Below, one piece after another: positions 1 through 64,000 of a stretch of 64,000 nt of DNA. Position numbers and translations under genes: made by a program. The stretch is from Tolypothrix sp. PCC 7910. GTDB lineage: Bacteria > Cyanobacteriota > Cyanobacteriia > Cyanobacteriales > Nostocaceae. Location of the stretch: positions 7,131,501 through 7,195,500 of the forward strand of contig NZ_CP050440.1 in assembly GCF_011769525.1 (NCBI RefSeq), given 5' to 3'. The stretch's first letter is position 1. Every line of letters begins with the position of its first letter. The notes below the pieces were generated by a model, which was not told the origin of the DNA, ran no database searches, and worked only from the letters and a program-made list of their open reading frames with translations.

Positions 1-1
1 A

Positions 2-1375
2 TCTCGCGAATATGCCTTGAGCGTTCTGACAGAGAATCTGCCACCTGACTTGTTACAAAAAGCACTCAAATTTGCCCGCTTGATTCAGGATGAGTTTGCT
101 CGTGCTTATGTCTTGAGTGCTTTAGGCGAGGAAGTACCAAAGGATTGGTTACGAAAAGCACTTTCCGCTACATATGCAATTGAGAATAAGCTATTTCGCG
201 GACTGGCTTTGAATGCTTTAACGGAGAAACTGCCACCTAAGTTGTTAGAACAAGCTTTAAATATTGCAGTTGCCCTTCAGGATGGGGAAGCTCGCGCCCT
301 GGCTTTAAGTAACTTGCCAGAGAAAGTGCCACTAAAGTTGTTAAAAAAAGCACTCACAATCTTAAGCTCGGTTAGCTCTGTTTATTGTGCTGATGCTTTA
401 AAAGCATTAGCAAAAAAGCTACCAGCAAATTTGTTAAAAACAGTACTTTCCACAGCGCGATCGCTTGAAGATGAAGAATCTCGCGCTTCAGTCTTAATTG
501 ATTTAGCTCAGAAACTGCCAGAGGTATTACCAGAAGCACTCGCCGCCGCACGCTCAATTGAGGATGAGTTCCCGCGCACATTTGCCTTGATTGAATTAGG
601 AAAACAACTACCAGAGGTATTAACAGAAGCACTTGCCACTGCACGCTCAATTGAGGATGAGTCTCAGCGCACATTTGCCTTGATTGAATTAGGAAAACAA
701 CTACCAGAGGTATTAACAGAAGCACTTGCCACCGCACGCTTAATTGAAGATCAAGAATCTCGCGCCTTTACTTTGAGAGTTTTAGCAGAGAAATTCCCAG
801 AAGTAATACCAGAAGCAATTTCCGCCGCTAACTTGATTGCAGATGAGGAAAAGCGCGCTGATGCTTTGAGTTCGTTAGCAGGAAAACTACCACCAGAGTT
901 GTTAACAGAAGTACTCACTACCGCACGCTCAATGCAGAATGAGATCAGTCGCGCTTTTACGTTGATCAGGTTAGCACAGACACTACTAGAAGTATTGCCA
1001 GAAGCAATCTCCGCCACACAATCGATTGGAGATGAGCAATTTCGCGAGCAATTTAGCATTTATCCCTTGAAATTTTTAGCAGAGAAACTACCACCAGAGT
1101 TGTTAATCACATTACTCACCGCCATACTCTCAATGAAAGATGAGTATTATCGTGCAGAAGCTTTGAGTGCCTTAGCTTTCAGGCTGTCACAAATTCCATC
1201 TGACACACTGTTCCCCCTGTGGCAAGAAATAGTTGATATTCTATCTCTTGCTACTCGCCCTACTCTACTGCAAGATATCAAAGTATTATTTCCAGTTATT
1301 CTGGCATTAGGTGGCGAAGTAGCAAAGGCAGAATTTGCCAATGCAGTTTTGGATGTGACGCGGTGGTGGCAGTGA
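2..1375 (+). CDS. Helical-repeat protein, C-terminal part (5' end outside window)
   Basis: The reading frame is open from base 2, and the in-frame residues before the first TTG (17) already follow the repeat pattern, so the gene begins left of the window. The protein is a run of degenerate two-helix repeats of about 31-35 residues, with a core like LPEVLPEALAAARSIEDE followed by an aromatic/Leu helix such as RTFALIELGKQ. Two central copies (about 514-700) are nearly identical at DNA level with a 93-base period, which points to recent tandem duplication. The last 60 residues diverge and probably cap the solenoid. Such solenoids usually bind proteins, but no catalytic motif is visible and the missing N-terminus could carry an NTPase or another domain. 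Function is not assigned. Confidence 0.75.
   Translation, partial: SREYALSVLTENLPPDLLQKALKFARLIQDEFARAYVLSALGEEVPKDWLRKALSATYAIENKLFRGLALNALTEKLPPKLLEQALNIAVALQDGEARALALSNLPEKVPLKLLKKALTILSSVSSVYCADALKALAKKLPANLLKTVLSTARSLEDEESRASVLIDLAQKLPEVLPEALAAARSIEDEFPRTFALIELGKQLPEVLTEALATARSIEDESQRTFALIELGKQLPEVLTEALATARLIEDQESRAFTLRVLAEKFPEVIPEAISAANLIADEEKRADALSSLAGKLPPELLTEVLTTARSMQNEISRAFTLIRLAQTLLEVLPEAISATQSIGDEQFREQFSIYPLKFLAEKLPPELLITLLTAILSMKDEYYRAEALSALAFRLSQIPSDTLFPLWQEIVDILSLATRPTLLQDIKVLFPVILALGGEVAKAEFANAVLDVTRWWQ
514..745 (+). repeat. Near-identical 93-bp tandem repeats inside the helical-repeat gene
   Basis: Consecutive 93-base units encode LPEVL.EALA.ARSIEDE..RTFALIELGKQ. Two share almost every base and a third starts the same way before drifting. 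The period equals 31 codons, so copy-number change keeps the frame. Confidence 0.8.
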
Positions 1376-1411
1376 GCAGCAGCACGCAAGTTTGAGTAAA
1401 TATTACTAAAT

Positions 1412-1726
1412 CCCACATTCCGCAGGTTAGTTTGAAAATCTTGGTATTTTCTATAAACCCAAGCTGACAAGGATTTCAGCCATTAAACCTATATTCTGGA
1501 CTCTGAGATCGCAACTCTGGTAAGTGTCAAAATTCAGGTTATTGACACTATTCTCAATAAAATTAGCCCGTGTGAAACTAAAAATTTCGCTTACCCCTCA
1601 TAGTAGATAAAATGCGTGAATTTATTGCCTCAATTGAGTTTTAGCAGTTTTAGCAAAATTCAAGTTTTGACAAAACAACCTGCGGAGTCCAAAATTTTGA
1701 GTACAATTACTCATGCGGAATGTGGG
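1412..1726. repeat. Region bounded by 13-bp inverted repeats (possible MITE or IS remnant)
   Basis: CCCACATTCCGCA at 1412-1424 is perfectly inverted as TGCGGAATGTGGG at 1714-1726, and similarity continues outward (AAAT on the left, ATTT after an extra base on the right). About 290 bases lie between. They contain no convincing coding sequence, and the short open frame at 1616-1804 has no recognisable protein. The arrangement fits a small non-autonomous element or the remains of an insertion sequence. It sits directly before a truncated nucleoside hydrolase start, which fits past mobile-element damage. Confidence 0.45.
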
Positions 1727-1825
1727 CTAAATCGTAAAAACTACTTGCTATTTCCAGCAATCATACTAAAATCGCCAGGGAATACATCATTTTACTCTAA
1801 GTAGAATGCTTAACTGGAGTCAAAG

Positions 1826-1972
1826 ATGACAAGCGATGCATCCACCAAAACTTCTGTGCAGCCTATTCCGCTAATTGTGAATGATGACGGCAGCCAGGAT
1901 GGAGTGACAGCGCTGGCGTTTATGCTGGCTAATCCTAAGTACAGTATTTGTCAATCCCCATTCTTCAACTGA
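1826..1972 (+). pseudogene. Nucleoside hydrolase N-terminal remnant
   Basis: The frame from ATG 1826 encodes 48 residues including IPLIVNDDGSQDGVTALAFM, the calcium-binding Asp-rich N-terminal motif of the inosine-uridine nucleoside hydrolase fold. After LANPKYS the sequence loses similarity and stops at 1970-1972. A normal member has about 300 or more residues, so more than 80 percent is missing and no continuation is visible in the next 200 bases. It is most likely a gene start left by deletion or mobile-element activity next to the inverted repeats at 1412-1726. A deliberately short peptide seems unlikely. Confidence 0.6.
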
Positions 1973-2096
1973 CATATTGCTTTTCTTTTTCCTCCTTTGT
2001 TCTCGATGGGTATTTTTGGATATAATCGAAGAAAATACACATTTTCACTTTTATTTGCGTTATATACCACTTTTTTGTGCCTAGCTTATATTATGG

Positions 2097-2130
2097 ATGG
2101 GTCTATTGAGATTACTCTCAATAGACCCAT
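2097..2130. terminator. Strong 14-bp hairpin, possible terminator of the HAD gene
   Basis: ATGGGTCTATTGAG is perfectly inverted across a 6-base loop. It lies 46 bases past the stop of the HAD gene on the minus strand. Neither side has a good T tract, so it may act as a transcript 3'-end stabiliser rather than a classical rho-independent terminator. Confidence 0.45.
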
Positions 2131-2176
2131 AAAAATTTGGCTTTCTTAATTTTGAATTTTGAATTTTGAATTGATA

Positions 2177-2863
2177 CTATGCCGTTGTCATCGATTGGCT
2201 GGCTAAAGGTGAACTGTCAAAGTGTGTTAACAAGTCAGATGGATCATTGTAAATAGCGATCGCATTCTCTAATTGAACATCAGAAAAACCACCGCAACGC
2301 AAGGCAATCACATCAATACCAGCTTTATTTGCCGACTCAATATCATAAGGAGTATCACCCAGCATCACTACTTGGGATGGTGGAATTTTCAGCTTACTTA
2401 AAGCAGCTTCAACAATATCAGGAGCAGGTTTAGAAGCTTCCGCATCATTAGATGTTGTCGCCTCATCTTGGCTGAGTAAGTCATCAAGTTGTGCAGCTTT
2501 CAGCAATACTGAAAGTTCTTGACTGCTGGCTGAACTAGCGATGATGAGGCGTAATCCCAGAGATTGCATCTTTAATATTAGTTGTCGCGCACCATTGGTA
2601 GGATTGAGATTGCGAACAAAGTGATTAATGATTAGTTCTTTGCGTTTATCGGCAATTTCCTTGCCTTTACCTTGTTGATCCGAAAGCCCTGGCACAAATT
2701 TAGGAATAATCTGGTCGCCTCCCATACCAATTAGCGGTCGGACTTGGGTAAACTTTACCTCATAGCCAAATTCTGCAAATGCTTCTACCCAAGCTTGAGC
2801 ATGAGCATCATTACTGAGAACAAGCGTCCCATCTACGTCTAGAATTACACCTTGATATGCCAT
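2177..2863 (-). CDS. HAD-superfamily hydrolase (phosphatase, subfamily IA)
   Basis: The 228-residue protein begins MAYQGVILDVDGTLV, which is HAD motif I (DxDGT), with the nucleophile Asp at about residue 9. A helical cap follows (about 16-85). Motif II is the Ser in IASSAS (about 110), and motifs III and IV are in SKPAPDIV and MLGDTPYDIESANKAG (about 145-175). Length and cap match subfamily IA phosphatases such as phosphoglycolate phosphatase and beta-phosphoglucomutase-like enzymes. It should be a soluble, Mg-dependent phosphomonoesterase, and the substrate cannot be told from sequence. It is monocistronic, with a strong hairpin just downstream and a tandem-repeat tract upstream. Confidence 0.85.
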   Translation of the reverse strand: MAYQGVILDVDGTLVLSNDAHAQAWVEAFAEFGYEVKFTQVRPLIGMGGDQIIPKFVPGLSDQQGKGKEIADKRKELIINHFVRNLNPTNGARQLILKMQSLGLRLIIASSASSQELSVLLKAAQLDDLLSQDEATTSNDAEASKPAPDIVEAALSKLKIPPSQVVMLGDTPYDIESANKAGIDVIALRCGGFSDVQLENAIAIYNDPSDLLTHFDSSPLASQSMTTA

Positions 2864-2945
2864 TGAAAATCTTTAGGTTACTTTAGTGTCTCTACTCTAG
2901 TGAAAGGTTTTGACTATTACCTCTACCTCGCTTGTTACTTCCATT

Positions 2946-3090
2946 GACATAGGGCATAGGGCATGGGGCATTGGTAATTGGTAATGGGTAATGGGTAATT
3001 GCTATTGTCCCCTTGTCCCCAGTCCCCATTACCCCTTATCCCCAGAGGGGGCCCCGAGTTCCCCAATCCCCAATCCCCTCATCCCCATTT
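2946..3090. repeat. Short tandem repeat tract (heptanucleotide STRR)
   Basis: The tract is made of degenerate 7-base units (GGGCATA, TAATGGG, CCCCAGT, CCCCAAT). The segment around 3019-3079, which includes the core GAGGGGGCCCCGAG, reappears in inverted orientation at about 13560-13622. Such tracts are typical of Nostocales intergenic DNA and have no coding content. Confidence 0.85.
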
Positions 3091-3148
3091 GTATGAAAAT
3101 AAATAAATTCCTGCCCTGCTGTACTTTGTAAACGCTGAAGAAGTAAAT

Positions 3149-4324
3149 ATGGTTAAACTTAATACATCTCCAGTGACACCTAGCACCGATTTATTTGAGC
3201 GTGTCGCTGCCTTGGCTGCTGACTTTGCTACTCGCACCGCAGTCCATGATCGCGATGCTTCGTTTCCATTTGAGAATTTTACTGCTCTCCAGCAAGCGCA
3301 GCTATTGAATTTGACTGTTCCTAAAGAGTTTGGCGGTCAGGCTTTAGGATTTGCTGCTGTCAGTCGGGTGATTGAAACCATAGCTAGTGGGGATGCTGCT
3401 ACGGCTTTAGTGTTGACGATGCATTATCTCCAACACGCCAATGCTAGCCGCGCACGTCGCTGGCCAGATCAGATTTATGAACGCTTGTGTCGGGAATCGG
3501 TGGCAGGTATTGCTTTATTAAATGCTGCCCGTGTGGAACCAGAATTAGGTACGCCAGCAAGGGGTGGATTACCTGCAACCACAGCCCAACAAACCCCGGA
3601 AGGTTGGCTATTAAATGGTCATAAAATATACACTACAGGTAGCCCAATTTTGCGCTACTTCGTTGTTTGGGCGTGTACAACAGAGGCAGAACCGCGAGTA
3701 GGAAATTTTCTCGTACCTCGTGATGTTCCTGGTGTGCGAATTGTAGAAACTTGGGATCATTTGGGAATGCGGGCTACTGGTAGCCACGACCTAATTTTAG
3801 AAAATACCTTAATTCCTTTAGAATATGCTTTGGATCTTCGTCCATTGTCAGCTTGGTCATTACCAGATCCGCTGCAATTAGCTGGTAATAGCTTGTGGCT
3901 GAGTGCTTTGTATCAAGGTGTAGCCAAAGCCGCACGAGATTGGCTAGTAGGTTATTTAAATGAGCGATCGCCTTCTAACTTAGGGGCTAGTTTAGCCACT
4001 CTACCCCGCTTTCAAACCGCGATGGGAGAAATTGAAGCTTTACTCTACGCAAGCGATCGCCTAATTTACGGTTTAGCCAACGATATCGACCGCGCTGAGT
4101 ATGATAATAAGGTAGTATTACAGGCACAATCTGTAAAATACATTACTACTGGTAATGCCATCCGCGCTATTGAAACAGGGCTAGAACTAATTGGAAATCC
4201 GGGACTATCACGCCATAACCCCTTAGAAAGACACTATCGTGACGTGCTGTGCAGCCGCATCCATACCCCGCAGAATGATGCGATTTGTTTGTCGTTGGGT
4301 AAGCGGGCGTTGGGGAGTGGGTGA
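3149..4324 (+). CDS. Acyl-CoA dehydrogenase family flavoprotein
   Basis: The 391-residue protein has the N-terminal helical domain with VPKEFGGQ (about 50-60) and the middle beta domain with INGHKIYTTG-type sequence (LLNGHKIYTTGSP, about 150-165). GMRATGSHDLILENTLIP (about 205-225) and a C-terminal helical FAD-binding bundle follow. Length is normal for acyl-CoA dehydrogenases. The sequence resembles the SfnB/DszC-like branch, so it could be a flavin-dependent monooxygenase or oxidase rather than a beta-oxidation enzyme. No electron-transfer flavoprotein or acyl-CoA synthetase gene is adjacent. It lies between tandem-repeat tracts and appears to be transcribed alone. Confidence 0.75.
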   Translation: MVKLNTSPVTPSTDLFERVAALAADFATRTAVHDRDASFPFENFTALQQAQLLNLTVPKEFGGQALGFAAVSRVIETIASGDAATALVLTMHYLQHANASRARRWPDQIYERLCRESVAGIALLNAARVEPELGTPARGGLPATTAQQTPEGWLLNGHKIYTTGSPILRYFVVWACTTEAEPRVGNFLVPRDVPGVRIVETWDHLGMRATGSHDLILENTLIPLEYALDLRPLSAWSLPDPLQLAGNSLWLSALYQGVAKAARDWLVGYLNERSPSNLGASLATLPRFQTAMGEIEALLYASDRLIYGLANDIDRAEYDNKVVLQAQSVKYITTGNAIRAIETGLELIGNPGLSRHNPLERHYRDVLCSRIHTPQNDAICLSLGKRALGSG

Positions 4325-4415
4325 GGGACTGGTGACTGGGGACAAGGGGTCAATAGCAATTACCAATGACCCATTACCCATTACCCAATGCCCAATGCCC
4401 AATGCCCCATGTCCA
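4325..4415. repeat. Short tandem repeat tract between convergent genes
   Basis: Units such as TTACCCA, CCCAATG and GGGGACA fill the gap between the convergent acyl-CoA dehydrogenase and pntB genes. The short reading frame running into it (4239-4424) is an artefact of the repeat. Confidence 0.8.
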
Positions 4416-5861
4416 TTAAGTTAATACTTTTTTCGCTGCCAAATTAAGACTTGCTGCATCTGCTTTTAACTGTGTAAGTTTGGCAACAGTCGCGTCAATA
4501 TTTTTCTTGGCATCGCCAAATAGCATCAGGGTGTTGTCTTTGTAGAAGAGAGGATTGTCTACGCCGGCGTAGCCGCTAGCCATGCTGCGTTTCATGACGA
4601 TGACGGTGCCAGCTTTCCAAACTTCTAAGACTGGCATTCCAGCTATGGGACTGTTGGGGTTTTCTAAGGCGCTGGGGTTGACGGTGTCGTTAGCGCCAAT
4701 TACCAAAACTACATCTGTTTCGGGGAAGTCATGATTAATTTCATCCATTTCTAAAACGATGTCGTAAGGCACTTTCGCCTCTGCCAATAGCACGTTCATG
4801 TGTCCGGGCATTCTGCCGGCTACGGGATGGATACCAAAGCGAATTTTAACGCCGCGATCGCGCAGTTGTTTGACAATTTCGGAAACTCCATGTTGCGCTT
4901 GGGCTACTGCCATGCCATAGCCAGGCACAATAATTACATTCTTGGCACGGTATAACAGTTCTACTGTGTCTTCTATTGTGGTTGCGGTGAATTTGCCTGT
5001 AGGTTGTTTGCCTGCTTCCGCAGTGGTGGTTTGAGCGCCAAAACCTCCCAAAATGACGCTGATAAAGGAACGGTTCATGGCTTTACACATGATGTAGCTG
5101 AGAATAGCGCCACTACTACCTACTAATGCACCTGTGATAATCAGTAAATCGTTGGATAGCATGAAGCCGGCAGCCGCCGCCGCCCAACCAGAGTAGCTGT
5201 TGAGCATGGAAATTACCACTGGCATATCTGCACCACCAATTGCCATGACCAGATGAACGCCTAAAACGCAGGCAATTGCAGACATAATTAGTAGTAGTGA
5301 CAATCCCGCGAGAGATTCTGTGCCAATAAACTGGCTACCTAACAACACAACAGCCGTTAGCATCCCTAGATTGAGGATGTGCCTACCTGGGAGTAATAGC
5401 GGTTTGCTGCTGATGATTCCCCGCAGTTTGCCAAAGGCAACTATTGAACCTGTAAAGGTGACTGCCCCAATAAACACACCAATATAAATTTCTACTTGGT
5501 GGATGGTGGATTCTACAGGAGTGAGCGATCGCGTTTCTTGGAGATAATTAGCAACGCCTACTAAAACCGCCGCCATCCCTACGAAACTATGGAGAATTGC
5601 CACAAGTTCTGGCATGGAAGTCATCGCCACCCGTGAAGCGACAATTGCACCCACAATCGCTGCGGGGATGACAACAGCAGCTAATATCCCGTAGGCGTTG
5701 GCATTCAGAGAAAGTGCAGCGGCGACAAAAGCAATTAACATCCCCACAATGCCGTAAACATTGCCTTTACGAGCGGTTTCCTGGTCAGAAAGCCCTCCCA
5801 AACTGAGAATGAATAAGGCGCTAGCTACAATGTACGCCACTGTCAGTAAATTATTTGACAT
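4416..5861 (-). CDS. pntB: NAD(P) transhydrogenase, beta subunit
   Basis: The 481-residue membrane protein starts [21 protein letters not shown]. The first about 280 residues are consecutive hydrophobic helices (domain II). The C-terminal about 180 residues form the NADP(H)-binding domain III, with [35 protein letters not shown] and [14 protein letters not shown]. It works with PntA in the membrane, coupling hydride transfer between NADH and NADP+ to proton translocation. The gene follows pntA by only 9 bases, so the two form one operon. Length and motifs are complete. Confidence 0.96.
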
Positions 5862-5870
5862 AAATTTCTT

Positions 5871-7454
5871 CTACTTTTGGAACATCTTGAGCATTCGTTG
5901 GGTGACGAGGAAACCACCAGAAATATTAATCGTTCCCACTAAAATTGCGATCGCGCCTAGGATGGTAGTAGCTGAGTTGGCACCGGATATTTGCACCATA
6001 CCGCCAATAATAATGATGCCGCTAATGGCATTGGTAACGCTCATCAGTGGTGTGTGCAAGGCAGGTTTCACATTCCAAATTACTTGCCAACCAATAAAGC
6101 AAGCTAAAACAAACACGGTGAAATGGGCTAGAAATTCTGGCGGCGCAGTGATTCCGATTCCTACCAAGGCTAAAGCCACTATCAATAACCAAAGAAAGTT
6201 AAACCCGCCCCCTGCTTGGGAAGTTTGAGAAATAGGTGCTGTAGGTGTAGTTGCTAATACTGGCGGCGTTTCTTTGACTTTTTCTACTACTTTCTCGACT
6301 TTTGTCTCCACCTTTTTCTCAAATTTTGGTGGTGGCCAAGTAATCTCACCCGCATAGGCTACTAAAGCGCCTCGCACTACCTCATCTTCCAGATTTACTT
6401 GGTATTTACTCGCCCCACCCATTTCTTCTAGTAGATGGCAAAGATTTGTGCCATAAAGCTGACTGGCTTGTTGCGCCATGCGGCTAGGTAAGTCAGTTAA
6501 ACCGACAATAGTGACTCCGTGGTGGCGGTAAACTTCATGAGGGTGTGTACAAGCGCAATTACCCCCCTGTTCTGCGGCCAAATCAACGATGACTGAACCC
6601 TCCTTCATACTCTCAACCATTGCTTGAGTAATCAGTACGGGTGCTTTTTTCCCAGGAATCAAGGCTGTAGTAATGATGATGTCAACATCTTGCGCCTGTG
6701 CCGCAAACAGTTCCATCTCTGCTTTGATAAATTCATCGCTCATTACCTTGGCGTAGCCACCTTCACCAGTACCATCCTCAGCAAAGTTGAGTTCGAGAAA
6801 CTCTGCGCCCAGGCTTTCTACTTGCTCTTTTACCACCAAGCGGGTATCAAATGCCCGCACAATGGCACCTAAACCTTTAGCTGTACCAATGGCGGCCAGT
6901 CCAGCTACACCTACACCAATTATCAATACCTTTGCTGGTGGAACTTTACCGGCTGCTGTAATTTGACCGTTAAAGAAGCGTCCAAAGTGGTTAGCGGCTT
7001 CAATTACAGCCCGGTAGCCAGCAAGATTGGCCATTGAACTTAACGCATCCATTTTTTGCGCCCGACTAATGCGTGGTATTGCATCCATCGCCAGTGCTGT
7101 AGCGTTTCGCCCTACCAGTTTTTGCAGCAGTTGGGAATTTTGGGCAGGCCAGATAAAACTAATGATTGTGCTTCCCTCACGCAGCAAATCAGTTTCATCT
7201 TTGCCTAATTCTGGATGCATTCGCGGTGGACGTACCTTGAGTACAATATCTGCCTCTGCCCAAAGAGTTGCAGCATCGGGAATAATTTGGCATTGGGCTT
7301 GCATATAGACATCATCGGCAAAATTTGCCCCGCAACCTGCACTCGTTTCCACAAGTACATCAAAGCCAAGTTTTTGTAGACGCTTGGCTGTGTCTGGTGT
7401 GGCAGCTACACGCTGTTCGCCAGGGTAAACTTCCTTGGGGATACCAACCTTCAT
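5871..7454 (-). CDS. pntA: NAD(P) transhydrogenase, fused alpha subunit
   Basis: The 527-residue protein combines the NAD(H)-binding domain I (about 1-380: [62 protein letters not shown]) and the transmembrane alpha-2 part (about 430-527, four hydrophobic helices). A Lys/Glu/Pro-rich linker of about 50 residues joins them. Some bacteria have alpha-1 and alpha-2 as separate genes; here they are fused. The start ATG follows a GGAGAAGA-type ribosome site (visible as TCTTCTCC on the plus strand). The gene is first in the pntA-pntB operon and supplies NADPH by proton-driven transhydrogenation. Confidence 0.96.
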
Positions 7455-8430
7455 GGGTCTTCTCCTTTTGATTTAGCTGAGTTTCCCAGATAAAAAGAAA
7501 CATGAAGCAATTCAAAATTTGCTCATTCAACAAACCCCTGATGAGAGGCTGTGCCAACGAGGTGGGGAACTCTTAAGGTAGGCAGGGAGGAGGCAGGGAG
7601 CAGGGGGAAAAAGAAAAATATTGTTTGGCAGTCCCTTGAGTACCTGTTATCCAAATTGTAGATTGAAAATCTTTAACATCAGGCTGTTTATGGATTTTCA
7701 AACAATGCGGGCTATACCAATTTGGGATTACCTGTTAAGAGTTCGCTGTGAAAATGAAAAACTAATTTGTGGATAGCTATCCTGGCGGTTGGCTGTATGC
7801 AAGTTAAATGTGGAGGTGTCTAAAGCGGTAGCAACTCCCACAAACCTTGGAAACAAAATTCCCTTGCTTTTTGCCTCCCCTATTTAGGTTTTATGTTTTA
7901 TTGAGTTGAATTACTTCTGTTAAAGATACTATTTACTGTAGTCTTGTGTATCTAGATTTGTATCAATTCTTCACAAGTTTTGGCATGATGATTAAAAGTC
8001 AAAACTTGTTGCAATTTGATATGAAAATGAAAAAAATCTTATTATTGCAAGCGTACAAAAGGATGATACGACTTTAACAGTACTTACGCAACTGGAACAG
8101 TTTTCCTCTGGCATAAGAGTCAAGAGTCAAGGGTCAAAAATTTATGTTTTTTGAACTATTGACATCTGACACTGGACAAACCTAAACGAAAAAGAATATG
8201 ACACTTGCGTAAGCCCTATTTAGTAAGCCCAGAGAAATAATATTTTTTGTGTGCTGCAAGTTTAATAGTATTTAAACTTTGTGCAACTTCCATCATGCAA
8301 ATGTTGGGTTCAGTGTAGCGCTAACCAAACTATTTGTTGAGTTGGAAAATACACCCTAGAGGGGGTCTCAAGCCTAAAATTTTCAGCAAATAAACTGCGA
8401 TGAAGCGTTTGCCAACTATATTAATTACAA
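7455..8430. other. Intergenic region between gvpA terminator and pntA; no gene seen
   Basis: This AT-rich stretch of almost 1 kb lies upstream of pntA. I see no convincing coding sequence on either strand. It contains the MITE-like segment 8083-8213 and a purine-rich tract (7577-7616). Confidence 0.6.
8083..8213. repeat. MITE-like segment ending in CTTACGCAA inverted repeats
   Basis: CTTACGCAA at 8083-8091 is inverted as TTGCGTAAG at 8205-8213. Short GAGTCAA repeats lie inside. The end sequence resembles that of the element at 9360-9482, which suggests a family of small non-autonomous elements in this genome. Confidence 0.5.
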
Positions 8431-8470
8431 ATAGCTGAAAATCCTTTGTTTTAAAAGGATTTTCAGCTAT
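8431..8470 (-). terminator. Terminator hairpin downstream of gvpA
   Basis: A perfect 17-bp stem (ATAGCTGAAAATCCTTT and its complement) with a 6-base loop lies 111 bases after the gvpA stop. On the minus strand it is followed by a T-rich tail. It would end a monocistronic gvpA transcript. Confidence 0.65.
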
Positions 8471-8581
8471 GAAAACGAAATCATCCTGCAAGTTTCGACT
8501 GTAAAAGTCTTTTCTTAATTTTATTCAAAATGACTTTTTTTAGTTTTAACAGACCAGGTAGAAATAGCGTGTTCTTGAGAA

Positions 8582-8797
8582 TTAAGCAGGCACAGCAGCA
8601 GACTGTGTCAAACCTACAGCTTCAGCATATTTTAAGTAGGTTTCAACAGAAGCGATAACGATCCGAGCTTCAATAGCTAGTAATTCAATACCTACTAAAG
8701 AAACGCGTACCCAAGCGTCTACAACGATACCTTTGTCTAAAATGCGGTCAATAACTTCTGCCAAACTAGAGGAGGAATTGGTCTTTTCAACTGCCAT
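8582..8797 (-). CDS. gvpA: Gas vesicle major structural protein GvpA
   Basis: From the ATG at 8797 the product is 71 residues. It starts [20 protein letters not shown] and continues [19 protein letters not shown] and [20 protein letters not shown], which is the near-invariant GvpA sequence forming the ribbed wall of gas vesicles. The open frame extends 38 codons further upstream, but that part is unrelated and the GvpA length is exact from 8797. Cyanobacterial gvpA normally heads a cluster with gvpC, gvpN, gvpJ, gvpK, gvpF/L and others. Here it is alone, followed by a strong hairpin and then 1 kb without genes. It may be a solitary extra copy, or a relic separated from the main cluster. Confidence 0.95.
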
Positions 8798-9359
8798 TGT
8801 TTTATACCTAAGCTCATTGTTGATTGTTTTAGTTTCAGCTAGGGTGTTACCTTTGCTTTCCACTGAACTTATATTAAACACACTTTTTGAAAATGTAAAT
8901 ATTTTGACCAAACAAAATTGTAAAAAACATTAAAGAAAATAGTTGTTTAACCTAGAATGAATGTATTCAATGTTTTAGATGTATAAATTATTTACTTGAC
9001 AGATCAGCTATGAGGCTGATAATCAGTAATTGTGTTGGTTTTAATGTATGTTTTTAAAATGAGAAAATTTCCGTCTTTATTTCCTGGAGCAATATGGCTG
9101 AAAGCCCGACTCTATATAGACTATGCTTGTTTGACATAAGACAATAACGATTTCTTTTAATCATATTAAAACTTACGTATTAATACGGTTATATAAACAT
9201 TAATTTCTCGCTATAAAATGATTTGGATAGAGTATTTTATATAATTTTTTTCAAAATAAATTTTGATTTAATAGGTAAATGAGTATTTATTCTTGAACAA
9301 AAATTAGCTGTTTTAATTGAGTGATTAATAGTAGCTTGAGATATTTTGTATTTAGATAA
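8798..9359. other. AT-rich region upstream of gvpA; no gene seen
   Basis: The stretch is very AT-rich and contains no plausible coding sequence. It should hold the gvpA promoter, but no motif is clear enough to mark. Confidence 0.5.
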
Positions 9360-9482
9360 GACTTACGCAAAATTAATGGAATTACGTCATTACGAGCGTA
9401 GCGACGTAATCGTCTAAAATTATGGGATTGCTTCCCTACACTACCTTGCGGTCGCAATGACAAATTTTGCTTGCGTCAGTCC
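9360..9482. repeat. MITE-like element
   Basis: The left end GACTTACGCAAAATT and the right end AATTTTGCTTGCGTCAGTC are imperfect inverted repeats. Inside are further palindromic parts, for example TTACGTC...GACGTAA around 9383-9409. Total about 123 bases with no coding capacity. It lies just 46 bases from the IS630 element, so this spot has attracted insertions. Confidence 0.6.
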
Positions 9483-9537
9483 TGTTTAGATAAAAGAAGT
9501 CAAGCTCTCAAGCAGAGCTACAAGTATATAGCGTTTC

Positions 9538-10140
9538 TCAGTCTGGTGAAGTACAGTAACAAGAATGGGTAAACCAATTATAAATATCATTTAACGAGAC
9601 TTGATTAAAAGCACTTTCAATTGCTTTTGCTAAGTCTGGATAACTTCTAGCTCCAATAGAACGTAGTAAAGTTTTAATTTTTGACCAACAGTTTTCAATT
9701 GGTGAAAAATCCGGGGAATATGGTGGTAAATAAATCAATTTAGCTCCAGCAGCTTCGATTAATTTCTCAATATCTCTACCTTTATGAATTGAACAATTAT
9801 CCATGATTACACAAGCGCCTTCCCACAGAAGAGGAACTAATTTTTGAGAAATGTAAGCCTCAAATGTTAGCCCGTCAGATGCTCCTAAAATACTATATTG
9901 ACTAATCACACCTTTGAGAGCAATCGCTCCAATTATGGAGACATTTTTACAGCGTTTTTGAGGTCGCGACCCATGAGCTCTTTTACCTTTTTTAGAACGA
10001 GCAGAGTGTCTTATTAAAGATAGATTAGCTCCGGCTTCGTCAATAAAGACAAGGTTTTCCGCTGGTATACCATGAAGTTGAAGCCAGAACTGTACTCTTA
10101 ATAATTGAACTCTTTCAGTCTCTTTTTCGGAGGCGTGCAA
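9538..10140 (-). CDS. IS630 transposase, catalytic part (second frame)
   Basis: This frame carries the DDE domain. The first Asp is in LVFIDEAGANLSL, the second in CVIMDNCSIHKG, and the Glu in PPYSPDFSPIENCWSKIK, as in IS630/Tc1-mariner transposases. It overlaps the upstream frame (10098-10493), and the overlap holds a run of T on the plus strand at 10142-10150, meaning a run of nine A in the transcript. That run is a typical slippery site for the programmed frameshift that fuses the two parts. The stop codon lies inside the terminal repeat. Confidence 0.88.
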   Translation of the reverse strand: MHASEKETERVQLLRVQFWLQLHGIPAENLVFIDEAGANLSLIRHSARSKKGKRAHGSRPQKRCKNVSIIGAIALKGVISQYSILGASDGLTFEAYISQKLVPLLWEGACVIMDNCSIHKGRDIEKLIEAAGAKLIYLPPYSPDFSPIENCWSKIKTLLRSIGARSYPDLAKAIESAFNQVSLNDIYNWFTHSCYCTSPD

Positions 10141-10493
10141 TGTTTTTTTTTAAGGCTTATTTCTATCCTCTGTAACATCCTGTCTACCGTAGATATACCA
10201 ACTGTTATCCCTGTTTTTTCTTTGAGAATGAAGCGGATTTCTTTTAAGGTCGCATCATTTTTAGCTTCAACTATTTCTTCCAGAATCTTAATTTGTTCTT
10301 CGTTGAGCTTTGGAGGAGTTTGTTTTGTACTAACTTTAGGAGCGATACTTGCTGTTTCTCTATATTGCTTTAGTAATTTCTCAATAAAACCTAAACTGAC
10401 ACAAAATTTGTTTGCTAATTGACGTTGTGATATTCCACCTGATAAGTATGTATCCAATATTTTTTGGCGAAAGTCCAGGGAATATGGTTTCAT
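10098..10493 (-). CDS. IS630 transposase, DNA-binding part (first frame)
   Basis: The 131-residue frame starts MKPYSLDFRQKILDTYLSGG and contains the tandem helix-turn-helix region (SQRQLANKFCVS; ATLKEIRFILKEKTG...VGISTVDRML) that recognises the terminal repeats. Its end runs into the A-rich slippery site, after which the second frame continues the protein. The start lies 66 bases inside the right terminal repeat end. Confidence 0.85.
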   Translation of the reverse strand: MKPYSLDFRQKILDTYLSGGISQRQLANKFCVSLGFIEKLLKQYRETASIAPKVSTKQTPPKLNEEQIKILEEIVEAKNDATLKEIRFILKEKTGITVGISTVDRMLQRIEISLKKKHCTPPKKRLKEFNY

Positions 10494-10581
10494 TTTTACC
10501 CTTGAGTAGATACACTGATTTATTTTAATTACTGTACTTCATTAGACTGGTAAACGCTATATTTATTATTTGCAACAAAAT

Positions 10582-13557
10582 CTAAAATCTCAAATCGCTC
10601 AACGTGGCGATCGCCTCTAGCTGAAAGTTATCGACTAAATATTTCAAAGCCTGTGCTAGGGGTTGTTCCTGGCTAGAGATTTGAGCAATCAGTTCGTAGA
10701 GTTTGGCATCATTGAGATCCAAGGCGGCTTCATGCACTTCCCCAATCCACTCTTTGGGCATTACCTGCAAGTCTTCAGCAATCAGGGATTTTTTTGGTGA
10801 AGATACTTGGTTGCTATCAGGTGCGACTACTTCACTATATATGTAGCGTACCCCCAAGTACTGCGCCATCTTCTCAAACAGTATCGTTTCTGTAAAAGGC
10901 TTGGCAACATGATCATTGCAACCCGCTTGCATACTTGCTTGGCAGTCTTGTTCAAAAGCAGCGGCAGTTAGAGCAATAATAGTGACATCTTCGCCGCCTG
11001 CTGTGGCTCTGATTTGTTGGGTAGCTGTGTAGCCATCCATCACAGGCATTTGAATATCCATCCATATCAGATGGGGATACCATTCTTGCCACATAGCGAT
11101 CGCTTCTGCACCATTCTCTACGGCGCACACTTCAAAGCCTACTGACTCTAGTAACTTGACTAAAAGTTGACGATTTTCTAAAACATCTTCTACTACAAGA
11201 ATCCGGTAAGTGGATTGTCCTGGTTCTAAACTAATTACATGGCAGGTTGTTTCGGACTCTACCAAATCAATTGAATCTACTACCTGCAAAAAGACTTCAC
11301 AGGTAAAGGTTGTGCCTTGGTTTAAGGTGCTGTGGGCTGTAATATTACCACCCATCAAGCGAGCAAACTGGCGACTAATTGATAAACCTAAGCCTGTACC
11401 TTGGGCATTGCGTCCCTTTTCTGTTTGCATAAAGGCTTCAAAAACCGATTCGAGATCTGAGGTAGGAATACCGCATCCAGTATCTTCGACTTCTAAACGT
11501 AGGCTGATTTTCGATTCTTGATCGCTGGCTGGTAAAGCTTGTACCCGCAGCGTGACGCTGCCGTTATTGGTAAATTTAATGGCATTACCTAACAAGTTGA
11601 TTAAGATTTGCCGCAGCTTGGCTTCATCACCCCACACATAACGGGGAACATTGGCATCTCGCTCGTTTTGCAGTCTCAAGCCTTTCTGTGAGGCTTTGAG
11701 AGCAAACAGATCGTTGAGCGATCGCAATAGTCGATGCAAATTAAAACAGCTTTCGTTAAGTACCAATTGCCCAGCTTCAATTCTCGACATCTCTAAAACA
11801 TCGTTAATTAGTGCTAGCAAATGTTCTCCACTGCGGCTGATAATGCCCAAATGCTCGCGAAATTCATCCTGAGTTTGGCGATCGCGTACCATTAATTGCG
11901 TAAATCCGAGAATGGCGTTCATGGGAGTCCGCAGTTCGTGGCTCATTTTTGCGAGGAATTGGCTTTTGGCATGATTGGCGATCGCAGCTCGTTCTGCGGC
12001 TTGTTCTAGAGCAACTTGCGAAAACTCAAGCACTGCTAGCATCAAGGTATTTCGCATTTCCAAGGCTGCTTCCATCTCTGCACTTTGCCAAGGTAGGGAG
12101 GTTTCTTTAACTATTTCTTGCCAAAGTTCAAAGGATTTACGCGGTGTTAATCGCATTTCATCATCGCTAGAGATGGAGACAGAGGTGTGGGGATTTCCTG
12201 CCCAATTAACTGTTTGAATTTGCTCTGGTCTAAACCAAATAATATGATAAGACTTTTGTTGCAGCACAATTGAAATTACTAAAATTCCACTAGCTATTGT
12301 GCTGAATTGCTGCGCTTGAGGGTAAATTTTTGAGAGCGAATCAGTCACAAATATCGGTTGGCATTGTTTTTCTAATAGCCAATTCATCAATGCTTGTACT
12401 TCATTTAAAGTAGGAGTTTCACCCAGTAGGGCAACTTCATTTTCTAGAATAATTGCGGCTCCCTGGGCGTGAACTAAATTCATGAGAGGCAATTCGTTCC
12501 GCCGGAAAACCGCTTCAATAAAGCTAGCTTCTTGAGATAATGCTGTTCGCAATTGTTCCTGAATTAATTTCACCTGGGAGCGATAACGATTCATCTCCTG
12601 CTCTTGTTGATAAGCTAATTCTAATGAAGCAAACTGCCCCAGAAATTCGCAAGCTTTTCGCATTTCATAATCAACATATTTAGGGGTGTAATGATGACAA
12701 GCAATCAACCCCCAAAGTCGTTTGTCATTAATTAAGGAAATTGACATCGAAGCCGCCACACCCATATTTTGCAAATATTCCAAATGGCAAGGCGACACAC
12801 TGCGTAAGTTGGCGTGACTGAGATTCAGCGGTTTTTCCGTAATGGGATTATTTTTAGGAATTAGTTTTGCTGGTTGATAGTTAACGCTGGGAATCAGCCG
12901 TAGCCAGCTGTTGTAATATAGATTACGGGCTGGCTGGGGAATATCAAAAGCTGGATAATGTAGCCCCAGATAAGTTTCTAAATTTTTAGCTTTGTCTTCT
13001 GCAAGCACAGTGCCGCTATTATCGGGAGCAAACTGGTAGATCATGACGCGATCAAAGCCAGTAATTAGCCGCACTTGTTTGGCTAAAGTTGCCGCCAAAT
13101 CATTTAAATTTTCGGTGGCGCGAAGGAAGGCGATCGCTTCTTTTAATAGGTGATAAAACTTGAGCACCTGCTTACTTGTAGTTACCGGACTAGGTTCTAG
13201 TTCCATCACTAGGGCTGTGCCACTGCGATGCAATATTCCCTTAAAACTTTGTAAATACTTTTTTTGATTAACTGATGCGACTGCGCTCTTAATTTTTAAA
13301 TCTAATGGGTTAACTACTTCTAAGTTATCTTCTCTAAGATATTGAGATATTTCTTTAACTTTTCCTTGAGAAAGCAGCACACTCAGTGGTTTGCCAATGA
13401 TATTTTCGGCGGGAATTCCTAATATTTGCTTGATGTTTTCACTAACTTGCAAAATTTTTAGTTCTGGTTCTTGCAATGTCAACAAAATCCCATGTGGTTG
13501 AATTAAACCAGGAATCTCAATCAATTCGCGATCGCAATTAGTTAAATCGGTTGTCAT
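10582..13557 (-). CDS. Phytochrome-type hybrid histidine kinase
   Basis: From ATG 13557 (MTTDLTNCDRELIEIPG) the protein has 991 residues. In order it has PAS (about 10-115), bilin-binding GAF (about 140-300, with DIPQPARNLYYNSWLRLIP and RSVSPCHLEYLQNMGVAASM), PHY (about 320-500), HisKA (SHELRTPMNAILGF), an HATPase with [11 protein letters not shown], and a receiver with HLIWMDIQMPVMDGY. The GAF Cys before His matches the phycocyanobilin-attachment Cys of Cph1-type phytochromes. An N-terminal Cys in NCDRE matches the biliverdin-binding Cys of bacteriophytochromes. The open frame extends 32 codons further upstream, but that part is encoded by short tandem repeats and is unlikely to be translated. 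It is a red/far-red light sensor, probably acting with the neighbouring hybrid kinase. Confidence 0.93.
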   Translation of the reverse strand: MTTDLTNCDRELIEIPGLIQPHGILLTLQEPELKILQVSENIKQILGIPAENIIGKPLSVLLSQGKVKEISQYLREDNLEVVNPLDLKIKSAVASVNQKKYLQSFKGILHRSGTALVMELEPSPVTTSKQVLKFYHLLKEAIAFLRATENLNDLAATLAKQVRLITGFDRVMIYQFAPDNSGTVLAEDKAKNLETYLGLHYPAFDIPQPARNLYYNSWLRLIPSVNYQPAKLIPKNNPITEKPLNLSHANLRSVSPCHLEYLQNMGVAASMSISLINDKRLWGLIACHHYTPKYVDYEMRKACEFLGQFASLELAYQQEQEMNRYRSQVKLIQEQLRTALSQEASFIEAVFRRNELPLMNLVHAQGAAIILENEVALLGETPTLNEVQALMNWLLEKQCQPIFVTDSLSKIYPQAQQFSTIASGILVISIVLQQKSYHIIWFRPEQIQTVNWAGNPHTSVSISSDDEMRLTPRKSFELWQEIVKETSLPWQSAEMEAALEMRNTLMLAVLEFSQVALEQAAERAAIANHAKSQFLAKMSHELRTPMNAILGFTQLMVRDRQTQDEFREHLGIISRSGEHLLALINDVLEMSRIEAGQLVLNESCFNLHRLLRSLNDLFALKASQKGLRLQNERDANVPRYVWGDEAKLRQILINLLGNAIKFTNNGSVTLRVQALPASDQESKISLRLEVEDTGCGIPTSDLESVFEAFMQTEKGRNAQGTGLGLSISRQFARLMGGNITAHSTLNQGTTFTCEVFLQVVDSIDLVESETTCHVISLEPGQSTYRILVVEDVLENRQLLVKLLESVGFEVCAVENGAEAIAMWQEWYPHLIWMDIQMPVMDGYTATQQIRATAGGEDVTIIALTAAAFEQDCQASMQAGCNDHVAKPFTETILFEKMAQYLGVRYIYSEVVAPDSNQVSSPKKSLIAEDLQVMPKEWIGEVHEAALDLNDAKLYELIAQISSQEQPLAQALKYLVDNFQLEAIATLSDLRF

Positions 13558-13716
13558 TGGGGATTGGGGAACTCGGGGCCCCCTCTGGGGATAAGGGGTA
13601 ATGGGGACTGGGGATTGGGGATTGAGGACAAGGGGAAAAGGGGAGAATAGCAATTAGCAATTAGCAATTACCCATTACCAATTACCCAATGCCCCATGCC
13701 CCATGCCCCATGCCCT
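13558..13716. repeat. Short tandem repeat tract between two kinase genes
   Basis: CCCCAAT/ATTGGGG, TAATGGG and GGGCATG units fill the gap. The part at about 13560-13622 is the inverted copy of 3019-3079. It provides an artificial upstream extension of the phytochrome frame. Confidence 0.85.
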
Positions 13717-13718
13717 AA

Positions 13719-15857
13719 CTAACTGAGCACTCTTTTCTGCCGTTCTAGCTGTAAAGCTGCTTTGACTCTTTCAAATTCTGTCTCTAACTGATAAAGTCGC
13801 TCTGGCAGATGGCTGATTTCGGAAAGAGCGATCGCTTCTATTTCTCGACAAAGTTCTGTGAGATTCCTAGCTCCTAAATAGGCGCTACTAGATTTCCAGC
13901 TATGGGCTAGACGGTGTATAGTTGGGGCATCTCCTTGGGTAACAGCTTCTCGAATTTGCTCCAGTATATGGGGGGAATCTTCTAAATAACAGTCAATAAT
14001 TTCTGCTACAAATGTGTCATCATCTCCAGCCATCTCACAGATTTTTTGAATAGCTTGAGTATTAATGGCTGGTAAATCTGCTACTGCAACAAAAGAACGA
14101 TTTGTTGAGGGTTCCTTGACTTCATGGGAGTGGCGATCGCTTCTGCTGGGGGGGATAAAACCACCATTAGTAGAAACTATCGGCACACATCGGCTTAAGG
14201 CTTGAGCTAGTATGTCAATGCGGATAGGTTTGGTGATGTAGTCATCCATTCCTGCTGTTAAACATTCCTCGCGATCGCCTTGCAGGGCGCGGGCTGTTAC
14301 GGCAATAATTCGCGGGCGTAAATCTACTGGATACTTTTGACAGATGAGCTTTGTGGCTTCTAATCCGTCCATTTCTGGCATTTGCACATCCATTAAGATT
14401 ACGTCATAAGACAAGTGCTGGATAATTTCTAAAACTTCTTTGCCATTACTGACAACATCGGCTCTATATCCTAGTTGTTTGAGCATCAATAAAGCTAGCT
14501 TTTGATTGACTGCATGATCTTCCGCCAGCAAAATTCTCAAGGGGAAATGTTCTGACATTTCAGAACCGAGGGAAATGAGATGAGATGGCTGGGTATTTGT
14601 TTGGCTAGTAGGTTGCACATGAGTTTTTCCGGTAGGTACAGGATAACTAGCCGGGGCGAGGATAGTGAAATAAAAAGTAGATCCCTCTCCCAGGCGAGTA
14701 TCTACCCACATTTTGCCGCCCATCAATTCGCTCAATTGGCGGCTGATCGCTAATCCTAAACCTGTGCCTCCATAACAGCGTGTAGTGGAAGAATCAATCT
14801 GACTAAAAGATACAAACAATCGATTCAGTTTATCTGCTGGTACGCCTACCCCTGTATCCTGAACAGAGAACTGGATCTCATACATATCCTGGGGTGCCTT
14901 TTCCCGCTTAACTGCACCGGATTGATTAGCCCCATTACCAGATGCAGTTGCGATATGGGCTGTGACTGCAATTTTAATACTGCCATTGGGAGTAAATTTA
15001 ATGGCATTACTCAGTAAATTCACTAAAATCTGACGCAGACGAGTTACATCTCCCACCATATTTGTGGGTACATCTGCTGCTACATGAAAGCTAATTTCTA
15101 ATTTTTTTGCTATGGCATCGTTAGCTAGCAATGCGATTGATTCTTTGATACAGTTTACTAAATCAAATGATTCTGTTTCTAGTTCTAATTTGCCAGACTC
15201 AATCTTAGAAAAATCTAAAATATTATTAATTAACGATAGTAATATTTCACCACTAGAACGAATTGTCTCCACAGCATCTTGTTGCTCTGGAGTCAGCTTT
15301 GTATCTAGTAATAATCCTGTCATACCAATCACCGCATTCATCGGTGTGCGGATTTCATGGCTCATATTTGCTAAAAAATCGCTCTTAGCTTGGGTAGCTA
15401 CTTCTGCCGCTACTTTTGCTTCTTCCAATCGTTGATTCTGTTGAATTAGCAGTTGCTGCTGTTGGCGAATTAGTAATTGATTTTTAATTCTTGCTAGTAC
15501 TTCTAACTCTTTAAATGGTTTAGTAATATAGTCTTGCGCTCCCAACTCAAAAGCTTTGACTTTATCCTTAAGATCATCTAGAGCGCTAATAAATATAATT
15601 GGAATATTACGTGTTTTCTCTACCAGCTTTAATTGCTGGCAAACTTCATAGCCGTTCATTTCCGGCATATTAACGTCAAGTAAAATTAAATCTGGTACCT
15701 CTCGTTGGGCAGCTTGCAAAGCCATACGCCCACTGAGCGATTTGCGAAGCACATAACCCTCTGACTCTAGCATTTTTGATAATAAACGTAGATTGTCAGG
15801 GTTGTCATCTACGAGTAAAATATTTGTTTGCGATGCTGATTTCAGTAAGGTATCCAT
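13719..15857 (-). CDS. Hybrid histidine kinase REC-HisKA-HATPase-REC-HPt
   Basis: From ATG 15857 ([20 protein letters not shown]) the protein has 712 residues. It has a first receiver (about 10-125, Asp in [16 protein letters not shown]), a coiled linker, HisKA ([14 protein letters not shown], about 170) and an HATPase ([11 protein letters not shown], about 380). A second receiver follows ([16 protein letters not shown], about 490), then a C-terminal HPt domain with [16 protein letters not shown] (about 645). No membrane or sensory domain is present, so its input probably comes through the first receiver. It lies directly upstream of the phytochrome kinase on the same strand, 161 bases apart, and is a natural partner in a phosphorelay. 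The open frame begins 18 codons earlier, but the receiver starts normally from 15857. Confidence 0.92.
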
Positions 15858-15911
15858 AGTAATTGGAATTAAGGCCGATTTAAAATAGCGATCGCTTCTC
15901 ATAGCAAGCAA

Positions 15912-16645
15912 TCAACTCAATCTTTCAGAGCATCTGCAAGAATTAATCTTGGCAGTAAATATTCGTAATAATTTAGTCAAGTCGGTCAGCCTTACAGATT
16001 TATGGGAAAATCTCTACATTTAATTATTTATATTGCAAAAAAAACAGATTGTAAACTAAAATCAATCTCATATTTGTCGATTGTATATAAGTTTAAAAAC
16101 TCTACTTAACTAATTAATCAACTGTCATAGTTATTATGCAATTATTACTTAAGGGTTGTAGTTGAAAACCTAAGTACTTGCGTAGAAAGGAAATAGGGAA
16201 GAAGCAATAATGTAATAGTAAGTTTCTTAGCAATAAAATGTCAGCAATATCTCAACGATATAAAAAATTTGAGCTTAAATGCTTTGAATAACATTAAAGC
16301 GGATAAAAATTTATAATTAAGCAATTCCAAAAATTACATTATCCAGTTTTGAGGAAATAATGATGCTGATGATTTTCCTCTCAATTGAAAATAAGGCACG
16401 AGGCAGGAGACAGGAGGGAGAAGAAGAACTTCTATCTTTACTTCTCTAGTTGTGTACCTTATTTAGTTGCAAACGGCTCTAAAAGCAAATACTAAGATAA
16501 TGCAAGATTTTATTACGAATTTGTTACTTGTATAATTATTATTTTTGTATCAGCACATACAAAATAGACATTACTCATACTTAGATAGCGGGAACAATAA
16601 CCTGACAAATAGGACAAACATCCATTCTGTAAGGAGAAAACCGCA
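15912..16645. other. Divergent intergenic region; no gene seen
   Basis: This AT-rich region of 734 bases separates the leftward hybrid kinase from the rightward Ser/Thr-histidine kinase and should contain both promoters. No coding sequence or strong hairpin is apparent. A purine-rich tract of GGAGACAGGAGGGAG type lies near 16400-16425. Confidence 0.55.
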
Positions 16646-19600
16646 ATGTTAAAGCTGACTGGTTACGACATACATGAGGAAAGCTATTCCGGTAGCAGAA
16701 CTCAGGTGTATCGCGGAATCAGAAAAAAAGATTACAAACCAGTAGCAATCAAATTTTTACGTCGTGAGTATCCTAACTTTTATGATTTGATGCAGTTTCG
16801 CAATCAATACACCATTGCGAAAAATCTCAACATTGCTGGCATTATTAAAACCTATAGCCTAGAAAATTATCAAAATGGCTACGCCTTAGTCATGGAAGAT
16901 TTTGGTGGTATTTCCCTCCACCAAGAGATGACGAAATGGAAAGATGGTGGAATGGGAAGAAGTAGTGAAGGATTGCGGGAATTTTTCACTATTGCTATGC
17001 AAATTGTCACTGCTTTGGAGGGACTATATCAGCATGGGGTAATTCATAAAGATATTAAACCCGCTAACATCCTGATTAATCCCTATACCAAAGAAGTTAA
17101 ACTCATCGACTTTAGTATTGCGTCCTTACTTCCCAGAGAAACCCAAAACTTAACCAGTCCTAATGTTTTAGAAGGAACCCTAGCTTATCTATCGCCAGAA
17201 CAAACTGGACGGATTAACCGAGGTGTAGACTATCGTACCGACTTTTATTCTTTAGGTGTGACCTTCTTTGAACTTCTAACAGGACAGCTTCCTTTTAACA
17301 GCAGCGATCCGATGGAGTTACTACATCACCACGTTGCCAAACATCCGCCTACTGTACAAAGCCTCAACAAAAATATACCTGTAGTCCTGTCTGAAATTGT
17401 TGTTAAATTGATGGCTAAAAATGCTGAAGACCGCTACCAGACAGCCTATGGACTCAGGTACGACTTAGAAAAATGCTTAAGTATTTGGCAAGCAGCTGGC
17501 AAAATTGAGACTTTTAATTTAGGACAACGGGATATTTGCGATCGCTTAATTATTCCCGAAAAACTCTACGGTCGGCAAGGGGAAGTGGAAACCTTACTCA
17601 CAGCCTTTGATAGGGTATGTGAAGGCGCAAGAGAAATGATGCTTGTAGCTGGGTTTTCGGGAATTGGTAAAACTGCTGTAGTAAATGAAGTTCACAAACC
17701 CATTGTGCGCGCTAGGGGTTATTTTATTAAAGGTAAATTTGACCAATTTCAGCGCAATATTCCCTTCTCAGCTTTTGTACAAGCCTTTCGCGATTTGATG
17801 GGGCAAATATTAACTGAAAGTGATGCCCAACTGCAACAATGGAAAAGTAATATTCTCTCTGCATTGGGAGAAAATGCCCAGGTAATTATTGATGTTATTC
17901 CTGAACTAGAAAGAATTATTGGTAAACAACAACCTGTCCTCGAACTTTCCGGGAATGCTGCTCAAAATCGCTTTAATTTACTATTTCAAAGATTTATTCA
18001 AATTTTTACCACTAAAGAACATCCTTTAGTCATCTTTCTCGATGATTTGCAGTGGGGAGATTCAGCTTCACTCAAGTTAATGCAATTATTGATGAGTGCA
18101 ACTGAGACGAGCTACTTATTATTAATTGGCGCATATCGAGATAACGAAGTTTCAACTGCACATCCATTAATATTGACTTTAGATGCAATTCGTAAAGCTA
18201 ATTCTATTGTCAACAGTATTATTTTAAATCCCCTTCAATCATCTGATTTAAATCAGATGATTGTTGATACTCTGAATTGTCCACCTCTGGTGGCGCTACC
18301 ATTTACAAAATTAGTCTATCAAAAAACTCAGGGCAATCCTTTTTTTACCAATCAATTTCTTAAGTCGCTCTATGAAGAAGATTTGATTAGCTTTAATATT
18401 CATAGTGGCTATTGGCAATGTGATATTGCTCAACTTAAAGCTAAGACTTTAAACGATGATGTTGTAGAATTTATGGCGCTACAACTACAAAAGTTAGCAA
18501 AATCAACTCAGGATGTATTAAAATTAGCTGCTTGTATTGGTAACTATTTTGATTTAGCTACATTGGCAATAGTTAGCCAAAAATCTCTAGCTGAAACAGC
18601 ATTAGATTTGTGGTCAGCACTGCAAGCAGGGTTGATCATTCCCACTACTGAGGTTTATAAGTTCTTTCAAGATGAATCTGTAGTAATGCAGCAGATTGCA
18701 TCAGCTAACAATTATGAACAACTTACGGTATCTTACAGATTTTTACATGACAGAGTGCAGCAAGCTGCTTACAGTTTAATTCCGGAACTGCAAAAAAAAT
18801 TAACTCATCTGCAAATAGGAAAACTCTTATTAGATAAGACACCTAAAGCAGTAAGAGAAGAAAGGATTTTTCAGATTGTTAACCATTTAACTCTAGGTTT
18901 GGATTTAATAACTGACCAAACAGAGCGCTATGAATTTGCCCAGTTAAACTTAACGGCTGGACAAAAAGCTAAGGCTGCTACTGCTTATAGTGCAGCAGTT
19001 GATTATTTAACTGTAGGCATCAATATGCTAGCAGCAGACAGTTGGCAACATCAGTATAATCTCACTCTCAAATTATATGAAGAAGCAGCAGAAGCAGAAT
19101 TTCTCAATGGTAATTTTGAGTTTACAGAAATACTTTCAGAAATAGTATTACAGCAAGCAAAAACACTGTTAGACCAAGTTAAAATATATGAAGTAAAAAT
19201 TCAAGCTACTATTGCCCAAAATCAATTAAAGCCAGCGCTGAATATTGGTCAACAATTTCTCAAATTGTTAAGTGTGGAATTACCAGAACAGCCTTCGCAA
19301 GCAGATATTATGCAAGCGCTACAAGAAACCCATCTGCTGGTTGTAGATAAAAAAGTGGAAGATTTAATTAACTTACCTGCAATGACAGACCCCAGTAAGT
19401 TAGCTGCTGTGAAAATCATGTTAAGTACAGCCACAGCTGCTTATGTAGCTGTACCAGAACTGTATATTCTCATTGTCTTGCAGTTGGTAAATCTATCTGT
19501 TAAATATGGTAATGCTCATGAGTCTACCTATATCTATGCTGCTTATGGGTTAATTCTTTGTGGCCTTGTGGGAGATATTGAAGCAGGGTTTGAATTTGGT

Positions 19601-22219
19601 CAATTAGCACTGAATTTACTAGATAAATTTTATGCCAAAGCATTTAAAGCTAAAATTTTGCTGGTGGTGAATGGTTTTATTAAACATTGGAAAAAGCATA
19701 CAGAAGAAACATTAGAACCTTTGTGGGACGGTTATTCTAGTGCTCTAGAAATGGGAGATTTAGAATATGCTGCTATTTGTGTATTCGTGAAATTCTCCTA
19801 TGCTTATTCCATCGGTAAGGACTTAGTACAATTAGAAGAACAGATACCAACTTACGGTGCGATCATCAGTCAACTTAATCAAAAAACTCCCCTGAGTTGG
19901 CACTATATATATTCGCAAGCTATTTTAAATTTCCGGGGTTATGCTAACGATCCATGTCGTTTAATTGGTGATGCTTACAACGAAGAAATAATGCTGCCGC
20001 AATATCAAGCCGCCAGCGATAGTACTACAATTTTCTGTGTATATTTTAATAAACTCATTCTTTCCTATCTCTTTGGCGATTACTCTCAAGCTGCGAAAAA
20101 TGCAGCTATAGCTCAACAATATTTAGATGGGGTAGTTGGGCTAATATCAAGTGTTATTTTTTGTTTTTATGATTCTCTTACACAGTTAGCCTTGTATCCT
20201 GATGTTGCTCATGGTGAGCAAGAAAGCATAATGGCGCGTGTGGCTGCTAATCAAGAGAAACTGCGAAAATGGGGTCATCATGCGCCCATGAATTATTTAC
20301 ACAAGTATGATTTGGTAGAAGCGGAACGCTATCGGGTACTTGGTCAAAATTTACAAGCAATGGATTACTATGAAAGCGCCATTGCTATTGCTAGAGAAAA
20401 TCAATATCTCAATGAAGAAGCTTTAACTAATGAATTAACAGCAAAATTTTATCTGCAATGGGGAAAGGAAAAAATTGCCTCAGTTTATATGACTGATGCT
20501 TACTATGCCTATGCTCGTTGGGGAGCAAAAGCTAAAATAGATGATTTAGAAAAACGCTATCCAGAATTACTTTCTCATATTTTCAAGCGTGAAAGAATCA
20601 GATTTAATTATAGTGAAAATCAACCTGCAACTTTTGTTGGTAAATCTTCATTAGCAGATAATACTATTCAAAATATCGTTTCTAGTAGTACTGATATTTC
20701 GGAAGCCCTTGATTTGGCAACAGTGATGAAAGCAGCCCACGCATTAGCCAGTGAAATAGAACTGGATAATTTGCTCTCAACTTTGATGCAAGTCATCATG
20801 GAAAATGCAGGTGCGGATAAATGTGCGTTGATTTTACTCAAAGATGAAAAACTCTTCCTAGAAGCTACTCGAATGGCGGGGAGAACAAAAACAGATACTA
20901 TCACTACTATTCGGCGATCGCTACCTGTAGAGTCAAGCCAAGATATTCCGATTACCATAATTAAATATGTGTATCGTACTTTAGAAAGCTTAGTCATTGA
21001 TGATGCTCATCTAACAAATTTACTCTCCTATGATCCCTATATTTATCAGCAACAACCTAAAAGCTTGTTATGCATTCCAATTATTAACCAAGGTAAAACT
21101 TTGGGAATTCTTTATCTCGAAAATAATCTGACTATCGGGGCTTTTAAAAGTGAACATATTGAGGTTTTAAAGCTACTCACCTCACAAGCAGCTATTTCTT
21201 GGGAAAAAGCCCAATTATATGCTGAATTATCTGAGAAGTCAGCAAAATTAAAATCAGCGAATCAACAATTAGAAGAGTATTCGCATAATTTGGAAATCAA
21301 AGTAGAAGAACGCACACAAGAATTAAAAAATTCCGAACTACGAGAGCGAGAAAAAGCAACTCAGCTAGAATCGACATTGCAAAAACTTTACTTGACCCAA
21401 TCTCAATTGATTCAAGCCGAAAAAATGTCTAGCTTGGGACAGCTAGTTGCTGGGATTGCTCATGAAATTAATAATCCGGTAAATTTCATCTATGGGAATC
21501 TTTTCCCAGCTAGTGAATATTTTCAATCTTTAATAGATTTGATTAATTTATACCAGAAAAACTATCCTCAGCCAACAGCAGACATTCAACAGAAAATTGC
21601 CAAAATTGAACTAGATTTTATAACCAAAGATTTGCAATTAATTTTAGAATCGATGAAAGTCGGTTCTGAGAGAATTCAGCAAATAGTTTTGTCTCTGCGT
21701 AATTTTTCTCGCTTAGATGAAGCCACTATCAAACCAGTAGATATTCATTCTGGTATTGATAGCACTTTGCTAATTTTACAACACAGGTTTAAAGCAAATG
21801 GTAAGTATCCAGAAATTCAATTAGTGAAAAATTATGGCTCATTACCTTTAGTTAATTGCTATGCTTCAAACCTAAATCAAGTGTTTATGAACCTGCTGAG
21901 TAATGCTGTAGATGCTTTAGAAGAAGCTGCTACCAACAAAGAATTTTTAGATAATCAACAACCTCAAATTATGATTACTACAGAGGTGAATAGTTCTCAT
22001 AAAGTAATTATTCGCATTGCTGACAATGGGCCAGGTATGAGTGAGGCGGTACTCAAAAAAATATTCGATCCGTTTTTTACGACTAAGCCTGTAGGTAGCG
22101 GTACAGGTTTGGGATTATCAATTAGCTATTCGATTATTGTCGAACAGCATCGAGGTCATTTAACCTGCAATTCAGCACCAGGGAAAGGTGCAGAGTTTGT
22201 GATTGAGATTCCGATGTAA
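16646..22219 (+). CDS. Ser/Thr protein kinase - AAA ATPase - GAF - histidine kinase
   Basis: This is a 1857-residue multidomain signalling protein. The N-terminal Hanks-type kinase (about 10-275) has [22 protein letters not shown] and LIDFSIAS, the last replacing DFG. An AAA-type predicted ATPase (about 310-620) has the P-loop GFSGIGKT and [16 protein letters not shown] long helical, TPR-like middle (about 630-1330) follows, then a GAF domain (about 1370-1520), a coiled coil, HisKA ([20 protein letters not shown], about 1600) and an HATPase ending [11 protein letters not shown]...[10 protein letters not shown]. The architecture is that of the dual-specificity HstK-like kinases known from Nostoc. 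The start is supported by AAGGAGAAAA eight bases upstream. The kinase DFG-to-DFS change leaves the metal-binding Asp in place. Confidence 0.93.
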
Positions 22220-22282
22220 TAGGGATGGGTAATTTGTCCTCCTTGTTTGCAATGAAATCAAGGAGAAAGCATGAAACTCTGA

Positions 22283-22882
22283 TTATAATGTTGCGACTAG
22301 TTCCTTGAGGCGATCGCGTCCATCTCGAAAAACCGACCAACCATCCCCGACTAATACTGTATCTACCTGAGTGAGATTTGCCAATCTCTGCACAGATGCT
22401 ACAGCTTGTTCACGATTCATTAGCTTTTCATCTGGCAATATTGTTAATGCACCTGCTTTGTGGGCGCGTACCAAATCCCCAGTAATTAAAGTCGTTTCCT
22501 CTAGCAATAGCGCCAGTTCACCGGGAGTTTTAGAACCTTGGAGTTCAATCACCTTTAATCCTGGGACTAATTCTTCACCATCACTCAGCCAGCGATCGCA
22601 ATTTATGGGAAAATTATCTTTTTCCGCTATGGGCCCAGCTATTTTAGCGTAGGTTTGATTGGCAATGTCCTTAGCTGACCTAGCATGATCAGAGTTAGTA
22701 AGTACAATCCAAGCTACATCACCTAGAGAATTCAGGTGATTCCAATCGTGATTGGATAAAGCTACCGGATCTATCAAGATATTGCCCTCTGGACGAATCC
22801 AGGCAATCCCATTAAAATCAATGTTTCTTGCGGGATTGAAAGTAGACCAACCATAGAGATCCGGGCGGTGCAGAGATTTCAT
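22283..22882 (-). CDS. Metallo-beta-lactamase-fold protein
   Basis: The 199-residue protein reads like a compact MBL-fold hydrolase: GNILIDPVALS (about 35), WIVLTNSDHARSA in place of the usual HxHxDH (about 60-72), and LELQGSKTPGELALLL and TLITGDLVRAHKAGAL (about 115-145). A C-terminal VLVGDGWSVF completes it. The histidine cluster is reduced, with only one His left in the DHARSA motif. Metal binding and catalysis may therefore be altered, and a binding role is possible. It converges on the giant kinase gene with 63 bases between the stops. Function unknown. Confidence 0.7.
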   Translation of the reverse strand: MKSLHRPDLYGWSTFNPARNIDFNGIAWIRPEGNILIDPVALSNHDWNHLNSLGDVAWIVLTNSDHARSAKDIANQTYAKIAGPIAEKDNFPINCDRWLSDGEELVPGLKVIELQGSKTPGELALLLEETTLITGDLVRAHKAGALTILPDEKLMNREQAVASVQRLANLTQVDTVLVGDGWSVFRDGRDRLKELVATL

Positions 22883-23365
22883 ATTTATTTTGGGTCAATA
22901 CCTTCAATAATTTAGTATCCGTAAATTTAGGATAGAAATCAAGTTAGGGACTTCCAGAAAATAAATTATCCCCTTTTCATAGTGGCAGATACTGCCTTCT
23001 CTGCTTCACGGACAGTTTGCTCAAGTCGGGAAACCCGCCCACGCAACTGTCCTCCTCTGCATACACAGCGTTCGCGTAGCGTCCCGCAGGGATGGAATAT
23101 TTTTTTATTTGGAAGTCCCTTAGTGGGAGTCAAGAGTCAAAACTTAGGTTTTTACGGAGATGCTTGTCATACACTAAAATTATTTTACAGTTTTAAATAG
23201 ATTTCAATTTTCTCATCTAAGTTTTTTAGATGCTGACTCAGAATCGCTAGAGGCAATATTAAATTACGAATAGTTAAGTCCTGAACTATTAGGATTTGGC
23301 AAGCAGGTTAATTGATACGATGTCTATTGACAAGCAGCGAAGTAGCTACCCATTGCACCTCATCC
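22883..23365. other. Intergenic region with a palindromic repeat; no gene seen
   Basis: No plausible coding sequence is present. Around 23067-23092 lies GCGTTCGCGTAGCGTCCCGC, a dispersed palindrome of the type found many times in Nostoc-like genomes. Confidence 0.55.
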
Positions 23366-24325
23366 CTACTGGCATTGTTGATACAACGATAATAAAGTAC
23401 ATTCCCAAACCAGACGCGGTTGGGCGTAGCAAAGTAGAGATTTCCGCGCTTTTTCTAGCTGTTTAATAATGCCTACGCGATACCATTTATGCCAGTAAAA
23501 TTGCTGAAGATAATCAACTAACCACAGTTGTGCTTCCGTATCTAAATCTTTATCAATGGTTTTAGCCAACTCTAAAGCCTGACGGTATGATGCAGGTGCT
23601 TTTTTTACGGCTTCGAGTAACTCAGGGGGAATAGCCTGTAGTTGCGCGTAAGATGCGATCGCACTTCCTGGGCTACCAGCTGCTATACTCAGCAATGCTT
23701 GATTTTGCAAAACTTCGCCATGTCCAGATTGAGTGAGTACTTTAGCTAAAGACTCTCCATCTAAGCGATAAAACGGAATACGCTGAGAGCGTGACACTAA
23801 TGTTGGTAACACAGCATCAGGTGTAGGTGCAATTAAAATTAATGTCGCCTTTCCTGGTTCTTCCAAGGTTTTCAACAAAGCATTGGCTGCTGCTTCGGCC
23901 ATTGTTTCCGCTTGTTCCAGCACCACGACATTTCTCGACGCTTCCAGGGACGGACGACCAAGAAACTCGGTAATTTGCCGAATTTGCTCTAACCTAATTA
24001 CAGGCGGTGCTTTACGCTTTACACCTTTTTCCGCTGCTTCTTTGGCTGTTAGCCTTTGACCTTGATATTGGTAAGTTGGCTCTACCCACAATACATCCGG
24101 GTGGTTACCTTGAAGCAAGCGATGATGTAAAGACCCACTTAATTTTGTCTCTACATCACTAGAAAATAGCAACTCAATAAAGCACCTTGCCGCTAAACTC
24201 CGTCCCACCCCATCCGGCCCCACAAATAGATAAGCCGGCGCAACGCGGTTTTGTTTTACAGCTTGAGTCAGTAACTCTATAGCTTGCTGCTGTCCTACCA
24301 GTGGTGCAAATGGATCATTTGTCAT
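23366..24325 (-). CDS. holB: DNA polymerase III, delta' subunit
   Basis: The 319-residue clamp-loader protein begins MTNDPFAPLVGQQQAIELL. It has a degenerate P-loop, FVGPDGVGRS (Arg in place of Lys, about 35), the DnaX-like segment ANALLKTLEEPGKATLILI (about 150-168) and a degenerate sensor SRSQRIPF. As in other delta' subunits, ATP hydrolysis is not expected. It works in the clamp-loading complex with tau/gamma and delta. The ATG is embedded in a tandem repeat, and an IS5-type element ends only 15 bases upstream. The ribosome site and promoter must therefore come from the repeat or the insertion end. tmk lies just beyond the insertion on the same strand. Confidence 0.92.
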   Translation of the reverse strand: MTNDPFAPLVGQQQAIELLTQAVKQNRVAPAYLFVGPDGVGRSLAARCFIELLFSSDVETKLSGSLHHRLLQGNHPDVLWVEPTYQYQGQRLTAKEAAEKGVKRKAPPVIRLEQIRQITEFLGRPSLEASRNVVVLEQAETMAEAAANALLKTLEEPGKATLILIAPTPDAVLPTLVSRSQRIPFYRLDGESLAKVLTQSGHGEVLQNQALLSIAAGSPGSAIASYAQLQAIPPELLEAVKKAPASYRQALELAKTIDKDLDTEAQLWLVDYLQQFYWHKWYRVGIIKQLEKARKSLLCYAQPRLVWECTLLSLYQQCQ

Positions 24326-24340
24326 TGGTCATTGGTCATT
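24320..24340. repeat. ATTGGTC tandem repeat, left half, split by the IS5-type insertion
   Basis: TCATTGGTCATTGGTCATT stops at the insertion sequence end, and the same ATTGGTC repeat resumes at 25490. The element inserted into this tract. Confidence 0.85.
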
Positions 24341-25489
24341 AGACACGTCCGGAATATGAATTGGGTACAAAAAAATGGTAGAAAGTAAAATTGACCCTCT
24401 ACCAAAATTTAATTAAATGATTAGTATATTTGATTATATACAAAAGTATCCACGAAGAGCAAAGCAACTTTTGGGGATTAGTTATGACCAATTTACTGAC
24501 CTTGTAAACTATGCTAAAAACAGTCATGAAGAAGAACAACTCAAATTGGAACAGAAGAAAGTTAGAATACATCGTCGTGGAGGTGGACGCAAAGAATTAT
24601 TATCCATCCCAGAACAAGTATGTTTGTGCTTGTTTTATCTGAGACAAATACCCACATTTGAAGTTTTAGGAATAATGTTTGGTATATCAAAAACTTTATC
24701 TAATGATACTTTTCATTACTGGAGAAAAATATTACGTAAGATTCTCCCTTCTAGTTTAATAGAGCAAGTAGAAAATAAAGAAGGAGATTTGCTCATTATA
24801 CAAGAAATATTAACGAATTTTAAGTTGCTAGTTGATAGCGTAGAACAGCCTATAGATAGACCATCTGACAACGAAGAACAGAAAAAGTTCTTTTCGGGAA
24901 AGAAAAAACAGCATACTATAAAAAACCAGATAGTTTCCTTGCCAGAGGGAAAAGATATTATTGATGTTACAGTAGGCTCTCCAGGGCCAACAGCAGACAT
25001 AAAATTATTTAGAGAGCAACAAACAAAATTTGATGAAAAACAAGAATTTACGGGAGATAAAGCGTATCAAGGTGGGAATAATATTACTACCCCTCATAAG
25101 AAGAAAAGAAAACAACAATTAAATGAACAACAAAAAGAAGAAAATAAAGCTCTATCAAGTAAGCGTATATTTGTTGAGCATTTAATACGTATTGTAAAAA
25201 TTTTCCAAGTGGCATCACAAAGATTTAGATTAAATGCTGATGTTTATAATGAAATAGTTTTGTTAGTTTGTGGTCTAGTAAGACTGCGAATTGGCACTTT
25301 CGTATTACCGAATAGCGCCATAAATTAGTATCAATTAAAAATTGTGTTTGCGTTAGGCAAGATTATGTATTTTTCTGCTCTAAACTATCAGTAACTATAT
25401 CAAACACTTATTGTTCCATTGCAACAGAATCTGCAAGGACTGGTCTCAAAGCCTTGTAAATATAGGCTTGCGAGTTTTCGGACGGGTCT
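24341..25489 (+). mobile_element. IS5-family (ISL2-like) insertion sequence, complete
   Basis: The left end AGACACGTCCGGAA (24341) and the right end, read inverted, AGACCCGTCCGAAA (ending 25489) are imperfect terminal repeats. ATT flanks both sides (24338-24340 and 25490-25492), a plausible 3-base target duplication. The 1149-base element encodes one intact transposase. It interrupts a tandem-repeat tract between tmk and holB. Confidence 0.82.
24417..25328 (+). CDS. IS5-family transposase
   Basis: The 303-residue single-frame transposase has an N-terminal helix-turn-helix region (about 20-110: SYDQFTDLVNYA, PTFEVLGIMFGIS). The DDE catalytic domain follows, with the first Asp in LLVDSVEQPI (about 140), the second in FTGDKAYQGG (about 218) and the Glu in RIFVEHLIRIVKIF (about 255). 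Length and motif spacing match IS5/ISL2-group enzymes of cyanobacteria. All three catalytic residues are present, so it is probably functional. Confidence 0.88.
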   Translation: MISIFDYIQKYPRRAKQLLGISYDQFTDLVNYAKNSHEEEQLKLEQKKVRIHRRGGGRKELLSIPEQVCLCLFYLRQIPTFEVLGIMFGISKTLSNDTFHYWRKILRKILPSSLIEQVENKEGDLLIIQEILTNFKLLVDSVEQPIDRPSDNEEQKKFFSGKKKQHTIKNQIVSLPEGKDIIDVTVGSPGPTADIKLFREQQTKFDEKQEFTGDKAYQGGNNITTPHKKKRKQQLNEQQKEENKALSSKRIFVEHLIRIVKIFQVASQRFRLNADVYNEIVLLVCGLVRLRIGTFVLPNSAIN

Positions 25490-25618
25490 ATTGGTCATTG
25501 GTCATTGGTCATTTGTCATTGGTCATTTGTCATTGGTAATAGGAATTTCTCCCCTTGTCTCCCTCATCGCCCTCATCTCCCTCATCTTCCCCAGTCCCCA
25601 ATCCCCAATCCCCAATCC
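25490..25618. repeat. Tandem repeat tract after the IS5-type insertion
   Basis: (ATTGGTC/ATTTGTC)n is followed by CCCTCAT and CCCCAAT units up to the tmk stop. The short frame crossing it has no protein character. Confidence 0.85.
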
Positions 25619-26278
25619 CTACTCCCACGATAGGCGATGTCTGGCGACAAGTCGCTCCGCGTCTACGCGCAAAACTTGTTGAATTGTTTGATGTACAATT
25701 TCCTTACTCAAAGTGCCATCGATGCGAATAATTCTTTCGGGATAAGCTGCGGCTAATGCTGCATATCCTTGCTGTACTCGTTGATGAAAGGCGATAGTTT
25801 CTTGTTCAATTCTATCTAAAGCTTCTTCACCACCACGTTTGCGTGACAGACCAATTTCGACATCAACATCTAACCATATAGTTAAGTCGCTGAGTAATCC
25901 CCCAGTAGCAATATAATTCAATTGCTCAATTAAACTCATATTTAAACGCCGACCATAACCTTGATAGGCAATGGTAGATTCAATATAGCGATCGCATAAA
26001 ATATATTTCCCTTGTGCTAAATGCGGTTTCAGTTCTTGTTCTACGTGTTGCGCTCTATCTGCTGCATATAATAATAGTTCTGTGACCTCTGCAATGGGTT
26101 TATTATCTGCTTTTTCTAGCAACAAGCGGCGCAGATCTAAACCTAATTCTGTTCCCCCTGGTTCTCGTGTAATTACTACAGAAACACCGAGGCTTTGCAA
26201 CCACTCTTGACAAAGCTGCATTTGGCTAGTTTTACCGCAGCCTTCTACCCCTTCAAATACAATTAATTTGCCTTTCAT
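25619..26278 (-). CDS. tmk: Thymidylate kinase
   Basis: The 219-residue protein has the P-loop FEGVEGCGKTSQ (about 8-19), the TREPGGTELG substrate loop (about 38-47), CDRYIESTIAYQGYGR (about 97-112) and the lid RKRGGEEALDRIE. It phosphorylates dTMP to dTDP with ATP for DNA synthesis. The gene is complete and reads toward holB; the two would be neighbours without the 1.15-kb insertion and repeat tract. The C-terminus (LVARHRLSWE) ends at the edge of the repeat tract. Confidence 0.95.
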   Translation of the reverse strand: MKGKLIVFEGVEGCGKTSQMQLCQEWLQSLGVSVVITREPGGTELGLDLRRLLLEKADNKPIAEVTELLLYAADRAQHVEQELKPHLAQGKYILCDRYIESTIAYQGYGRRLNMSLIEQLNYIATGGLLSDLTIWLDVDVEIGLSRKRGGEEALDRIEQETIAFHQRVQQGYAALAAAYPERIIRIDGTLSKEIVHQTIQQVLRVDAERLVARHRLSWE

Positions 26279-26407
26279 CCTTTGTTGATTTTGATACTAC
26301 TTATTTTTCAGATCTTGCTTTATTAAGCTACCAGGTATGTTGATCGCTATTACAGACTGGGAACTCTAAATAGTGAGGGTGAAAGAAGTTTCTTCATACC
26401 GCTACTT

Positions 26408-29206
26408 ATGTCCTATTTTGATACTGCAACTTTGCATAAATTACCATTTCGTGGTTTAACAAAAAGCTTAAGTTCTTTGGAAACTTGGGCTTTTGGGCTG
26501 ACTTCCCACCTCGCTTGGACATCAGTAGTTCCAGCTGTTCATGCTGCTTTGGGAACTCAAGCCATTTTTGTGTGGGTTCCCGCTGTGTTTGTGGGGATGC
26601 TGCTGAATTATCAAATGAAACATCTAGGTAGAAATTTACTGGATGTAGCTGGAGGAACTCCTAACTATACCACTCATCTGTGGCAACGCTATCCATTGAT
26701 TGGTCGCTATGCAGCAATTGGATATCTTTTAGGTTGGCTTTCGTTTTTATCAGTTAATGCTGTTGTGTTGACAGATATCATTAAAGTTAATCTTGACTCA
26801 TTAAGTATTACCTGTCCTGAAGCATTTCTCAGAATTAGTTTTATCTTATTGCCTTTTATTGTTGCCTTTAGTGGTACCAGAGCTTTAAGTATTCTACATT
26901 TATTTTTTGCTATTCCCGCTTTTATTTTATTATTTACTTTCTGTCTCCAAGGTTTAGGATTTTTAGCCTTTTCTAGTCATAGTCCAGGATTTTTTCCTCA
27001 CCAATGGGTAAGTTTTAATTTTATTGACTTTGCAAAATGGTTTTATTTTGTTAGCTATACAGTTTACAGTTGTGAAACTGCGACATCCTTTGTAGCTGAT
27101 AGCCGTGAGCCGAATCAAACTCTCAACTTTCTCGACATAGCTGCTTGGTTAATGATACCTGTATTTGTTGGTGGTTCTTGGGTAATTATGCGTTTAGCAA
27201 CTGCGCCAGATTTAGCTGACAATGCTTTTTTAAATTTTGTTGCTGCTTCTACACCATTTTGGGGAAATTTTGCCCCAATAATTGCTACTTTTTTACTAGC
27301 AGGTTCTTGTTTATTAGGTTCTGCAACAACTGTTTCTAATGCTCCTCGGATCATCTATCAGTTAGCTGTAGATAAACACCTCGCACCAGTATTTTCTGTA
27401 GTATCCAATCGCGGAGTCTTTGGTTCATCTTTAGCTCTCAGCTTGATTATCGGCCTGATTTATTTTATTTGGGGAAATGTTGCTCACATTGTTGCAGCAG
27501 CAAATTGTGCCTGGTTTATATCTTTCATGGTGCTGCATTTGGGTTTATGGCAACAACGGTCTAAGTTAGATGTGGTAATGCCACGCCTGACTTTAGGTAT
27601 ATTTTTAATAGAGATAGTAATCTTATTAGTAGGAGCCTATGCTTGGGGTTGGCAAGATTTATTAATCGGATTTTTAGCACCTTTTGGGGTAATAGTAATT
27701 GATGCATTAGTGCGGTATCTTCCTATTAATATTTTTAAGAGTAGTTGGTGGTTAAAACTTTATCAATCACAACGCCCAAAACAATTTCAAGACTCAGTAA
27801 TGCTACAAGTGAGCATCTTGATTTTTTTGTTGTGCATTGCTGTTTTAGTTGGCAGCGTATTTGGTTGGCGATTGAATAAAGTTACTACTACTAATTTTGG
27901 CAATTTGCTTGTAGTATTGCTGATGACAGTCGCATTTGTTGGAGTAGCAATCGCCTGTTGGACTAGTTTACCTCAAGTAGTAGCGATCGCAGAAGCGCGA
28001 GAGTCGGCAGAACATCTATTTACTGTTGCTCAAGATGCCATTCTCGTTACAGATGAACAAGGTATTATTCGCCAAGCAAACCCTGCAACAGAATTATTAT
28101 TTAATATTAATCCTTCCTATTTACTAGGCAATCACCTCAATAAATGGTTACCCCAATTAGGTACTAATCCACAGCAATGGGTAAAGCGCAGCGAGCAAAC
28201 TTTTACCCACAATACCAAGAGTAAAATTTTAGAAGTTGCGATTTCCGATCGTCCACATCAATATTTTCAAGAATATGTCGTCATTCTCCACGACATTACT
28301 CAGCGTAAACAAGCAGAAGAGATATTAAGAAATTCCGAATCACAATTAAAGGAAGAAGCCAAGCAATTAGCTACCCAACTGATCCAAAGCGAAAAGATGT
28401 CTAGCTTAGGACAGTTAGTTGCTGGAGTCGCACATGAAATTAATAATCCAGTTAATTTTATCTCTGGTAATCTTACCCCTGCTAATCAATATCTCCAAGA
28501 TTTGCTGAAATTACTGGAACTTTACCAACAGCATTATCCTAACCCCATATCAGAAATTCAAACTCATGCAGAAGTTATTGATATAGATTTTATCATTGCA
28601 GATTTACCAAGATTACTAACTTCTATGACAGTTGGCGCTGAGAGAATTAAAGCAATTGTTCTCTCTCTGCGAAACTTTTCTCGCTTAGATGAAGCAGAAA
28701 TGAAAGCAGTAAATATTCATGAAGGTATCGATAGTACTTTAATGATTCTCGCACATCGCCTCAAAGCTCATGAAAAACGTCCAGAAATAGCAGTTATTAA
28801 AGAATATGGCAATCTGCCGTTTGTAGAATGCTATCCAGGACAACTGAATCAAGTATTTATGAATATTTTGGCTAATGCTATTGATGCTTTAGAAGAGACA
28901 TTTGCCAACTTCCAACAAACTCAAAACTTGCAAATTTGCATTACAACCTTATTGTCTACACATCAACAGGTTTTAATTCAGATTAGCGATAACGGTACGG
29001 GAATTCCTGAAAATGTACAGCAGCGATTATTTGAACCTTTCTATACTACCAAGCCGATTGGTAAAGGTACGGGATTGGGTTTATCTATTAGCTACAAAAT
29101 TATTCATGAAAAACATCATGGCAAATTATACTGTAGCTCTACTATTGGTAAAGGCACAGAATTTACAATTAAAATTCCTCTGCATCAACAGCAGATCAAG
29201 AAATAA
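26408..29206 (+). CDS. Permease-like sensor histidine kinase
   Basis: The 932-residue protein has about 12 hydrophobic helices in residues 1-500, resembling a cytosine/purine (NCS1) or APC-type permease (for example SLETWAFGLTSHLAWTSVVPA and SGTRALSILHLFFAIPAF). A PAS domain follows (about 534-640, AQDAILVTDEQGIIRQANPATE), then a coiled coil, HisKA ([20 protein letters not shown], about 670) and an HATPase ending [11 protein letters not shown]...GTEFTIKIPL. A transporter fold fused to a kinase recalls CbrA-type sensors, so the permease part may sense or import its ligand. No response regulator is adjacent. The kinase half closely resembles those at 16646-22219 and 45507-46895. Confidence 0.88.
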   Translation: MSYFDTATLHKLPFRGLTKSLSSLETWAFGLTSHLAWTSVVPAVHAALGTQAIFVWVPAVFVGMLLNYQMKHLGRNLLDVAGGTPNYTTHLWQRYPLIGRYAAIGYLLGWLSFLSVNAVVLTDIIKVNLDSLSITCPEAFLRISFILLPFIVAFSGTRALSILHLFFAIPAFILLFTFCLQGLGFLAFSSHSPGFFPHQWVSFNFIDFAKWFYFVSYTVYSCETATSFVADSREPNQTLNFLDIAAWLMIPVFVGGSWVIMRLATAPDLADNAFLNFVAASTPFWGNFAPIIATFLLAGSCLLGSATTVSNAPRIIYQLAVDKHLAPVFSVVSNRGVFGSSLALSLIIGLIYFIWGNVAHIVAAANCAWFISFMVLHLGLWQQRSKLDVVMPRLTLGIFLIEIVILLVGAYAWGWQDLLIGFLAPFGVIVIDALVRYLPINIFKSSWWLKLYQSQRPKQFQDSVMLQVSILIFLLCIAVLVGSVFGWRLNKVTTTNFGNLLVVLLMTVAFVGVAIACWTSLPQVVAIAEARESAEHLFTVAQDAILVTDEQGIIRQANPATELLFNINPSYLLGNHLNKWLPQLGTNPQQWVKRSEQTFTHNTKSKILEVAISDRPHQYFQEYVVILHDITQRKQAEEILRNSESQLKEEAKQLATQLIQSEKMSSLGQLVAGVAHEINNPVNFISGNLTPANQYLQDLLKLLELYQQHYPNPISEIQTHAEVIDIDFIIADLPRLLTSMTVGAERIKAIVLSLRNFSRLDEAEMKAVNIHEGIDSTLMILAHRLKAHEKRPEIAVIKEYGNLPFVECYPGQLNQVFMNILANAIDALEETFANFQQTQNLQICITTLLSTHQQVLIQISDNGTGIPENVQQRLFEPFYTTKPIGKGTGLGLSISYKIIHEKHHGKLYCSSTIGKGTEFTIKIPLHQQQIKK

Positions 29207-29256
29207 TATCGCCTCACGTATCAAAATAATCTTGCCAATTTTCTTGCAGTGCGTAG

Positions 29257-29283
29257 GGTGCATTAGCGATAGCGTAACGCACC
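29257..29283. repeat. Dispersed palindrome (GGTGC..TAGCGATAGCGTA..GCACC)
   Basis: A 27-base near-palindrome with the core TTAGCGATAGCGTAACGCA, repeated with small changes at 33030-33056. It is a REP-like dispersed element located between convergent genes. Confidence 0.75.
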
Positions 29284-29450
29284 GTGAATTGTTAATAGTA
29301 GGCGACAACACACTCTACACAATACTATTCGGTTAAGCGTTTTGAACCCAAAATTGGTTTTGGGGAAAAGGTTAAAGGTTAAGGGTTAAAGGTTTTTTCT
29401 TTCCCTTTTCCCATTCTCCTTTTTCCCATTAACCGACAAGTGTTGACACC

Positions 29451-31217
29451 CTACATTCTTTCTAACACTTCAATTCCTAACAGCGATAAACCTAACTTTA
29501 AAGTTCTCTCGGTTAAATTACACAGAACTAAACGAGATGTCCGCAAAGGTTCCTCTGCACCCAAGACTTGCACACCTTGATTACGGTCATAAAACTGATT
29601 AAACTTCTTACTCAGTTCATACAAATATTCACATAACCGATTCGGCATTAAATCTTGTTCGACAGTATTAATTACCTCATCAAGTTGCAGTAAATATTTT
29701 GCTAATGCTAATTCTGTTTCATGTTGCAACAGAACTTTGGCATTATTTCCTAACTCTTCAAAGTTAATCTCACCCTTACGACTAATTCCTTGAATCCGCG
29801 CATAAGCATACAGCATATAAGGTGCCGTATTACCTTTTAAATCCAGCATTTTGTCGTAGCTAAAAATATAGTTACTGGTGCGGTTTTGGCTTAAGTCAGC
29901 ATATTTTACTGCACTGATACCAACTACAAGAGCAACTTTATTAACGAATTCTTCTGTTTCTTCTCGTTCCTCTTCTTGTAATCTCACTTTTAAATCTGCA
30001 CGCGCCCGAGAAACTGCTTCATCTAACAAATCCCGCAGCCTCACAGTATCTCCGGAACGGGTTTTAAATTTCTTCCCATCTTCCCCTAGCACCAAACCAA
30101 AAGGTACATGAACTAATTCCACATCTTCAGGAATCCACCCAGCTTTACGTGCTACCTGAAAAAATTGGGCAAAGTGATTTGATTGTCCAGCATCTGTGAC
30201 ATAAATTATCCGCTTGGCTTCATCCTTTTGAATCCGGTAGCGTAAGGCGGCTAAATCTGTTGTCGCGTAGTTATAACCACCATCAGATTTTTGCACAATC
30301 AAAGGTAAAGGTTCACCTTCTCTATTAGTAAACCCGTCCAAAAATACACACTGCGCCCCTTGATTTTCTACAAGTAATCCAGACTTTTCTAAATCTTCCA
30401 CAATTCCCGGTAGTAAGGGATTGTAGAAAGATTCGCCTCGTTCTGTTACTTGAACATTCAGCAAATCATAAATTACTTGAAATTCTTGTCTAGATTGTTC
30501 GCACAGCAATTTCCAAGCATGGATTGTATCTTCCGCCCCAGCTTGTAATCTGACAACTTCTTGTCTCGCTGTCTCTTGGAAAGCTTCATCTGCATCAAAG
30601 CGCTGTTTGGCTTTGCGGTAAAAACTCACCAAATCGCCAATATCTAAAGCATTAGCAGTCGTTAAAGCTTCTGGGTAAACTTCCCGTAAGTAGGCGATTA
30701 ACATCCCAAATTGAGTACCCCAATCACCCACATGGTTTAACCGCAAAACATCATGTCCCTGAAATTCCAAAATCCGGGCAATGCTATCACCAATAATAGT
30801 TGAGCGCAGATGCCCAACGTGCATTTCCTTAGCAATATTAGGGCTGGAAAAATCGACAATTTCGCGCTGGGGTGTTTTTGCTGTGGGTACACCTAATCGA
30901 GAATCGGCGTGAATAGCGTTGATTTGGGCTTCTAAGTATGAGGTTTTCAGCTTGAGATTGATAAATCCAGGGCCAGCAATTTCCGGTGCTTCGCAGATTT
31001 CCAATACATCTAGATTATCCGCGATCGCAGCTGCAATTTGTCTGGGTTGCTTTCCTAGCCTTTTACTCAGGGATAAAGCCACATTCGCCTGATAATCACC
31101 AAACTTAGGATTGCTAGCTGTCACCAAAATCGGATCTACTCCAGCATACTCAGCGCCAAACGCAGCCACCAAGGCCTGTGCAAATTGTTGTTTTAGTTTT
31201 TCTTGTGTAGCGTTCAT
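29451..31217 (-). CDS. argS: Arginyl-tRNA synthetase
   Basis: The 588-residue class I synthetase has an N-terminal Add1 domain (about 1-100), the HIGH-type signature [16 protein letters not shown] (about 125-140), [16 protein letters not shown], and the KMSKS-equivalent region [12 protein letters not shown] (about 378-390). The DALR anticodon-binding domain is C-terminal. It charges tRNA-Arg. Length is complete for cyanobacterial ArgS. The start follows no strong ribosome site, but [16 protein letters not shown] is a normal beginning. Confidence 0.96.
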
Positions 31218-31400
31218 ATATAAATGTTATCTGTGACAGGCGTAATATGACTGTTGAAAGGTAGATACTCTCAGGAGCTTGACCATTTTATTTCACTCTA
31301 GTAACCCTTGGCTAATTTAACAACCCCCAAATATCACCTGGGAGTTGAGCATCAGGGATTGATTCTTGCTGACGATCGCCTTTCACAACTCCCGATAAAT

Positions 31401-32297
31401 TTATCTGTAAAACAAAAATCCGATACCAGCGATCGCTATTCCCACACCTGCGATCGCTCTCAAACTCACTTTTTCTCCCATCGCGATCGCAATAGGGATC
31501 ACAAACAATGGACTAGTCTGCAACAGCGTTGAGGCAATACCTACAGATGTCAGTTTAATAGCTGTTTGCTGCAACCAAATACCTAAATAGGTGCCACAAA
31601 AGGCAGCAAAAAAACTTGCTAAAATCACTCGTTTAGATTGCCAATAGGGATAAGGAAATGCAATCTGCTGGCGGCGAGAAAACCATACCCACACCAAAAT
31701 CGTCAGCACCCCGGCACTTAAACGCAAAACAGCAGCCCACAAGGGGGAAATAGTGCCATTGGCAAATGCCGCACGGGAAAAGACGGAACCTGCACTATTG
31801 GTGATGGCTGCTAACAAACCATAGCCAATACCTTGCCATAGATACCCTGAGTCAACCTCCTTTGTACTAGGGACTCGTTCTGTTACCACCCAAGCAACTC
31901 CCAAAATAGTCAGCAAAATTCCGCACCAAGCGTTGACATTGAGTTGTTCGTCGAGAAAAATTGCTGCTGCGATCGCTGTCATCGGTGGCGAAAGGGTTCC
32001 CAAAAGTAACACGCGACGCGCCCCTAAGTAATTGATCGCCGAGAGGAAAGCTGTATCACCCCAACCAATACCCACAGCACCGCTAAGAAAGAGTAGACCT
32101 ACAGATAAGGGAGCAATTTGGGGTAACAATTCGCCACTGATCACAATTGTCAGCAGTAAAAGCGCGATCGCAATTATTCCCTTTATCAAGTTCAGCTGTA
32201 TGGGTGGGATATGTTGCCCGACAAGACCATATACCACCGAAGCTACAGCCCATAAACCCGCCGCCGCTAGAGCCGCAAATTCACCCTGCCCATTCAT
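31401..32297 (-). CDS. EamA/DMT-family membrane transporter
   Basis: There are ten hydrophobic segments in two similar halves, beginning GEFAALAAAGLWAVASVVYG and, in the second half, LWQGIGYGLLAAITNSAGSVF, the usual duplicated EamA layout. I chose ATG 32297 (MNGQGEF) because the first EamA helix starts right after it; the open frame extends 13 codons further upstream to 32336. It is probably an exporter of metabolites or amino-acid derivatives, with substrate unknown. Many GCGATCGC sites lie near its 3' end. Confidence 0.82.
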   Translation of the reverse strand: MNGQGEFAALAAAGLWAVASVVYGLVGQHIPPIQLNLIKGIIAIALLLLTIVISGELLPQIAPLSVGLLFLSGAVGIGWGDTAFLSAINYLGARRVLLLGTLSPPMTAIAAAIFLDEQLNVNAWCGILLTILGVAWVVTERVPSTKEVDSGYLWQGIGYGLLAAITNSAGSVFSRAAFANGTISPLWAAVLRLSAGVLTILVWVWFSRRQQIAFPYPYWQSKRVILASFFAAFCGTYLGIWLQQTAIKLTSVGIASTLLQTSPLFVIPIAIAMGEKVSLRAIAGVGIAIAGIGFLFYR

Positions 32298-32388
32298 TAA
32301 GGATGGATTTAAAAAATTATTAAAAATAACCTGCACCCATGAAATAATGTTTAAAACTATCTAATAATATACTACTCAATTTAATAGA

Positions 32389-32421
32389 AAATTAGCACTC
32401 AAAGGTCGTCAGTGCTAATTT
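32389..32421. other. 11-bp inverted repeat in divergent intergenic region
   Basis: AAATTAGCACT is inverted as AGTGCTAATTT with an 11-base loop. It lies between the DMT exporter and the small gene at 32559 and could be an operator or a transcript hairpin. Confidence 0.4.
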
Positions 32422-32558
32422 GTTACTGAACCTTAATACTTAAGATATAAACACAAACTCTACTTTTTATGGATACAATATCAAGAAAATTTTAGTTATA
32501 ATTATTGCTATGAAAACTCAAACTTCCCTATAATTGATTAACAATTTGGAGGACTGGA

Positions 32559-32906
32559 ATGGCATACACTTTTAACATTGTAGGAGTATCGCCAGTTTTA
32601 CAGTTTTTTAATCATCAACTAAGCCTAAAAGAACCACAAAGTGATGGTGTCGAATACTTAGGTACGCATATTTGTACTTTAGATGCCTTCTTAGAATCTG
32701 TAGAAACAGTGCCAGATAAATGGAACTGGAATCTCGATCAAGTCGTAGATACTGTAATTAATTTCTGGATAAATAATTCCGAGAGTATTGACTATTGGAA
32801 GAAACGCTTAAGTGATGCTGGTAAGGATAATTTATTAGTAGCAAGAGTTGCAGATTTTGCCGCTTTACAAGCTGAGTTGGAATCCTTGCTGAAAAAAAAT
32901 TGGTAA
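32559..32906 (+). CDS. Conserved-looking small soluble protein, function unknown
   Basis: The 115-residue protein (MAYTFNIVGVSPVLQFFNHQ...) is acidic and rich in Trp and Leu, with no signal peptide or membrane segment. The start is supported by TTGGAGGA seven bases upstream, and a 17-bp hairpin follows 46 bases after the stop, so it looks like an expressed single-gene unit. Residues SVETVPDKWNWNLDQVVDTVINFW probably form helices. I do not recognise the family. Confidence 0.75.
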   Translation: MAYTFNIVGVSPVLQFFNHQLSLKEPQSDGVEYLGTHICTLDAFLESVETVPDKWNWNLDQVVDTVINFWINNSESIDYWKKRLSDAGKDNLLVARVADFAALQAELESLLKKNW

Positions 32907-32952
32907 ATATTTGGAAATTAATAAATATTTTGGTTGGCAAAATTCTCGATAG

Positions 32953-32990
32953 CAAATTAGAGTTGTTTAAGCCTAAACAACTCTAATTTG
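32953..32990 (+). terminator. Terminator-type hairpin after the 115-residue gene
   Basis: A perfect 17-bp stem, CAAATTAGAGTTGTTTA with its complement and loop AGCC, begins 46 bases after the stop codon. No T run follows, but the stem is very strong. Confidence 0.6.
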
Positions 32991-33029
32991 CATATCTATC
33001 TTGTTTCCAATACATAAATAGCAGCGTAG

Positions 33030-33056
33030 GATGCGTTAGCGATAGCGTAACGCATC
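33030..33056. repeat. Dispersed palindrome, second copy
   Basis: GATGCGTTAGCGATAGCGTA followed by ACGCATC, the same family as 29257-29283. Compensating changes (GGTGC..GCACC here GATGC..GCATC) keep the stem paired. Confidence 0.75.
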
Positions 33057-33408
33057 AGCTTACTGTGAATCTTTAAAGCGATCGCCTATACCTGGCTAAG
33101 TTCCGGTCTATTGAATTTTTCATCCTGTATCCTATATAATACTACGGCAACCTTATCAAAATATAGTATTTAAGTATGGAGCCAATAACCACAAGAGTTA
33201 ATTGGTTTACTTTCTATTATTGTCAAAAAATAATAAGCATTCTAAATTTATGGTTGCCTAAATTTAAGTAAACCTAAAATTTGGGCAAAATTAATCAGTT
33301 AGCTCAACTAAGTCAGCGCTGTGGACAGTCATGTTCAGTGCAAATCAGACTGGCAAACTTCAGCAATAAATCTCTGTAAAACAGGGTGTAAATACCAAAA
33401 AGGGACAT

Positions 33409-34728
33409 ATGGCACAACTTAATCAAGTAAATTCTGAAAAAAACAGGCTAAAGTTGCATTTTTTTCAGATTCCTTCTGCGCTTAAATCCGCAAATGTATG
33501 TTGTTTTGTAATTGGAGAAAGCGTATCTTTTTTTGGCTCCTGGATGACTCAATTTGCTTTAGTATGGATGGTTTATCAACTAACTAACTCAGCAATGTTA
33601 GTTGGGATAGCAGGATTTAGCAATCAAGCTACTGGTTTATTTATTACACCCTTGGTAGGAGTTTTACTAGACCGTTGGAACTTAAGATATGTTTTACTAA
33701 CTACACAGATAGTATCTATTGTTTTATCTGGAACTCTCACTTTTTTATGCATCAGTGAACAGATCACAGTTGAGTGGATTATCATCATTGGAATTCTTCA
33801 AGGAATTGTGAAAGCCTTTGATTTACCAGCTCGTCTGGTCACTATTCCTAGACTTGTTGATAACAAAGCAGATACTTATAGTGCGATTTCCATTCATTCA
33901 TTCTTAATTAATACAGCTAAGTTTGTAAGCCCCATGATTGCTGGTGCATTTTTGGCAAGAATTGGAGCATCTGCCTGCTTTTTGGTAGATAGCATTAGCT
34001 ATTTACCTTTTATTTCGGCAATTCTAACTGTCAAAATAAATTGTTTCTCTACTAAATCTATGTCGTCAAAATATAATATTTGGCAAAATTTAAAAGAAGG
34101 GTTTATTTTCGCTTACGAATTTCTACCCATTAAATATGTGCTAATATTACAAATTTTGATTTGTTTTATGGTGATGACCCATATAAACTTAATGCCAATA
34201 TTTACAAAAGAAATCTTAAATGGCAATGCTGAAACTATGGGATTTATCATGACAGCTTCGGCATTAGGCTCTATAGTAGCAGGTCTTTATTTAATACTTC
34301 GTAAACAAGCTATAGGCTTAGAAAAAATTATATCAATTTCTACGATAATTCTTGGTTTCAGTTTAATGCTGTTTTCTCATGCAAGCAGTTTAGAAATTTG
34401 TCTAGTGTTAATTTTTGTCGTCGGGATGACTAATACTCTAACTCTGGCTGCAATTAGCAATTTTGTGCAACTAGTGCTTGTAGATGAGAATAAACGAGGT
34501 AGAGTCACCAGTATATTCACAACAGGCTTTTTAGGAATTCTACCTTTTGGAAACTTATTTTTTGGTGCTTTAGCTAGCTATATTGGAGTTGCTAATTCCT
34601 TATTATTTGGTGGAGTTTGTTGCGCTTTGGGAGCTTTGTATTTTGTGAGGAAGTTACCACAAATCAAAAAAATATTACATCCCATCTATATAGAAACAGG
34701 TTTAATTCCTCAACAAAATGAAACCTGA
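33409..34728 (+). CDS. MFS transporter (MFS_3 / macrolide-efflux-like)
   Basis: The 439-residue protein has about 12 membrane helices. It shows the first-helix pattern GESVSFFGSWMTQFALVWMVYQLT and the loop LLDRWNLRYVLL (D-R-x-x-R/N-R type), as in the MFS_3 group that includes enterobactin and macrolide exporters. It probably exports small molecules, perhaps a siderophore or drug. No biosynthetic cluster is adjacent, so the substrate is unknown. A hairpin (about 34735-34762) follows the stop. Confidence 0.85.
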   Translation: MAQLNQVNSEKNRLKLHFFQIPSALKSANVCCFVIGESVSFFGSWMTQFALVWMVYQLTNSAMLVGIAGFSNQATGLFITPLVGVLLDRWNLRYVLLTTQIVSIVLSGTLTFLCISEQITVEWIIIIGILQGIVKAFDLPARLVTIPRLVDNKADTYSAISIHSFLINTAKFVSPMIAGAFLARIGASACFLVDSISYLPFISAILTVKINCFSTKSMSSKYNIWQNLKEGFIFAYEFLPIKYVLILQILICFMVMTHINLMPIFTKEILNGNAETMGFIMTASALGSIVAGLYLILRKQAIGLEKIISISTIILGFSLMLFSHASSLEICLVLIFVVGMTNTLTLAAISNFVQLVLVDENKRGRVTSIFTTGFLGILPFGNLFFGALASYIGVANSLLFGGVCCALGALYFVRKLPQIKKILHPIYIETGLIPQQNET

Positions 34729-34734
34729 TTGTGA

Positions 34735-34762
34735 TACAGCATTTCTCATTTAGATGCTGTAC
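34735..34762 (+). terminator. Hairpin after MFS gene
   Basis: TACAGCAT is inverted as ATGCTGTA shortly after the stop codon. This is a weak candidate, as no clear T tract follows. Confidence 0.4.
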
Positions 34763-34802
34763 CAATACGGTTCGGATAAAACAAATCGATTGATGTTTAA
34801 AT

Positions 34803-34834
34803 CCTGTAGAGACGCGATTAATCGCGGCTCTACA
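34803..34834. repeat. Dispersed palindrome AGACGCGATTAATCGCG family
   Basis: TGTAGAGACGCGATTAATCG continues to CGGCTCTACA and forms a near-perfect stem. Related copies lie at 38474-38539 and 44676-44710. Confidence 0.75.
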
Positions 34835-35055
34835 ACCCCAAAATCATGGCGAAAATTCTTAACCTAACCTTATTAAATGCGCGACAAAATTATATCGCGA
34901 GGTTTATGGGCATGGTCGTGCTCCTATGGGTATACTTTACTAAATCGGAAAATGCTATAAATTTTTTTAATTAAATTTATATCAACAAAACAGTGTGTTC
35001 ATTTTTCATTTTTCATTTTTCATTCAACTGCTTCAACCTAAAACATAAATAAATA

Positions 35056-35089
35056 GTGGAAGCAGATATCTAGTTATATCTGCTTCCAC
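35056..35089 (-). terminator. Terminator of the 38-residue membrane protein gene
   Basis: A perfect 14-bp stem (GTGGAAGCAGATAT and complement, loop of 6) lies 27 bases past the stop. It has a T-rich tail on the minus strand and a six-T run (35094-35099) on the plus strand, so it can act both ways. Confidence 0.75.
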
Positions 35090-35116
35090 ATAATTTTTTC
35101 AACAAAGTGTCAAATA

Positions 35117-35233
35117 TTAGAAAATGCCCAGAATAATGATGAAAGTTAACCCACAGAATGCTAGCAACGTGATAATCATAATATTTCCTATGCTGTGATC
35201 TATATGAGTCAAGTCTGGTGTATTGTTAGCCAT
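35117..35233 (-). CDS. 38-residue single-helix membrane protein, unknown
   Basis: The product starts MANNTPDLTHIDHSIGN and continues as one hydrophobic helix, IMIITLLAFCGLTFIIILGIF, ending one residue later. A polar N-terminus plus one membrane helix is the layout of small subunits of thylakoid complexes and of small regulatory membrane proteins, but I do not recognise the family. The strong terminator 27 bases downstream, on the correct strand, supports a real gene in an otherwise empty 1.3-kb region. No clear ribosome site is seen. Confidence 0.6.
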   Translation of the reverse strand: MANNTPDLTHIDHSIGNIMIITLLAFCGLTFIIILGIF

Positions 35234-36016
35234 AGTAATCGACCCAATTCAATTAATTTGTAATGTAATTATAGCTAGGCTGACTTAAGGTTTTTCAGGA
35301 ATAATTAAAAATTAATTTTAGTTTATCTAAGTACAATTTAAGAACTTGATTTTAAATTTTAATAATTAAGTTTTGTTGAGGATTTTGCTATTCAACTGTG
35401 TTTTGTTTCTGATTTATTTACTTCTTGATCCTGTCTAATCCAGTAACAGTGGAGTTTATCTGTATGAGGCTAACAAAGTTTGCCTGATTGCTTATACCTG
35501 ATAAAAATTAACTTAATGGATAGTGAATAAATCAATTATATTTAGTTATGAAACAAGAAGTTTTTGGCAGTACATCTCAATCTACAATCCCAAAAACAAA
35601 TACATTTTTATACTAATAAATAAAATACTTTCAAACCTTGTCCCACTCAGAGTAACAATTATGGCATCTGTAAAAAGTATGTAAATTTCTATGCCTTAAG
35701 TTAGAGTCAAAAGTACTTAGTAATAGATACTTTAAGTAAAGTATATAGGCTTGCCTCAGTACTATGAGGATATTTGCCTAGAAGGATGAAGTGTCAAGGA
35801 TGAAGTATGCAAAAGAATTGCTACGAGGCGTAAGGAAAGTAAGGTCAAAAATACCTTTCTGTGGGCTAGATTACAGCTTTGCGTCTATGTTACAAGCCTA
35901 TTCTTGTGCAATAAGTAGCTTAATTTTTCGCTGATACAGCGAGCTAATTTTAGACTTCATACTTTCCTTGACTTTACCCTGATGTTAAAAATACAAAATT
36001 ATCTTGTGGAGTTGCT

Positions 36017-38437
36017 ATGTCTGAATTGCTCCAAACACTCCTAGACAGCGAAGAAAAAAGCGATTTACGTTCCTTTATTAGTGAGTTACGTCATCAAGAA
36101 AAGAAATACTTTTTACGTAACGATATAATTAATGTTTATAGCGAGTATTGCTCTAAATACCAAAAATCAGAAGAGTTTTGCAGTTCTTCGCATTTAGCTC
36201 AACTAATTTTCTATACTCAAGAAATTATTCAAGAGGACTCCAACCTCTGTTTTATTATCCGCCCCAAGATTGCCTCTCAAGAAGTTTATCGCCTAACTGA
36301 AGACCTAAAAGTCGAACAAATGACTATCCAAGAACTATTGGATATGCGCGATCGCATAGTCAACAGATTTCATCCTAACGAAGGCGATTTACTAGAACTA
36401 GACTTTGGGCCGTTTTATGACTACTCTCCCACAATCCGCGACCCGAAAAATATTGGTAAAGGGGTAAACTTCCTCAACCGCTACCTCTCTAGCAAACTAC
36501 TCCAAGACTCCCAACAGTGGCTAGAAAACCTATTTAATTTTTTGCGCCTACATCAATATAATGGCGTGCAGTTGCTAATTAGCGATCGCATCAAATCACA
36601 GCAGCAGCTTTCTGAGCAAGTCAAGAAAGCACTCGCTTTTGTCAGTTCTCGCCCCAGTAACGAACCCTATGAAGAATTCCGGTTTAACTTACAAGCAATG
36701 GGTTTTGAACCGGGTTGGGGTAACACAGCGCAGCGTACCCAAGAGACTCTAAATATTCTCGATGAATTAATTGACTCTCCCGATCCCCAAACCTTAGAAG
36801 CCTTCATCTCTCGGATTCCGATGATTTTTAAAATCGTCCTCGTGTCTCCCCACGGTTGGTTTGGACAAGAGGGGGTATTAGGACGACCCGATACCGGGGG
36901 TCAGGTGGTTTACGTCTTAGATCAGGCCAAGTCTCTAGAAACGCAATTACAAGAAGATGTCAGATTAGCAGGTTTAGAAGGGCTAAACGTCCAGCCCAAG
37001 GTGATTATTCTTACCCGGCTCATACCCAACAGCGATGGTACTCTTTGTAACCAACGTTTAGAAAAAGTCCACGGGACAGAAAACGCCTGGATTTTACGCG
37101 TACCTTTGCGGGATTTTAATCCTAATATGACCCAAAACTGGATTTCCCGGTTTGAGTTTTGGCCTTATTTAGAAACATACGCCATTGATGCTGAAAAAGA
37201 ACTGCGCGCAGAATTTCAAGGTAGACCTGACTTAATTGTTGGTAACTATTCTGATGGTAATTTGGTGGCGTTTTTACTAGCACGGCGGATGAAAGTTACC
37301 CAGTGTAATATTGCCCATGCTTTAGAAAAATCGAAGTATTTGTTCAGTAACTTGTACTGGAATGATTTGGAGGATAAATATCACTTCTCCTTACAATTTA
37401 CTGCCGATTTAATTGCCATGAATGCTGCCAATTTTGTGATTAGCAGCACCTACCAAGAAATTGTTGGTACACCTGATAGTGTGGGGCAGTATGAATCTTA
37501 TAAATGCTTCACCATGCCGGATTTATACCATGTTGTGAATGGCATTGAATTATTCAGTCCGAAGTTTAATGTAGTACCGCCCGGGGTTAATGAAAATTAC
37601 TATTTTCCCTACACCCGGACTCAAGACCGAGTAGAGAGCGATCGCCTACGCATTAAAGAAATGCTGTTTACTTTAGATGACCCCTCACAAATCTTTGGTC
37701 AACTTGAAGATCCCAACAAACGCCCACTCTTCTCAATGGCCCGTTTGGATCGGATTAAAAACCTCACAGGTTTAGCAGAATGCTTTGGTAAAAGTCCAGA
37801 ATTACAAGAGCATTGTAACTTGATTTTGGTAGCAGGCAAGTTACGTGTAGAAGAATCAAGTGATAATGAAGAAAAAGACGAAATTGTCAAACTTTATCAC
37901 ATTATTGACCAGTATAATCTCCACGGTAAAATTCGCTGGTTAGGTGTGCGTTTATCTAAAACTGATTCTGGAGAAATTTATCGTGTAATTGCTGACCATC
38001 AAGGAATTTTCGTTCAACCTGCTTTGTTTGAAGCCTTTGGTTTAACAATTTTAGAATCAATGATTTCTGGGGTACCCACCTTTGCTACACAATTTGGTGG
38101 CCCATTAGAAATTATTCAAGACAAAGTTAATGGATTCTACATCAACCCTACAAATTTAGAAGAAACTGCCGATAAAATTATCGAATTTGTTACTAAGTGT
38201 GAACATAATCCTGACTATTGGCAGACTATTTCTCAGAAAAGTGTTGAACGAGTCTACAGCACGTATACATGGAAAATTCACACAACTAAGCTGCTTTCTT
38301 TAGCTAGAATCTATGGTTTTTGGAACTTTAGTTCCCAAGAAAAACGAGAAGATTTATTGCGCTATATAGAGGCTTTATTCTACTTAATATACAAGCCGAG
38401 AGCGCAACAATTATTAGAGCAGCATCAGTATCGTTAA
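36017..38437 (+). CDS. susA: Sucrose synthase
   Basis: The 806-residue protein has the N-terminal sucrose-synthase domain (about 1-260) and a GT-B glucosyltransferase domain. VSPHGWFGQEGVLGRPDTGGQVVYVLDQA is near residues 277-305, MARLDRIKNLTGL near 573, and the E-x7-E motif EAFGLTILESM near 675. It catalyses reversible sucrose cleavage by UDP or ADP, and in heterocystous cyanobacteria SusA feeds carbon to nitrogen-fixing cells. The length equals that of Nostoc/Anabaena SusA. A GGAG ribosome site precedes the ATG. It is monocistronic. Confidence 0.97.
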   Translation: MSELLQTLLDSEEKSDLRSFISELRHQEKKYFLRNDIINVYSEYCSKYQKSEEFCSSSHLAQLIFYTQEIIQEDSNLCFIIRPKIASQEVYRLTEDLKVEQMTIQELLDMRDRIVNRFHPNEGDLLELDFGPFYDYSPTIRDPKNIGKGVNFLNRYLSSKLLQDSQQWLENLFNFLRLHQYNGVQLLISDRIKSQQQLSEQVKKALAFVSSRPSNEPYEEFRFNLQAMGFEPGWGNTAQRTQETLNILDELIDSPDPQTLEAFISRIPMIFKIVLVSPHGWFGQEGVLGRPDTGGQVVYVLDQAKSLETQLQEDVRLAGLEGLNVQPKVIILTRLIPNSDGTLCNQRLEKVHGTENAWILRVPLRDFNPNMTQNWISRFEFWPYLETYAIDAEKELRAEFQGRPDLIVGNYSDGNLVAFLLARRMKVTQCNIAHALEKSKYLFSNLYWNDLEDKYHFSLQFTADLIAMNAANFVISSTYQEIVGTPDSVGQYESYKCFTMPDLYHVVNGIELFSPKFNVVPPGVNENYYFPYTRTQDRVESDRLRIKEMLFTLDDPSQIFGQLEDPNKRPLFSMARLDRIKNLTGLAECFGKSPELQEHCNLILVAGKLRVEESSDNEEKDEIVKLYHIIDQYNLHGKIRWLGVRLSKTDSGEIYRVIADHQGIFVQPALFEAFGLTILESMISGVPTFATQFGGPLEIIQDKVNGFYINPTNLEETADKIIEFVTKCEHNPDYWQTISQKSVERVYSTYTWKIHTTKLLSLARIYGFWNFSSQEKREDLLRYIEALFYLIYKPRAQQLLEQHQYR

Positions 38438-38473
38438 TTTGGCATTGGTCATTTGTCATTGGTAATTTTGTAT

Positions 38474-38539
38474 AAATGCGATTAATCGCGTCTCTGCCAT
38501 TTTTGTACAGACGCGATTAATCGCGTCTCTCCAACTCTT
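38474..38539. repeat. Two tandem copies of the GCGATTAATCGCGTCT palindrome
   Basis: ATGCGATTAATCGCGTCTCT is followed 10 bases later by TACAGACGCGATTAATCGCG. The second copy with flank (38505-38539) is identical over 35 bases to 44676-44710. Confidence 0.8.
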
Positions 38540-38541
38540 GA

Positions 38542-39087
38542 CTAAATTGTCAACTCACGCCATGTTCTATTACCAACAATTCCATCTACTATTAAACTCC
38601 GCCGATTTTGAAATGCTTTGACAGCCGTCTCTGTTAATGGCCCAAAAACCCCATCAACTCGCATTCCATAACCATGAGAAATTAACAACTTTTGTAAGAC
38701 TCTAACCGAACTTCCTGAGCTACCAAAGCGAATAATTGGTAATTGATTACTATAATTTCTAACTCTGGCTTTAACTCTCATACTGTCTGCAATTACAGTC
38801 TGATAATTTTTATCAACTAGAGTTTTTTTATTAACATTAAGTGATGGCGAAGTAGCGAAGGAAGTCCCATCTGTCTCCATAAATTCTGGTGGCGTAACTC
38901 GAGCAGCTATAATTACCTGCGATGACTGCTCTTGTATGGAATTTTCCAAGCCATTTTCTATATGAAGTGGTTGCTGCTCCGGTAAACTGGGCAATGATGG
39001 TTGTCCTGTTGCTAACACGCCTGTCATCAGCAGGCCAATTTCACTCATTCTTGTTCTTTGTACTAACACCGATATTCCCTTTGACAC
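38542..39087 (-). CDS. Peptidoglycan-binding domain protein
   Basis: The 181-residue protein has a C-terminal PG_binding_1 domain (about 110-181: LPIIRFGSSGSSVRVLQKLL, DGVFGPLTETAVKAFQN, DGIVGNRTWRELT). The N-terminal part (about 12-35, IGLLMTGVLATGQPSLP) is only weakly hydrophobic, so export is possible but not proven. No catalytic domain is present; it probably binds cell wall. It has a short paralogue at 39574-39831 on the same strand. Confidence 0.82.
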   Translation of the reverse strand: MSKGISVLVQRTRMSEIGLLMTGVLATGQPSLPSLPEQQPLHIENGLENSIQEQSSQVIIAARVTPPEFMETDGTSFATSPSLNVNKKTLVDKNYQTVIADSMRVKARVRNYSNQLPIIRFGSSGSSVRVLQKLLISHGYGMRVDGVFGPLTETAVKAFQNRRSLIVDGIVGNRTWRELTI

Positions 39088-39573
39088 ATCAATTTGTGAT
39101 TATTCCGGAATAATGCATAGGGAAAAGTCAAAAATCTTGTTAGGAAGTTTTCTTTAAAGTTTCTTACTATTTGCATTAAAAATATGCTAAGAACACAACA
39201 TTCTTAAGCGCTAAAAATTTAAGAAATTGACGCTGAACTTATATTATTCATGAAGGAATATTATATACGCAGTTAATCCTGATATTTTACAGTATGTATT
39301 TTAGAGGATTATCTAAAATTTATACTAAGTAATTATTGCTTGTTTGACGTGCGGTTAGTTGATGGTTAATAGCTCAATTTTTAATTTTTCTACCAAGTGA
39401 AATTAGAGATATAAATAACTGTCGTGAGTTGCTATAAACTCAAAATAAAAATGCTTAATATCTGAGTATATTTGTGTTTGTAAATAATTAGGAAAATACA
39501 AATATACTCAGATAAATTTACACAGAGATAAAGAATTACCGATATGTTATTTTTCTACGCGGTTAATGGCTAT
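39088..39573. other. Intergenic region between two peptidoglycan-binding genes; no gene seen
   Basis: The AT-rich stretch contains the hairpin at 39459-39514 and no plausible coding sequence. Confidence 0.55.
39459..39514 (-). terminator. Hairpin downstream of the 85-residue gene
   Basis: A perfect 17-bp stem (TATCTGAGTATATTTGT and complement) with a 22-base loop lies 60 bases past the stop at 39574. Confidence 0.5.
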
Positions 39574-39831
39574 TTAAGTTAACTTACGCCAAGTATTAGA
39601 ACCTACTATGCCATCAGCTTTGATATTTCCTTGGTTCTGAAAAGCCTTCACAGCAGTCTCGGTTAATGCACCAAAGACTCCATCAATTTTCACAGAGTAA
39701 CCATTACCTAATAACAGCCTTTGTAAAACTCTCACTGCATCACCTGAATCGCCAAAACGTAGAGTTGGCAAACTGAGGTTAGCAGTACCGCGTGCATTTA
39801 AAGGCTGTGATGGATTGGGAGGATTTTGCAT
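39574..39831 (-). CDS. Small peptidoglycan-binding domain protein
   Basis: The 85 residues are almost only one PG_binding_1 domain (LPTLRFGDSGDAVRVLQRLL, DGVFGALTETAVKAFQNQG, DGIVGSNTWRKLT). It is highly similar to the C-terminus of the 38542-39087 product and has no obvious signal peptide. It probably arose by local duplication. The start MQNPPNPSQP gives a short Pro-rich lead. Confidence 0.8.
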   Translation of the reverse strand: MQNPPNPSQPLNARGTANLSLPTLRFGDSGDAVRVLQRLLLGNGYSVKIDGVFGALTETAVKAFQNQGNIKADGIVGSNTWRKLT

Positions 39832-40041
39832 AGGTTAAACCATATGAGCTTTCAGAGCGATTTTAACTAACAAATCCCAAATTGAGTACCAGATAAATAT
39901 CACCCTGAAGGGTACTATTAACGCTCAAGAGTTCACACTATACTGCGGGTAGCTATAACCTGATGCTTGATGAATATTCAAAAGCGATCGCTCTCAATTA
40001 AAGTTTAAGCGATCGCTTCTACATAGAATGTTTGTCGGTAA

Positions 40042-41133
40042 CTAGCCAATACCATCAATGACTGGATGGAAGTAAAAAGCTATACCTAATACTGTATAAG
40101 CTGCTAATAGTAAGGTTCCTTCTAACCAATTGGATTTACCATCAGAACTAATGCTATTGGCGATTAGTACCGCTACAGCTACAGCGACTAACTCAAAAGG
40201 ATTGAAATCTAAATCCATCGGCTGACCGAATATCCAGCCTGCTACGACTAAAACGGGAGCCACAAATAGCGCAATCTGCATACTCGATCCCACCGCTACC
40301 GACAGAGAAAGATCCATTTTATCTTTCATCGCTACGGTGACTGCTGTGGCGTGTTCGGCAGCGTTACCTACGATGGGGACAATGATTACCCCAGTAAATA
40401 GTGCTGTCAATCCTAATTGCGATGTGGCTACTTCCAAAGAATCAACTAGCATTTCGGACTCTAAGGCTACTAAGAGAGTACATACTAGCAGTACTCCACT
40501 CCATAACCAAAGATTTGGTTTTTTATGGGGGGTTTCTTCTACTTCGGCTTCTACCATACCCACATCATATAAATAGGAGTGGGTTTTCATGGAAAATAGC
40601 AGCGTCAAAGCGTAGACCAAAATTAAGACTATTGCGACAGCTACAGAAAAATGTTGTAGAGTTTGGCGGCTAATCCCTGTAGAGGTAATGTCCATTGCTG
40701 TGGGTAACAGAATTGCAATTACCGCCAAATTCATAGCTGAAGCATTTACCCGCGCTACAATGGGCTGGAATGTCTGTTCTTTATGACGCAGCCCACCCAA
40801 AAGCATCGAAAGACCCATTACTAGCAGTAAGTTACCGATAATTGAGCCTGTGATGCTGGCTTTAACCACATCCACTAGTCCAGCCTTCAGAGCTACTAAA
40901 GCAATGATTAGTTCTGTAGCATTGCCAAAGGTAGCATTTAATAACCCCCCTAATGAAGGCCCCACTACCACAGCAATTTCTTCTGTAGCTGTACCCATCC
41001 AAGCTGCTAAGGGCAAAATTGCTAATCCAGCTGTCACGAAAATTATCAAGTCTCCCAACTCTAAGAAGTGAGCAGCTAAGGAAACTGGTATAAACAATAA
41101 CAAGGTGAGAAAAATAAGATTTTTACCTGACAT
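40042..41133 (-). CDS. cax: Calcium/proton antiporter
   Basis: The 363-residue membrane protein has about 11 helices and the two conserved CaCA alpha repeats: GGLLNATFGNATELIIALVAL (about 60-80) and VGNAAEHATAVTVAMKDKMD (about 255-275). Acidic residues in GNATE and GNAAEH form the cation site. It exports Ca2+ from the cytosol in exchange for H+. Length is typical of the bacterial CAX family. Confidence 0.94.
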   Translation of the reverse strand: MSGKNLIFLTLLLFIPVSLAAHFLELGDLIIFVTAGLAILPLAAWMGTATEEIAVVVGPSLGGLLNATFGNATELIIALVALKAGLVDVVKASITGSIIGNLLLVMGLSMLLGGLRHKEQTFQPIVARVNASAMNLAVIAILLPTAMDITSTGISRQTLQHFSVAVAIVLILVYALTLLFSMKTHSYLYDVGMVEAEVEETPHKKPNLWLWSGVLLVCTLLVALESEMLVDSLEVATSQLGLTALFTGVIIVPIVGNAAEHATAVTVAMKDKMDLSLSVAVGSSMQIALFVAPVLVVAGWIFGQPMDLDFNPFELVAVAVAVLIANSISSDGKSNWLEGTLLLAAYTVLGIAFYFHPVIDGIG

Positions 41134-41880
41134 TGATCCATTTTAGTTAAGGGTATTCAGTCAAAGATGCACTGGCTCCTTAGCACTCGGTACCTAGGAC
41201 TCTTCATTTTGACATCATTCGGCTGAAAGTAATCAGCTTTGGTTATTAAACCTAGTTTAAGCCTGAAGCTCTTTCCTAAGTAAGAGTACTACTTTGAACA
41301 AGAAGATTAGCATTGATTAGCACTAATCACTAGATGTCATTTGTTATTCTTACAAAGTTCTGTTCGTCGGAGACGTTGGCGTTACCAATTACCAATTACC
41401 AATTACCCATTACCCATTGATATTAAGAAATGCAAAGTTTTTGCAGAAAAAATTCTAAATTCTTCGTAGCTTTAAGGTTCCGAAATTGTACGGTTCTCAT
41501 CTTTGAGCAAACTATGTAATATAAGATTAAGTTTTACGTATTCTTTGCAATCCTTTGTAGTAAAACTATAACTAGAGGTCGATATTTTACTGCAAAAATG
41601 CGGTTTAATATATTAAAAGACAATTAAATTTCTGGGCGCTACCTATGTAAAACCTCTTTTCTGAGGTAATTATTAAATGGTAATCATTTAATGCCTTTAG
41701 GGAAAAGGCTGTGCGATAACGCAGATTTCCCGTTATACTAAAACCGCTTTCTCAGAGATAGGGCTGAATTCCATAGTGGTTATCGGTACCGGATTTTGTA
41801 TTAAAGCCCCTGAAGAAAGGTTCACAAACGAGTTTTTTAGCACAATTGCAAGTAAGTTTTTTTGATTTGGATAAATAGAC
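41134..41880. other. Intergenic region upstream of the GH57 gene; no gene seen
   Basis: A TTACCAA/TTACCCA tandem tract lies at about 41388-41418. No coding sequence or recognisable RNA is evident in the 747 bases. Confidence 0.55.
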
Positions 41881-44613
41881 ATGACTTCTGCTGCTGAACT
41901 GCCAGCTAGCTCTGGCTCAACATTTTCATTACAACAAGATCCCAGACATACCCCGGATAGCGATCCCCTGAGAACGGCAACTGGTGTTTATGTAACGGTG
42001 CATGGTCATTTTTACCAGCCACCAAGGGAAAACCCATATCTAGACGCAATTGAGCGCCAACCTAGTGCAACTCCTTTCCATGATTGGAATGAGCGAATTC
42101 ACTGGGAATGCTATCGTCCGAATGCCTTCGCCAGAATATTAAATGACCGTGGCGAAGTCGTAGATATCGTAAATAATTACGAGTATATGAGCTTTAATAT
42201 CGGCCCCACGTTGATGTCGTGGCTAGAACGCTACGATATGGAGGTTTATCAACGGATTTTGGAGGCCGATGCGAAGAGTTCCCAACGTTTGCAAGGTCAC
42301 GGCAATGCGATCGCGCAAGTATACAATCACATCATCATGCCCCTGGCGAATGAACGCGACAAATACACCCAAATTCGCTGGGGTAAAGAGGACTTCCGTT
42401 CTCGCTTTGGGCGTGATCCCGAAGGGATGTGGTTAGCGGAAACCGCCGTAGACTATGCAACTTTAGAAGTTTTGGTGGCTGAAGGAATTCGCTTTATTGT
42501 CCTCGCACCATCGCAAGCACAACGTTGTCGTCTGCTACCAACAGAAAATGATCCCCATCCAGAATGGCACGAAGTTGGCGGTAGTCAGATTGATCCCACT
42601 CGCCCCTATCGTTGTTATTTAAAACCTGCACTCAGCATTGCATCTTCACCTTTGAATGCCATTTACAACAGTAATGGTATGGGTGCATTAGAAGAGGGAG
42701 AATCTTTAGCTGGTTTACCCTATATAGATATCTTCTTCTATGACGGGCCGATATCGCGGGATATGGGTTTTAGCGATGTTATTTACAATTCTCATCATCT
42801 AGCAGGACGTATCGGTTCGGCTGTCCGTGGGGATCATCGTCCCGCGCAATTGATATCTGTAGCTACAGATGGAGAGACTTTTGGACATCACAAGAAAGGT
42901 ACGGAAAAAACTTTAGCCTACGCCTTTAAGGGAGAATTCCCTAACCACGGTTGGACAGTCACCAACTATGCCCACTATCTCAGCTTGAACACACCAACTT
43001 GGGAAGTGGAATTAAAACCCATTACCGCTTGGAGTTGCGCCCACGGTGTAGATAGATGGCAAGATGACTGTGGTTGCGGTGGGGAAGGTGGGGTTTGGCA
43101 TCAAAAATGGCGTAAACCTTTGCGAAATGCCCTAAATTGGTTGCGGGATCAGCTAATTGAGGTTTACGGGAAATATGGCAGACAAATATTCAGCGATCCC
43201 TGGGCAGCACGTGATGAATATATTAAAGTAATCCGCGATCGCTCTGCTGCAAATGTCAGCCGTTTTCTCAGCCGCCATCAAACTCACAAACTTACCGCGG
43301 CCGAACAAATAGATGCTTTGCGTTTACTGGAAATGCAGCGTCATGCTTTATTGATGTTTACTAGTTGCGGTTGGTTTTTTGAAGAACTTTCTCGTCCAGA
43401 AGGAACGCAGATTCTCCGTTATGCTGCCCGTGCTTTAGAATTAGCCGGAGATGTGGCGGGTGTACAGTTGGAAAAAGGCTTTATCAAACGCCTGGGTTTA
43501 GCACCTAGTAATGTTGAGCAATTTAATCACGGTGCAGAAGTTTATCGCCAACTGGTACTAACTGCCCAAATTAGTTGTAAACAAGTCGCCGCCCATTATG
43601 CGATCGCTTCTTTGTTTGCTAATCATCAACCTGCAATAGCACGGAATTTCCTTTCTGGGCAAGATACTCAGGGCAATCTTTCCTCGGTTTCCCAAAAACG
43701 AGTTTACTGCTACACCGCCAATGAATTAGATTACCAACTGCAACGTATGGGATCATTAACCCTGGCAGTTGGACATTTAAGGCTAGTATCAGATATTACC
43801 TGGGAAAGTGAAGATTTAGTCTTTGCAGTTCTACACTTAGGCGGTTGGGATTTCCACTGCTGCATTCAACCATTTGCGGGTAGAAGAGAATACAGCCAAA
43901 TCAAAGAAAAGCTATTTGGTTCCCTACAACAAGCTAGTGCAGCCCAAACTATCTTGATGATGACGCAGCTATTTGGGGAAGAAAATTTTAGCTTGCAAAA
44001 TCTATTTGCAGAAGAACGTCAACGCATGATGCGGTTGTTAAGTCAAGAAACACTGACAAGATTAGACCAACTTTATACGCAAACCTATAGAGATAATTAC
44101 GGGGTAATAGCAGCGTTTCATCGAGATGAACTACCTGTACCGCGAGAGTTGCAAGTAGCAGCCGAAATTGCTTTAGGATATCGCTGTTTAACAACATTGC
44201 GATCGCTAGAGCAAGATATCACTGAACCTCACATCAGTTTCAACCACATCGTAGAATTAGAGGCGATCGCCACCGAAGCTAAGTATCTACGTTGTCAGCT
44301 GGATATTCCCGACGGTAAGCAGATATTAGAACAGTTAATTATGCGATTGCTGTGGCAATTGTTATACGATCCCAATGGCAGCTTAGATGCAGATATCCAA
44401 CGCTTGGAAAGGTTGATTGATGTAGGTTATCAGCTCAACTTTGGTATCTCACTGCATCGATCCCAAGAACTCTACTTTAATTGCTTGTACAGCCAAATCA
44501 TACCCCTATGTATCGCTAACCAAGGACAAAATAATAATCGCTGCGATCGCTTGCTGAAGCTAGGACAAAAACTAGCAATTGACGTGAGTGCGATCGCTAA
44601 TCAGTTCGCGTAG
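41881..44613 (+). CDS. Glycoside hydrolase family 57 protein (DUF3536)
   Basis: The 910-residue protein has GH57 motifs: YVTVHGHFYQPPRENPYL (about 38-55), GMWLAETAVDYATLEVLVAEG with the probable nucleophile Glu (about 180-200), and ISVATDGETFGHHKKG with the probable acid/base Asp (about 320-335). The C-terminal half matches DUF3536. The group acts on alpha-glucans (amylase or branching-type activity), in line with glycogen metabolism. It follows its promoter region alone, and the next gene is on the opposite strand. Confidence 0.9.
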   Translation: MTSAAELPASSGSTFSLQQDPRHTPDSDPLRTATGVYVTVHGHFYQPPRENPYLDAIERQPSATPFHDWNERIHWECYRPNAFARILNDRGEVVDIVNNYEYMSFNIGPTLMSWLERYDMEVYQRILEADAKSSQRLQGHGNAIAQVYNHIIMPLANERDKYTQIRWGKEDFRSRFGRDPEGMWLAETAVDYATLEVLVAEGIRFIVLAPSQAQRCRLLPTENDPHPEWHEVGGSQIDPTRPYRCYLKPALSIASSPLNAIYNSNGMGALEEGESLAGLPYIDIFFYDGPISRDMGFSDVIYNSHHLAGRIGSAVRGDHRPAQLISVATDGETFGHHKKGTEKTLAYAFKGEFPNHGWTVTNYAHYLSLNTPTWEVELKPITAWSCAHGVDRWQDDCGCGGEGGVWHQKWRKPLRNALNWLRDQLIEVYGKYGRQIFSDPWAARDEYIKVIRDRSAANVSRFLSRHQTHKLTAAEQIDALRLLEMQRHALLMFTSCGWFFEELSRPEGTQILRYAARALELAGDVAGVQLEKGFIKRLGLAPSNVEQFNHGAEVYRQLVLTAQISCKQVAAHYAIASLFANHQPAIARNFLSGQDTQGNLSSVSQKRVYCYTANELDYQLQRMGSLTLAVGHLRLVSDITWESEDLVFAVLHLGGWDFHCCIQPFAGRREYSQIKEKLFGSLQQASAAQTILMMTQLFGEENFSLQNLFAEERQRMMRLLSQETLTRLDQLYTQTYRDNYGVIAAFHRDELPVPRELQVAAEIALGYRCLTTLRSLEQDITEPHISFNHIVELEAIATEAKYLRCQLDIPDGKQILEQLIMRLLWQLLYDPNGSLDADIQRLERLIDVGYQLNFGISLHRSQELYFNCLYSQIIPLCIANQGQNNNRCDRLLKLGQKLAIDVSAIANQFA

Positions 44614-44675
44614 AAGGGATTCGGGACAAGGAGAGAAGGAATAAAAATAACTTTTTTTTGACCCTTGCCCCTTGA

Positions 44676-44710
44676 GTACAGACGCGATTAATCGCGTCTC
44701 TCCAACTCTT
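44676..44710. repeat. Dispersed palindrome, copy identical to 38505-38539
   Basis: GTACAGACGCGATTAATCGC and its continuation to CCAACTCTT are identical to the earlier copy over 35 bases. The copy lies just after the GH57 stop, between convergent genes. Confidence 0.8.
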
Positions 44711-44725
44711 AAAAAAGCTAAACAC

Positions 44726-44932
44726 CTAATCAAGCTTTAACGCATTGACTGGAACATCATCCCAATTCTCAACTATCCTCATTTGTGCTAGCCAACCAGA
44801 TGCCTTTTGTGTGTCACTCAAATTCTGCTCAAATGATTCATGACAATCTTTGGCTTGAGATTCATCACAACAGGCAATACAAGCATGAATCATGCCAGAC
44901 GGATCAATTTGCTCGTTTACCCAAATAGTCAT
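44726..44932 (-). CDS. Small Cys-containing cytoplasmic protein, unknown
   Basis: The 68-residue protein (MTIWVNEQIDPSGMIHACIA...) has a Cys cluster, CIACCDESQAKDC, in the middle and is acidic. It has no signal peptide or membrane segment. The Cys pattern could bind a metal or be redox-active, but no known family is recognised. GAGAGGAT lies just upstream of the start. It converges on the GH57 gene. Confidence 0.6.
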   Translation of the reverse strand: MTIWVNEQIDPSGMIHACIACCDESQAKDCHESFEQNLSDTQKASGWLAQMRIVENWDDVPVNALKLD

Positions 44933-45506
44933 GGATTATCCTCTCTTCAAAACTGTAGCGAAGAATTCAATTTGTGATTCTAGAATATCTAGAAACTCTA
45001 AAAAGTTGGTGAATATATTTGATTTGTTAACATACTCCTTCAGTTAGGCAATGAAAAATTAAATTTTGTCACAAAAAATTTAAAATAGCTAGAGCCAATG
45101 CCAACCTAACTGTGTTTCAAAAATCACTACTAAATAGTATAGATAACAGACAAGAAATATGAGATTTTTTATACAAAATTTAGTATTACCATAACAGGCT
45201 TAAGGGTATTAGCAAAACGGAACCCTACTCGAATTACACACCCTATTTACAAATAGCACTTACTTAAGCAAAAGTTGCTGACCAGATCCCCGACTTTTTC
45301 AAAAAGTCGGGGATCTAAATCTCGCAAAAGTAAGTGAAATTCCACCCATTTACAGCCTCTTGCAATTGCATGAGGTACAGTATCCACCGCACATGATATT
45401 ACTCAAAGCATAGATGTAGTCTATGTAACCAGTAAATTATTTGGGATATTCCAATGGGATTTATGATTTTTAATCCAAAATCATAAATCTAAAATTGCTT
45501 GGATGC
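44933..45506. other. Intergenic region with a MITE-like palindrome; no gene seen
   Basis: It holds the palindromic element at 45258-45335 and no plausible coding sequence. Confidence 0.55.
45258..45335. repeat. MITE-like element with perfect internal palindrome
   Basis: AGATCCCCGACTTTTT (45284-45299) and AAAAAGTCGGGGATCT (45301-45316) form a 16-bp stem around a single base. Outer arms CACTTACTT and AAGTAAGTG enclose about 78 bases. This is a typical small dispersed element of Nostocales. Confidence 0.65.
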
Positions 45507-46895
45507 TTACCCATTAAGTTCTATAGGAATGGTAATCATAAACTCTGTACCTTCACCAACTGTAGACCTATAGTGCAGTTGACCACCGTGTTTTTCGACA
45601 ACAATTTGATAACTGATAGATAGACCCAATCCGGTACCTTTACCAACAGGTTTAGTAGTAAAAAAGGGGTCAAATAATTGTTGTTGGATATTTTTAGGAA
45701 TTCCTGAACCATTATCAGCAATACGAATAACTACTTGTTGATCATTAATCAATTCTGTATGAATACGAATTAAAGGATATTTTGGTGAAGATTCAGGTAG
45801 TTTACAACTCAATTCTGAAAAATTAAAACCTTCAAATATAGCATCAATAGCATTAGCGATAATATTCATGAATACTTGATTAATTAGCCCAGGATAGCAT
45901 TCTATCAATGGTAAATCACCATATTCTTTAATAATAGTGATTATTTGCTCTGTTTGGTGATTTTTGAGGCGGCTTTGCAAGACTAACAGAGTACTATCAA
46001 TACCTGCATGAATATTTACTTTTTTCCTTTCAGATTCATCGAGTCGAGAGAAGTTGCGTAAAGCTAATACTATTTCTTGAATACGGTCTGTACCAACTTT
46101 CATAGAATTAAGTAGTTGCAGGAAATCAGCACTTAAAAAATCTAATTCAATATCAGCGATCGCAGTTTGAATTTCTGCGACTGGTTCGGGATAAGATTTT
46201 TGGTATAGGTGAATTAAATCTAGTAAATCTTGACTGTAGTTAATGGCATAAACAAGATTACCCGCAATAAAGCTGACTGGATTATTAATTTCATGGGCAA
46301 TTCCCGCCACCAGTTGTCCTAATGCTGCCATTTTTTCATTTTGTAGCAATCTTGTATAGTTCTGTTTAAGATTGCTAAATCCTGCCTTAGCCGTTTTAGA
46401 TTCTGCTTCTACTTGCTGGAGTTGGGTAAGCGTTAAAACATGAATTTGGGAATGGGCTAAAAGTAACTGATGAACATCTAATAGCTGATAATTTCCAGAT
46501 TTACTTTCTACTAGAATTGGTTCATAAACTAGCTGGGGCGTTCTTTGTAATGCTATCTGATTTGCTTCTACAATGAGGGTATCTTCAGAAATTATGCATA
46601 CTTCTGGCTGGAGAAAATTAACCAAATGTTCGGCGGGACGGGCAGCAAATAGGGATAAACTATAGGGGCGGCTCATATGCTCAAAAAATCTTTGCCGCGA
46701 AATCATCCCTATATATTTTTCATTTCTGGTGATGATAATTCCTGGTAATAAAGGTTCTTCTTTAAATAGAGTAGTTAAATCGTTTACTGTACGCGTTACC
46801 TCAACGTCAACTGACCACAGTCGTAATTCTTTCAAAGTTGAATTTAATTCTAAGTTCAACTCATTAGCAATGTTCATGCTATGCATCGCCAGCAT
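45507..46895 (-). CDS. CBS-domain histidine kinase
   Basis: The 462-residue soluble kinase has an N-terminal region (about 20-150) resembling a CBS pair (GIIITRNEKYIGMISRQRFFEHM, PQLVYEPILVES...NYQLLDVHQLLL). A coiled coil follows (about 150-195), then HisKA ([20 protein letters not shown], about 200-220) and an HATPase with [11 protein letters not shown]...GTEFMITIPI. The input may be an adenine nucleotide or other ligand through the CBS-like part. The kinase module is a close relative of the C-termini at 16646-22219 and 26408-29206. No regulator gene is adjacent. The start could also be an internal Met at residue 4 or 7. Confidence 0.85.
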   Translation of the reverse strand: MLAMHSMNIANELNLELNSTLKELRLWSVDVEVTRTVNDLTTLFKEEPLLPGIIITRNEKYIGMISRQRFFEHMSRPYSLSLFAARPAEHLVNFLQPEVCIISEDTLIVEANQIALQRTPQLVYEPILVESKSGNYQLLDVHQLLLAHSQIHVLTLTQLQQVEAESKTAKAGFSNLKQNYTRLLQNEKMAALGQLVAGIAHEINNPVSFIAGNLVYAINYSQDLLDLIHLYQKSYPEPVAEIQTAIADIELDFLSADFLQLLNSMKVGTDRIQEIVLALRNFSRLDESERKKVNIHAGIDSTLLVLQSRLKNHQTEQIITIIKEYGDLPLIECYPGLINQVFMNIIANAIDAIFEGFNFSELSCKLPESSPKYPLIRIHTELINDQQVVIRIADNGSGIPKNIQQQLFDPFFTTKPVGKGTGLGLSISYQIVVEKHGGQLHYRSTVGEGTEFMITIPIELNG

Positions 46896-47775
46896 ACTTT
46901 CAATCCTTTACCGTTGAAGTAAGATTTCTTGGTAATATCTTTTCTAGTTAAAGACTTACCATTAAGATCAAAGAAAGACAGTGGAACAGGTTTTAGTGTT
47001 TTGCACAGATGAATTGGCTTTCATCTAGCGGAATTGGTATTACACCCCAAACAACCATTTCCACAATTGCAAAGTTAATGAGACCTTACAACTTATGTTT
47101 CCCTGATTCTGAGATAAAATCACAAGCCCGCGAGGAAATTATTGCGATTATGGTATTACCATATACAGCATATTTCTAGAGCATGAGGTAAAAATTCACT
47201 CTTTGTAAGGTAGAAGGCAGTAGGGAGAAAAAGAATTGTTATCTTTAACTTGATAGTTGTGAACCTCATACTAATTCAAATAATGTTTGCAACACATCAA
47301 TATATTCGAGAGGGCAGTGCCGTGCCCCTACAATCTGTCGCATTCTTTTTTTGAATTGGTATCATTTAGTTGCCAACAGATGTACTCTAAAAATAGAGAA
47401 AAAGATTGCTAATTGTAGTAAAAACTATGAAGAGTAAATTAGTGATGAAATTATTTCCGCAGGTAAATAATAGAGCGTAGAAAAGCAAAATTTACAGAGA
47501 ATTTCAGAAATAACACATAAAAATTGGAATTCATTCCCAGGCGAGTATGAAAGCCTAGCAAATAAGTTACCTTTGTCTTAAGTTGACACCAATGACCCAT
47601 GTTCCGCTTCGCACTCGCGTTGGGGGAAACGGCTTGCTCCCCCTGCTCCCGGCTCCTTTTCCCCCAGCCTCTTCCGGTCACAGAATCATAAAAAAACCTG
47701 GAGCGATCGCAATTCAAGTATCAATCACGTTATCATCGGATGTTGTGGCTTTCCCGTGCGTAACTCCTAGTATTT
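46896..47775. other. Intergenic region upstream of mutS; no gene seen
   Basis: The 880 bases contain no convincing coding sequence. A pyrimidine-rich stretch (about 47636-47683) lies before mutS. The mutS promoter should be in the last 100 bases but cannot be marked. Confidence 0.5.
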
Positions 47776-50367
47776 ATGACAGCTTTTGATTCTGAATTTC
47801 AGCCAACGGAATCCAATCATCCAACTGCGCCTCACTCGGACACGCGACTGGTAGACCGCAGCAAGTTGAGCAAGATGTATCAGCATTATGTAGAAATGAA
47901 GGATAAGTATCCTCATGCGCTGCTGCTGTATCGGGTAGGGGATTTCTTTGAAACTTTTTTCCAAGATGCTGTTACTGTATCTCGCGAACTAGAACTAGTT
48001 TTAACTAGCAAACACGGTGGTGAAGTTGGACGGGTGGCGATGACTGGTGTACCCCACCATGCTTGGGAACGCTACACTACCCAGCTGGTAGAGAAAGGCT
48101 ACGCTGTGGTGATTTGTGATCAAGTAGAAGATGCTTCGGAAGCTGTGGGTTTGGTACGGCGTGAGGTGACACGCATCCTTACCCCTGGGACGTTGCTGGA
48201 AGAAGGAATGTTAAAAGCAAGTCGCAATAATTACCTCGCTGCTGTGGTAATTGCGGGTAATCATTGGGGTTTAGCCTATGCAGATATATCAACTGGGGAA
48301 TTTGTCACAACACAAGGAAGTGATTTAGAACACCTCACTCAAGAATTGATGCGTTTACAGCCTTCCGAGGTGCTTTTTCCTACCAATGCTCCAGATTTAG
48401 GTAGCATATTGCGTCCGGGAGAAACTTCGCCCCATCTGCCGCAATGTTTGCCGCCAGCATTTTGTTATAGTTTGCGATCGCAAGTACCATTTTCTGCGGG
48501 AGAAGCTAGAAGTAGATTATTGCAGAAATTCAAAGTGCGATCGCTCGAAGGTCTCGGTTGCGAACACTTGCCCTTAGCTGTGCGGGCGGCTGGCGGTCTT
48601 TTAGAATATTTGGAAGATACGCAAAAAGAAAACTCGGTTCCGCTGCAGTTATTACGCACCTATACGGTTACTGATTATCTCATTGTTGACCATCAAACCA
48701 GGCGTAACTTAGAAATTACCCAAACGGTTCGTGATGGGACTTTTCACGGTTCTCTGTTGTGGGCGCTAGATAGAACTAACACCGCAATGGGCGGGCGGGC
48801 TTTGCGGCGGTGGTTACTGCAACCACTCATCGATATTAAAGGCATTCAAGCCAGGCAAGATACCATTCAAGAATTAGTCGAAAATACAGCATTACGTCAA
48901 GATTTGCGGCAGTTACTCCGGCAAATTTATGACTTGGAACGGTTAACGGGTAGGGCTGGTTCGGGGACTGCAAATGCTAAAGATTTAGTCGCTTTGGCAG
49001 ATTCCCTCTCTCGCTTACCAGAATTATCAGAGTTAGTCAGTGAAGCTTATTCACCCTTTTTAAGGGCTTTGCAGAAAGTACCCGCAAAATTAGAAGAGTT
49101 GGCACAAAAATTACATGCTCATATTGTCGAGTCACCACCCATACATATTAAAGAAGGTGGTTTGATTCGCTCTGGTGTAAATAATTTATTGGATGAGAGC
49201 AAAGCCACTGTAGAAGCAGATCAGCAGTGGATTGCTAATTTAGAAGTTGATGAAAGGGCTAGAACAGGCATCCCAACTTTAAAGGTAGGATTTAATAAAA
49301 CCTTTGGTTACTACATCAGTATTTCTCGTACAAAATCTGACCAAGTTCCCAGTAATTACATCCGCAAACAAACGCTAACCAATGAGGAACGTTACATCAC
49401 ACCCGAATTAAAAGAACGGGAAGCCCGAATTCTTTCCGCCCGTGATGATTTAAATCAGTTGGAATATGAGATTTTTGTCGCCTTGCGGGAAGAAGTGGGA
49501 GAACAAGCGGAGGTAATTCGCAATCTGTCGCGCGCTGTGGCGGCGGTAGATGTATTGTGTGGTTTAGCAGAGTTGGCGGTAAATCAAGGCTATTGTCGCC
49601 CGCAAATGGTTCCTGGGCGAGAAATTCAAATTGTCGATGGGCGACATCCGGTAGTGGAACAGTCGATACCTTCGGGTTTCTTTGTCCCCAACTCCACACA
49701 ATTAGGTCATCAGTCAGCTACAGATGACAAAGGACAAATGACAAATGACAACCCAGATTTAATTATTCTGACTGGGCCGAATGCTAGCGGTAAGAGTTGT
49801 TATTTGCGTCAGGTAGGGTTAATTCAGTTAATGGCGCAAACAGGGAGTTTTGTCCCAGCGAGATTTGCCAAGTTGGGAGTTTGCGATCGCATTTTTACCC
49901 GTGTGGGTGCAGTGGATGATTTAGCTACAGGTCAATCTACCTTTATGGTAGAGATGAACGAAACCGCCAATATTCTCAATCATGCCACATTGCGATCGCT
50001 CGTCCTTTTAGATGAAATTGGTCGGGGAACTGCAACTTTTGATGGGTTATCTATAGCTTGGGCGGTAGCTGAGTATTTAGCAACAGATATCAAAGCCAGA
50101 ACAATTTTTGCTACCCATTACCACGAGTTAAACGAACTTGCGGGAATGTTAGCAAATGTGGCTAATTATCAAGTAACAGTCAAAGAATTACCCGACCAAA
50201 TTATCTTTTTACACCAAGTCCAACCAGGAGGTGCTGATAAATCTTACGGTATTGAAGCGGGAAGACTGGCGGGTTTACCAGCTGTGGTGATTCAACGAGC
50301 CAAACAAGTCATGGGGCAAATCGAAAAGCACAGTAAAATTGCGATGGGTTTACAAAATCTTGATTAG
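47776..50367 (+). CDS. mutS: DNA mismatch repair ATPase MutS
   Basis: The 863-residue MutS has the mismatch-binding motif [14 protein letters not shown] (Phe-x-Glu, about 55-68) and connector, lever and clamp domains. The ATPase has Walker [15 protein letters not shown] (about 665-680), [10 protein letters not shown] and Walker [17 protein letters not shown] tandem repeat insert lies in frame before the ATPase (49723-49750). The last codons (846-851, MGQIEK) form the protospacer of the adjacent CAST homing guide, and the transposon end begins four bases after the TAG stop. The full protein is therefore retained. It initiates mismatch repair. Confidence 0.97.
49723..49750 (+). repeat. GACAAAT-type tandem repeat inserted in frame in mutS
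   Basis: ATGACAAAGGACAAATGACA and the following bases are units of the same heptanucleotide repeat seen between genes elsewhere. They encode DDKGQMTND in the loop just ahead of the ATPase ([14 protein letters not shown]). This is an intergenic repeat type that has invaded coding sequence. Confidence 0.75.
50308..50327 (+). other. Attachment protospacer of the CAST in mutS (PAM GTC + 17 bases)
   Basis: PAM GTC is at 50308-50310 and the protospacer ATGGGGCAAATCGAAAA at 50311-50327. It matches the homing spacer (50704 down to 50688) at positions 1-11, 13, 14, 16 and 17. The two mismatches, at 12 and 15, are third codon positions and silent (ATC/ATT Ile, GAA/GAG Glu). From the PAM to the transposon end is 61 bases, within the 60-66 known for V-K systems. 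Confidence 0.85.
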
Positions 50368-50371
50368 AAAT
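50367..50371. other. Predicted 5-base target duplication, left copy
   Basis: GAAAT directly precedes TGTACA. V-K transposons duplicate 5 bases; the right copy should follow the other transposon end, beyond the window. Its first base is the last base of the mutS stop codon. Confidence 0.5.
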
Positions 50372-50455
50372 TGTACATTAACTAATTATTTGTCACTGTT
50401 AACAGATTAATGTCATTTTTAACTAATTAATGTCTATATTAACAAATTTTATGTC
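50372..50455. repeat. CAST left end with four iterated TnsB-type sites
   Basis: After terminal TGTACA come four related sites: TTAACTAATTATTTGTC (50378-50394), TTAACAGATTAATGTC (50399-50414), TTAACTAATTAATGTC (50419-50434) and TTAACAAATTTTATGTC (50439-50455). They are spaced 20-21 bases apart. The ATTAATGTC core and the TGTACA tip agree with what I recall of the left end of the Scytonema CAST. Confidence 0.9.
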
Positions 50456-50687
50456 TTCAAATTGCGTTATACTATTTCTCTAAAATCTGACGACACATTA
50501 ATCTCCGCGTCTCCTTCTTTCCGCGTTACCGCGTCCCGATCTGTTGCTTCCATTTGGAGGATTGGTATTAGTTAACTATTAATAAAATAGTATTATTAAA
50601 CTCTTCAGCTTGATGTGTTATGTCATGTATAAACCTTGGCGCACTATAACACAGCTTTTAAAAAGCATGTTGGGTTTAACTTTTCTA
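50456..50687. other. CAST end region without genes
   Basis: The 232 bases between the TnsB sites and the homing spacer hold no coding sequence. CTGACGACACATTAATC (about 50488-50504) may be a further degenerate TnsB site. Confidence 0.5.
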
Positions 50688-50741
50688 TTCTCAATTTGCC
50701 CCATCTTTCAACCCACCCTACTCTGACATTGCTTTTGAAAC
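50688..50741 (-). CRISPR. Divergent terminal repeat with homing spacer (delocalised crRNA)
   Basis: The repeat at 50705-50741 is 37 bases like the array repeats and shares the first 10 and last 7 bases, but agrees at only 26 of 37 overall. Read on the minus strand it ends GGTGGGTTGAAAG, the tracrRNA-pairing end. The following spacer begins ATGGGGCAAATTGAGAA (50704-50688) and matches mutS 50311-50327 at 15 of 17 positions. It lies one 37-base spacer beyond the last array repeat. This is the layout of the delocalised guide that directs V-K elements to their chromosomal home site. Confidence 0.88.
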
Positions 50742-50778
50742 TCAAATTTAATTAATTGATTAATTGACTAACTCCACT

Positions 50779-51030
50779 CTTTAAACCCGCCTCAAGCTGT
50801 GAGAGGTATTGAAACATCTCATTTTTGGTGCAAATTCGACATACTGAATATACTTTCAACCCGCCTCAAGATGTGAGGGGTATTGAAACTTTTCAAATTC
50901 TGGGGAAACTTATTAATATCTCCTTTCAACCCGCCTCAAGCTGTGAGGGGTATTGAAACCCAAATCAGTAATCTACAAAGTTCGCTCATGATCCTTTCAA
51001 CCCGCCTCAAGCTGTGAGGGGTATTGAAAC
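50779..51030 (-). CRISPR. CRISPR array of the V-K CAST, four repeats
   Basis: There are four 37-base repeats at 50994-51030, 50923-50959, 50853-50889 and 50779-50815. The spacers are 34, 33 and 37 bases. On the minus strand repeats begin GTTTCAATACC and end GGCGGGTTGAAAG, the V-K type. Repeats decay away from the leader: the first two are identical, the third has one change, the fourth two. The array is transcribed leftward like tracrRNA and cas12k. Spacer targets cannot be identified here. Confidence 0.95.
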
Positions 51031-51230
51031 ACCAGCGCCTCAAATCCTTCACTAGCAACGACTCCAGAAGCATTTTTGTCAGATTTGTCAAAATCGCCTG
51101 CCACTTAACACTTGAAAAAGTAAATTAACTGACATAATAAAAGCTACAAGCCTTAATTAATAAGCGATTTGAAGTTTTGGCACAGACTCAGGGAAATTGA
51201 CCCCGCTTCGATTCGCCAAAAAATAATTAA
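51031..51230 (-). promoter_or_regulatory. Array leader / tracrRNA-array spacer region
   Basis: About 200 AT-rich bases lie between the tracrRNA 3' end and the first repeat, without coding sequence. The array may be transcribed from here or by read-through from the tracrRNA. Confidence 0.45.
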
Positions 51231-51452
51231 GGTGGGTTCCTCCTTGGTCGGAGGTGATTGGGTAGCCACCACTGCGGTAAACCCGCACCTCTATTACTGG
51301 GGGCGCACCTTATTCCTATCCCAAGGGATAGCAGCATCAAGGTGGGCAGCTACCAGGGTCAGAAAGCAAGACTGTCTTCCAACAGCCAAACTAACCCACA
51401 TTTACACAGTACAGAGGCTTTATACAAGCATGAACTGCGGCGCTATTTATTA
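51231..51452 (-). ncRNA. tracrRNA of Cas12k
   Basis: On the minus strand the sequence begins ATTAATAAATAGCGCCGCAG. It contains TTGCTTTCTGACCCTGGTAG and GGTGGCTACCCAATCACCTC, and ends with AACCCACC (51231-51238). Every block aligns, from memory, with the known Scytonema CAST tracrRNA. The final AACCCACC is the anti-repeat: it pairs perfectly with GGTGGGTT of the homing repeat and with one C-A mismatch with GGCGGGTT of the array repeats. The 5' end is inferred from the promoter and that homology. Open frames crossing this region are not genes. Confidence 0.92.
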
Positions 51453-51458
51453 ATACTT

Positions 51459-51489
51459 ATTCTATTTTCAAGGTTCGGTGTTTTGTCAA
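51459..51489 (-). promoter_or_regulatory. Putative tracrRNA promoter
   Basis: On the minus strand TTGACA (51484-51489) and TAGAAT (51459-51464) are 19 bases apart, followed after 6-7 bases by the expected tracrRNA 5' end. The -35 box abuts the cas12k stop codon. Confidence 0.55.
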
Positions 51490-53415
51490 TCAGATTTTTT
51501 GGCGGTCATGGTAAGCAGCGATCGCTAATTCTTTCGCCTTCTCTTGCGGACTGCCTCTAATCGGCTGTTTGGACTCCTCTATCACAATTCCAGCTTTAGC
51601 AGCTGACAAACAAATATTTGTAATCAATCTACCGTAGCTCCACTGATGGACGCTAACTCGATACTGTTTGGCATACTTTTGTTGGACTTCTATAACGTCT
51701 GATTTTTGTTCAGCTTTGGCTTGAATCTCACTTTGAACTTGTTCTCGCATATCGCCCAATTTAGGAAGGACAATACTGCCAGCTTTATATGTTTGTGCAA
51801 TCGCCACAATTTCTTTAGCTAGTAATCTGTCTACATACTGCCCTAACTCTGATTCTCCCATTTGATTGGGTGCAGCCAGCATTTGAGCTATTTGCCGTTT
51901 GTGAGATAAAGAATGCTTTTGTTGCCGCTGTTGGTTTAGTAGTTTGTAATTATCGCCTAGTAGTTGTTTAATACTGCGGTAGGTAAGGACTTTACTTGTG
52001 CAGCCATCAATCACTGCTACTGTTGCAGGCTTCTCTAAACCAAGGCTTACTCCGACAAGAATATGAGATTGTCCTTTATATAGCGGCTTGCTCGGACGGG
52101 GAAAGGAGTTATTAATTCTAGCTGAAGATGAGTTTTTCCCTTCTATATGAGCAAGTTGTTGAGCGTTGAGTTCACCCTTGGCTTTTGTCTGGGTGATAGT
52201 TTTAGCAATTTCTTCTGCTTTCTCAACTCTTACAAGGTTTGTTCCTTCAGCCGTCCACAGGCGAGTATATACAGAACAGTAGAGGGTTAAGCGGCTAACG
52301 TTCCAAGGATCGCCTTTACCTTCCCCTTCTTGCCAAGCGATCCGCCCACTGCGGAGAGTGAATAGACCGCTAGAGTGCTGGTGTTTACTGTTTCGTTTAA
52401 TTTTTTGGTCTTCTAAAAAGCGTTGAAACCAGTGGAGATGGCGAGAATCACAATAGACTTGAAAGCTATGCTTACCCAAATACTTACGCAAACCATTTAA
52501 TTTTACACAGATACGTCCACGCTCGTCCTTAAACCAAGTCATGTCTTCGCTGCTTCTATAAATGACAGGGAAAGGTAGTTTACTAGATTTTTTTAAAAGG
52601 CTGTCTTGCCAAGATTTCGCCTCTTCTTCACATTCAGGAACATTATGAGTGGCAAGCAAAAGAGTTTCTAACCATTTAACATCTGTTAAATCTCGACCTT
52701 TGGGAATTCGTGCCTCTAGTTGTTTTCTTAAACGTTCAATTTGAATCTCAAGTTTTCGGCGGCGTTTAGTAAATTTTTCAGCGTCTTCCTCTTTCTCTCT
52801 GATTTTGCAACCATTTTTCAGCAAATAGCTAATTGCACAAAGTGTCAATATTTCTTCTGCGTCGTGGTAAGCTTCAAACAAAATTTGAGAAATACTACGA
52901 TCGCCTTCTGCAACTTTTGATTTTTTAGTCTTTTTACGTTTGTTTCCTTTTGCTGGTTGTGCTTCAGGTGTATCAGACTGGGGGGTAAGTTCAGCCAAGA
53001 TTTCAGCAGCTTTGTTACGAAGGCTGTCTAGGTTCACACCACTGGCTTCTACTAATTCAGGATCGCTTTTGAGGATTTCCCACCAGCGAATTTTGCCTTC
53101 TAGTTGGGACTGCGATCGCTTCATCAATGCAAACCAAGATTTATAGATGTAATTAACTGTGGCGATCACACTTGCGTAAAATCGCCCTGGCTGACCGATG
53201 AAACGAGGGTCAGTTCTCAAAGGTTCGCATAGTTCTTTGACAATATCAGTCGGGTGTTTGCCCTTTTGTCGCCAAGTTTCAAACTCAGGATGTTGAGCTA
53301 CCTGAGTCAATAGTTCATTAATCAGTGGCGTGTTTTTCTCTGCCATCAACTTCCATAGTTGTTGGCGGGTAGATTCACTTGCTACTAAACGACACTGAAT
53401 AGTAATTTGGCTCAT
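51490..53415 (-). CDS. cas12k: Cas12k, RNA-guided DNA-binding effector of the CAST
   Basis: From ATG 53415 (MSQITIQCRLVASESTRQQL) the protein has 641 residues, matching Cas12k; the open frame begins 11 codons earlier. Strong family identity is evident in GQPGRFYASVIATVNYIYKSW, SYLLKNGCKIREKEEDAEKFTKRRRKLEIQ, KGRDLTDVKWLETLL and QSHILVGVSLGLEKPATVAVIDG. The RuvC-I Asp is replaced (GVSLGLEKP), so no DNA cleavage is expected. It binds the crRNA-tracrRNA and target DNA and recruits TniQ, TnsC and TnsB for insertion. It is transcribed divergently from cvkR. Confidence 0.97.
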   Translation of the reverse strand: MSQITIQCRLVASESTRQQLWKLMAEKNTPLINELLTQVAQHPEFETWRQKGKHPTDIVKELCEPLRTDPRFIGQPGRFYASVIATVNYIYKSWFALMKRSQSQLEGKIRWWEILKSDPELVEASGVNLDSLRNKAAEILAELTPQSDTPEAQPAKGNKRKKTKKSKVAEGDRSISQILFEAYHDAEEILTLCAISYLLKNGCKIREKEEDAEKFTKRRRKLEIQIERLRKQLEARIPKGRDLTDVKWLETLLLATHNVPECEEEAKSWQDSLLKKSSKLPFPVIYRSSEDMTWFKDERGRICVKLNGLRKYLGKHSFQVYCDSRHLHWFQRFLEDQKIKRNSKHQHSSGLFTLRSGRIAWQEGEGKGDPWNVSRLTLYCSVYTRLWTAEGTNLVRVEKAEEIAKTITQTKAKGELNAQQLAHIEGKNSSSARINNSFPRPSKPLYKGQSHILVGVSLGLEKPATVAVIDGCTSKVLTYRSIKQLLGDNYKLLNQQRQQKHSLSHKRQIAQMLAAPNQMGESELGQYVDRLLAKEIVAIAQTYKAGSIVLPKLGDMREQVQSEIQAKAEQKSDVIEVQQKYAKQYRVSVHQWSYGRLITNICLSAAKAGIVIEESKQPIRGSPQEKAKELAIAAYHDRQKI

Positions 53416-53484
53416 ACGTTTACTAACATATATGTCTAATAATAGCATATATGTTCAATTAACTGCCGCGCCTACAATGATTTC
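53416..53484. promoter_or_regulatory. cas12k-cvkR divergent promoter with two CvkR-type operators
   Basis: ACATATATGT at 53426-53435 and GCATATATGT at 53445-53454 are two copies of a palindromic site, 19 bases apart, between the divergent starts. They resemble the ACAT-ATGT palindromes bound by the MerR-type repressor CvkR in Anabaena. Autorepression together with cas12k control is likely. Confidence 0.75.
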
Positions 53485-53913
53485 ATGCAAGAAACTTTTT
53501 TTACGAGTAAACAAGCGGCTGAAATTACAGGCTGCACCCTGCGTCAACTTCAGTACTGGCGAGAAAAGGGTGTGGTTGTTCCTGTTATTGGTGAGACTGG
53601 AACAGGGCGTAGTATTTATTACTCAAAGCCGAATTTAATGGAACTGGCAGCAATGTTATATTTTTTGTCTATGGGTCTAAATTTTGATGTTGCTAGTACT
53701 ACGCTGAAAAGATTGAAAGACAAGGAACCAGAATTATTTGAATCTGGTAAAGGTACGCGGTGGATGCTCCGACGAGATAATCACAAGCGATCGCTCGAAC
53801 TTGTAGAGTTTGAATTAGAGCAAGCGATCGCCCAAATTAAAGCAGGCCAACCTGTAATTCCAGTATGGTTGGATACCATACACGAGCATATAGCCAGCAA
53901 GTTGAAAGATTAG
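53485..53913 (+). CDS. cvkR: CvkR, MerR-type repressor of the V-K CAST
   Basis: The 142-residue protein starts [20 protein letters not shown] and has a winged-helix MerR domain (about 1-75: [19 protein letters not shown]). The C-terminal helices [17 protein letters not shown] follow. It lacks the metal-binding Cys pattern of classical MerR. Its position, divergent from cas12k and over two palindromes, matches CvkR (the Cas V-K repressor described in Anabaena PCC 7120). It should repress cas12k and thereby limit transposition. Confidence 0.9.
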
Positions 53914-53999
53914 GCTTAAGCAACTTGGAAGTGTATTGGAGTGTCTGTCAACAAGATATATACTGGCAAAGCATTAGTGTCGCAACCTCAGCATCTACT

Positions 54000-55532
54000 A
54001 TGGGCAAACTCACGCTGCCACAACTAGAACGTCATCTTTTTTCTGCTGCTGATATTCTGCGCGGCAAGATGGACGCTTCAGACTTCAAAGAATATATCTT
54101 CGGGATGCTTTTTTTAAAACGCGCCTCAGATGTATTTGAACAGGAGTATGAGCAAATTTTGCAGCAGAATTTGCAAAAGGAACGGACACAAGAAGAGGCG
54201 AAAATGAGGGCAGAAAACCCCATCAGTTATAAAGAAACTTTTTTTGTGCCAGAAAAGGCGCGGTGGGCATATATACGTGATGAGCTACATAAAAATGTAG
54301 GGCAAGGGCTAAATGATGCTTTGAAAGAATTTGAGGAAAGCAACAAAGCGCTGGCTGGTGTATTAAAACATATTGATTTTAATCGTCAAGTTGGTAAGAA
54401 TCGTATTCCTGATGTTAAGTTGCGCGAACTAATTAAGCACTTCAGTCAACATCCTTTACGAAATGAGGATTTTGTATTTCCTGATTTGCTCGGTGCTGCT
54501 TACGAGTACCTGATTAAAGAATTTGCAGATTCTGCTGGGAAGAAAGGGGGTGAGTTTTATACCCCACGTGAAGTCGTGCAACTGATGATACGACTATTAA
54601 AACCCCAAGCCGGAATGTCAGTTTATGACCCCTGCTGTGGTTCAGGTGGAATGCTAATTCAGGCGAAACAGTATGTAGAAGAATGTGGTGGTGAATCGAA
54701 AAATTTATCTCTTAATGGACAAGATACTAATGGTGGGGTGTGGGCAATTTGTAAGATTAATATGCTTTTGCACGGTATTAGGGACGCAGATATTCATCAC
54801 GAAGATACCTTAGTTAATCCTTTACATATTGAAAATGGTCAACTTAAAAAATTTGACCGAGTGATTAGTAATCCACCTTTCTCCCTAGACTATAGCCTTG
54901 ATGGAATGCAATTTACTGATCGCTTCACACATGGTTACTGCCCTGTTAAGGGAAAGGCAGATTTGATGTTTGCCCAGCATATGTTAGCTGTTCTCAAAAC
55001 TGATGGGATGATGGCGACAGTAATGCCGCATGGGGTGCTATTTCGCGGTGGAGAAGAAAAGAAAATTCGGGATAGTTTTATTAAAAATGACCAATTAGAG
55101 GCGGTGATCGGCTTACCACCAAATTTGTTTTATGGTACAGGTATCCCCGCCTGTATTTTGGTGATGTGTCCACAAGGGGCGAAACCTGTAGAACGTCAAG
55201 GAAAGGTTTTGTTTATTAATGCTGATGCTGAATATTATGCAGGTCGCGCTCAAAATTATTTGCGTCCTGAGCATATCGAAAAGATTTGCTGGGTGTTTGA
55301 AAATTTTGTGGCTTTACCTGGATATTCGGCTGTAGTAACTAAGGAAAAATTGGCAGAGGAAGATTACAACTGTAATATCCGCCGCTATGCTGATAATGCG
55401 CCACCACCAGAACCACAAGATGTAAAAGCGCATTTATTTGGAGGAATACCCAAGGTTGAGGTCGAAGCGAAGCGCGAATTATTAGCAGCACATGGGTTTG
55501 ACTCAAGTAGGATTTTAGCGGAGAGGAATTAG
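54000..55532 (+). CDS. hsdM: Type I restriction-modification DNA methyltransferase
   Basis: From ATG 54000 ([20 protein letters not shown]) the protein has 510 residues. It has the HsdM N-terminal helical domain (about 5-150), [18 protein letters not shown] (about 182-200), the AdoMet motif [18 protein letters not shown] (about 205-223) and the catalytic NPPFSLDYS (about 290). It methylates adenine in the target set by HsdS. The open frame extends 45 codons upstream into cvkR, but that part has no HsdM character. The stop TAG overlaps the GTG start of the next gene. Confidence 0.95.
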
Positions 55533-56599
55533 TGGATTATTTGGATTTTATTTCTGCAATTAGCGAAAGAGGGCAGATTAAAAGTTTTATAGAATCTGAT
55601 GCTGGTGTTCAGCAGCAAGAAAGCAAACTTTATAGTATGTTTGCTGCATGGTGGCAAGTACACGCGCCTAGTTTGAGTGAGTTACCCAAAACTAAAAAGG
55701 TGATGGAACTCCGCGCTGAGTTTTTGAGTTCTTTTGTGGATAGTTTGCTACCTGTGGGTTTACTTGACCGCTTTAAAGTGGCGGCTGTGGTTGCTAGTTG
55801 GTGGGATGAAGTGAAGTATGAACTCAGAACTTTATCAGAATCGAACTTTGGCGGCTTAGTTGATAGTTGGGTGGATACAATTAAAGATGCTTTAGAGCAA
55901 GATGATGATGAGAAGAAAAAACAGGCGAAATTTGACCCTTTAAATCATAAATTAGTAGGGCGGTTGATGCCCAGCTATTTACAAGAAATTGCTGAGGCTG
56001 AGGCAAAAATTGCAGAATTAGAACAGCAAAAGCAAGCTGTTGAGCAGGGAGAGGAAGCTGAGGCGGATGCTGGTGAAGAAGGTGAAGAATCAGAAGCGGT
56101 GAATGTTGTTAAGGATTTAGAGACAAAACTGAAGCTGCTGAAAAATTTGATTAAAGAGCCGAAGAAGGAACTCAAGATTTTAAAGAAGTCGCCTTTATTG
56201 AATGCAGAGAAAATTGCTGAACTTGAGGTTTTTATTAAGTGTAATGAAGTAGAGATTGCTGAGATAGATGAGTATCTGGAACCCTATAAGGAAATTGTTA
56301 CGCAATTGAAGGAAGAAAAAGCCAAACTAAAGACGCTAAAGAATGAATTGGTGCAGCGTTTAGAAGCTGCGCGTGCTGCATTGACTGATGAAGATTGTCG
56401 AGATTTGGTGTTAGCAATTTTCAAAGATGGGTTAATTGCTGAATTGGAGCGATATGTTACCGCGCACCGTCAGCAGGTGATTGCTGCGGTAGAGAATTGG
56501 TGGGATAAGTATCAGGTAACGTTGCAGGATATTGAGGCCGAAAGGGATGCAGTAGCGAAGAAGTTGAATGAGTTTTTGCAGGGGTTGGGTTATGCGTGA
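55532..56599 (+). CDS. Coiled-coil partner of HsdM, likely detached HsdM C-terminal region
   Basis: The 355-residue protein has a GTG start overlapping the hsdM stop by one base, so translation is probably coupled. The first 130 residues (WWQVHAPSLSELPKTKKVMELRAEFL..., SWWDEVKYELRTLSES) resemble the helical tail that is fused to the methyltransferase in other HsdM proteins. The rest is a long, very acidic and basic coiled coil (about 140-320), and the C-terminal WWDKYQVTLQDIEAERDAVAKKLNEFLQGLG is helical. It probably bridges HsdM and HsdS or DNA. An unrelated accessory protein is possible. Confidence 0.75.
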   Translation: MDYLDFISAISERGQIKSFIESDAGVQQQESKLYSMFAAWWQVHAPSLSELPKTKKVMELRAEFLSSFVDSLLPVGLLDRFKVAAVVASWWDEVKYELRTLSESNFGGLVDSWVDTIKDALEQDDDEKKKQAKFDPLNHKLVGRLMPSYLQEIAEAEAKIAELEQQKQAVEQGEEAEADAGEEGEESEAVNVVKDLETKLKLLKNLIKEPKKELKILKKSPLLNAEKIAELEVFIKCNEVEIAEIDEYLEPYKEIVTQLKEEKAKLKTLKNELVQRLEAARAALTDEDCRDLVLAIFKDGLIAELERYVTAHRQQVIAAVENWWDKYQVTLQDIEAERDAVAKKLNEFLQGLGYA

Positions 56600-57929
56600 G
56601 GTTTTGGTTAAGAATGAGGAGTTTAAGGATTCACCTGTTGGGAAGATTCCGCAGGATTGGGAAGTAAAAACTTTAGGTGATTGTGCATTTATAACTAAGC
56701 TTGCTGGATTTGAATACACTAATTATTTTGACTACTCTCAACAAGGTGAAGTTATAGCTCTTCGAGTACTTAATATCCGAAATGGCGTACTTGATTTGTC
56801 AGATATTCAATCAATTCCTCGTAAAGTATCTAAGCAATTATCACGTTCATCACTTGGTAAGGGTGATTTAGTTATTTCTTACGTTGGCACGATTGGGGAG
56901 GTTGCTCTCATTGAAGAAGATGAACGATTTCATTTAGCTCCTAATGTTGCTAAAATATCACCTAATCCAGAAATTGTTAGATCTCGTTTTCTTCTCGCTC
57001 AAATTCTCAGCCAAGCTGCTCAAAAACGAATATTAGACCTTAGCACTTTAACTTCGCAACCTGCTCTTAGTATGAGTAGATTGCGCCAACTAATGATTGT
57101 ATTACCTCCAATTCCAGAACAGCGACGTATTGCTGAAATTTTGGATACTGTGGATGAAGCGATCGCACGCACATCTTCCCTGATTATAAAACTTAAACAA
57201 ACCAAAACCGGACTACTGCAAGACTTACTCACACGCGGGTTAGATGAACATGGCAAATTGAGAGATCCACAGGCGCATCCTGAACAGTTCAAAGACTCGC
57301 CACTGGGAAGAATTCCAAAGGAATGGGATGTTTCTGATGTGGAAATTCAGTTCGATATTACAGCAGGTTTCACTCTTGGAGAACATCGTCGTCCACGAAA
57401 CAATAAACGTAAGTATCTTAGAGTTGCAAATGTTCATCGTGATGAGATTGTACTAGATGATATTGCAGAACTTGAAGCTGAAGATCACGAATTAAGTAGT
57501 CGCTTGTTACAGAAAGATGATCTTTTGATAGTTGAAGGTCATGCTAATCCTGATGAAATCGGTCGCTGTGCTATTGTTCCTGCGGAAGCAGTAGGTTTAA
57601 CTTTCCAAAATCATTTGTTTAGACTGCGATGTAAATCCATGAATCCAAATTTTGCTTTGGCATGGCTAAATAGTGAGTGGGTTCGTGCTTATTGGCGGCG
57701 TTTGTGTGGTACTAGCTCTGGGCTAAACACAATTAACCGCACTATGTTAAATGCAATTTTTGTACCTATATCTACTCAAGACGAACAAAGAAGTATTGTT
57801 GCTATTATTGATACCTATAAAAGACGCATACGTACAGAAGAAGCCTACCTTAACAAGCTCAAACTCCAAAAACAGGGGCTAATGCAAGACTTATTAACTG
57901 GTAAAGTGCGAGTGAAGAGCATTAAATAA
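56592..57929 (+). CDS. hsdS: Type I restriction-modification specificity subunit
   Basis: From ATG 56592, which overlaps the previous gene by 8 bases, the product has 445 residues. It is made of two half-repeats, each starting with the same phrase: FKDSPVGKIPQDWEV (about 11-25) and FKDSPLGRIPKEWDV (about 232-246). Each continues with a target-recognition domain. The conserved spacer helices include PIPEQRRIAEILDTVDEAIARTS...KLKQTKTGLLQDLLT and, at the end, DEQRSIVAIIDTYKRRI...LKLQKQGLMQDLLTGKVRV. It sets the bipartite recognition sequence of the complex. Confidence 0.95.
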   Translation: MREVLVKNEEFKDSPVGKIPQDWEVKTLGDCAFITKLAGFEYTNYFDYSQQGEVIALRVLNIRNGVLDLSDIQSIPRKVSKQLSRSSLGKGDLVISYVGTIGEVALIEEDERFHLAPNVAKISPNPEIVRSRFLLAQILSQAAQKRILDLSTLTSQPALSMSRLRQLMIVLPPIPEQRRIAEILDTVDEAIARTSSLIIKLKQTKTGLLQDLLTRGLDEHGKLRDPQAHPEQFKDSPLGRIPKEWDVSDVEIQFDITAGFTLGEHRRPRNNKRKYLRVANVHRDEIVLDDIAELEAEDHELSSRLLQKDDLLIVEGHANPDEIGRCAIVPAEAVGLTFQNHLFRLRCKSMNPNFALAWLNSEWVRAYWRRLCGTSSGLNTINRTMLNAIFVPISTQDEQRSIVAIIDTYKRRIRTEEAYLNKLKLQKQGLMQDLLTGKVRVKSIK

Positions 57930-57974
57930 TCGTAATAATAAAGTATTTACCACTCTTAATCACCAAATTAATCC

Positions 57975-58598
57975 ATGCCTACGCCGATTTATCACATCAC
58001 CCACATTGATAACTTGCCATCAATTCTGGAATCAGGTGGATTGATTGCAAATAGTAGGCTAAAAAAGACTGATTATGTTGATATTGCTCATGGGCACATC
58101 CAAGATAGAAGACGCATAATCCGCGTTCCTTGTAGTGTTGGTGGATGTTTGCATGATTATATCCCTTTTTATTTTGCTCCCCGCTCTCCCATGCTCTATG
58201 CAATTTACAGAGGACAAGTACAAAAATATCAAGATGGGCAAAATAAAGTAATTTATTTAGTTTCTCAAGCAGAAATTATAAAAAATAATAAATTAGATTT
58301 TGCGTTTACTGATGGTCATGCTGCTGTGGTGGCTTTATCAGAATTTTACGATAACCTAGATGATTTATTTAAAATTGATTGGAACATAATGAAAGCAACT
58401 TATTGGGCAAACAATGAAGAAGATAATGATAGAACACGCCGTAGGCAAGCTGAGTTCTTAGTGCATCAATTCTGTGATTGGACACTGATTCAGGAAATTG
58501 GTGTGATAAATGGCACTATAGAACAAAAGGTTAGAAACATATTACAAAATTTTAATGTCCAAACTCCTGTTAAGATTAACTCTAGTTGGTACTACTAA
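57975..58598 (+). CDS. darT: DarT toxin, DNA ADP-ribosyltransferase
   Basis: The 207-residue protein has the DarT signature: PIYHITHIDNLPSILESGGL (about 4-23) for NAD binding, IPFYFAPRSPMLYAIY (about 62-77), and RRRQAEFLVHQF (about 152-163) containing the catalytic Glu. DarT modifies thymidine in single-stranded DNA and blocks replication; in phage defence it is released or activated on infection. It is followed by darG, its antitoxin, 65 bases downstream, and lies 45 bases after hsdS, so the pair sits inside the restriction operon. Confidence 0.93.
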   Translation: MPTPIYHITHIDNLPSILESGGLIANSRLKKTDYVDIAHGHIQDRRRIIRVPCSVGGCLHDYIPFYFAPRSPMLYAIYRGQVQKYQDGQNKVIYLVSQAEIIKNNKLDFAFTDGHAAVVALSEFYDNLDDLFKIDWNIMKATYWANNEEDNDRTRRRQAEFLVHQFCDWTLIQEIGVINGTIEQKVRNILQNFNVQTPVKINSSWYY

Positions 58599-58663
58599 AC
58601 ATTATTAAATAGTACAATACAAAGTTAGATAGTACATTTGTACGTCATAGGTGGCATTGGGAG

Positions 58664-59728
58664 ATGATTGAGTTTAAGCAAGGCAACCTATTAGAAGAAA
58701 ATGCCGAAGCCTTAGTAAACACCGTTAATTGTGTCGGTGTCATGGGTAAAGGTATTGCCTTGCAATTTAAGCAAGCTTATCCTGACAACTTCCGCCACTA
58801 TGAGAAAGCCTGTAAAGCTAGTGAAGTCCAGCCAGGGCGGATGTTTACCGTAGCAACAGGTAGTCTATTTCATCCTAGATACATAATTAACTTCCCCACT
58901 AAGCGTCACTGGAAAGGTAAGTCAAAAATAGAAGATATTAAAAGTGGACTGGTGGCTTTAGTTACAGAAGTGCAGAAATTAGGTATTACTTCAATTGCTA
59001 TTCCACCTTTAGGATGCGGAAATGGAGGTTTGGAATGGTTTGAAGTGAAGCTTTTGATAGAATCAGCCTTTGCTCAACTGCCGGATGTAAGGGTAATTAT
59101 CTTTGAACCGACAGGCGCACCAGCGGCAGAAAAAATGCCTGTTGCTACTGAAAAGCCAAAAATGACCCGCGCTCGTGCTTTGTTTATTCACTTGCTGGAA
59201 CTGTACGGAATTCCAGGTTATGAGTTAACTAAGTTAGAAATTCAAAAACTTGCCTATTTCCTGCAAGAAGCTGGAGAAACTTTAAAGCTGCCTTATAAAG
59301 AACATAAATATGGCCCCTATGCTAACGATCTCAATCATGCGTTGAAACGCCTCGAAGGGCATTTCATTCGCGGTTATGGTGACGGAACCAGCAAAGCCGA
59401 CAGTGCTGAAATTTATGTATTATCAGAAGGTAGAGAAGCAGCAGAAGCTTTTTTAGAAACAGAAATAGATGCCCAGGAGCGTTTAGAGCGAGTTGGCAAC
59501 CTCATATATGGCTTTGAAACACCTTACGGTATGGAACTGCTAGCCACAGTTCATTGGGTTGCAACCAAAGAACCTAACCCAGCACAAGATAGTGAGCAGG
59601 CGATCGCCCTGGTGCATCAATGGAGCGATCGTAAGCGCAAGCTATTTAAACCTGAACATATTCGCAAAGCTTGGCAGCGTTTATATGAGCAAAACTGGCT
59701 AAATCTTAAAGAGGAAATAACTTCTTGA
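58664..59728 (+). CDS. darG: DarG antitoxin, DNA ADP-ribosylglycohydrolase
   Basis: The 354-residue protein has an N-terminal macro domain (about 1-150: IEFKQGNLLEENAEALVNTVNC, GVMGKGIALQFK, SIAIPPLGCGNGGLEW). This removes ADP-ribose from DNA. The C-terminal domain (about 165-345, beginning RARALFIHLLELYG) neutralises DarT by direct binding. The KLEIQKLAYFLQEAG...YGPYAN segment recalls DUF4065/SocA-like antitoxin folds. Its end overlaps the convergent reverse-transcriptase gene by 23 bases. Confidence 0.93.
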   Translation: MIEFKQGNLLEENAEALVNTVNCVGVMGKGIALQFKQAYPDNFRHYEKACKASEVQPGRMFTVATGSLFHPRYIINFPTKRHWKGKSKIEDIKSGLVALVTEVQKLGITSIAIPPLGCGNGGLEWFEVKLLIESAFAQLPDVRVIIFEPTGAPAAEKMPVATEKPKMTRARALFIHLLELYGIPGYELTKLEIQKLAYFLQEAGETLKLPYKEHKYGPYANDLNHALKRLEGHFIRGYGDGTSKADSAEIYVLSEGREAAEAFLETEIDAQERLERVGNLIYGFETPYGMELLATVHWVATKEPNPAQDSEQAIALVHQWSDRKRKLFKPEHIRKAWQRLYEQNWLNLKEEITS

Positions 59729-61226
59729 ATATTCTCTCAAGAAAGTTCCATATAAAATTCCAACACAAAGTTTGCCTTACCTCTGTATTCTTTACAGGGT
59801 TACTGTCATTTATTGAACCTGAAGAGGAATTACATTTTTCACATGAACAGCTTTTTCGTTTATGAAGCCTGTAATATTCTTGCTCCAGAGTAATTAATCC
59901 TGCCTTTTTGAAGTCTGATTTATTCAGACGGAGTTGATACTGTTTGTAGAAGTGTTTGCTTACTTCTTTCCGAATCCATTTATCCAATTCACGTATTTGT
60001 TGGATGTCTGTAATAACCATAAAAAAGCCCATCCAACTTTTTACTCTTTCTCCTAGCACACCACCACATACATCACATATTTTCTCACCACGACCAGTTA
60101 CTTTTCTATTAATCACATATTTGATAAAAAAGCTAAATCTATGTTTTACATTTTTACCAGTTTTATAAGAAAGCTCTTTATTAATTTTTTCTGTGATTCT
60201 TTCCTGAAAACGTAAAATGTTTCTTGGTTTAATTTTGATATGCTCAAGATTGAATTGAAACCCAACAAACTCTAAACTATCTTTAGCTATATCAACAGAT
60301 TTTGTTTTATTTTTATCAATATGCAATTCTAGCTTTATCTCTTGTAGCTTTTGAGCAACTTCTTTATTTACTAAAGCAATTAATTCTTCTTGTTTTAAGA
60401 GTATGACAAAATCATCTGCATAACGAACGTATCTCAGAGGATATTTTTTCGCTAAATCATTGATAACCCAACAATCAAATTCATGTAGATATAAATTTGC
60501 TAGCATTCCCGAAAGTACACCACCTTGAGGAATACCCTGAGTTCTAATAATTCTTTGTTTATTTAGAATGGGCTTGCGACGATGAAAAAATCGGTATCCA
60601 TATATTTTGCCATGTTGATTTTTATGTGGAAGTCCACCAGTTTTGATAAACCGTTTCAATAATTTAGTAGCCGGAGTATCTTGACCAAGCTTTCTCTCTA
60701 TAATTTCAAAAAGATATTCGTGAGATAACCTATCAAAAAATTTTACTATATCCGCATCTAAGGCAAATATAAAACCTTGTTTGATATAACCATGAATCAA
60801 GCTTGCTGCATAGGGTGCAGACTTTCCCTTTCTATACGCACAAGAAACTTTATCCAGTATAGGTGTCGCTCGAAAATCTTTTTCTATCTCTGTATAAATA
60901 GCATCATACAAGACTTTTTGAACGATAACATCACGTATGCTAGCGATCGATAAAATTCGCTTTCCACCAGATGGCTTATCTTTTTCTATCTGTCGAAAAG
61001 TATAAAACTGATATGTACCTTTAAGTAATCTATTTGATAGCAGCTGACACCGTAAGTCAAGCTCCTTCTTGAAGGTTTGGTAAGAAATACCATCTACCCC
61101 CATCTGAACTTTTGGCTCACCTTGCTGCAAGAAATCCGTTTTTTGTCGTTCGTAAGCTTCAAAGGCAGCCTTTAGCTTCTCAGGCTGAAAGTACTCAGTG
61201 AGTAACTCGTCCAAGCCCTTGGACAT
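59706..61226 (-). CDS. Group-II-like reverse transcriptase, stand-alone
   Basis: From the internal ATG 61226 (MSKGLDELLTEYFQPEKLKA) the protein has 506 residues; the frame stays open to 61304, but that part overlaps a structured leader. The fingers and palm have MGVDGISYQTF (about 40), ALDADIVKFFDRLSH, the QG-type motif TQGIPQGGVLSGMLANLYLH, the catalytic RYADDFVILLK and LEFVGFQFN. The C-terminus has a maturase-like X domain (VKSWMGFFMVITDIQQIRELDKWIRKEV) and zinc-ribbon-like Cys pairs (CDVCGG; CSCEKC). No endonuclease domain is seen. darG follows directly, so there is no room for intron domains V-VI. It is probably a domesticated or defence reverse transcriptase. Confidence 0.85.
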   Translation of the reverse strand: MSKGLDELLTEYFQPEKLKAAFEAYERQKTDFLQQGEPKVQMGVDGISYQTFKKELDLRCQLLSNRLLKGTYQFYTFRQIEKDKPSGGKRILSIASIRDVIVQKVLYDAIYTEIEKDFRATPILDKVSCAYRKGKSAPYAASLIHGYIKQGFIFALDADIVKFFDRLSHEYLFEIIERKLGQDTPATKLLKRFIKTGGLPHKNQHGKIYGYRFFHRRKPILNKQRIIRTQGIPQGGVLSGMLANLYLHEFDCWVINDLAKKYPLRYVRYADDFVILLKQEELIALVNKEVAQKLQEIKLELHIDKNKTKSVDIAKDSLEFVGFQFNLEHIKIKPRNILRFQERITEKINKELSYKTGKNVKHRFSFFIKYVINRKVTGRGEKICDVCGGVLGERVKSWMGFFMVITDIQQIRELDKWIRKEVSKHFYKQYQLRLNKSDFKKAGLITLEQEYYRLHKRKSCSCEKCNSSSGSINDSNPVKNTEVRQTLCWNFIWNFLERIFKKLFPL

Positions 61227-61500
61227 ATTTTTATTTTGTAGTGATTTAATTACTTGGAAGTGCTTACTGCTAAGGCGGACAGAGAACGCTAGGCACTTCC
61301 TCAACCTGTCTCCTCTACTATGGTGTAGAGTATAACCATTACCTATTATTTCTAATAGGTATAAAGAAACTCCCTAGTAAGGTGGATCTTTGTTATGTCT
61401 TCCTACTGTGTAGTTTATCACAGATTGGAACAGCTACCCTCTTGGTTAAGACGCTTTTAGGCATCTTAAGGCAGGTTCTAAGACCTAACCAAGCATTATT
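61227..61500 (-). ncRNA. Structured leader of the reverse transcriptase gene, candidate RNA
   Basis: Several perfect inverted repeats lie in series upstream of the reverse transcriptase: 61256-61263/61293-61300 (GGAAGTGC), 61313-61318/61325-61330 (CTCTAC), and 61340-61347/61354-61361 (TACCTATT). There is also 61441-61448/61486-61493 (CTTGGTTA), which encloses AGGT/ACCT (61473-61476/61483-61486). The density of stems suggests an RNA that works with the enzyme, as in retrons and DRT systems. The boundaries are a guess. Confidence 0.45.
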
Positions 61501-61641
61501 AGACAGCATATCATCAGCTACTCACCAATTGCTTATAACTAGAATTTTCTATACCAAAAAAACATAAATTAAGTATTATCACCCTAAAGAGGATAGAGTA
61601 AATTCATTAAAATCATTCCACTAGACTTGCTAAAATAATTT

Positions 61642-64000
61642 ATGTCCCAACAAACTCCTGAGTATATTCACGTAGAAATGCCTACCATTCAGCAACTTAT
61701 AAGCATGGGTTGGCAGTATATAGAAGGCAGTTGGGACAATCCAGCAATTACTGAACGAGACAACTTTAAGCAAGTTCTACTGACACAACGCATCAAAGCT
61801 GCTATCAAACGCATCAACTTAGACGAAAACGGCAACCCTTGGCTAGATGATATCCAAGTTCAAACCGCAGTCAGTCAGTTAGAACGCCTGGGGGCAAATA
61901 GATTAATGGAAGCCAACCAAGCGGCTACGGAATTGCTACTTAAAGGCACTACAGTTTTAGGGCAAGACGGCAAACAGCACACGGTTCATTTTATTGAATT
62001 TGATCCCGAACATTGCGATCGCAACGATTTTCTCGCCATCAATCAATACAGAGTAGATCCGCCTTGGGCAACAGGTAATCGAGGATTTATCGTCCCAGAC
62101 ATCGTACTACTTGTTAACGGCATCCCTCTAGTAGTGATTGAATGCAAAAGCCCCAGGCTAGATAACCCGATAACCGAAGCAATTCAAGACTTATTAAAAT
62201 ACTCCAACCAACGGGGTAGCAGTCAACCAGAAGGCGCAGAAAAATTATTCCACTACAATCTGTTGATGATAGCAGCCTCTAGAGGACGGGCAGCAGCCGG
62301 AACCATCGGCGCAAATTATGAACATTATGTTGAGTGGAAAGATACCATTCCCAGTCCCCAAGCGGAAATTGCTACACAATTAGGCGTTGCGGAATTGAAT
62401 TTTCGCCAAACCCTCATCGCCGGGATGTTGAAACCAGCTAATCTGATCGACATCCTGCATAATTTCACCTTATTTAAAACTAGCGGCGGACGTACTATCA
62501 AAATAGTTCCCCGTTACCAGCAATATCGGGCAGTATATAAAGCATTGCAACGACTTCAACACAACCAGACTCGCGCCCAACATGGCACAGATGACCAACG
62601 CGGTGGGATTATCTGGCATACCCAAGGATCGGGTAAAAGCCTGACAATGGTTTACCTAATTCGGAAAATTCGCACCATCCGAGAATTACGCCGCTTTAAA
62701 ATTGTTGTGGTCACTGACCGTCGAGATTTAGAAAAACAACTTGCAGATACCGCCGTCCTCACTGGAGAACCATTACAAAAAGCGAAAACCGTTAAAAAGC
62801 TAGAACAATACTTGCAACAACCGGGTGCTGGCTTAGTCTTTGGAATGATTCAGAAATTTAAAGGCGGCAAAGATTCTGAAGAAGAAGCAGAAATAGAACT
62901 AATTCCGAAAAACCTCAATCCTTCCGAAAATATCTTAGTGCTAATTGACGAAGCACACCGTTCTCACGCCAAAACTCTCCACACCAATTTATTAGAAGCT
63001 TTACCTAACTGTGTCCGTATTGGCTTTACTGGTACACCCATTGTCAAAGCTGCCAAAAAAACCACCATACAAATCTTTGGCTCATTTATTGACGAATACA
63101 ATATTCGTAAATCCCAAGAAGATAAAGTCACTTTGCCCATTGTCTACGAAGGATTAGAAGCTAGAGGCACTGTAACCCAAGGTGATGACCTCGACCAACT
63201 TTTTGAAATTATCTTTACCCATAAAACCCCAGAAGAACGAGCGCAAATTAAAGCTAGATACGCGACTAAAACCCAAGTTGGCGAAGCACGGGAACTAATT
63301 AAAGCCAAAGCTAAAAGTATGTTGCGTCATTATATTGAGCGCATTTTAGCAGGAGGCTTTAAGGCGCAAGTAGTCGCCTCTACCCGTCTCGCTGCAGTCC
63401 GTTACCAAGAAGCATTTGTCGAAGCGCAACGAGAAATAGTACAGCAACTAGAACACCGCGCCCTCATTCTGCAAAGTCTTGATGCGGAGGCTTTAGAATC
63501 GCGTGATGCCGAAACTCGTTTTTTTGTTCAAGCACTCCCACATCTAGAAACCATCCGCAAGCTAGAATTTGCTACAGTCATCTCTGGTGATAAAGGTGAT
63601 GATCATAGCTGGAAAAAGTGGACAGATAAAAGTCAACAAGAAATTAATATTGAGAAATTTAAAAAGTTTTTAGACCAAGATAGTCTAGCGATTTTAATCG
63701 TAAAAAATATGCTGTTAACGGGTTTTGATGCACCGTTAGAACAAGTTTTATACTTAGACAGGTCACTTAAAGAATACGAATTGCTGCAAGCGATCGCTCG
63801 TGTTAACCGAGTGTATAATGATAAAAAAACAGAGGGCTTAGTAGTCGATTATTACGGTGTTGATATCGCTGCTGCTCTTTCAGTTTACGAGAATGTTGAT
63901 ACAGAATCAGCCTGGTTTGATATTCGTGCAGAATTACCCAAATTGCGCGAGAGGCATCAGCGAGTTATTGCTCTATTCACTGAAAAAGGATACACAATTG
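61642..64000 (+). CDS. hsdR: Type I restriction endonuclease subunit (3' end outside window)
   Basis: The frame from ATG 61642 (MSQQTPEYIHVEMPTIQQLI) is open to the window end for 786 codons. It has the PD-(D/E)xK nuclease (PDIVLLVNGIPLVVIECKSP, about 150-170) and helicase motifs: Walker A HTQGSGKSLTM (about 330), LVLIDEAHRSHAK (about 435), RIGFTGTP and LLQAIARVNRVY (about 715). HsdR cuts unmodified DNA after ATP-driven translocation. A full protein usually has 1000 or more residues, so the helical C-terminal region is missing here. It is separated from hsdM/hsdS by darTG and the opposite-strand reverse transcriptase. Confidence 0.95.
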   Translation, partial: MSQQTPEYIHVEMPTIQQLISMGWQYIEGSWDNPAITERDNFKQVLLTQRIKAAIKRINLDENGNPWLDDIQVQTAVSQLERLGANRLMEANQAATELLLKGTTVLGQDGKQHTVHFIEFDPEHCDRNDFLAINQYRVDPPWATGNRGFIVPDIVLLVNGIPLVVIECKSPRLDNPITEAIQDLLKYSNQRGSSQPEGAEKLFHYNLLMIAASRGRAAAGTIGANYEHYVEWKDTIPSPQAEIATQLGVAELNFRQTLIAGMLKPANLIDILHNFTLFKTSGGRTIKIVPRYQQYRAVYKALQRLQHNQTRAQHGTDDQRGGIIWHTQGSGKSLTMVYLIRKIRTIRELRRFKIVVVTDRRDLEKQLADTAVLTGEPLQKAKTVKKLEQYLQQPGAGLVFGMIQKFKGGKDSEEEAEIELIPKNLNPSENILVLIDEAHRSHAKTLHTNLLEALPNCVRIGFTGTPIVKAAKKTTIQIFGSFIDEYNIRKSQEDKVTLPIVYEGLEARGTVTQGDDLDQLFEIIFTHKTPEERAQIKARYATKTQVGEARELIKAKAKSMLRHYIERILAGGFKAQVVASTRLAAVRYQEAFVEAQREIVQQLEHRALILQSLDAEALESRDAETRFFVQALPHLETIRKLEFATVISGDKGDDHSWKKWTDKSQQEINIEKFKKFLDQDSLAILIVKNMLLTGFDAPLEQVLYLDRSLKEYELLQAIARVNRVYNDKKTEGLVVDYYGVDIAAALSVYENVDTESAWFDIRAELPKLRERHQRVIALFTEKGYTI

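Follow-up and report, generated by a model that had tools for sequence, protein, structure and literature searches.

A type V-K CRISPR-associated transposon (CAST) in the cyanobacterium Tolypothrix sp. PCC 7910 was very probably placed after mutS by a homing guide, composed of a truncated repeat (R*) and a 17-nt anchor spacer, that matches the 3′ end of this gene. The left end of the element is located in the window, i.e., the whole 64,000-nt stretch of DNA analyzed here, and its far end outside. The mutS 3′ end had been predicted from this sequence to be the target of a V-K homing guide, and this prediction is borne out by a 15/17 match, a GTC PAM, and the recurrence in other genera of guides matching the local mutS.

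Homing guide and target site in mutS

The following features were identified in the window.

47776-50367, plus strand: mutS, intact host gene serving as attachment site (MutS by Pfam and NCBIfam, 863 aa)
50308-50310, plus: GTN-type PAM, GTC, coinciding with Val codon 845 of mutS (sequence, script)
50311-50327, plus: anchor protospacer ATGGGGCAAATCGAAAA, mutS codons 846-851 (15/17 against the anchor spacer)
50365-50367, plus: mutS stop codon TAG (sequence)
50372-50377, plus: left-end tip TGTACA, 61 nt past the PAM and 4 nt past the mutS stop codon
50378-50394, 50399-50414, 50419-50434 and 50439-50455, plus: four TnsB-like sites of the left-end array (consensus scan)
50704-50688, minus: anchor (homing) spacer ATGGGGCAAATTGAGAA, 17 nt, directly after R* (sequence)
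50718-50705, minus: R* of the homing guide, GGGTGGGTTGAAAG (sequence)
50779-51030, minus: CRISPR array with 4 repeats of 37 nt and 3 spacers
51031-51489, minus: presumed tracrRNA region, structured (z -2.29), positioned after cas12k as in the available part of PMC9938897
51490-53448, minus: cas12k (NF038191)
53485-53913, plus: MerR-type regulator gene (PF13411), divergent from cas12k and CvkR-like in its position
53865-55532, plus: hsdM, type I restriction-modification, cargo (PF02384, PF12161)
56568-57929, plus: hsdS, type I specificity subunit, cargo (PF01420)
57975-58598, plus: darT, cargo (NF048013)
58664-59728, plus: darG, cargo (NF048014)
59706-61304, minus: reverse transcriptase gene, nearest to the group II intron type (PF00078, TIGR04416)

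The two mismatches between anchor spacer and protospacer are at positions 12 and 15, and the first 11 bases are identical, as had been predicted along with the PAM and the position of the tip. Both mismatches are synonymous: they fall in third codon positions, with Ile and Glu retained. mutS is complete after the insertion, because the latter falls just after the stop codon. The original prediction had placed the distance between PAM and tip within 60-66 nt, the laboratory figure for PAM-to-insertion distances in V-K systems, and the 61 nt found here do fall in this range. In the portion of PMC9938897 available, natural distances from PAM to end span 46-82 nt, with one case of 147 nt. According to the same portion of that study, R* followed by a 17-nt anchor spacer, located between the array and the left end, is the layout described for V-K elements.

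Within R*, the stretch GGTGGGTT is exactly complementary to AACCCACC at 51238-51231 in the presumed tracrRNA region, where the counterpart in the array repeat, GGCGGGTT, had no exact complement. In the survey of Cas12k loci described below, 55 of 96 R* 9-mers had Watson-Crick partners for 8 or all 9 of their bases within the first 420 nt following cas12k, as against 4/96 after one shuffle of these 420 nt.

The identity of Cas12k was clear in a profile search of the window ORFs (NF038191, 956 bits vs a cut-off of 150), and the four array repeats matched their consensus at 35, 36, 37 and 37 of 37 positions. The repressor CvkR, in whose place the MerR-type gene lies, is described in the available text of PMC9938897. 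The reverse transcriptase scored 185 bits to TIGR04416, below the curated cut-off of 300. Blastn searches of the array region (50690-51070) against plasmid and phage collections returned zero matches in both, and an Rfam scan of the window at the gathering threshold found nothing. ARAGORN detected zero tRNA genes in the window; the anchor protospacer sits in mutS.

Ends, flanks and content of the element

A consensus scan for TnsB sites covered the joined stretch 50001-82000, which consists of the window and the next stretches. TnsB-like sites were detected there only at 50378-50455 (plus strand) and, inverted, at 78999-79227 (minus strand). The right tip TGTACA ends at joined position 79233, which corresponds to C1:7210733 (the window being C1:7131501-7195500 of this genome, G000), and the element is 28,862 bp (28.9 kb) long from tip to tip.

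TnsB, TnsC and TniQ (541, 279 and 171 aa, respectively) are encoded in the element, as is a second TniB/TnsC-like protein of 267 aa. Pfam domains of TnsB, TnsC and TniQ were located at L003 7988-5005 on the minus strand (Mu-transpos_C with HTH, TniB and TniQ), and the rve domain of TnsB was just under the cut-off. A Pfam search of 18 ORFs of the element, in sets of 8 and 10, yielded no TnsA. The usual V-K layout has tnsB directly beside the right end (PMC9938897, available part). Here, about 7.3 kb of cargo lie in between, with genes for two FGE-sulfatase proteins and for trypsin-like/iSTAND, AAA and VWA-like proteins (the last below cut-off).

If TGTACA is taken as both tips, both flanks carry the same 8-bp sequence, TTAGAAAT. 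A second GAAAT had been expected at the far end; it is present, but 3 bp off, with the far tip followed by TTAGAAAT, and the common repeat of 8 bp is not a clean 5-bp duplication. Reading either GAAAT or TTAGA as a 5-bp duplication requires a 3-bp shift at one end. A 5-bp target-site duplication is the V-K norm in the part of PMC9527255 available. The right end of a second mutS element, in genome G198 (see below), likewise revealed no clean 5-bp duplication when read by eye.

mutS loci that lack the element, whose reconstruction in related strains had been proposed as a check, were found in the same genus. In two of these genomes (G002 and G003), mutS is directly followed by sequence that resembles, by eye, the far flank of the element, with GGGCAT-type repeats and then GGTTAGGTAATTGG; blastn with the low-complexity filter aligned 61 bp of the far flank for G002 and none for G003. 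In two others (G004 and G005), the block from 273 to about 940 bp beyond the far end of the element begins 106 bp after the last mutS sense codon, with 94% identity over 667 and 670 bp (blastn). The remaining same-genus genomes searched (G001, G006 and G007) gave no such far-flank alignment with blastn.

Controls for chance matches

In the window, 42,656 17-mers (every third position, both strands) were tested against the GTN-flanked sites of the 464 bp that precede the tip. With 0 mismatches, there were 11 matches, each at its own position; with 2 mismatches, the only match was the anchor itself; with 3 mismatches, a single chance match occurred, at 62224. Throughout the 8.76-Mb genome, the mutS site was the only GTN-flanked match with at most 2 mismatches. 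The other 2-mismatch match in the genome is the spacer itself, and five further matches had 3 mismatches; the backward control gave 1 match per strand at up to 3 mismatches.

A second CAST, located at about 7847943-7873767 of G000:C1 in the same genome, served as a control. Its anchor, GATAGAGCAACAGATTC, matches tRNA-Arg(ccg) at 17/17 positions, with a GTG PAM and 65 nt to the tip. The original prediction had counted related elements at tRNA genes with other terminal spacers as evidence against homing to mutS. The second CAST is such an element, yet the claim stands, because its guide, too, matches its own site.

Recurrence at mutS and mutL

A search for other V-K elements with terminal spacers against mutS, also proposed from the window sequence, was successful. 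In Anabaena subtropica FACHB-260 (L067, the same sequence as G701), the anchor ATGGGGCAGATTGAGAA matches the organism's own mutS at 17/17 positions, at 58 nt. In G198, the anchor is identical to the 17 nt of the window element and matches its own mutS at 17/17 positions, at 61 nt; matches for Cas12k, a CvkR-like protein, TnsB, TnsC and TniQ were present in this element. Among 388 genomes of the order, the pattern of R* plus mutS anchor was present in three (G000, G198 and G701), with 0 in the backward control. In all three intact cases, 57 nt lead from the PAM to the end of the mutS stop codon, and the insertion therefore lies just past the end of the gene.

V-K left-end sites shortly after the mutS tail were more widespread, being detected in 10 of 217 genomes of the family, in 4 genera (backward control, 0). 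For the other seven of these ten genomes, the fetched stretches, two of them short, contained no anchor. Cas12k fragments were found after mutS in two of the seven (G820 and G842) and in one genome outside the ten (G737). The seven left ends without an anchor in these stretches, as well as G737, look like decayed CASTs.

We compared 30 mutS loci (including that of the window and one false pick) fetched from 141 genomes with a match. The window spacer was equal to 8 of the 30 and had at most 2 mismatches to 27. Five of eight same-genus genomes, the window's included, carry the variant ATGGGGCAAATCGAAAA, and none of the eight mutS loci is identical to the window spacer. Since no mutS of the same genus equals the spacer, the guide of the window element was probably acquired in another genus.

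Anchors against a second protein-coding gene, mutL, were found in Nostoc linckia z4 (L069) and Nostoc sp. NMS7 (L081). Both read ATTGGTAAAAGTCATGG and match the last mutL codons next to a GTA PAM, at 16/17 and 17/17 positions, respectively. The target protein of L069 is MutL (931 bits to NF000951); that of L081 was called mutL from a C-terminus nearly identical to that of L069. R* plus mutL anchor was present in 7/217 genomes of the family (2 genera), two of which are the genomes of L069 and L081. Within the short fetched locus, a mutL target with 0-1 mismatch was found in 5/7 and was not found in 2/7. For mutS as well as for mutL, the PAM coincides with a valine codon (GTN) in frame; judging from these two genes, synonymous change would be unable to destroy such a PAM.

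Anchor targets among Cas12k loci

Our survey included 137 Cas12k loci: 74 from genome contigs, a further 60 picked among the better Cas12k matches listed, G198, and the two loci of this genome. The script searched only after R*-like motifs, which fixes the place of its matches in advance. It tolerated at most 3 mismatches per 17 nt and accepted GTN PAMs exclusively, and the PAM itself can therefore not be assessed from its output. An anchor matching the adjacent site was found for 97 of the 137 loci, 96 by the script plus L067, which was outside its reach (its R* reads GGTTGGAAG). Forty loci had no anchor match; 13 of these have less than 1500 nt left on the contig, and the 27 others do not.

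After removal of four duplicates, all tRNA (identity over 250 nt around the anchor), 93 non-redundant anchors remained, with 82 tRNA genes, 3 mutS, 2 mutL and 6 other targets. The tRNA targets were those for Ala, Val, Arg, Thr, Pro, Gly, Cys, Lys, Phe, His, Met, Asp and Leu. The six other non-tRNA targets were those of L085, L129, L219, L222, L225 and L257. L219, L222 and L225 have a common terminator-like hairpin site, and L257, by eye, a similar hairpin. The sole tRNA found in L222 is away from the target. The target of L085 showed no clear gene, and the target ORF of L129 had no NCBIfam match.

Origin of the mutS guide

In a Cas12k tree, several relevant branches of which are weak, the three elements at mutS are placed apart from one another. 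The G198 element (L195) is located among tRNA-Val and tRNA-Arg elements, L067 beside a tRNA-Arg element, and the window element beside the tRNA-Arg element of the same genome. In a quick tree of 24 rows chosen around the mutS elements, a single clade of the three was rejected (p-AU 8e-5), and 3 changes were required. Among the three, the 30 nt ending with R* are alike at 26-28 of 30 positions, and compared with 12 tRNA or mutL elements at 15-22 of 30. Identity over the 260 nt after the spacer was 0.62-0.74 among the three vs 0.45-0.65 with the others, a less clean separation. The mutS elements are not one Cas12k clade, yet have similar guide cassettes; apparently, the cassette moves from element to element. 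The simplest reading of these sequences would be one origin of the mutS cassette followed by exchange between elements, perhaps via recombination with relics at the same site.

Discussion

In the mechanism that we propose, the R* plus 17-nt anchor guide would pair with the tracrRNA and load Cas12k, which would bind the mutS protospacer beside the GTC PAM; insertion of the element by TniQ, TnsC and TnsB would follow about 60 nt downstream, just past the stop codon. We infer guide expression and each protein step from characterized V-K systems. The element and its ends, the anchor, the PAM, the distance, the intact mutS, the element-free relatives and the recurrence in other genera can be read from the sequences themselves. 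Several observations stand against homing to mutS: the two guide mismatches, the 8-bp flank repeat, the lack of a clean duplication in G198, the cargo of about 7.3 kb, and the 40 of 137 loci that have no match.

The mutS-like 17-mer could be a scrap of target DNA captured by imprecise transposition rather than a guide, with the insertion having had another cause. The imperfect match (15/17) in this host would fit such an origin; however, the match in the window begins exactly after R* and ends after 17 nt, as described for anchor spacers in the available part of PMC9938897, and in L067 and G198 the match between anchor and local mutS is complete (17/17). Moreover, the window spacer is identical to the G198 anchor and to 8/30 mutS loci, whereas no mutS of the same genus equals it, and it was therefore not copied from this host. 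We regard a captured scrap as very improbable. A random or off-target V-K insertion, or one directed by another target selector, with the guide match arising by chance, is harder still to credit. Much off-site V-K insertion does occur in test systems (PMC11406308), but a chance match is disfavored by both the window chance scan and the genome scan, left ends lie at the same place in 10/217 genomes, and the only protein of the TniQ family among the 18 element ORFs in Pfam, a candidate for another selector, is the 171-aa TniQ.

A different question is whether it is their function that made mutS and mutL targets, with altered mismatch repair benefiting the element, and not their use as neutral safe harbors. 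Both protein-gene targets in the survey that could be named are mismatch-repair genes, and R* plus a mutL anchor was seen in seven family genomes. On the other hand, the insertion leaves mutS complete, and the two sites have a mundane trait in common, namely that their last codons are conserved and include a Val codon in frame, which provides a GTN PAM; only two genes are involved, and six further non-tRNA targets have no gene name. Selection for repair function is an unlikely explanation. Beyond homing to mutS itself, we put forward a tentative model of exchangeable homing cassettes (R* plus anchor), some of them specialized on mutS and mutL, either for the drift-proof valine-codon GTN PAM and insertion past the gene end or for a benefit from the site at a mismatch-repair gene; this model may well not hold.

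Placement by the mutS guide indicates that V-K RNA-guided homing does not depend on tRNA genes: with the same 17-nt guide and spacing, the last codons of a protein gene can serve as the target while that gene is spared. This widens the set of natural safe harbor addresses for V-K elements, and the sites after mutS and after mutL are candidate insertion sites for cyanobacterial engineering. The elements also provide natural guide-target pairs with synonymous mismatches and a natural record of how one element may take over the homing guide of another, and how V-K elements change their attachment site becomes a directly testable question.

Comparison with known systems

Homing of V-K elements to mutS or mutL was not found in the literature searched; primary V-K surveys may already list them. 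The available portions of the main text contain no mention of mutS in PMC10293859 or PMC8649781, nor of mutL in PMC10293859. According to the part of PMC11656645 available, V-K and I-F elements home near tRNA or glmS genes. The original prediction spoke of a new homing class, which goes too far: R*, the 17-nt guide, the PAM and the spacing are all ordinary for V-K, and a 2024 review describes V-K att sites only as "mostly" tRNA genes. The mechanism is ordinary V-K homing, and the unusual part is the address.

Some att sites of type I-F3 CASTs are protein genes. These systems are similar to the window element in that a dedicated guide serves a conserved chromosomal att site, of which four are typically used (PMC11406308). 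They differ in their Cascade and TnsA-containing machinery, the CRISPR part having been co-opted independently.

The second CAST of the same genome is close to the window element: its Cas12k is 87% identical, its R* is alike and so, by eye, is its 142-aa MerR-type neighbor, whereas its anchor is directed, at 17/17, to tRNA-Arg(ccg). The tRNA-homing V-K CASTs (ShCAST, AnCAST and relatives), as described in the available part of PMC9938897, have in common with the window element Cas12k, a MerR-type regulator gene and TnsB/TnsC/TniQ, as well as R* with a 17-nt anchor, a GTN PAM, the left end beside the target and a spacing of 46-82 nt. Compared to these, the window element has an 8-bp common flank, one additional TnsC-like gene, and cargo that separates tnsB from the right end, and its anchor is aimed at a protein gene, mutS.

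Gene content of the window element

The genes listed here lie inside the 28,862-bp V-K CAST that begins in the window and continues into L003 (joined coordinates run through both).

Window 53865-59728: cargo adjoining cas12k, with genes for type I restriction-modification (hsdM, hsdS) and for DarTG (darT, darG)
Window 59706-61304: gene for a reverse transcriptase resembling those of group II introns, flanked by darG and an apparent hsdR
L003:4151-4954 (joined 68051-68854), minus strand: second TniB/TnsC-like gene, 267 aa, immediately past tniQ
L003:8252-14866 (joined 72152-78766): trypsin-like/iSTAND, AAA and VWA-like genes and two FGE-sulfatase-type genes, from tnsB to the right end

The apparent hsdR, read by eye, starts at 61642 and runs past the window edge. 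The block that separates tnsB from the right end resembles cargo for conflict or defence, unusually placed, and the second TniB/TnsC-like gene may serve as an extra or altered ATPase.

Other V-K ends, anchors and possible exchange between elements

Elsewhere in the Tolypothrix genome, two V-K ends lie back to back where the second CAST has its right end, with a single TGTACA common to both (L017 about 7930-7990, C1 about 7847930-7847990). A short V-K end-like sequence distant from both CASTs, at C1:2757416-2757451 (L018), is possibly a relic.

Among other genomes, G844 (L187 and L178) has a guide anchored in mutL as well as the remnant of a left end 3' of mutS. Three elements (L219, L222 and L225) had a common non-tRNA anchor, whose target is a terminator-like hairpin located 3' of a gene, perhaps an RNA gene.

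The G198 element, which carries the window's 17-nt mutS anchor exactly, has a second, partial TniQ match besides its main TniQ.

L195:12497-12760 and 14983-15819: second, partial TniQ match; TnsC comparison

Compared to the window element, its TnsC was 96% identical, whereas TnsB and Cas12k were each 78% identical, a difference that suggests mosaic exchange among elements.
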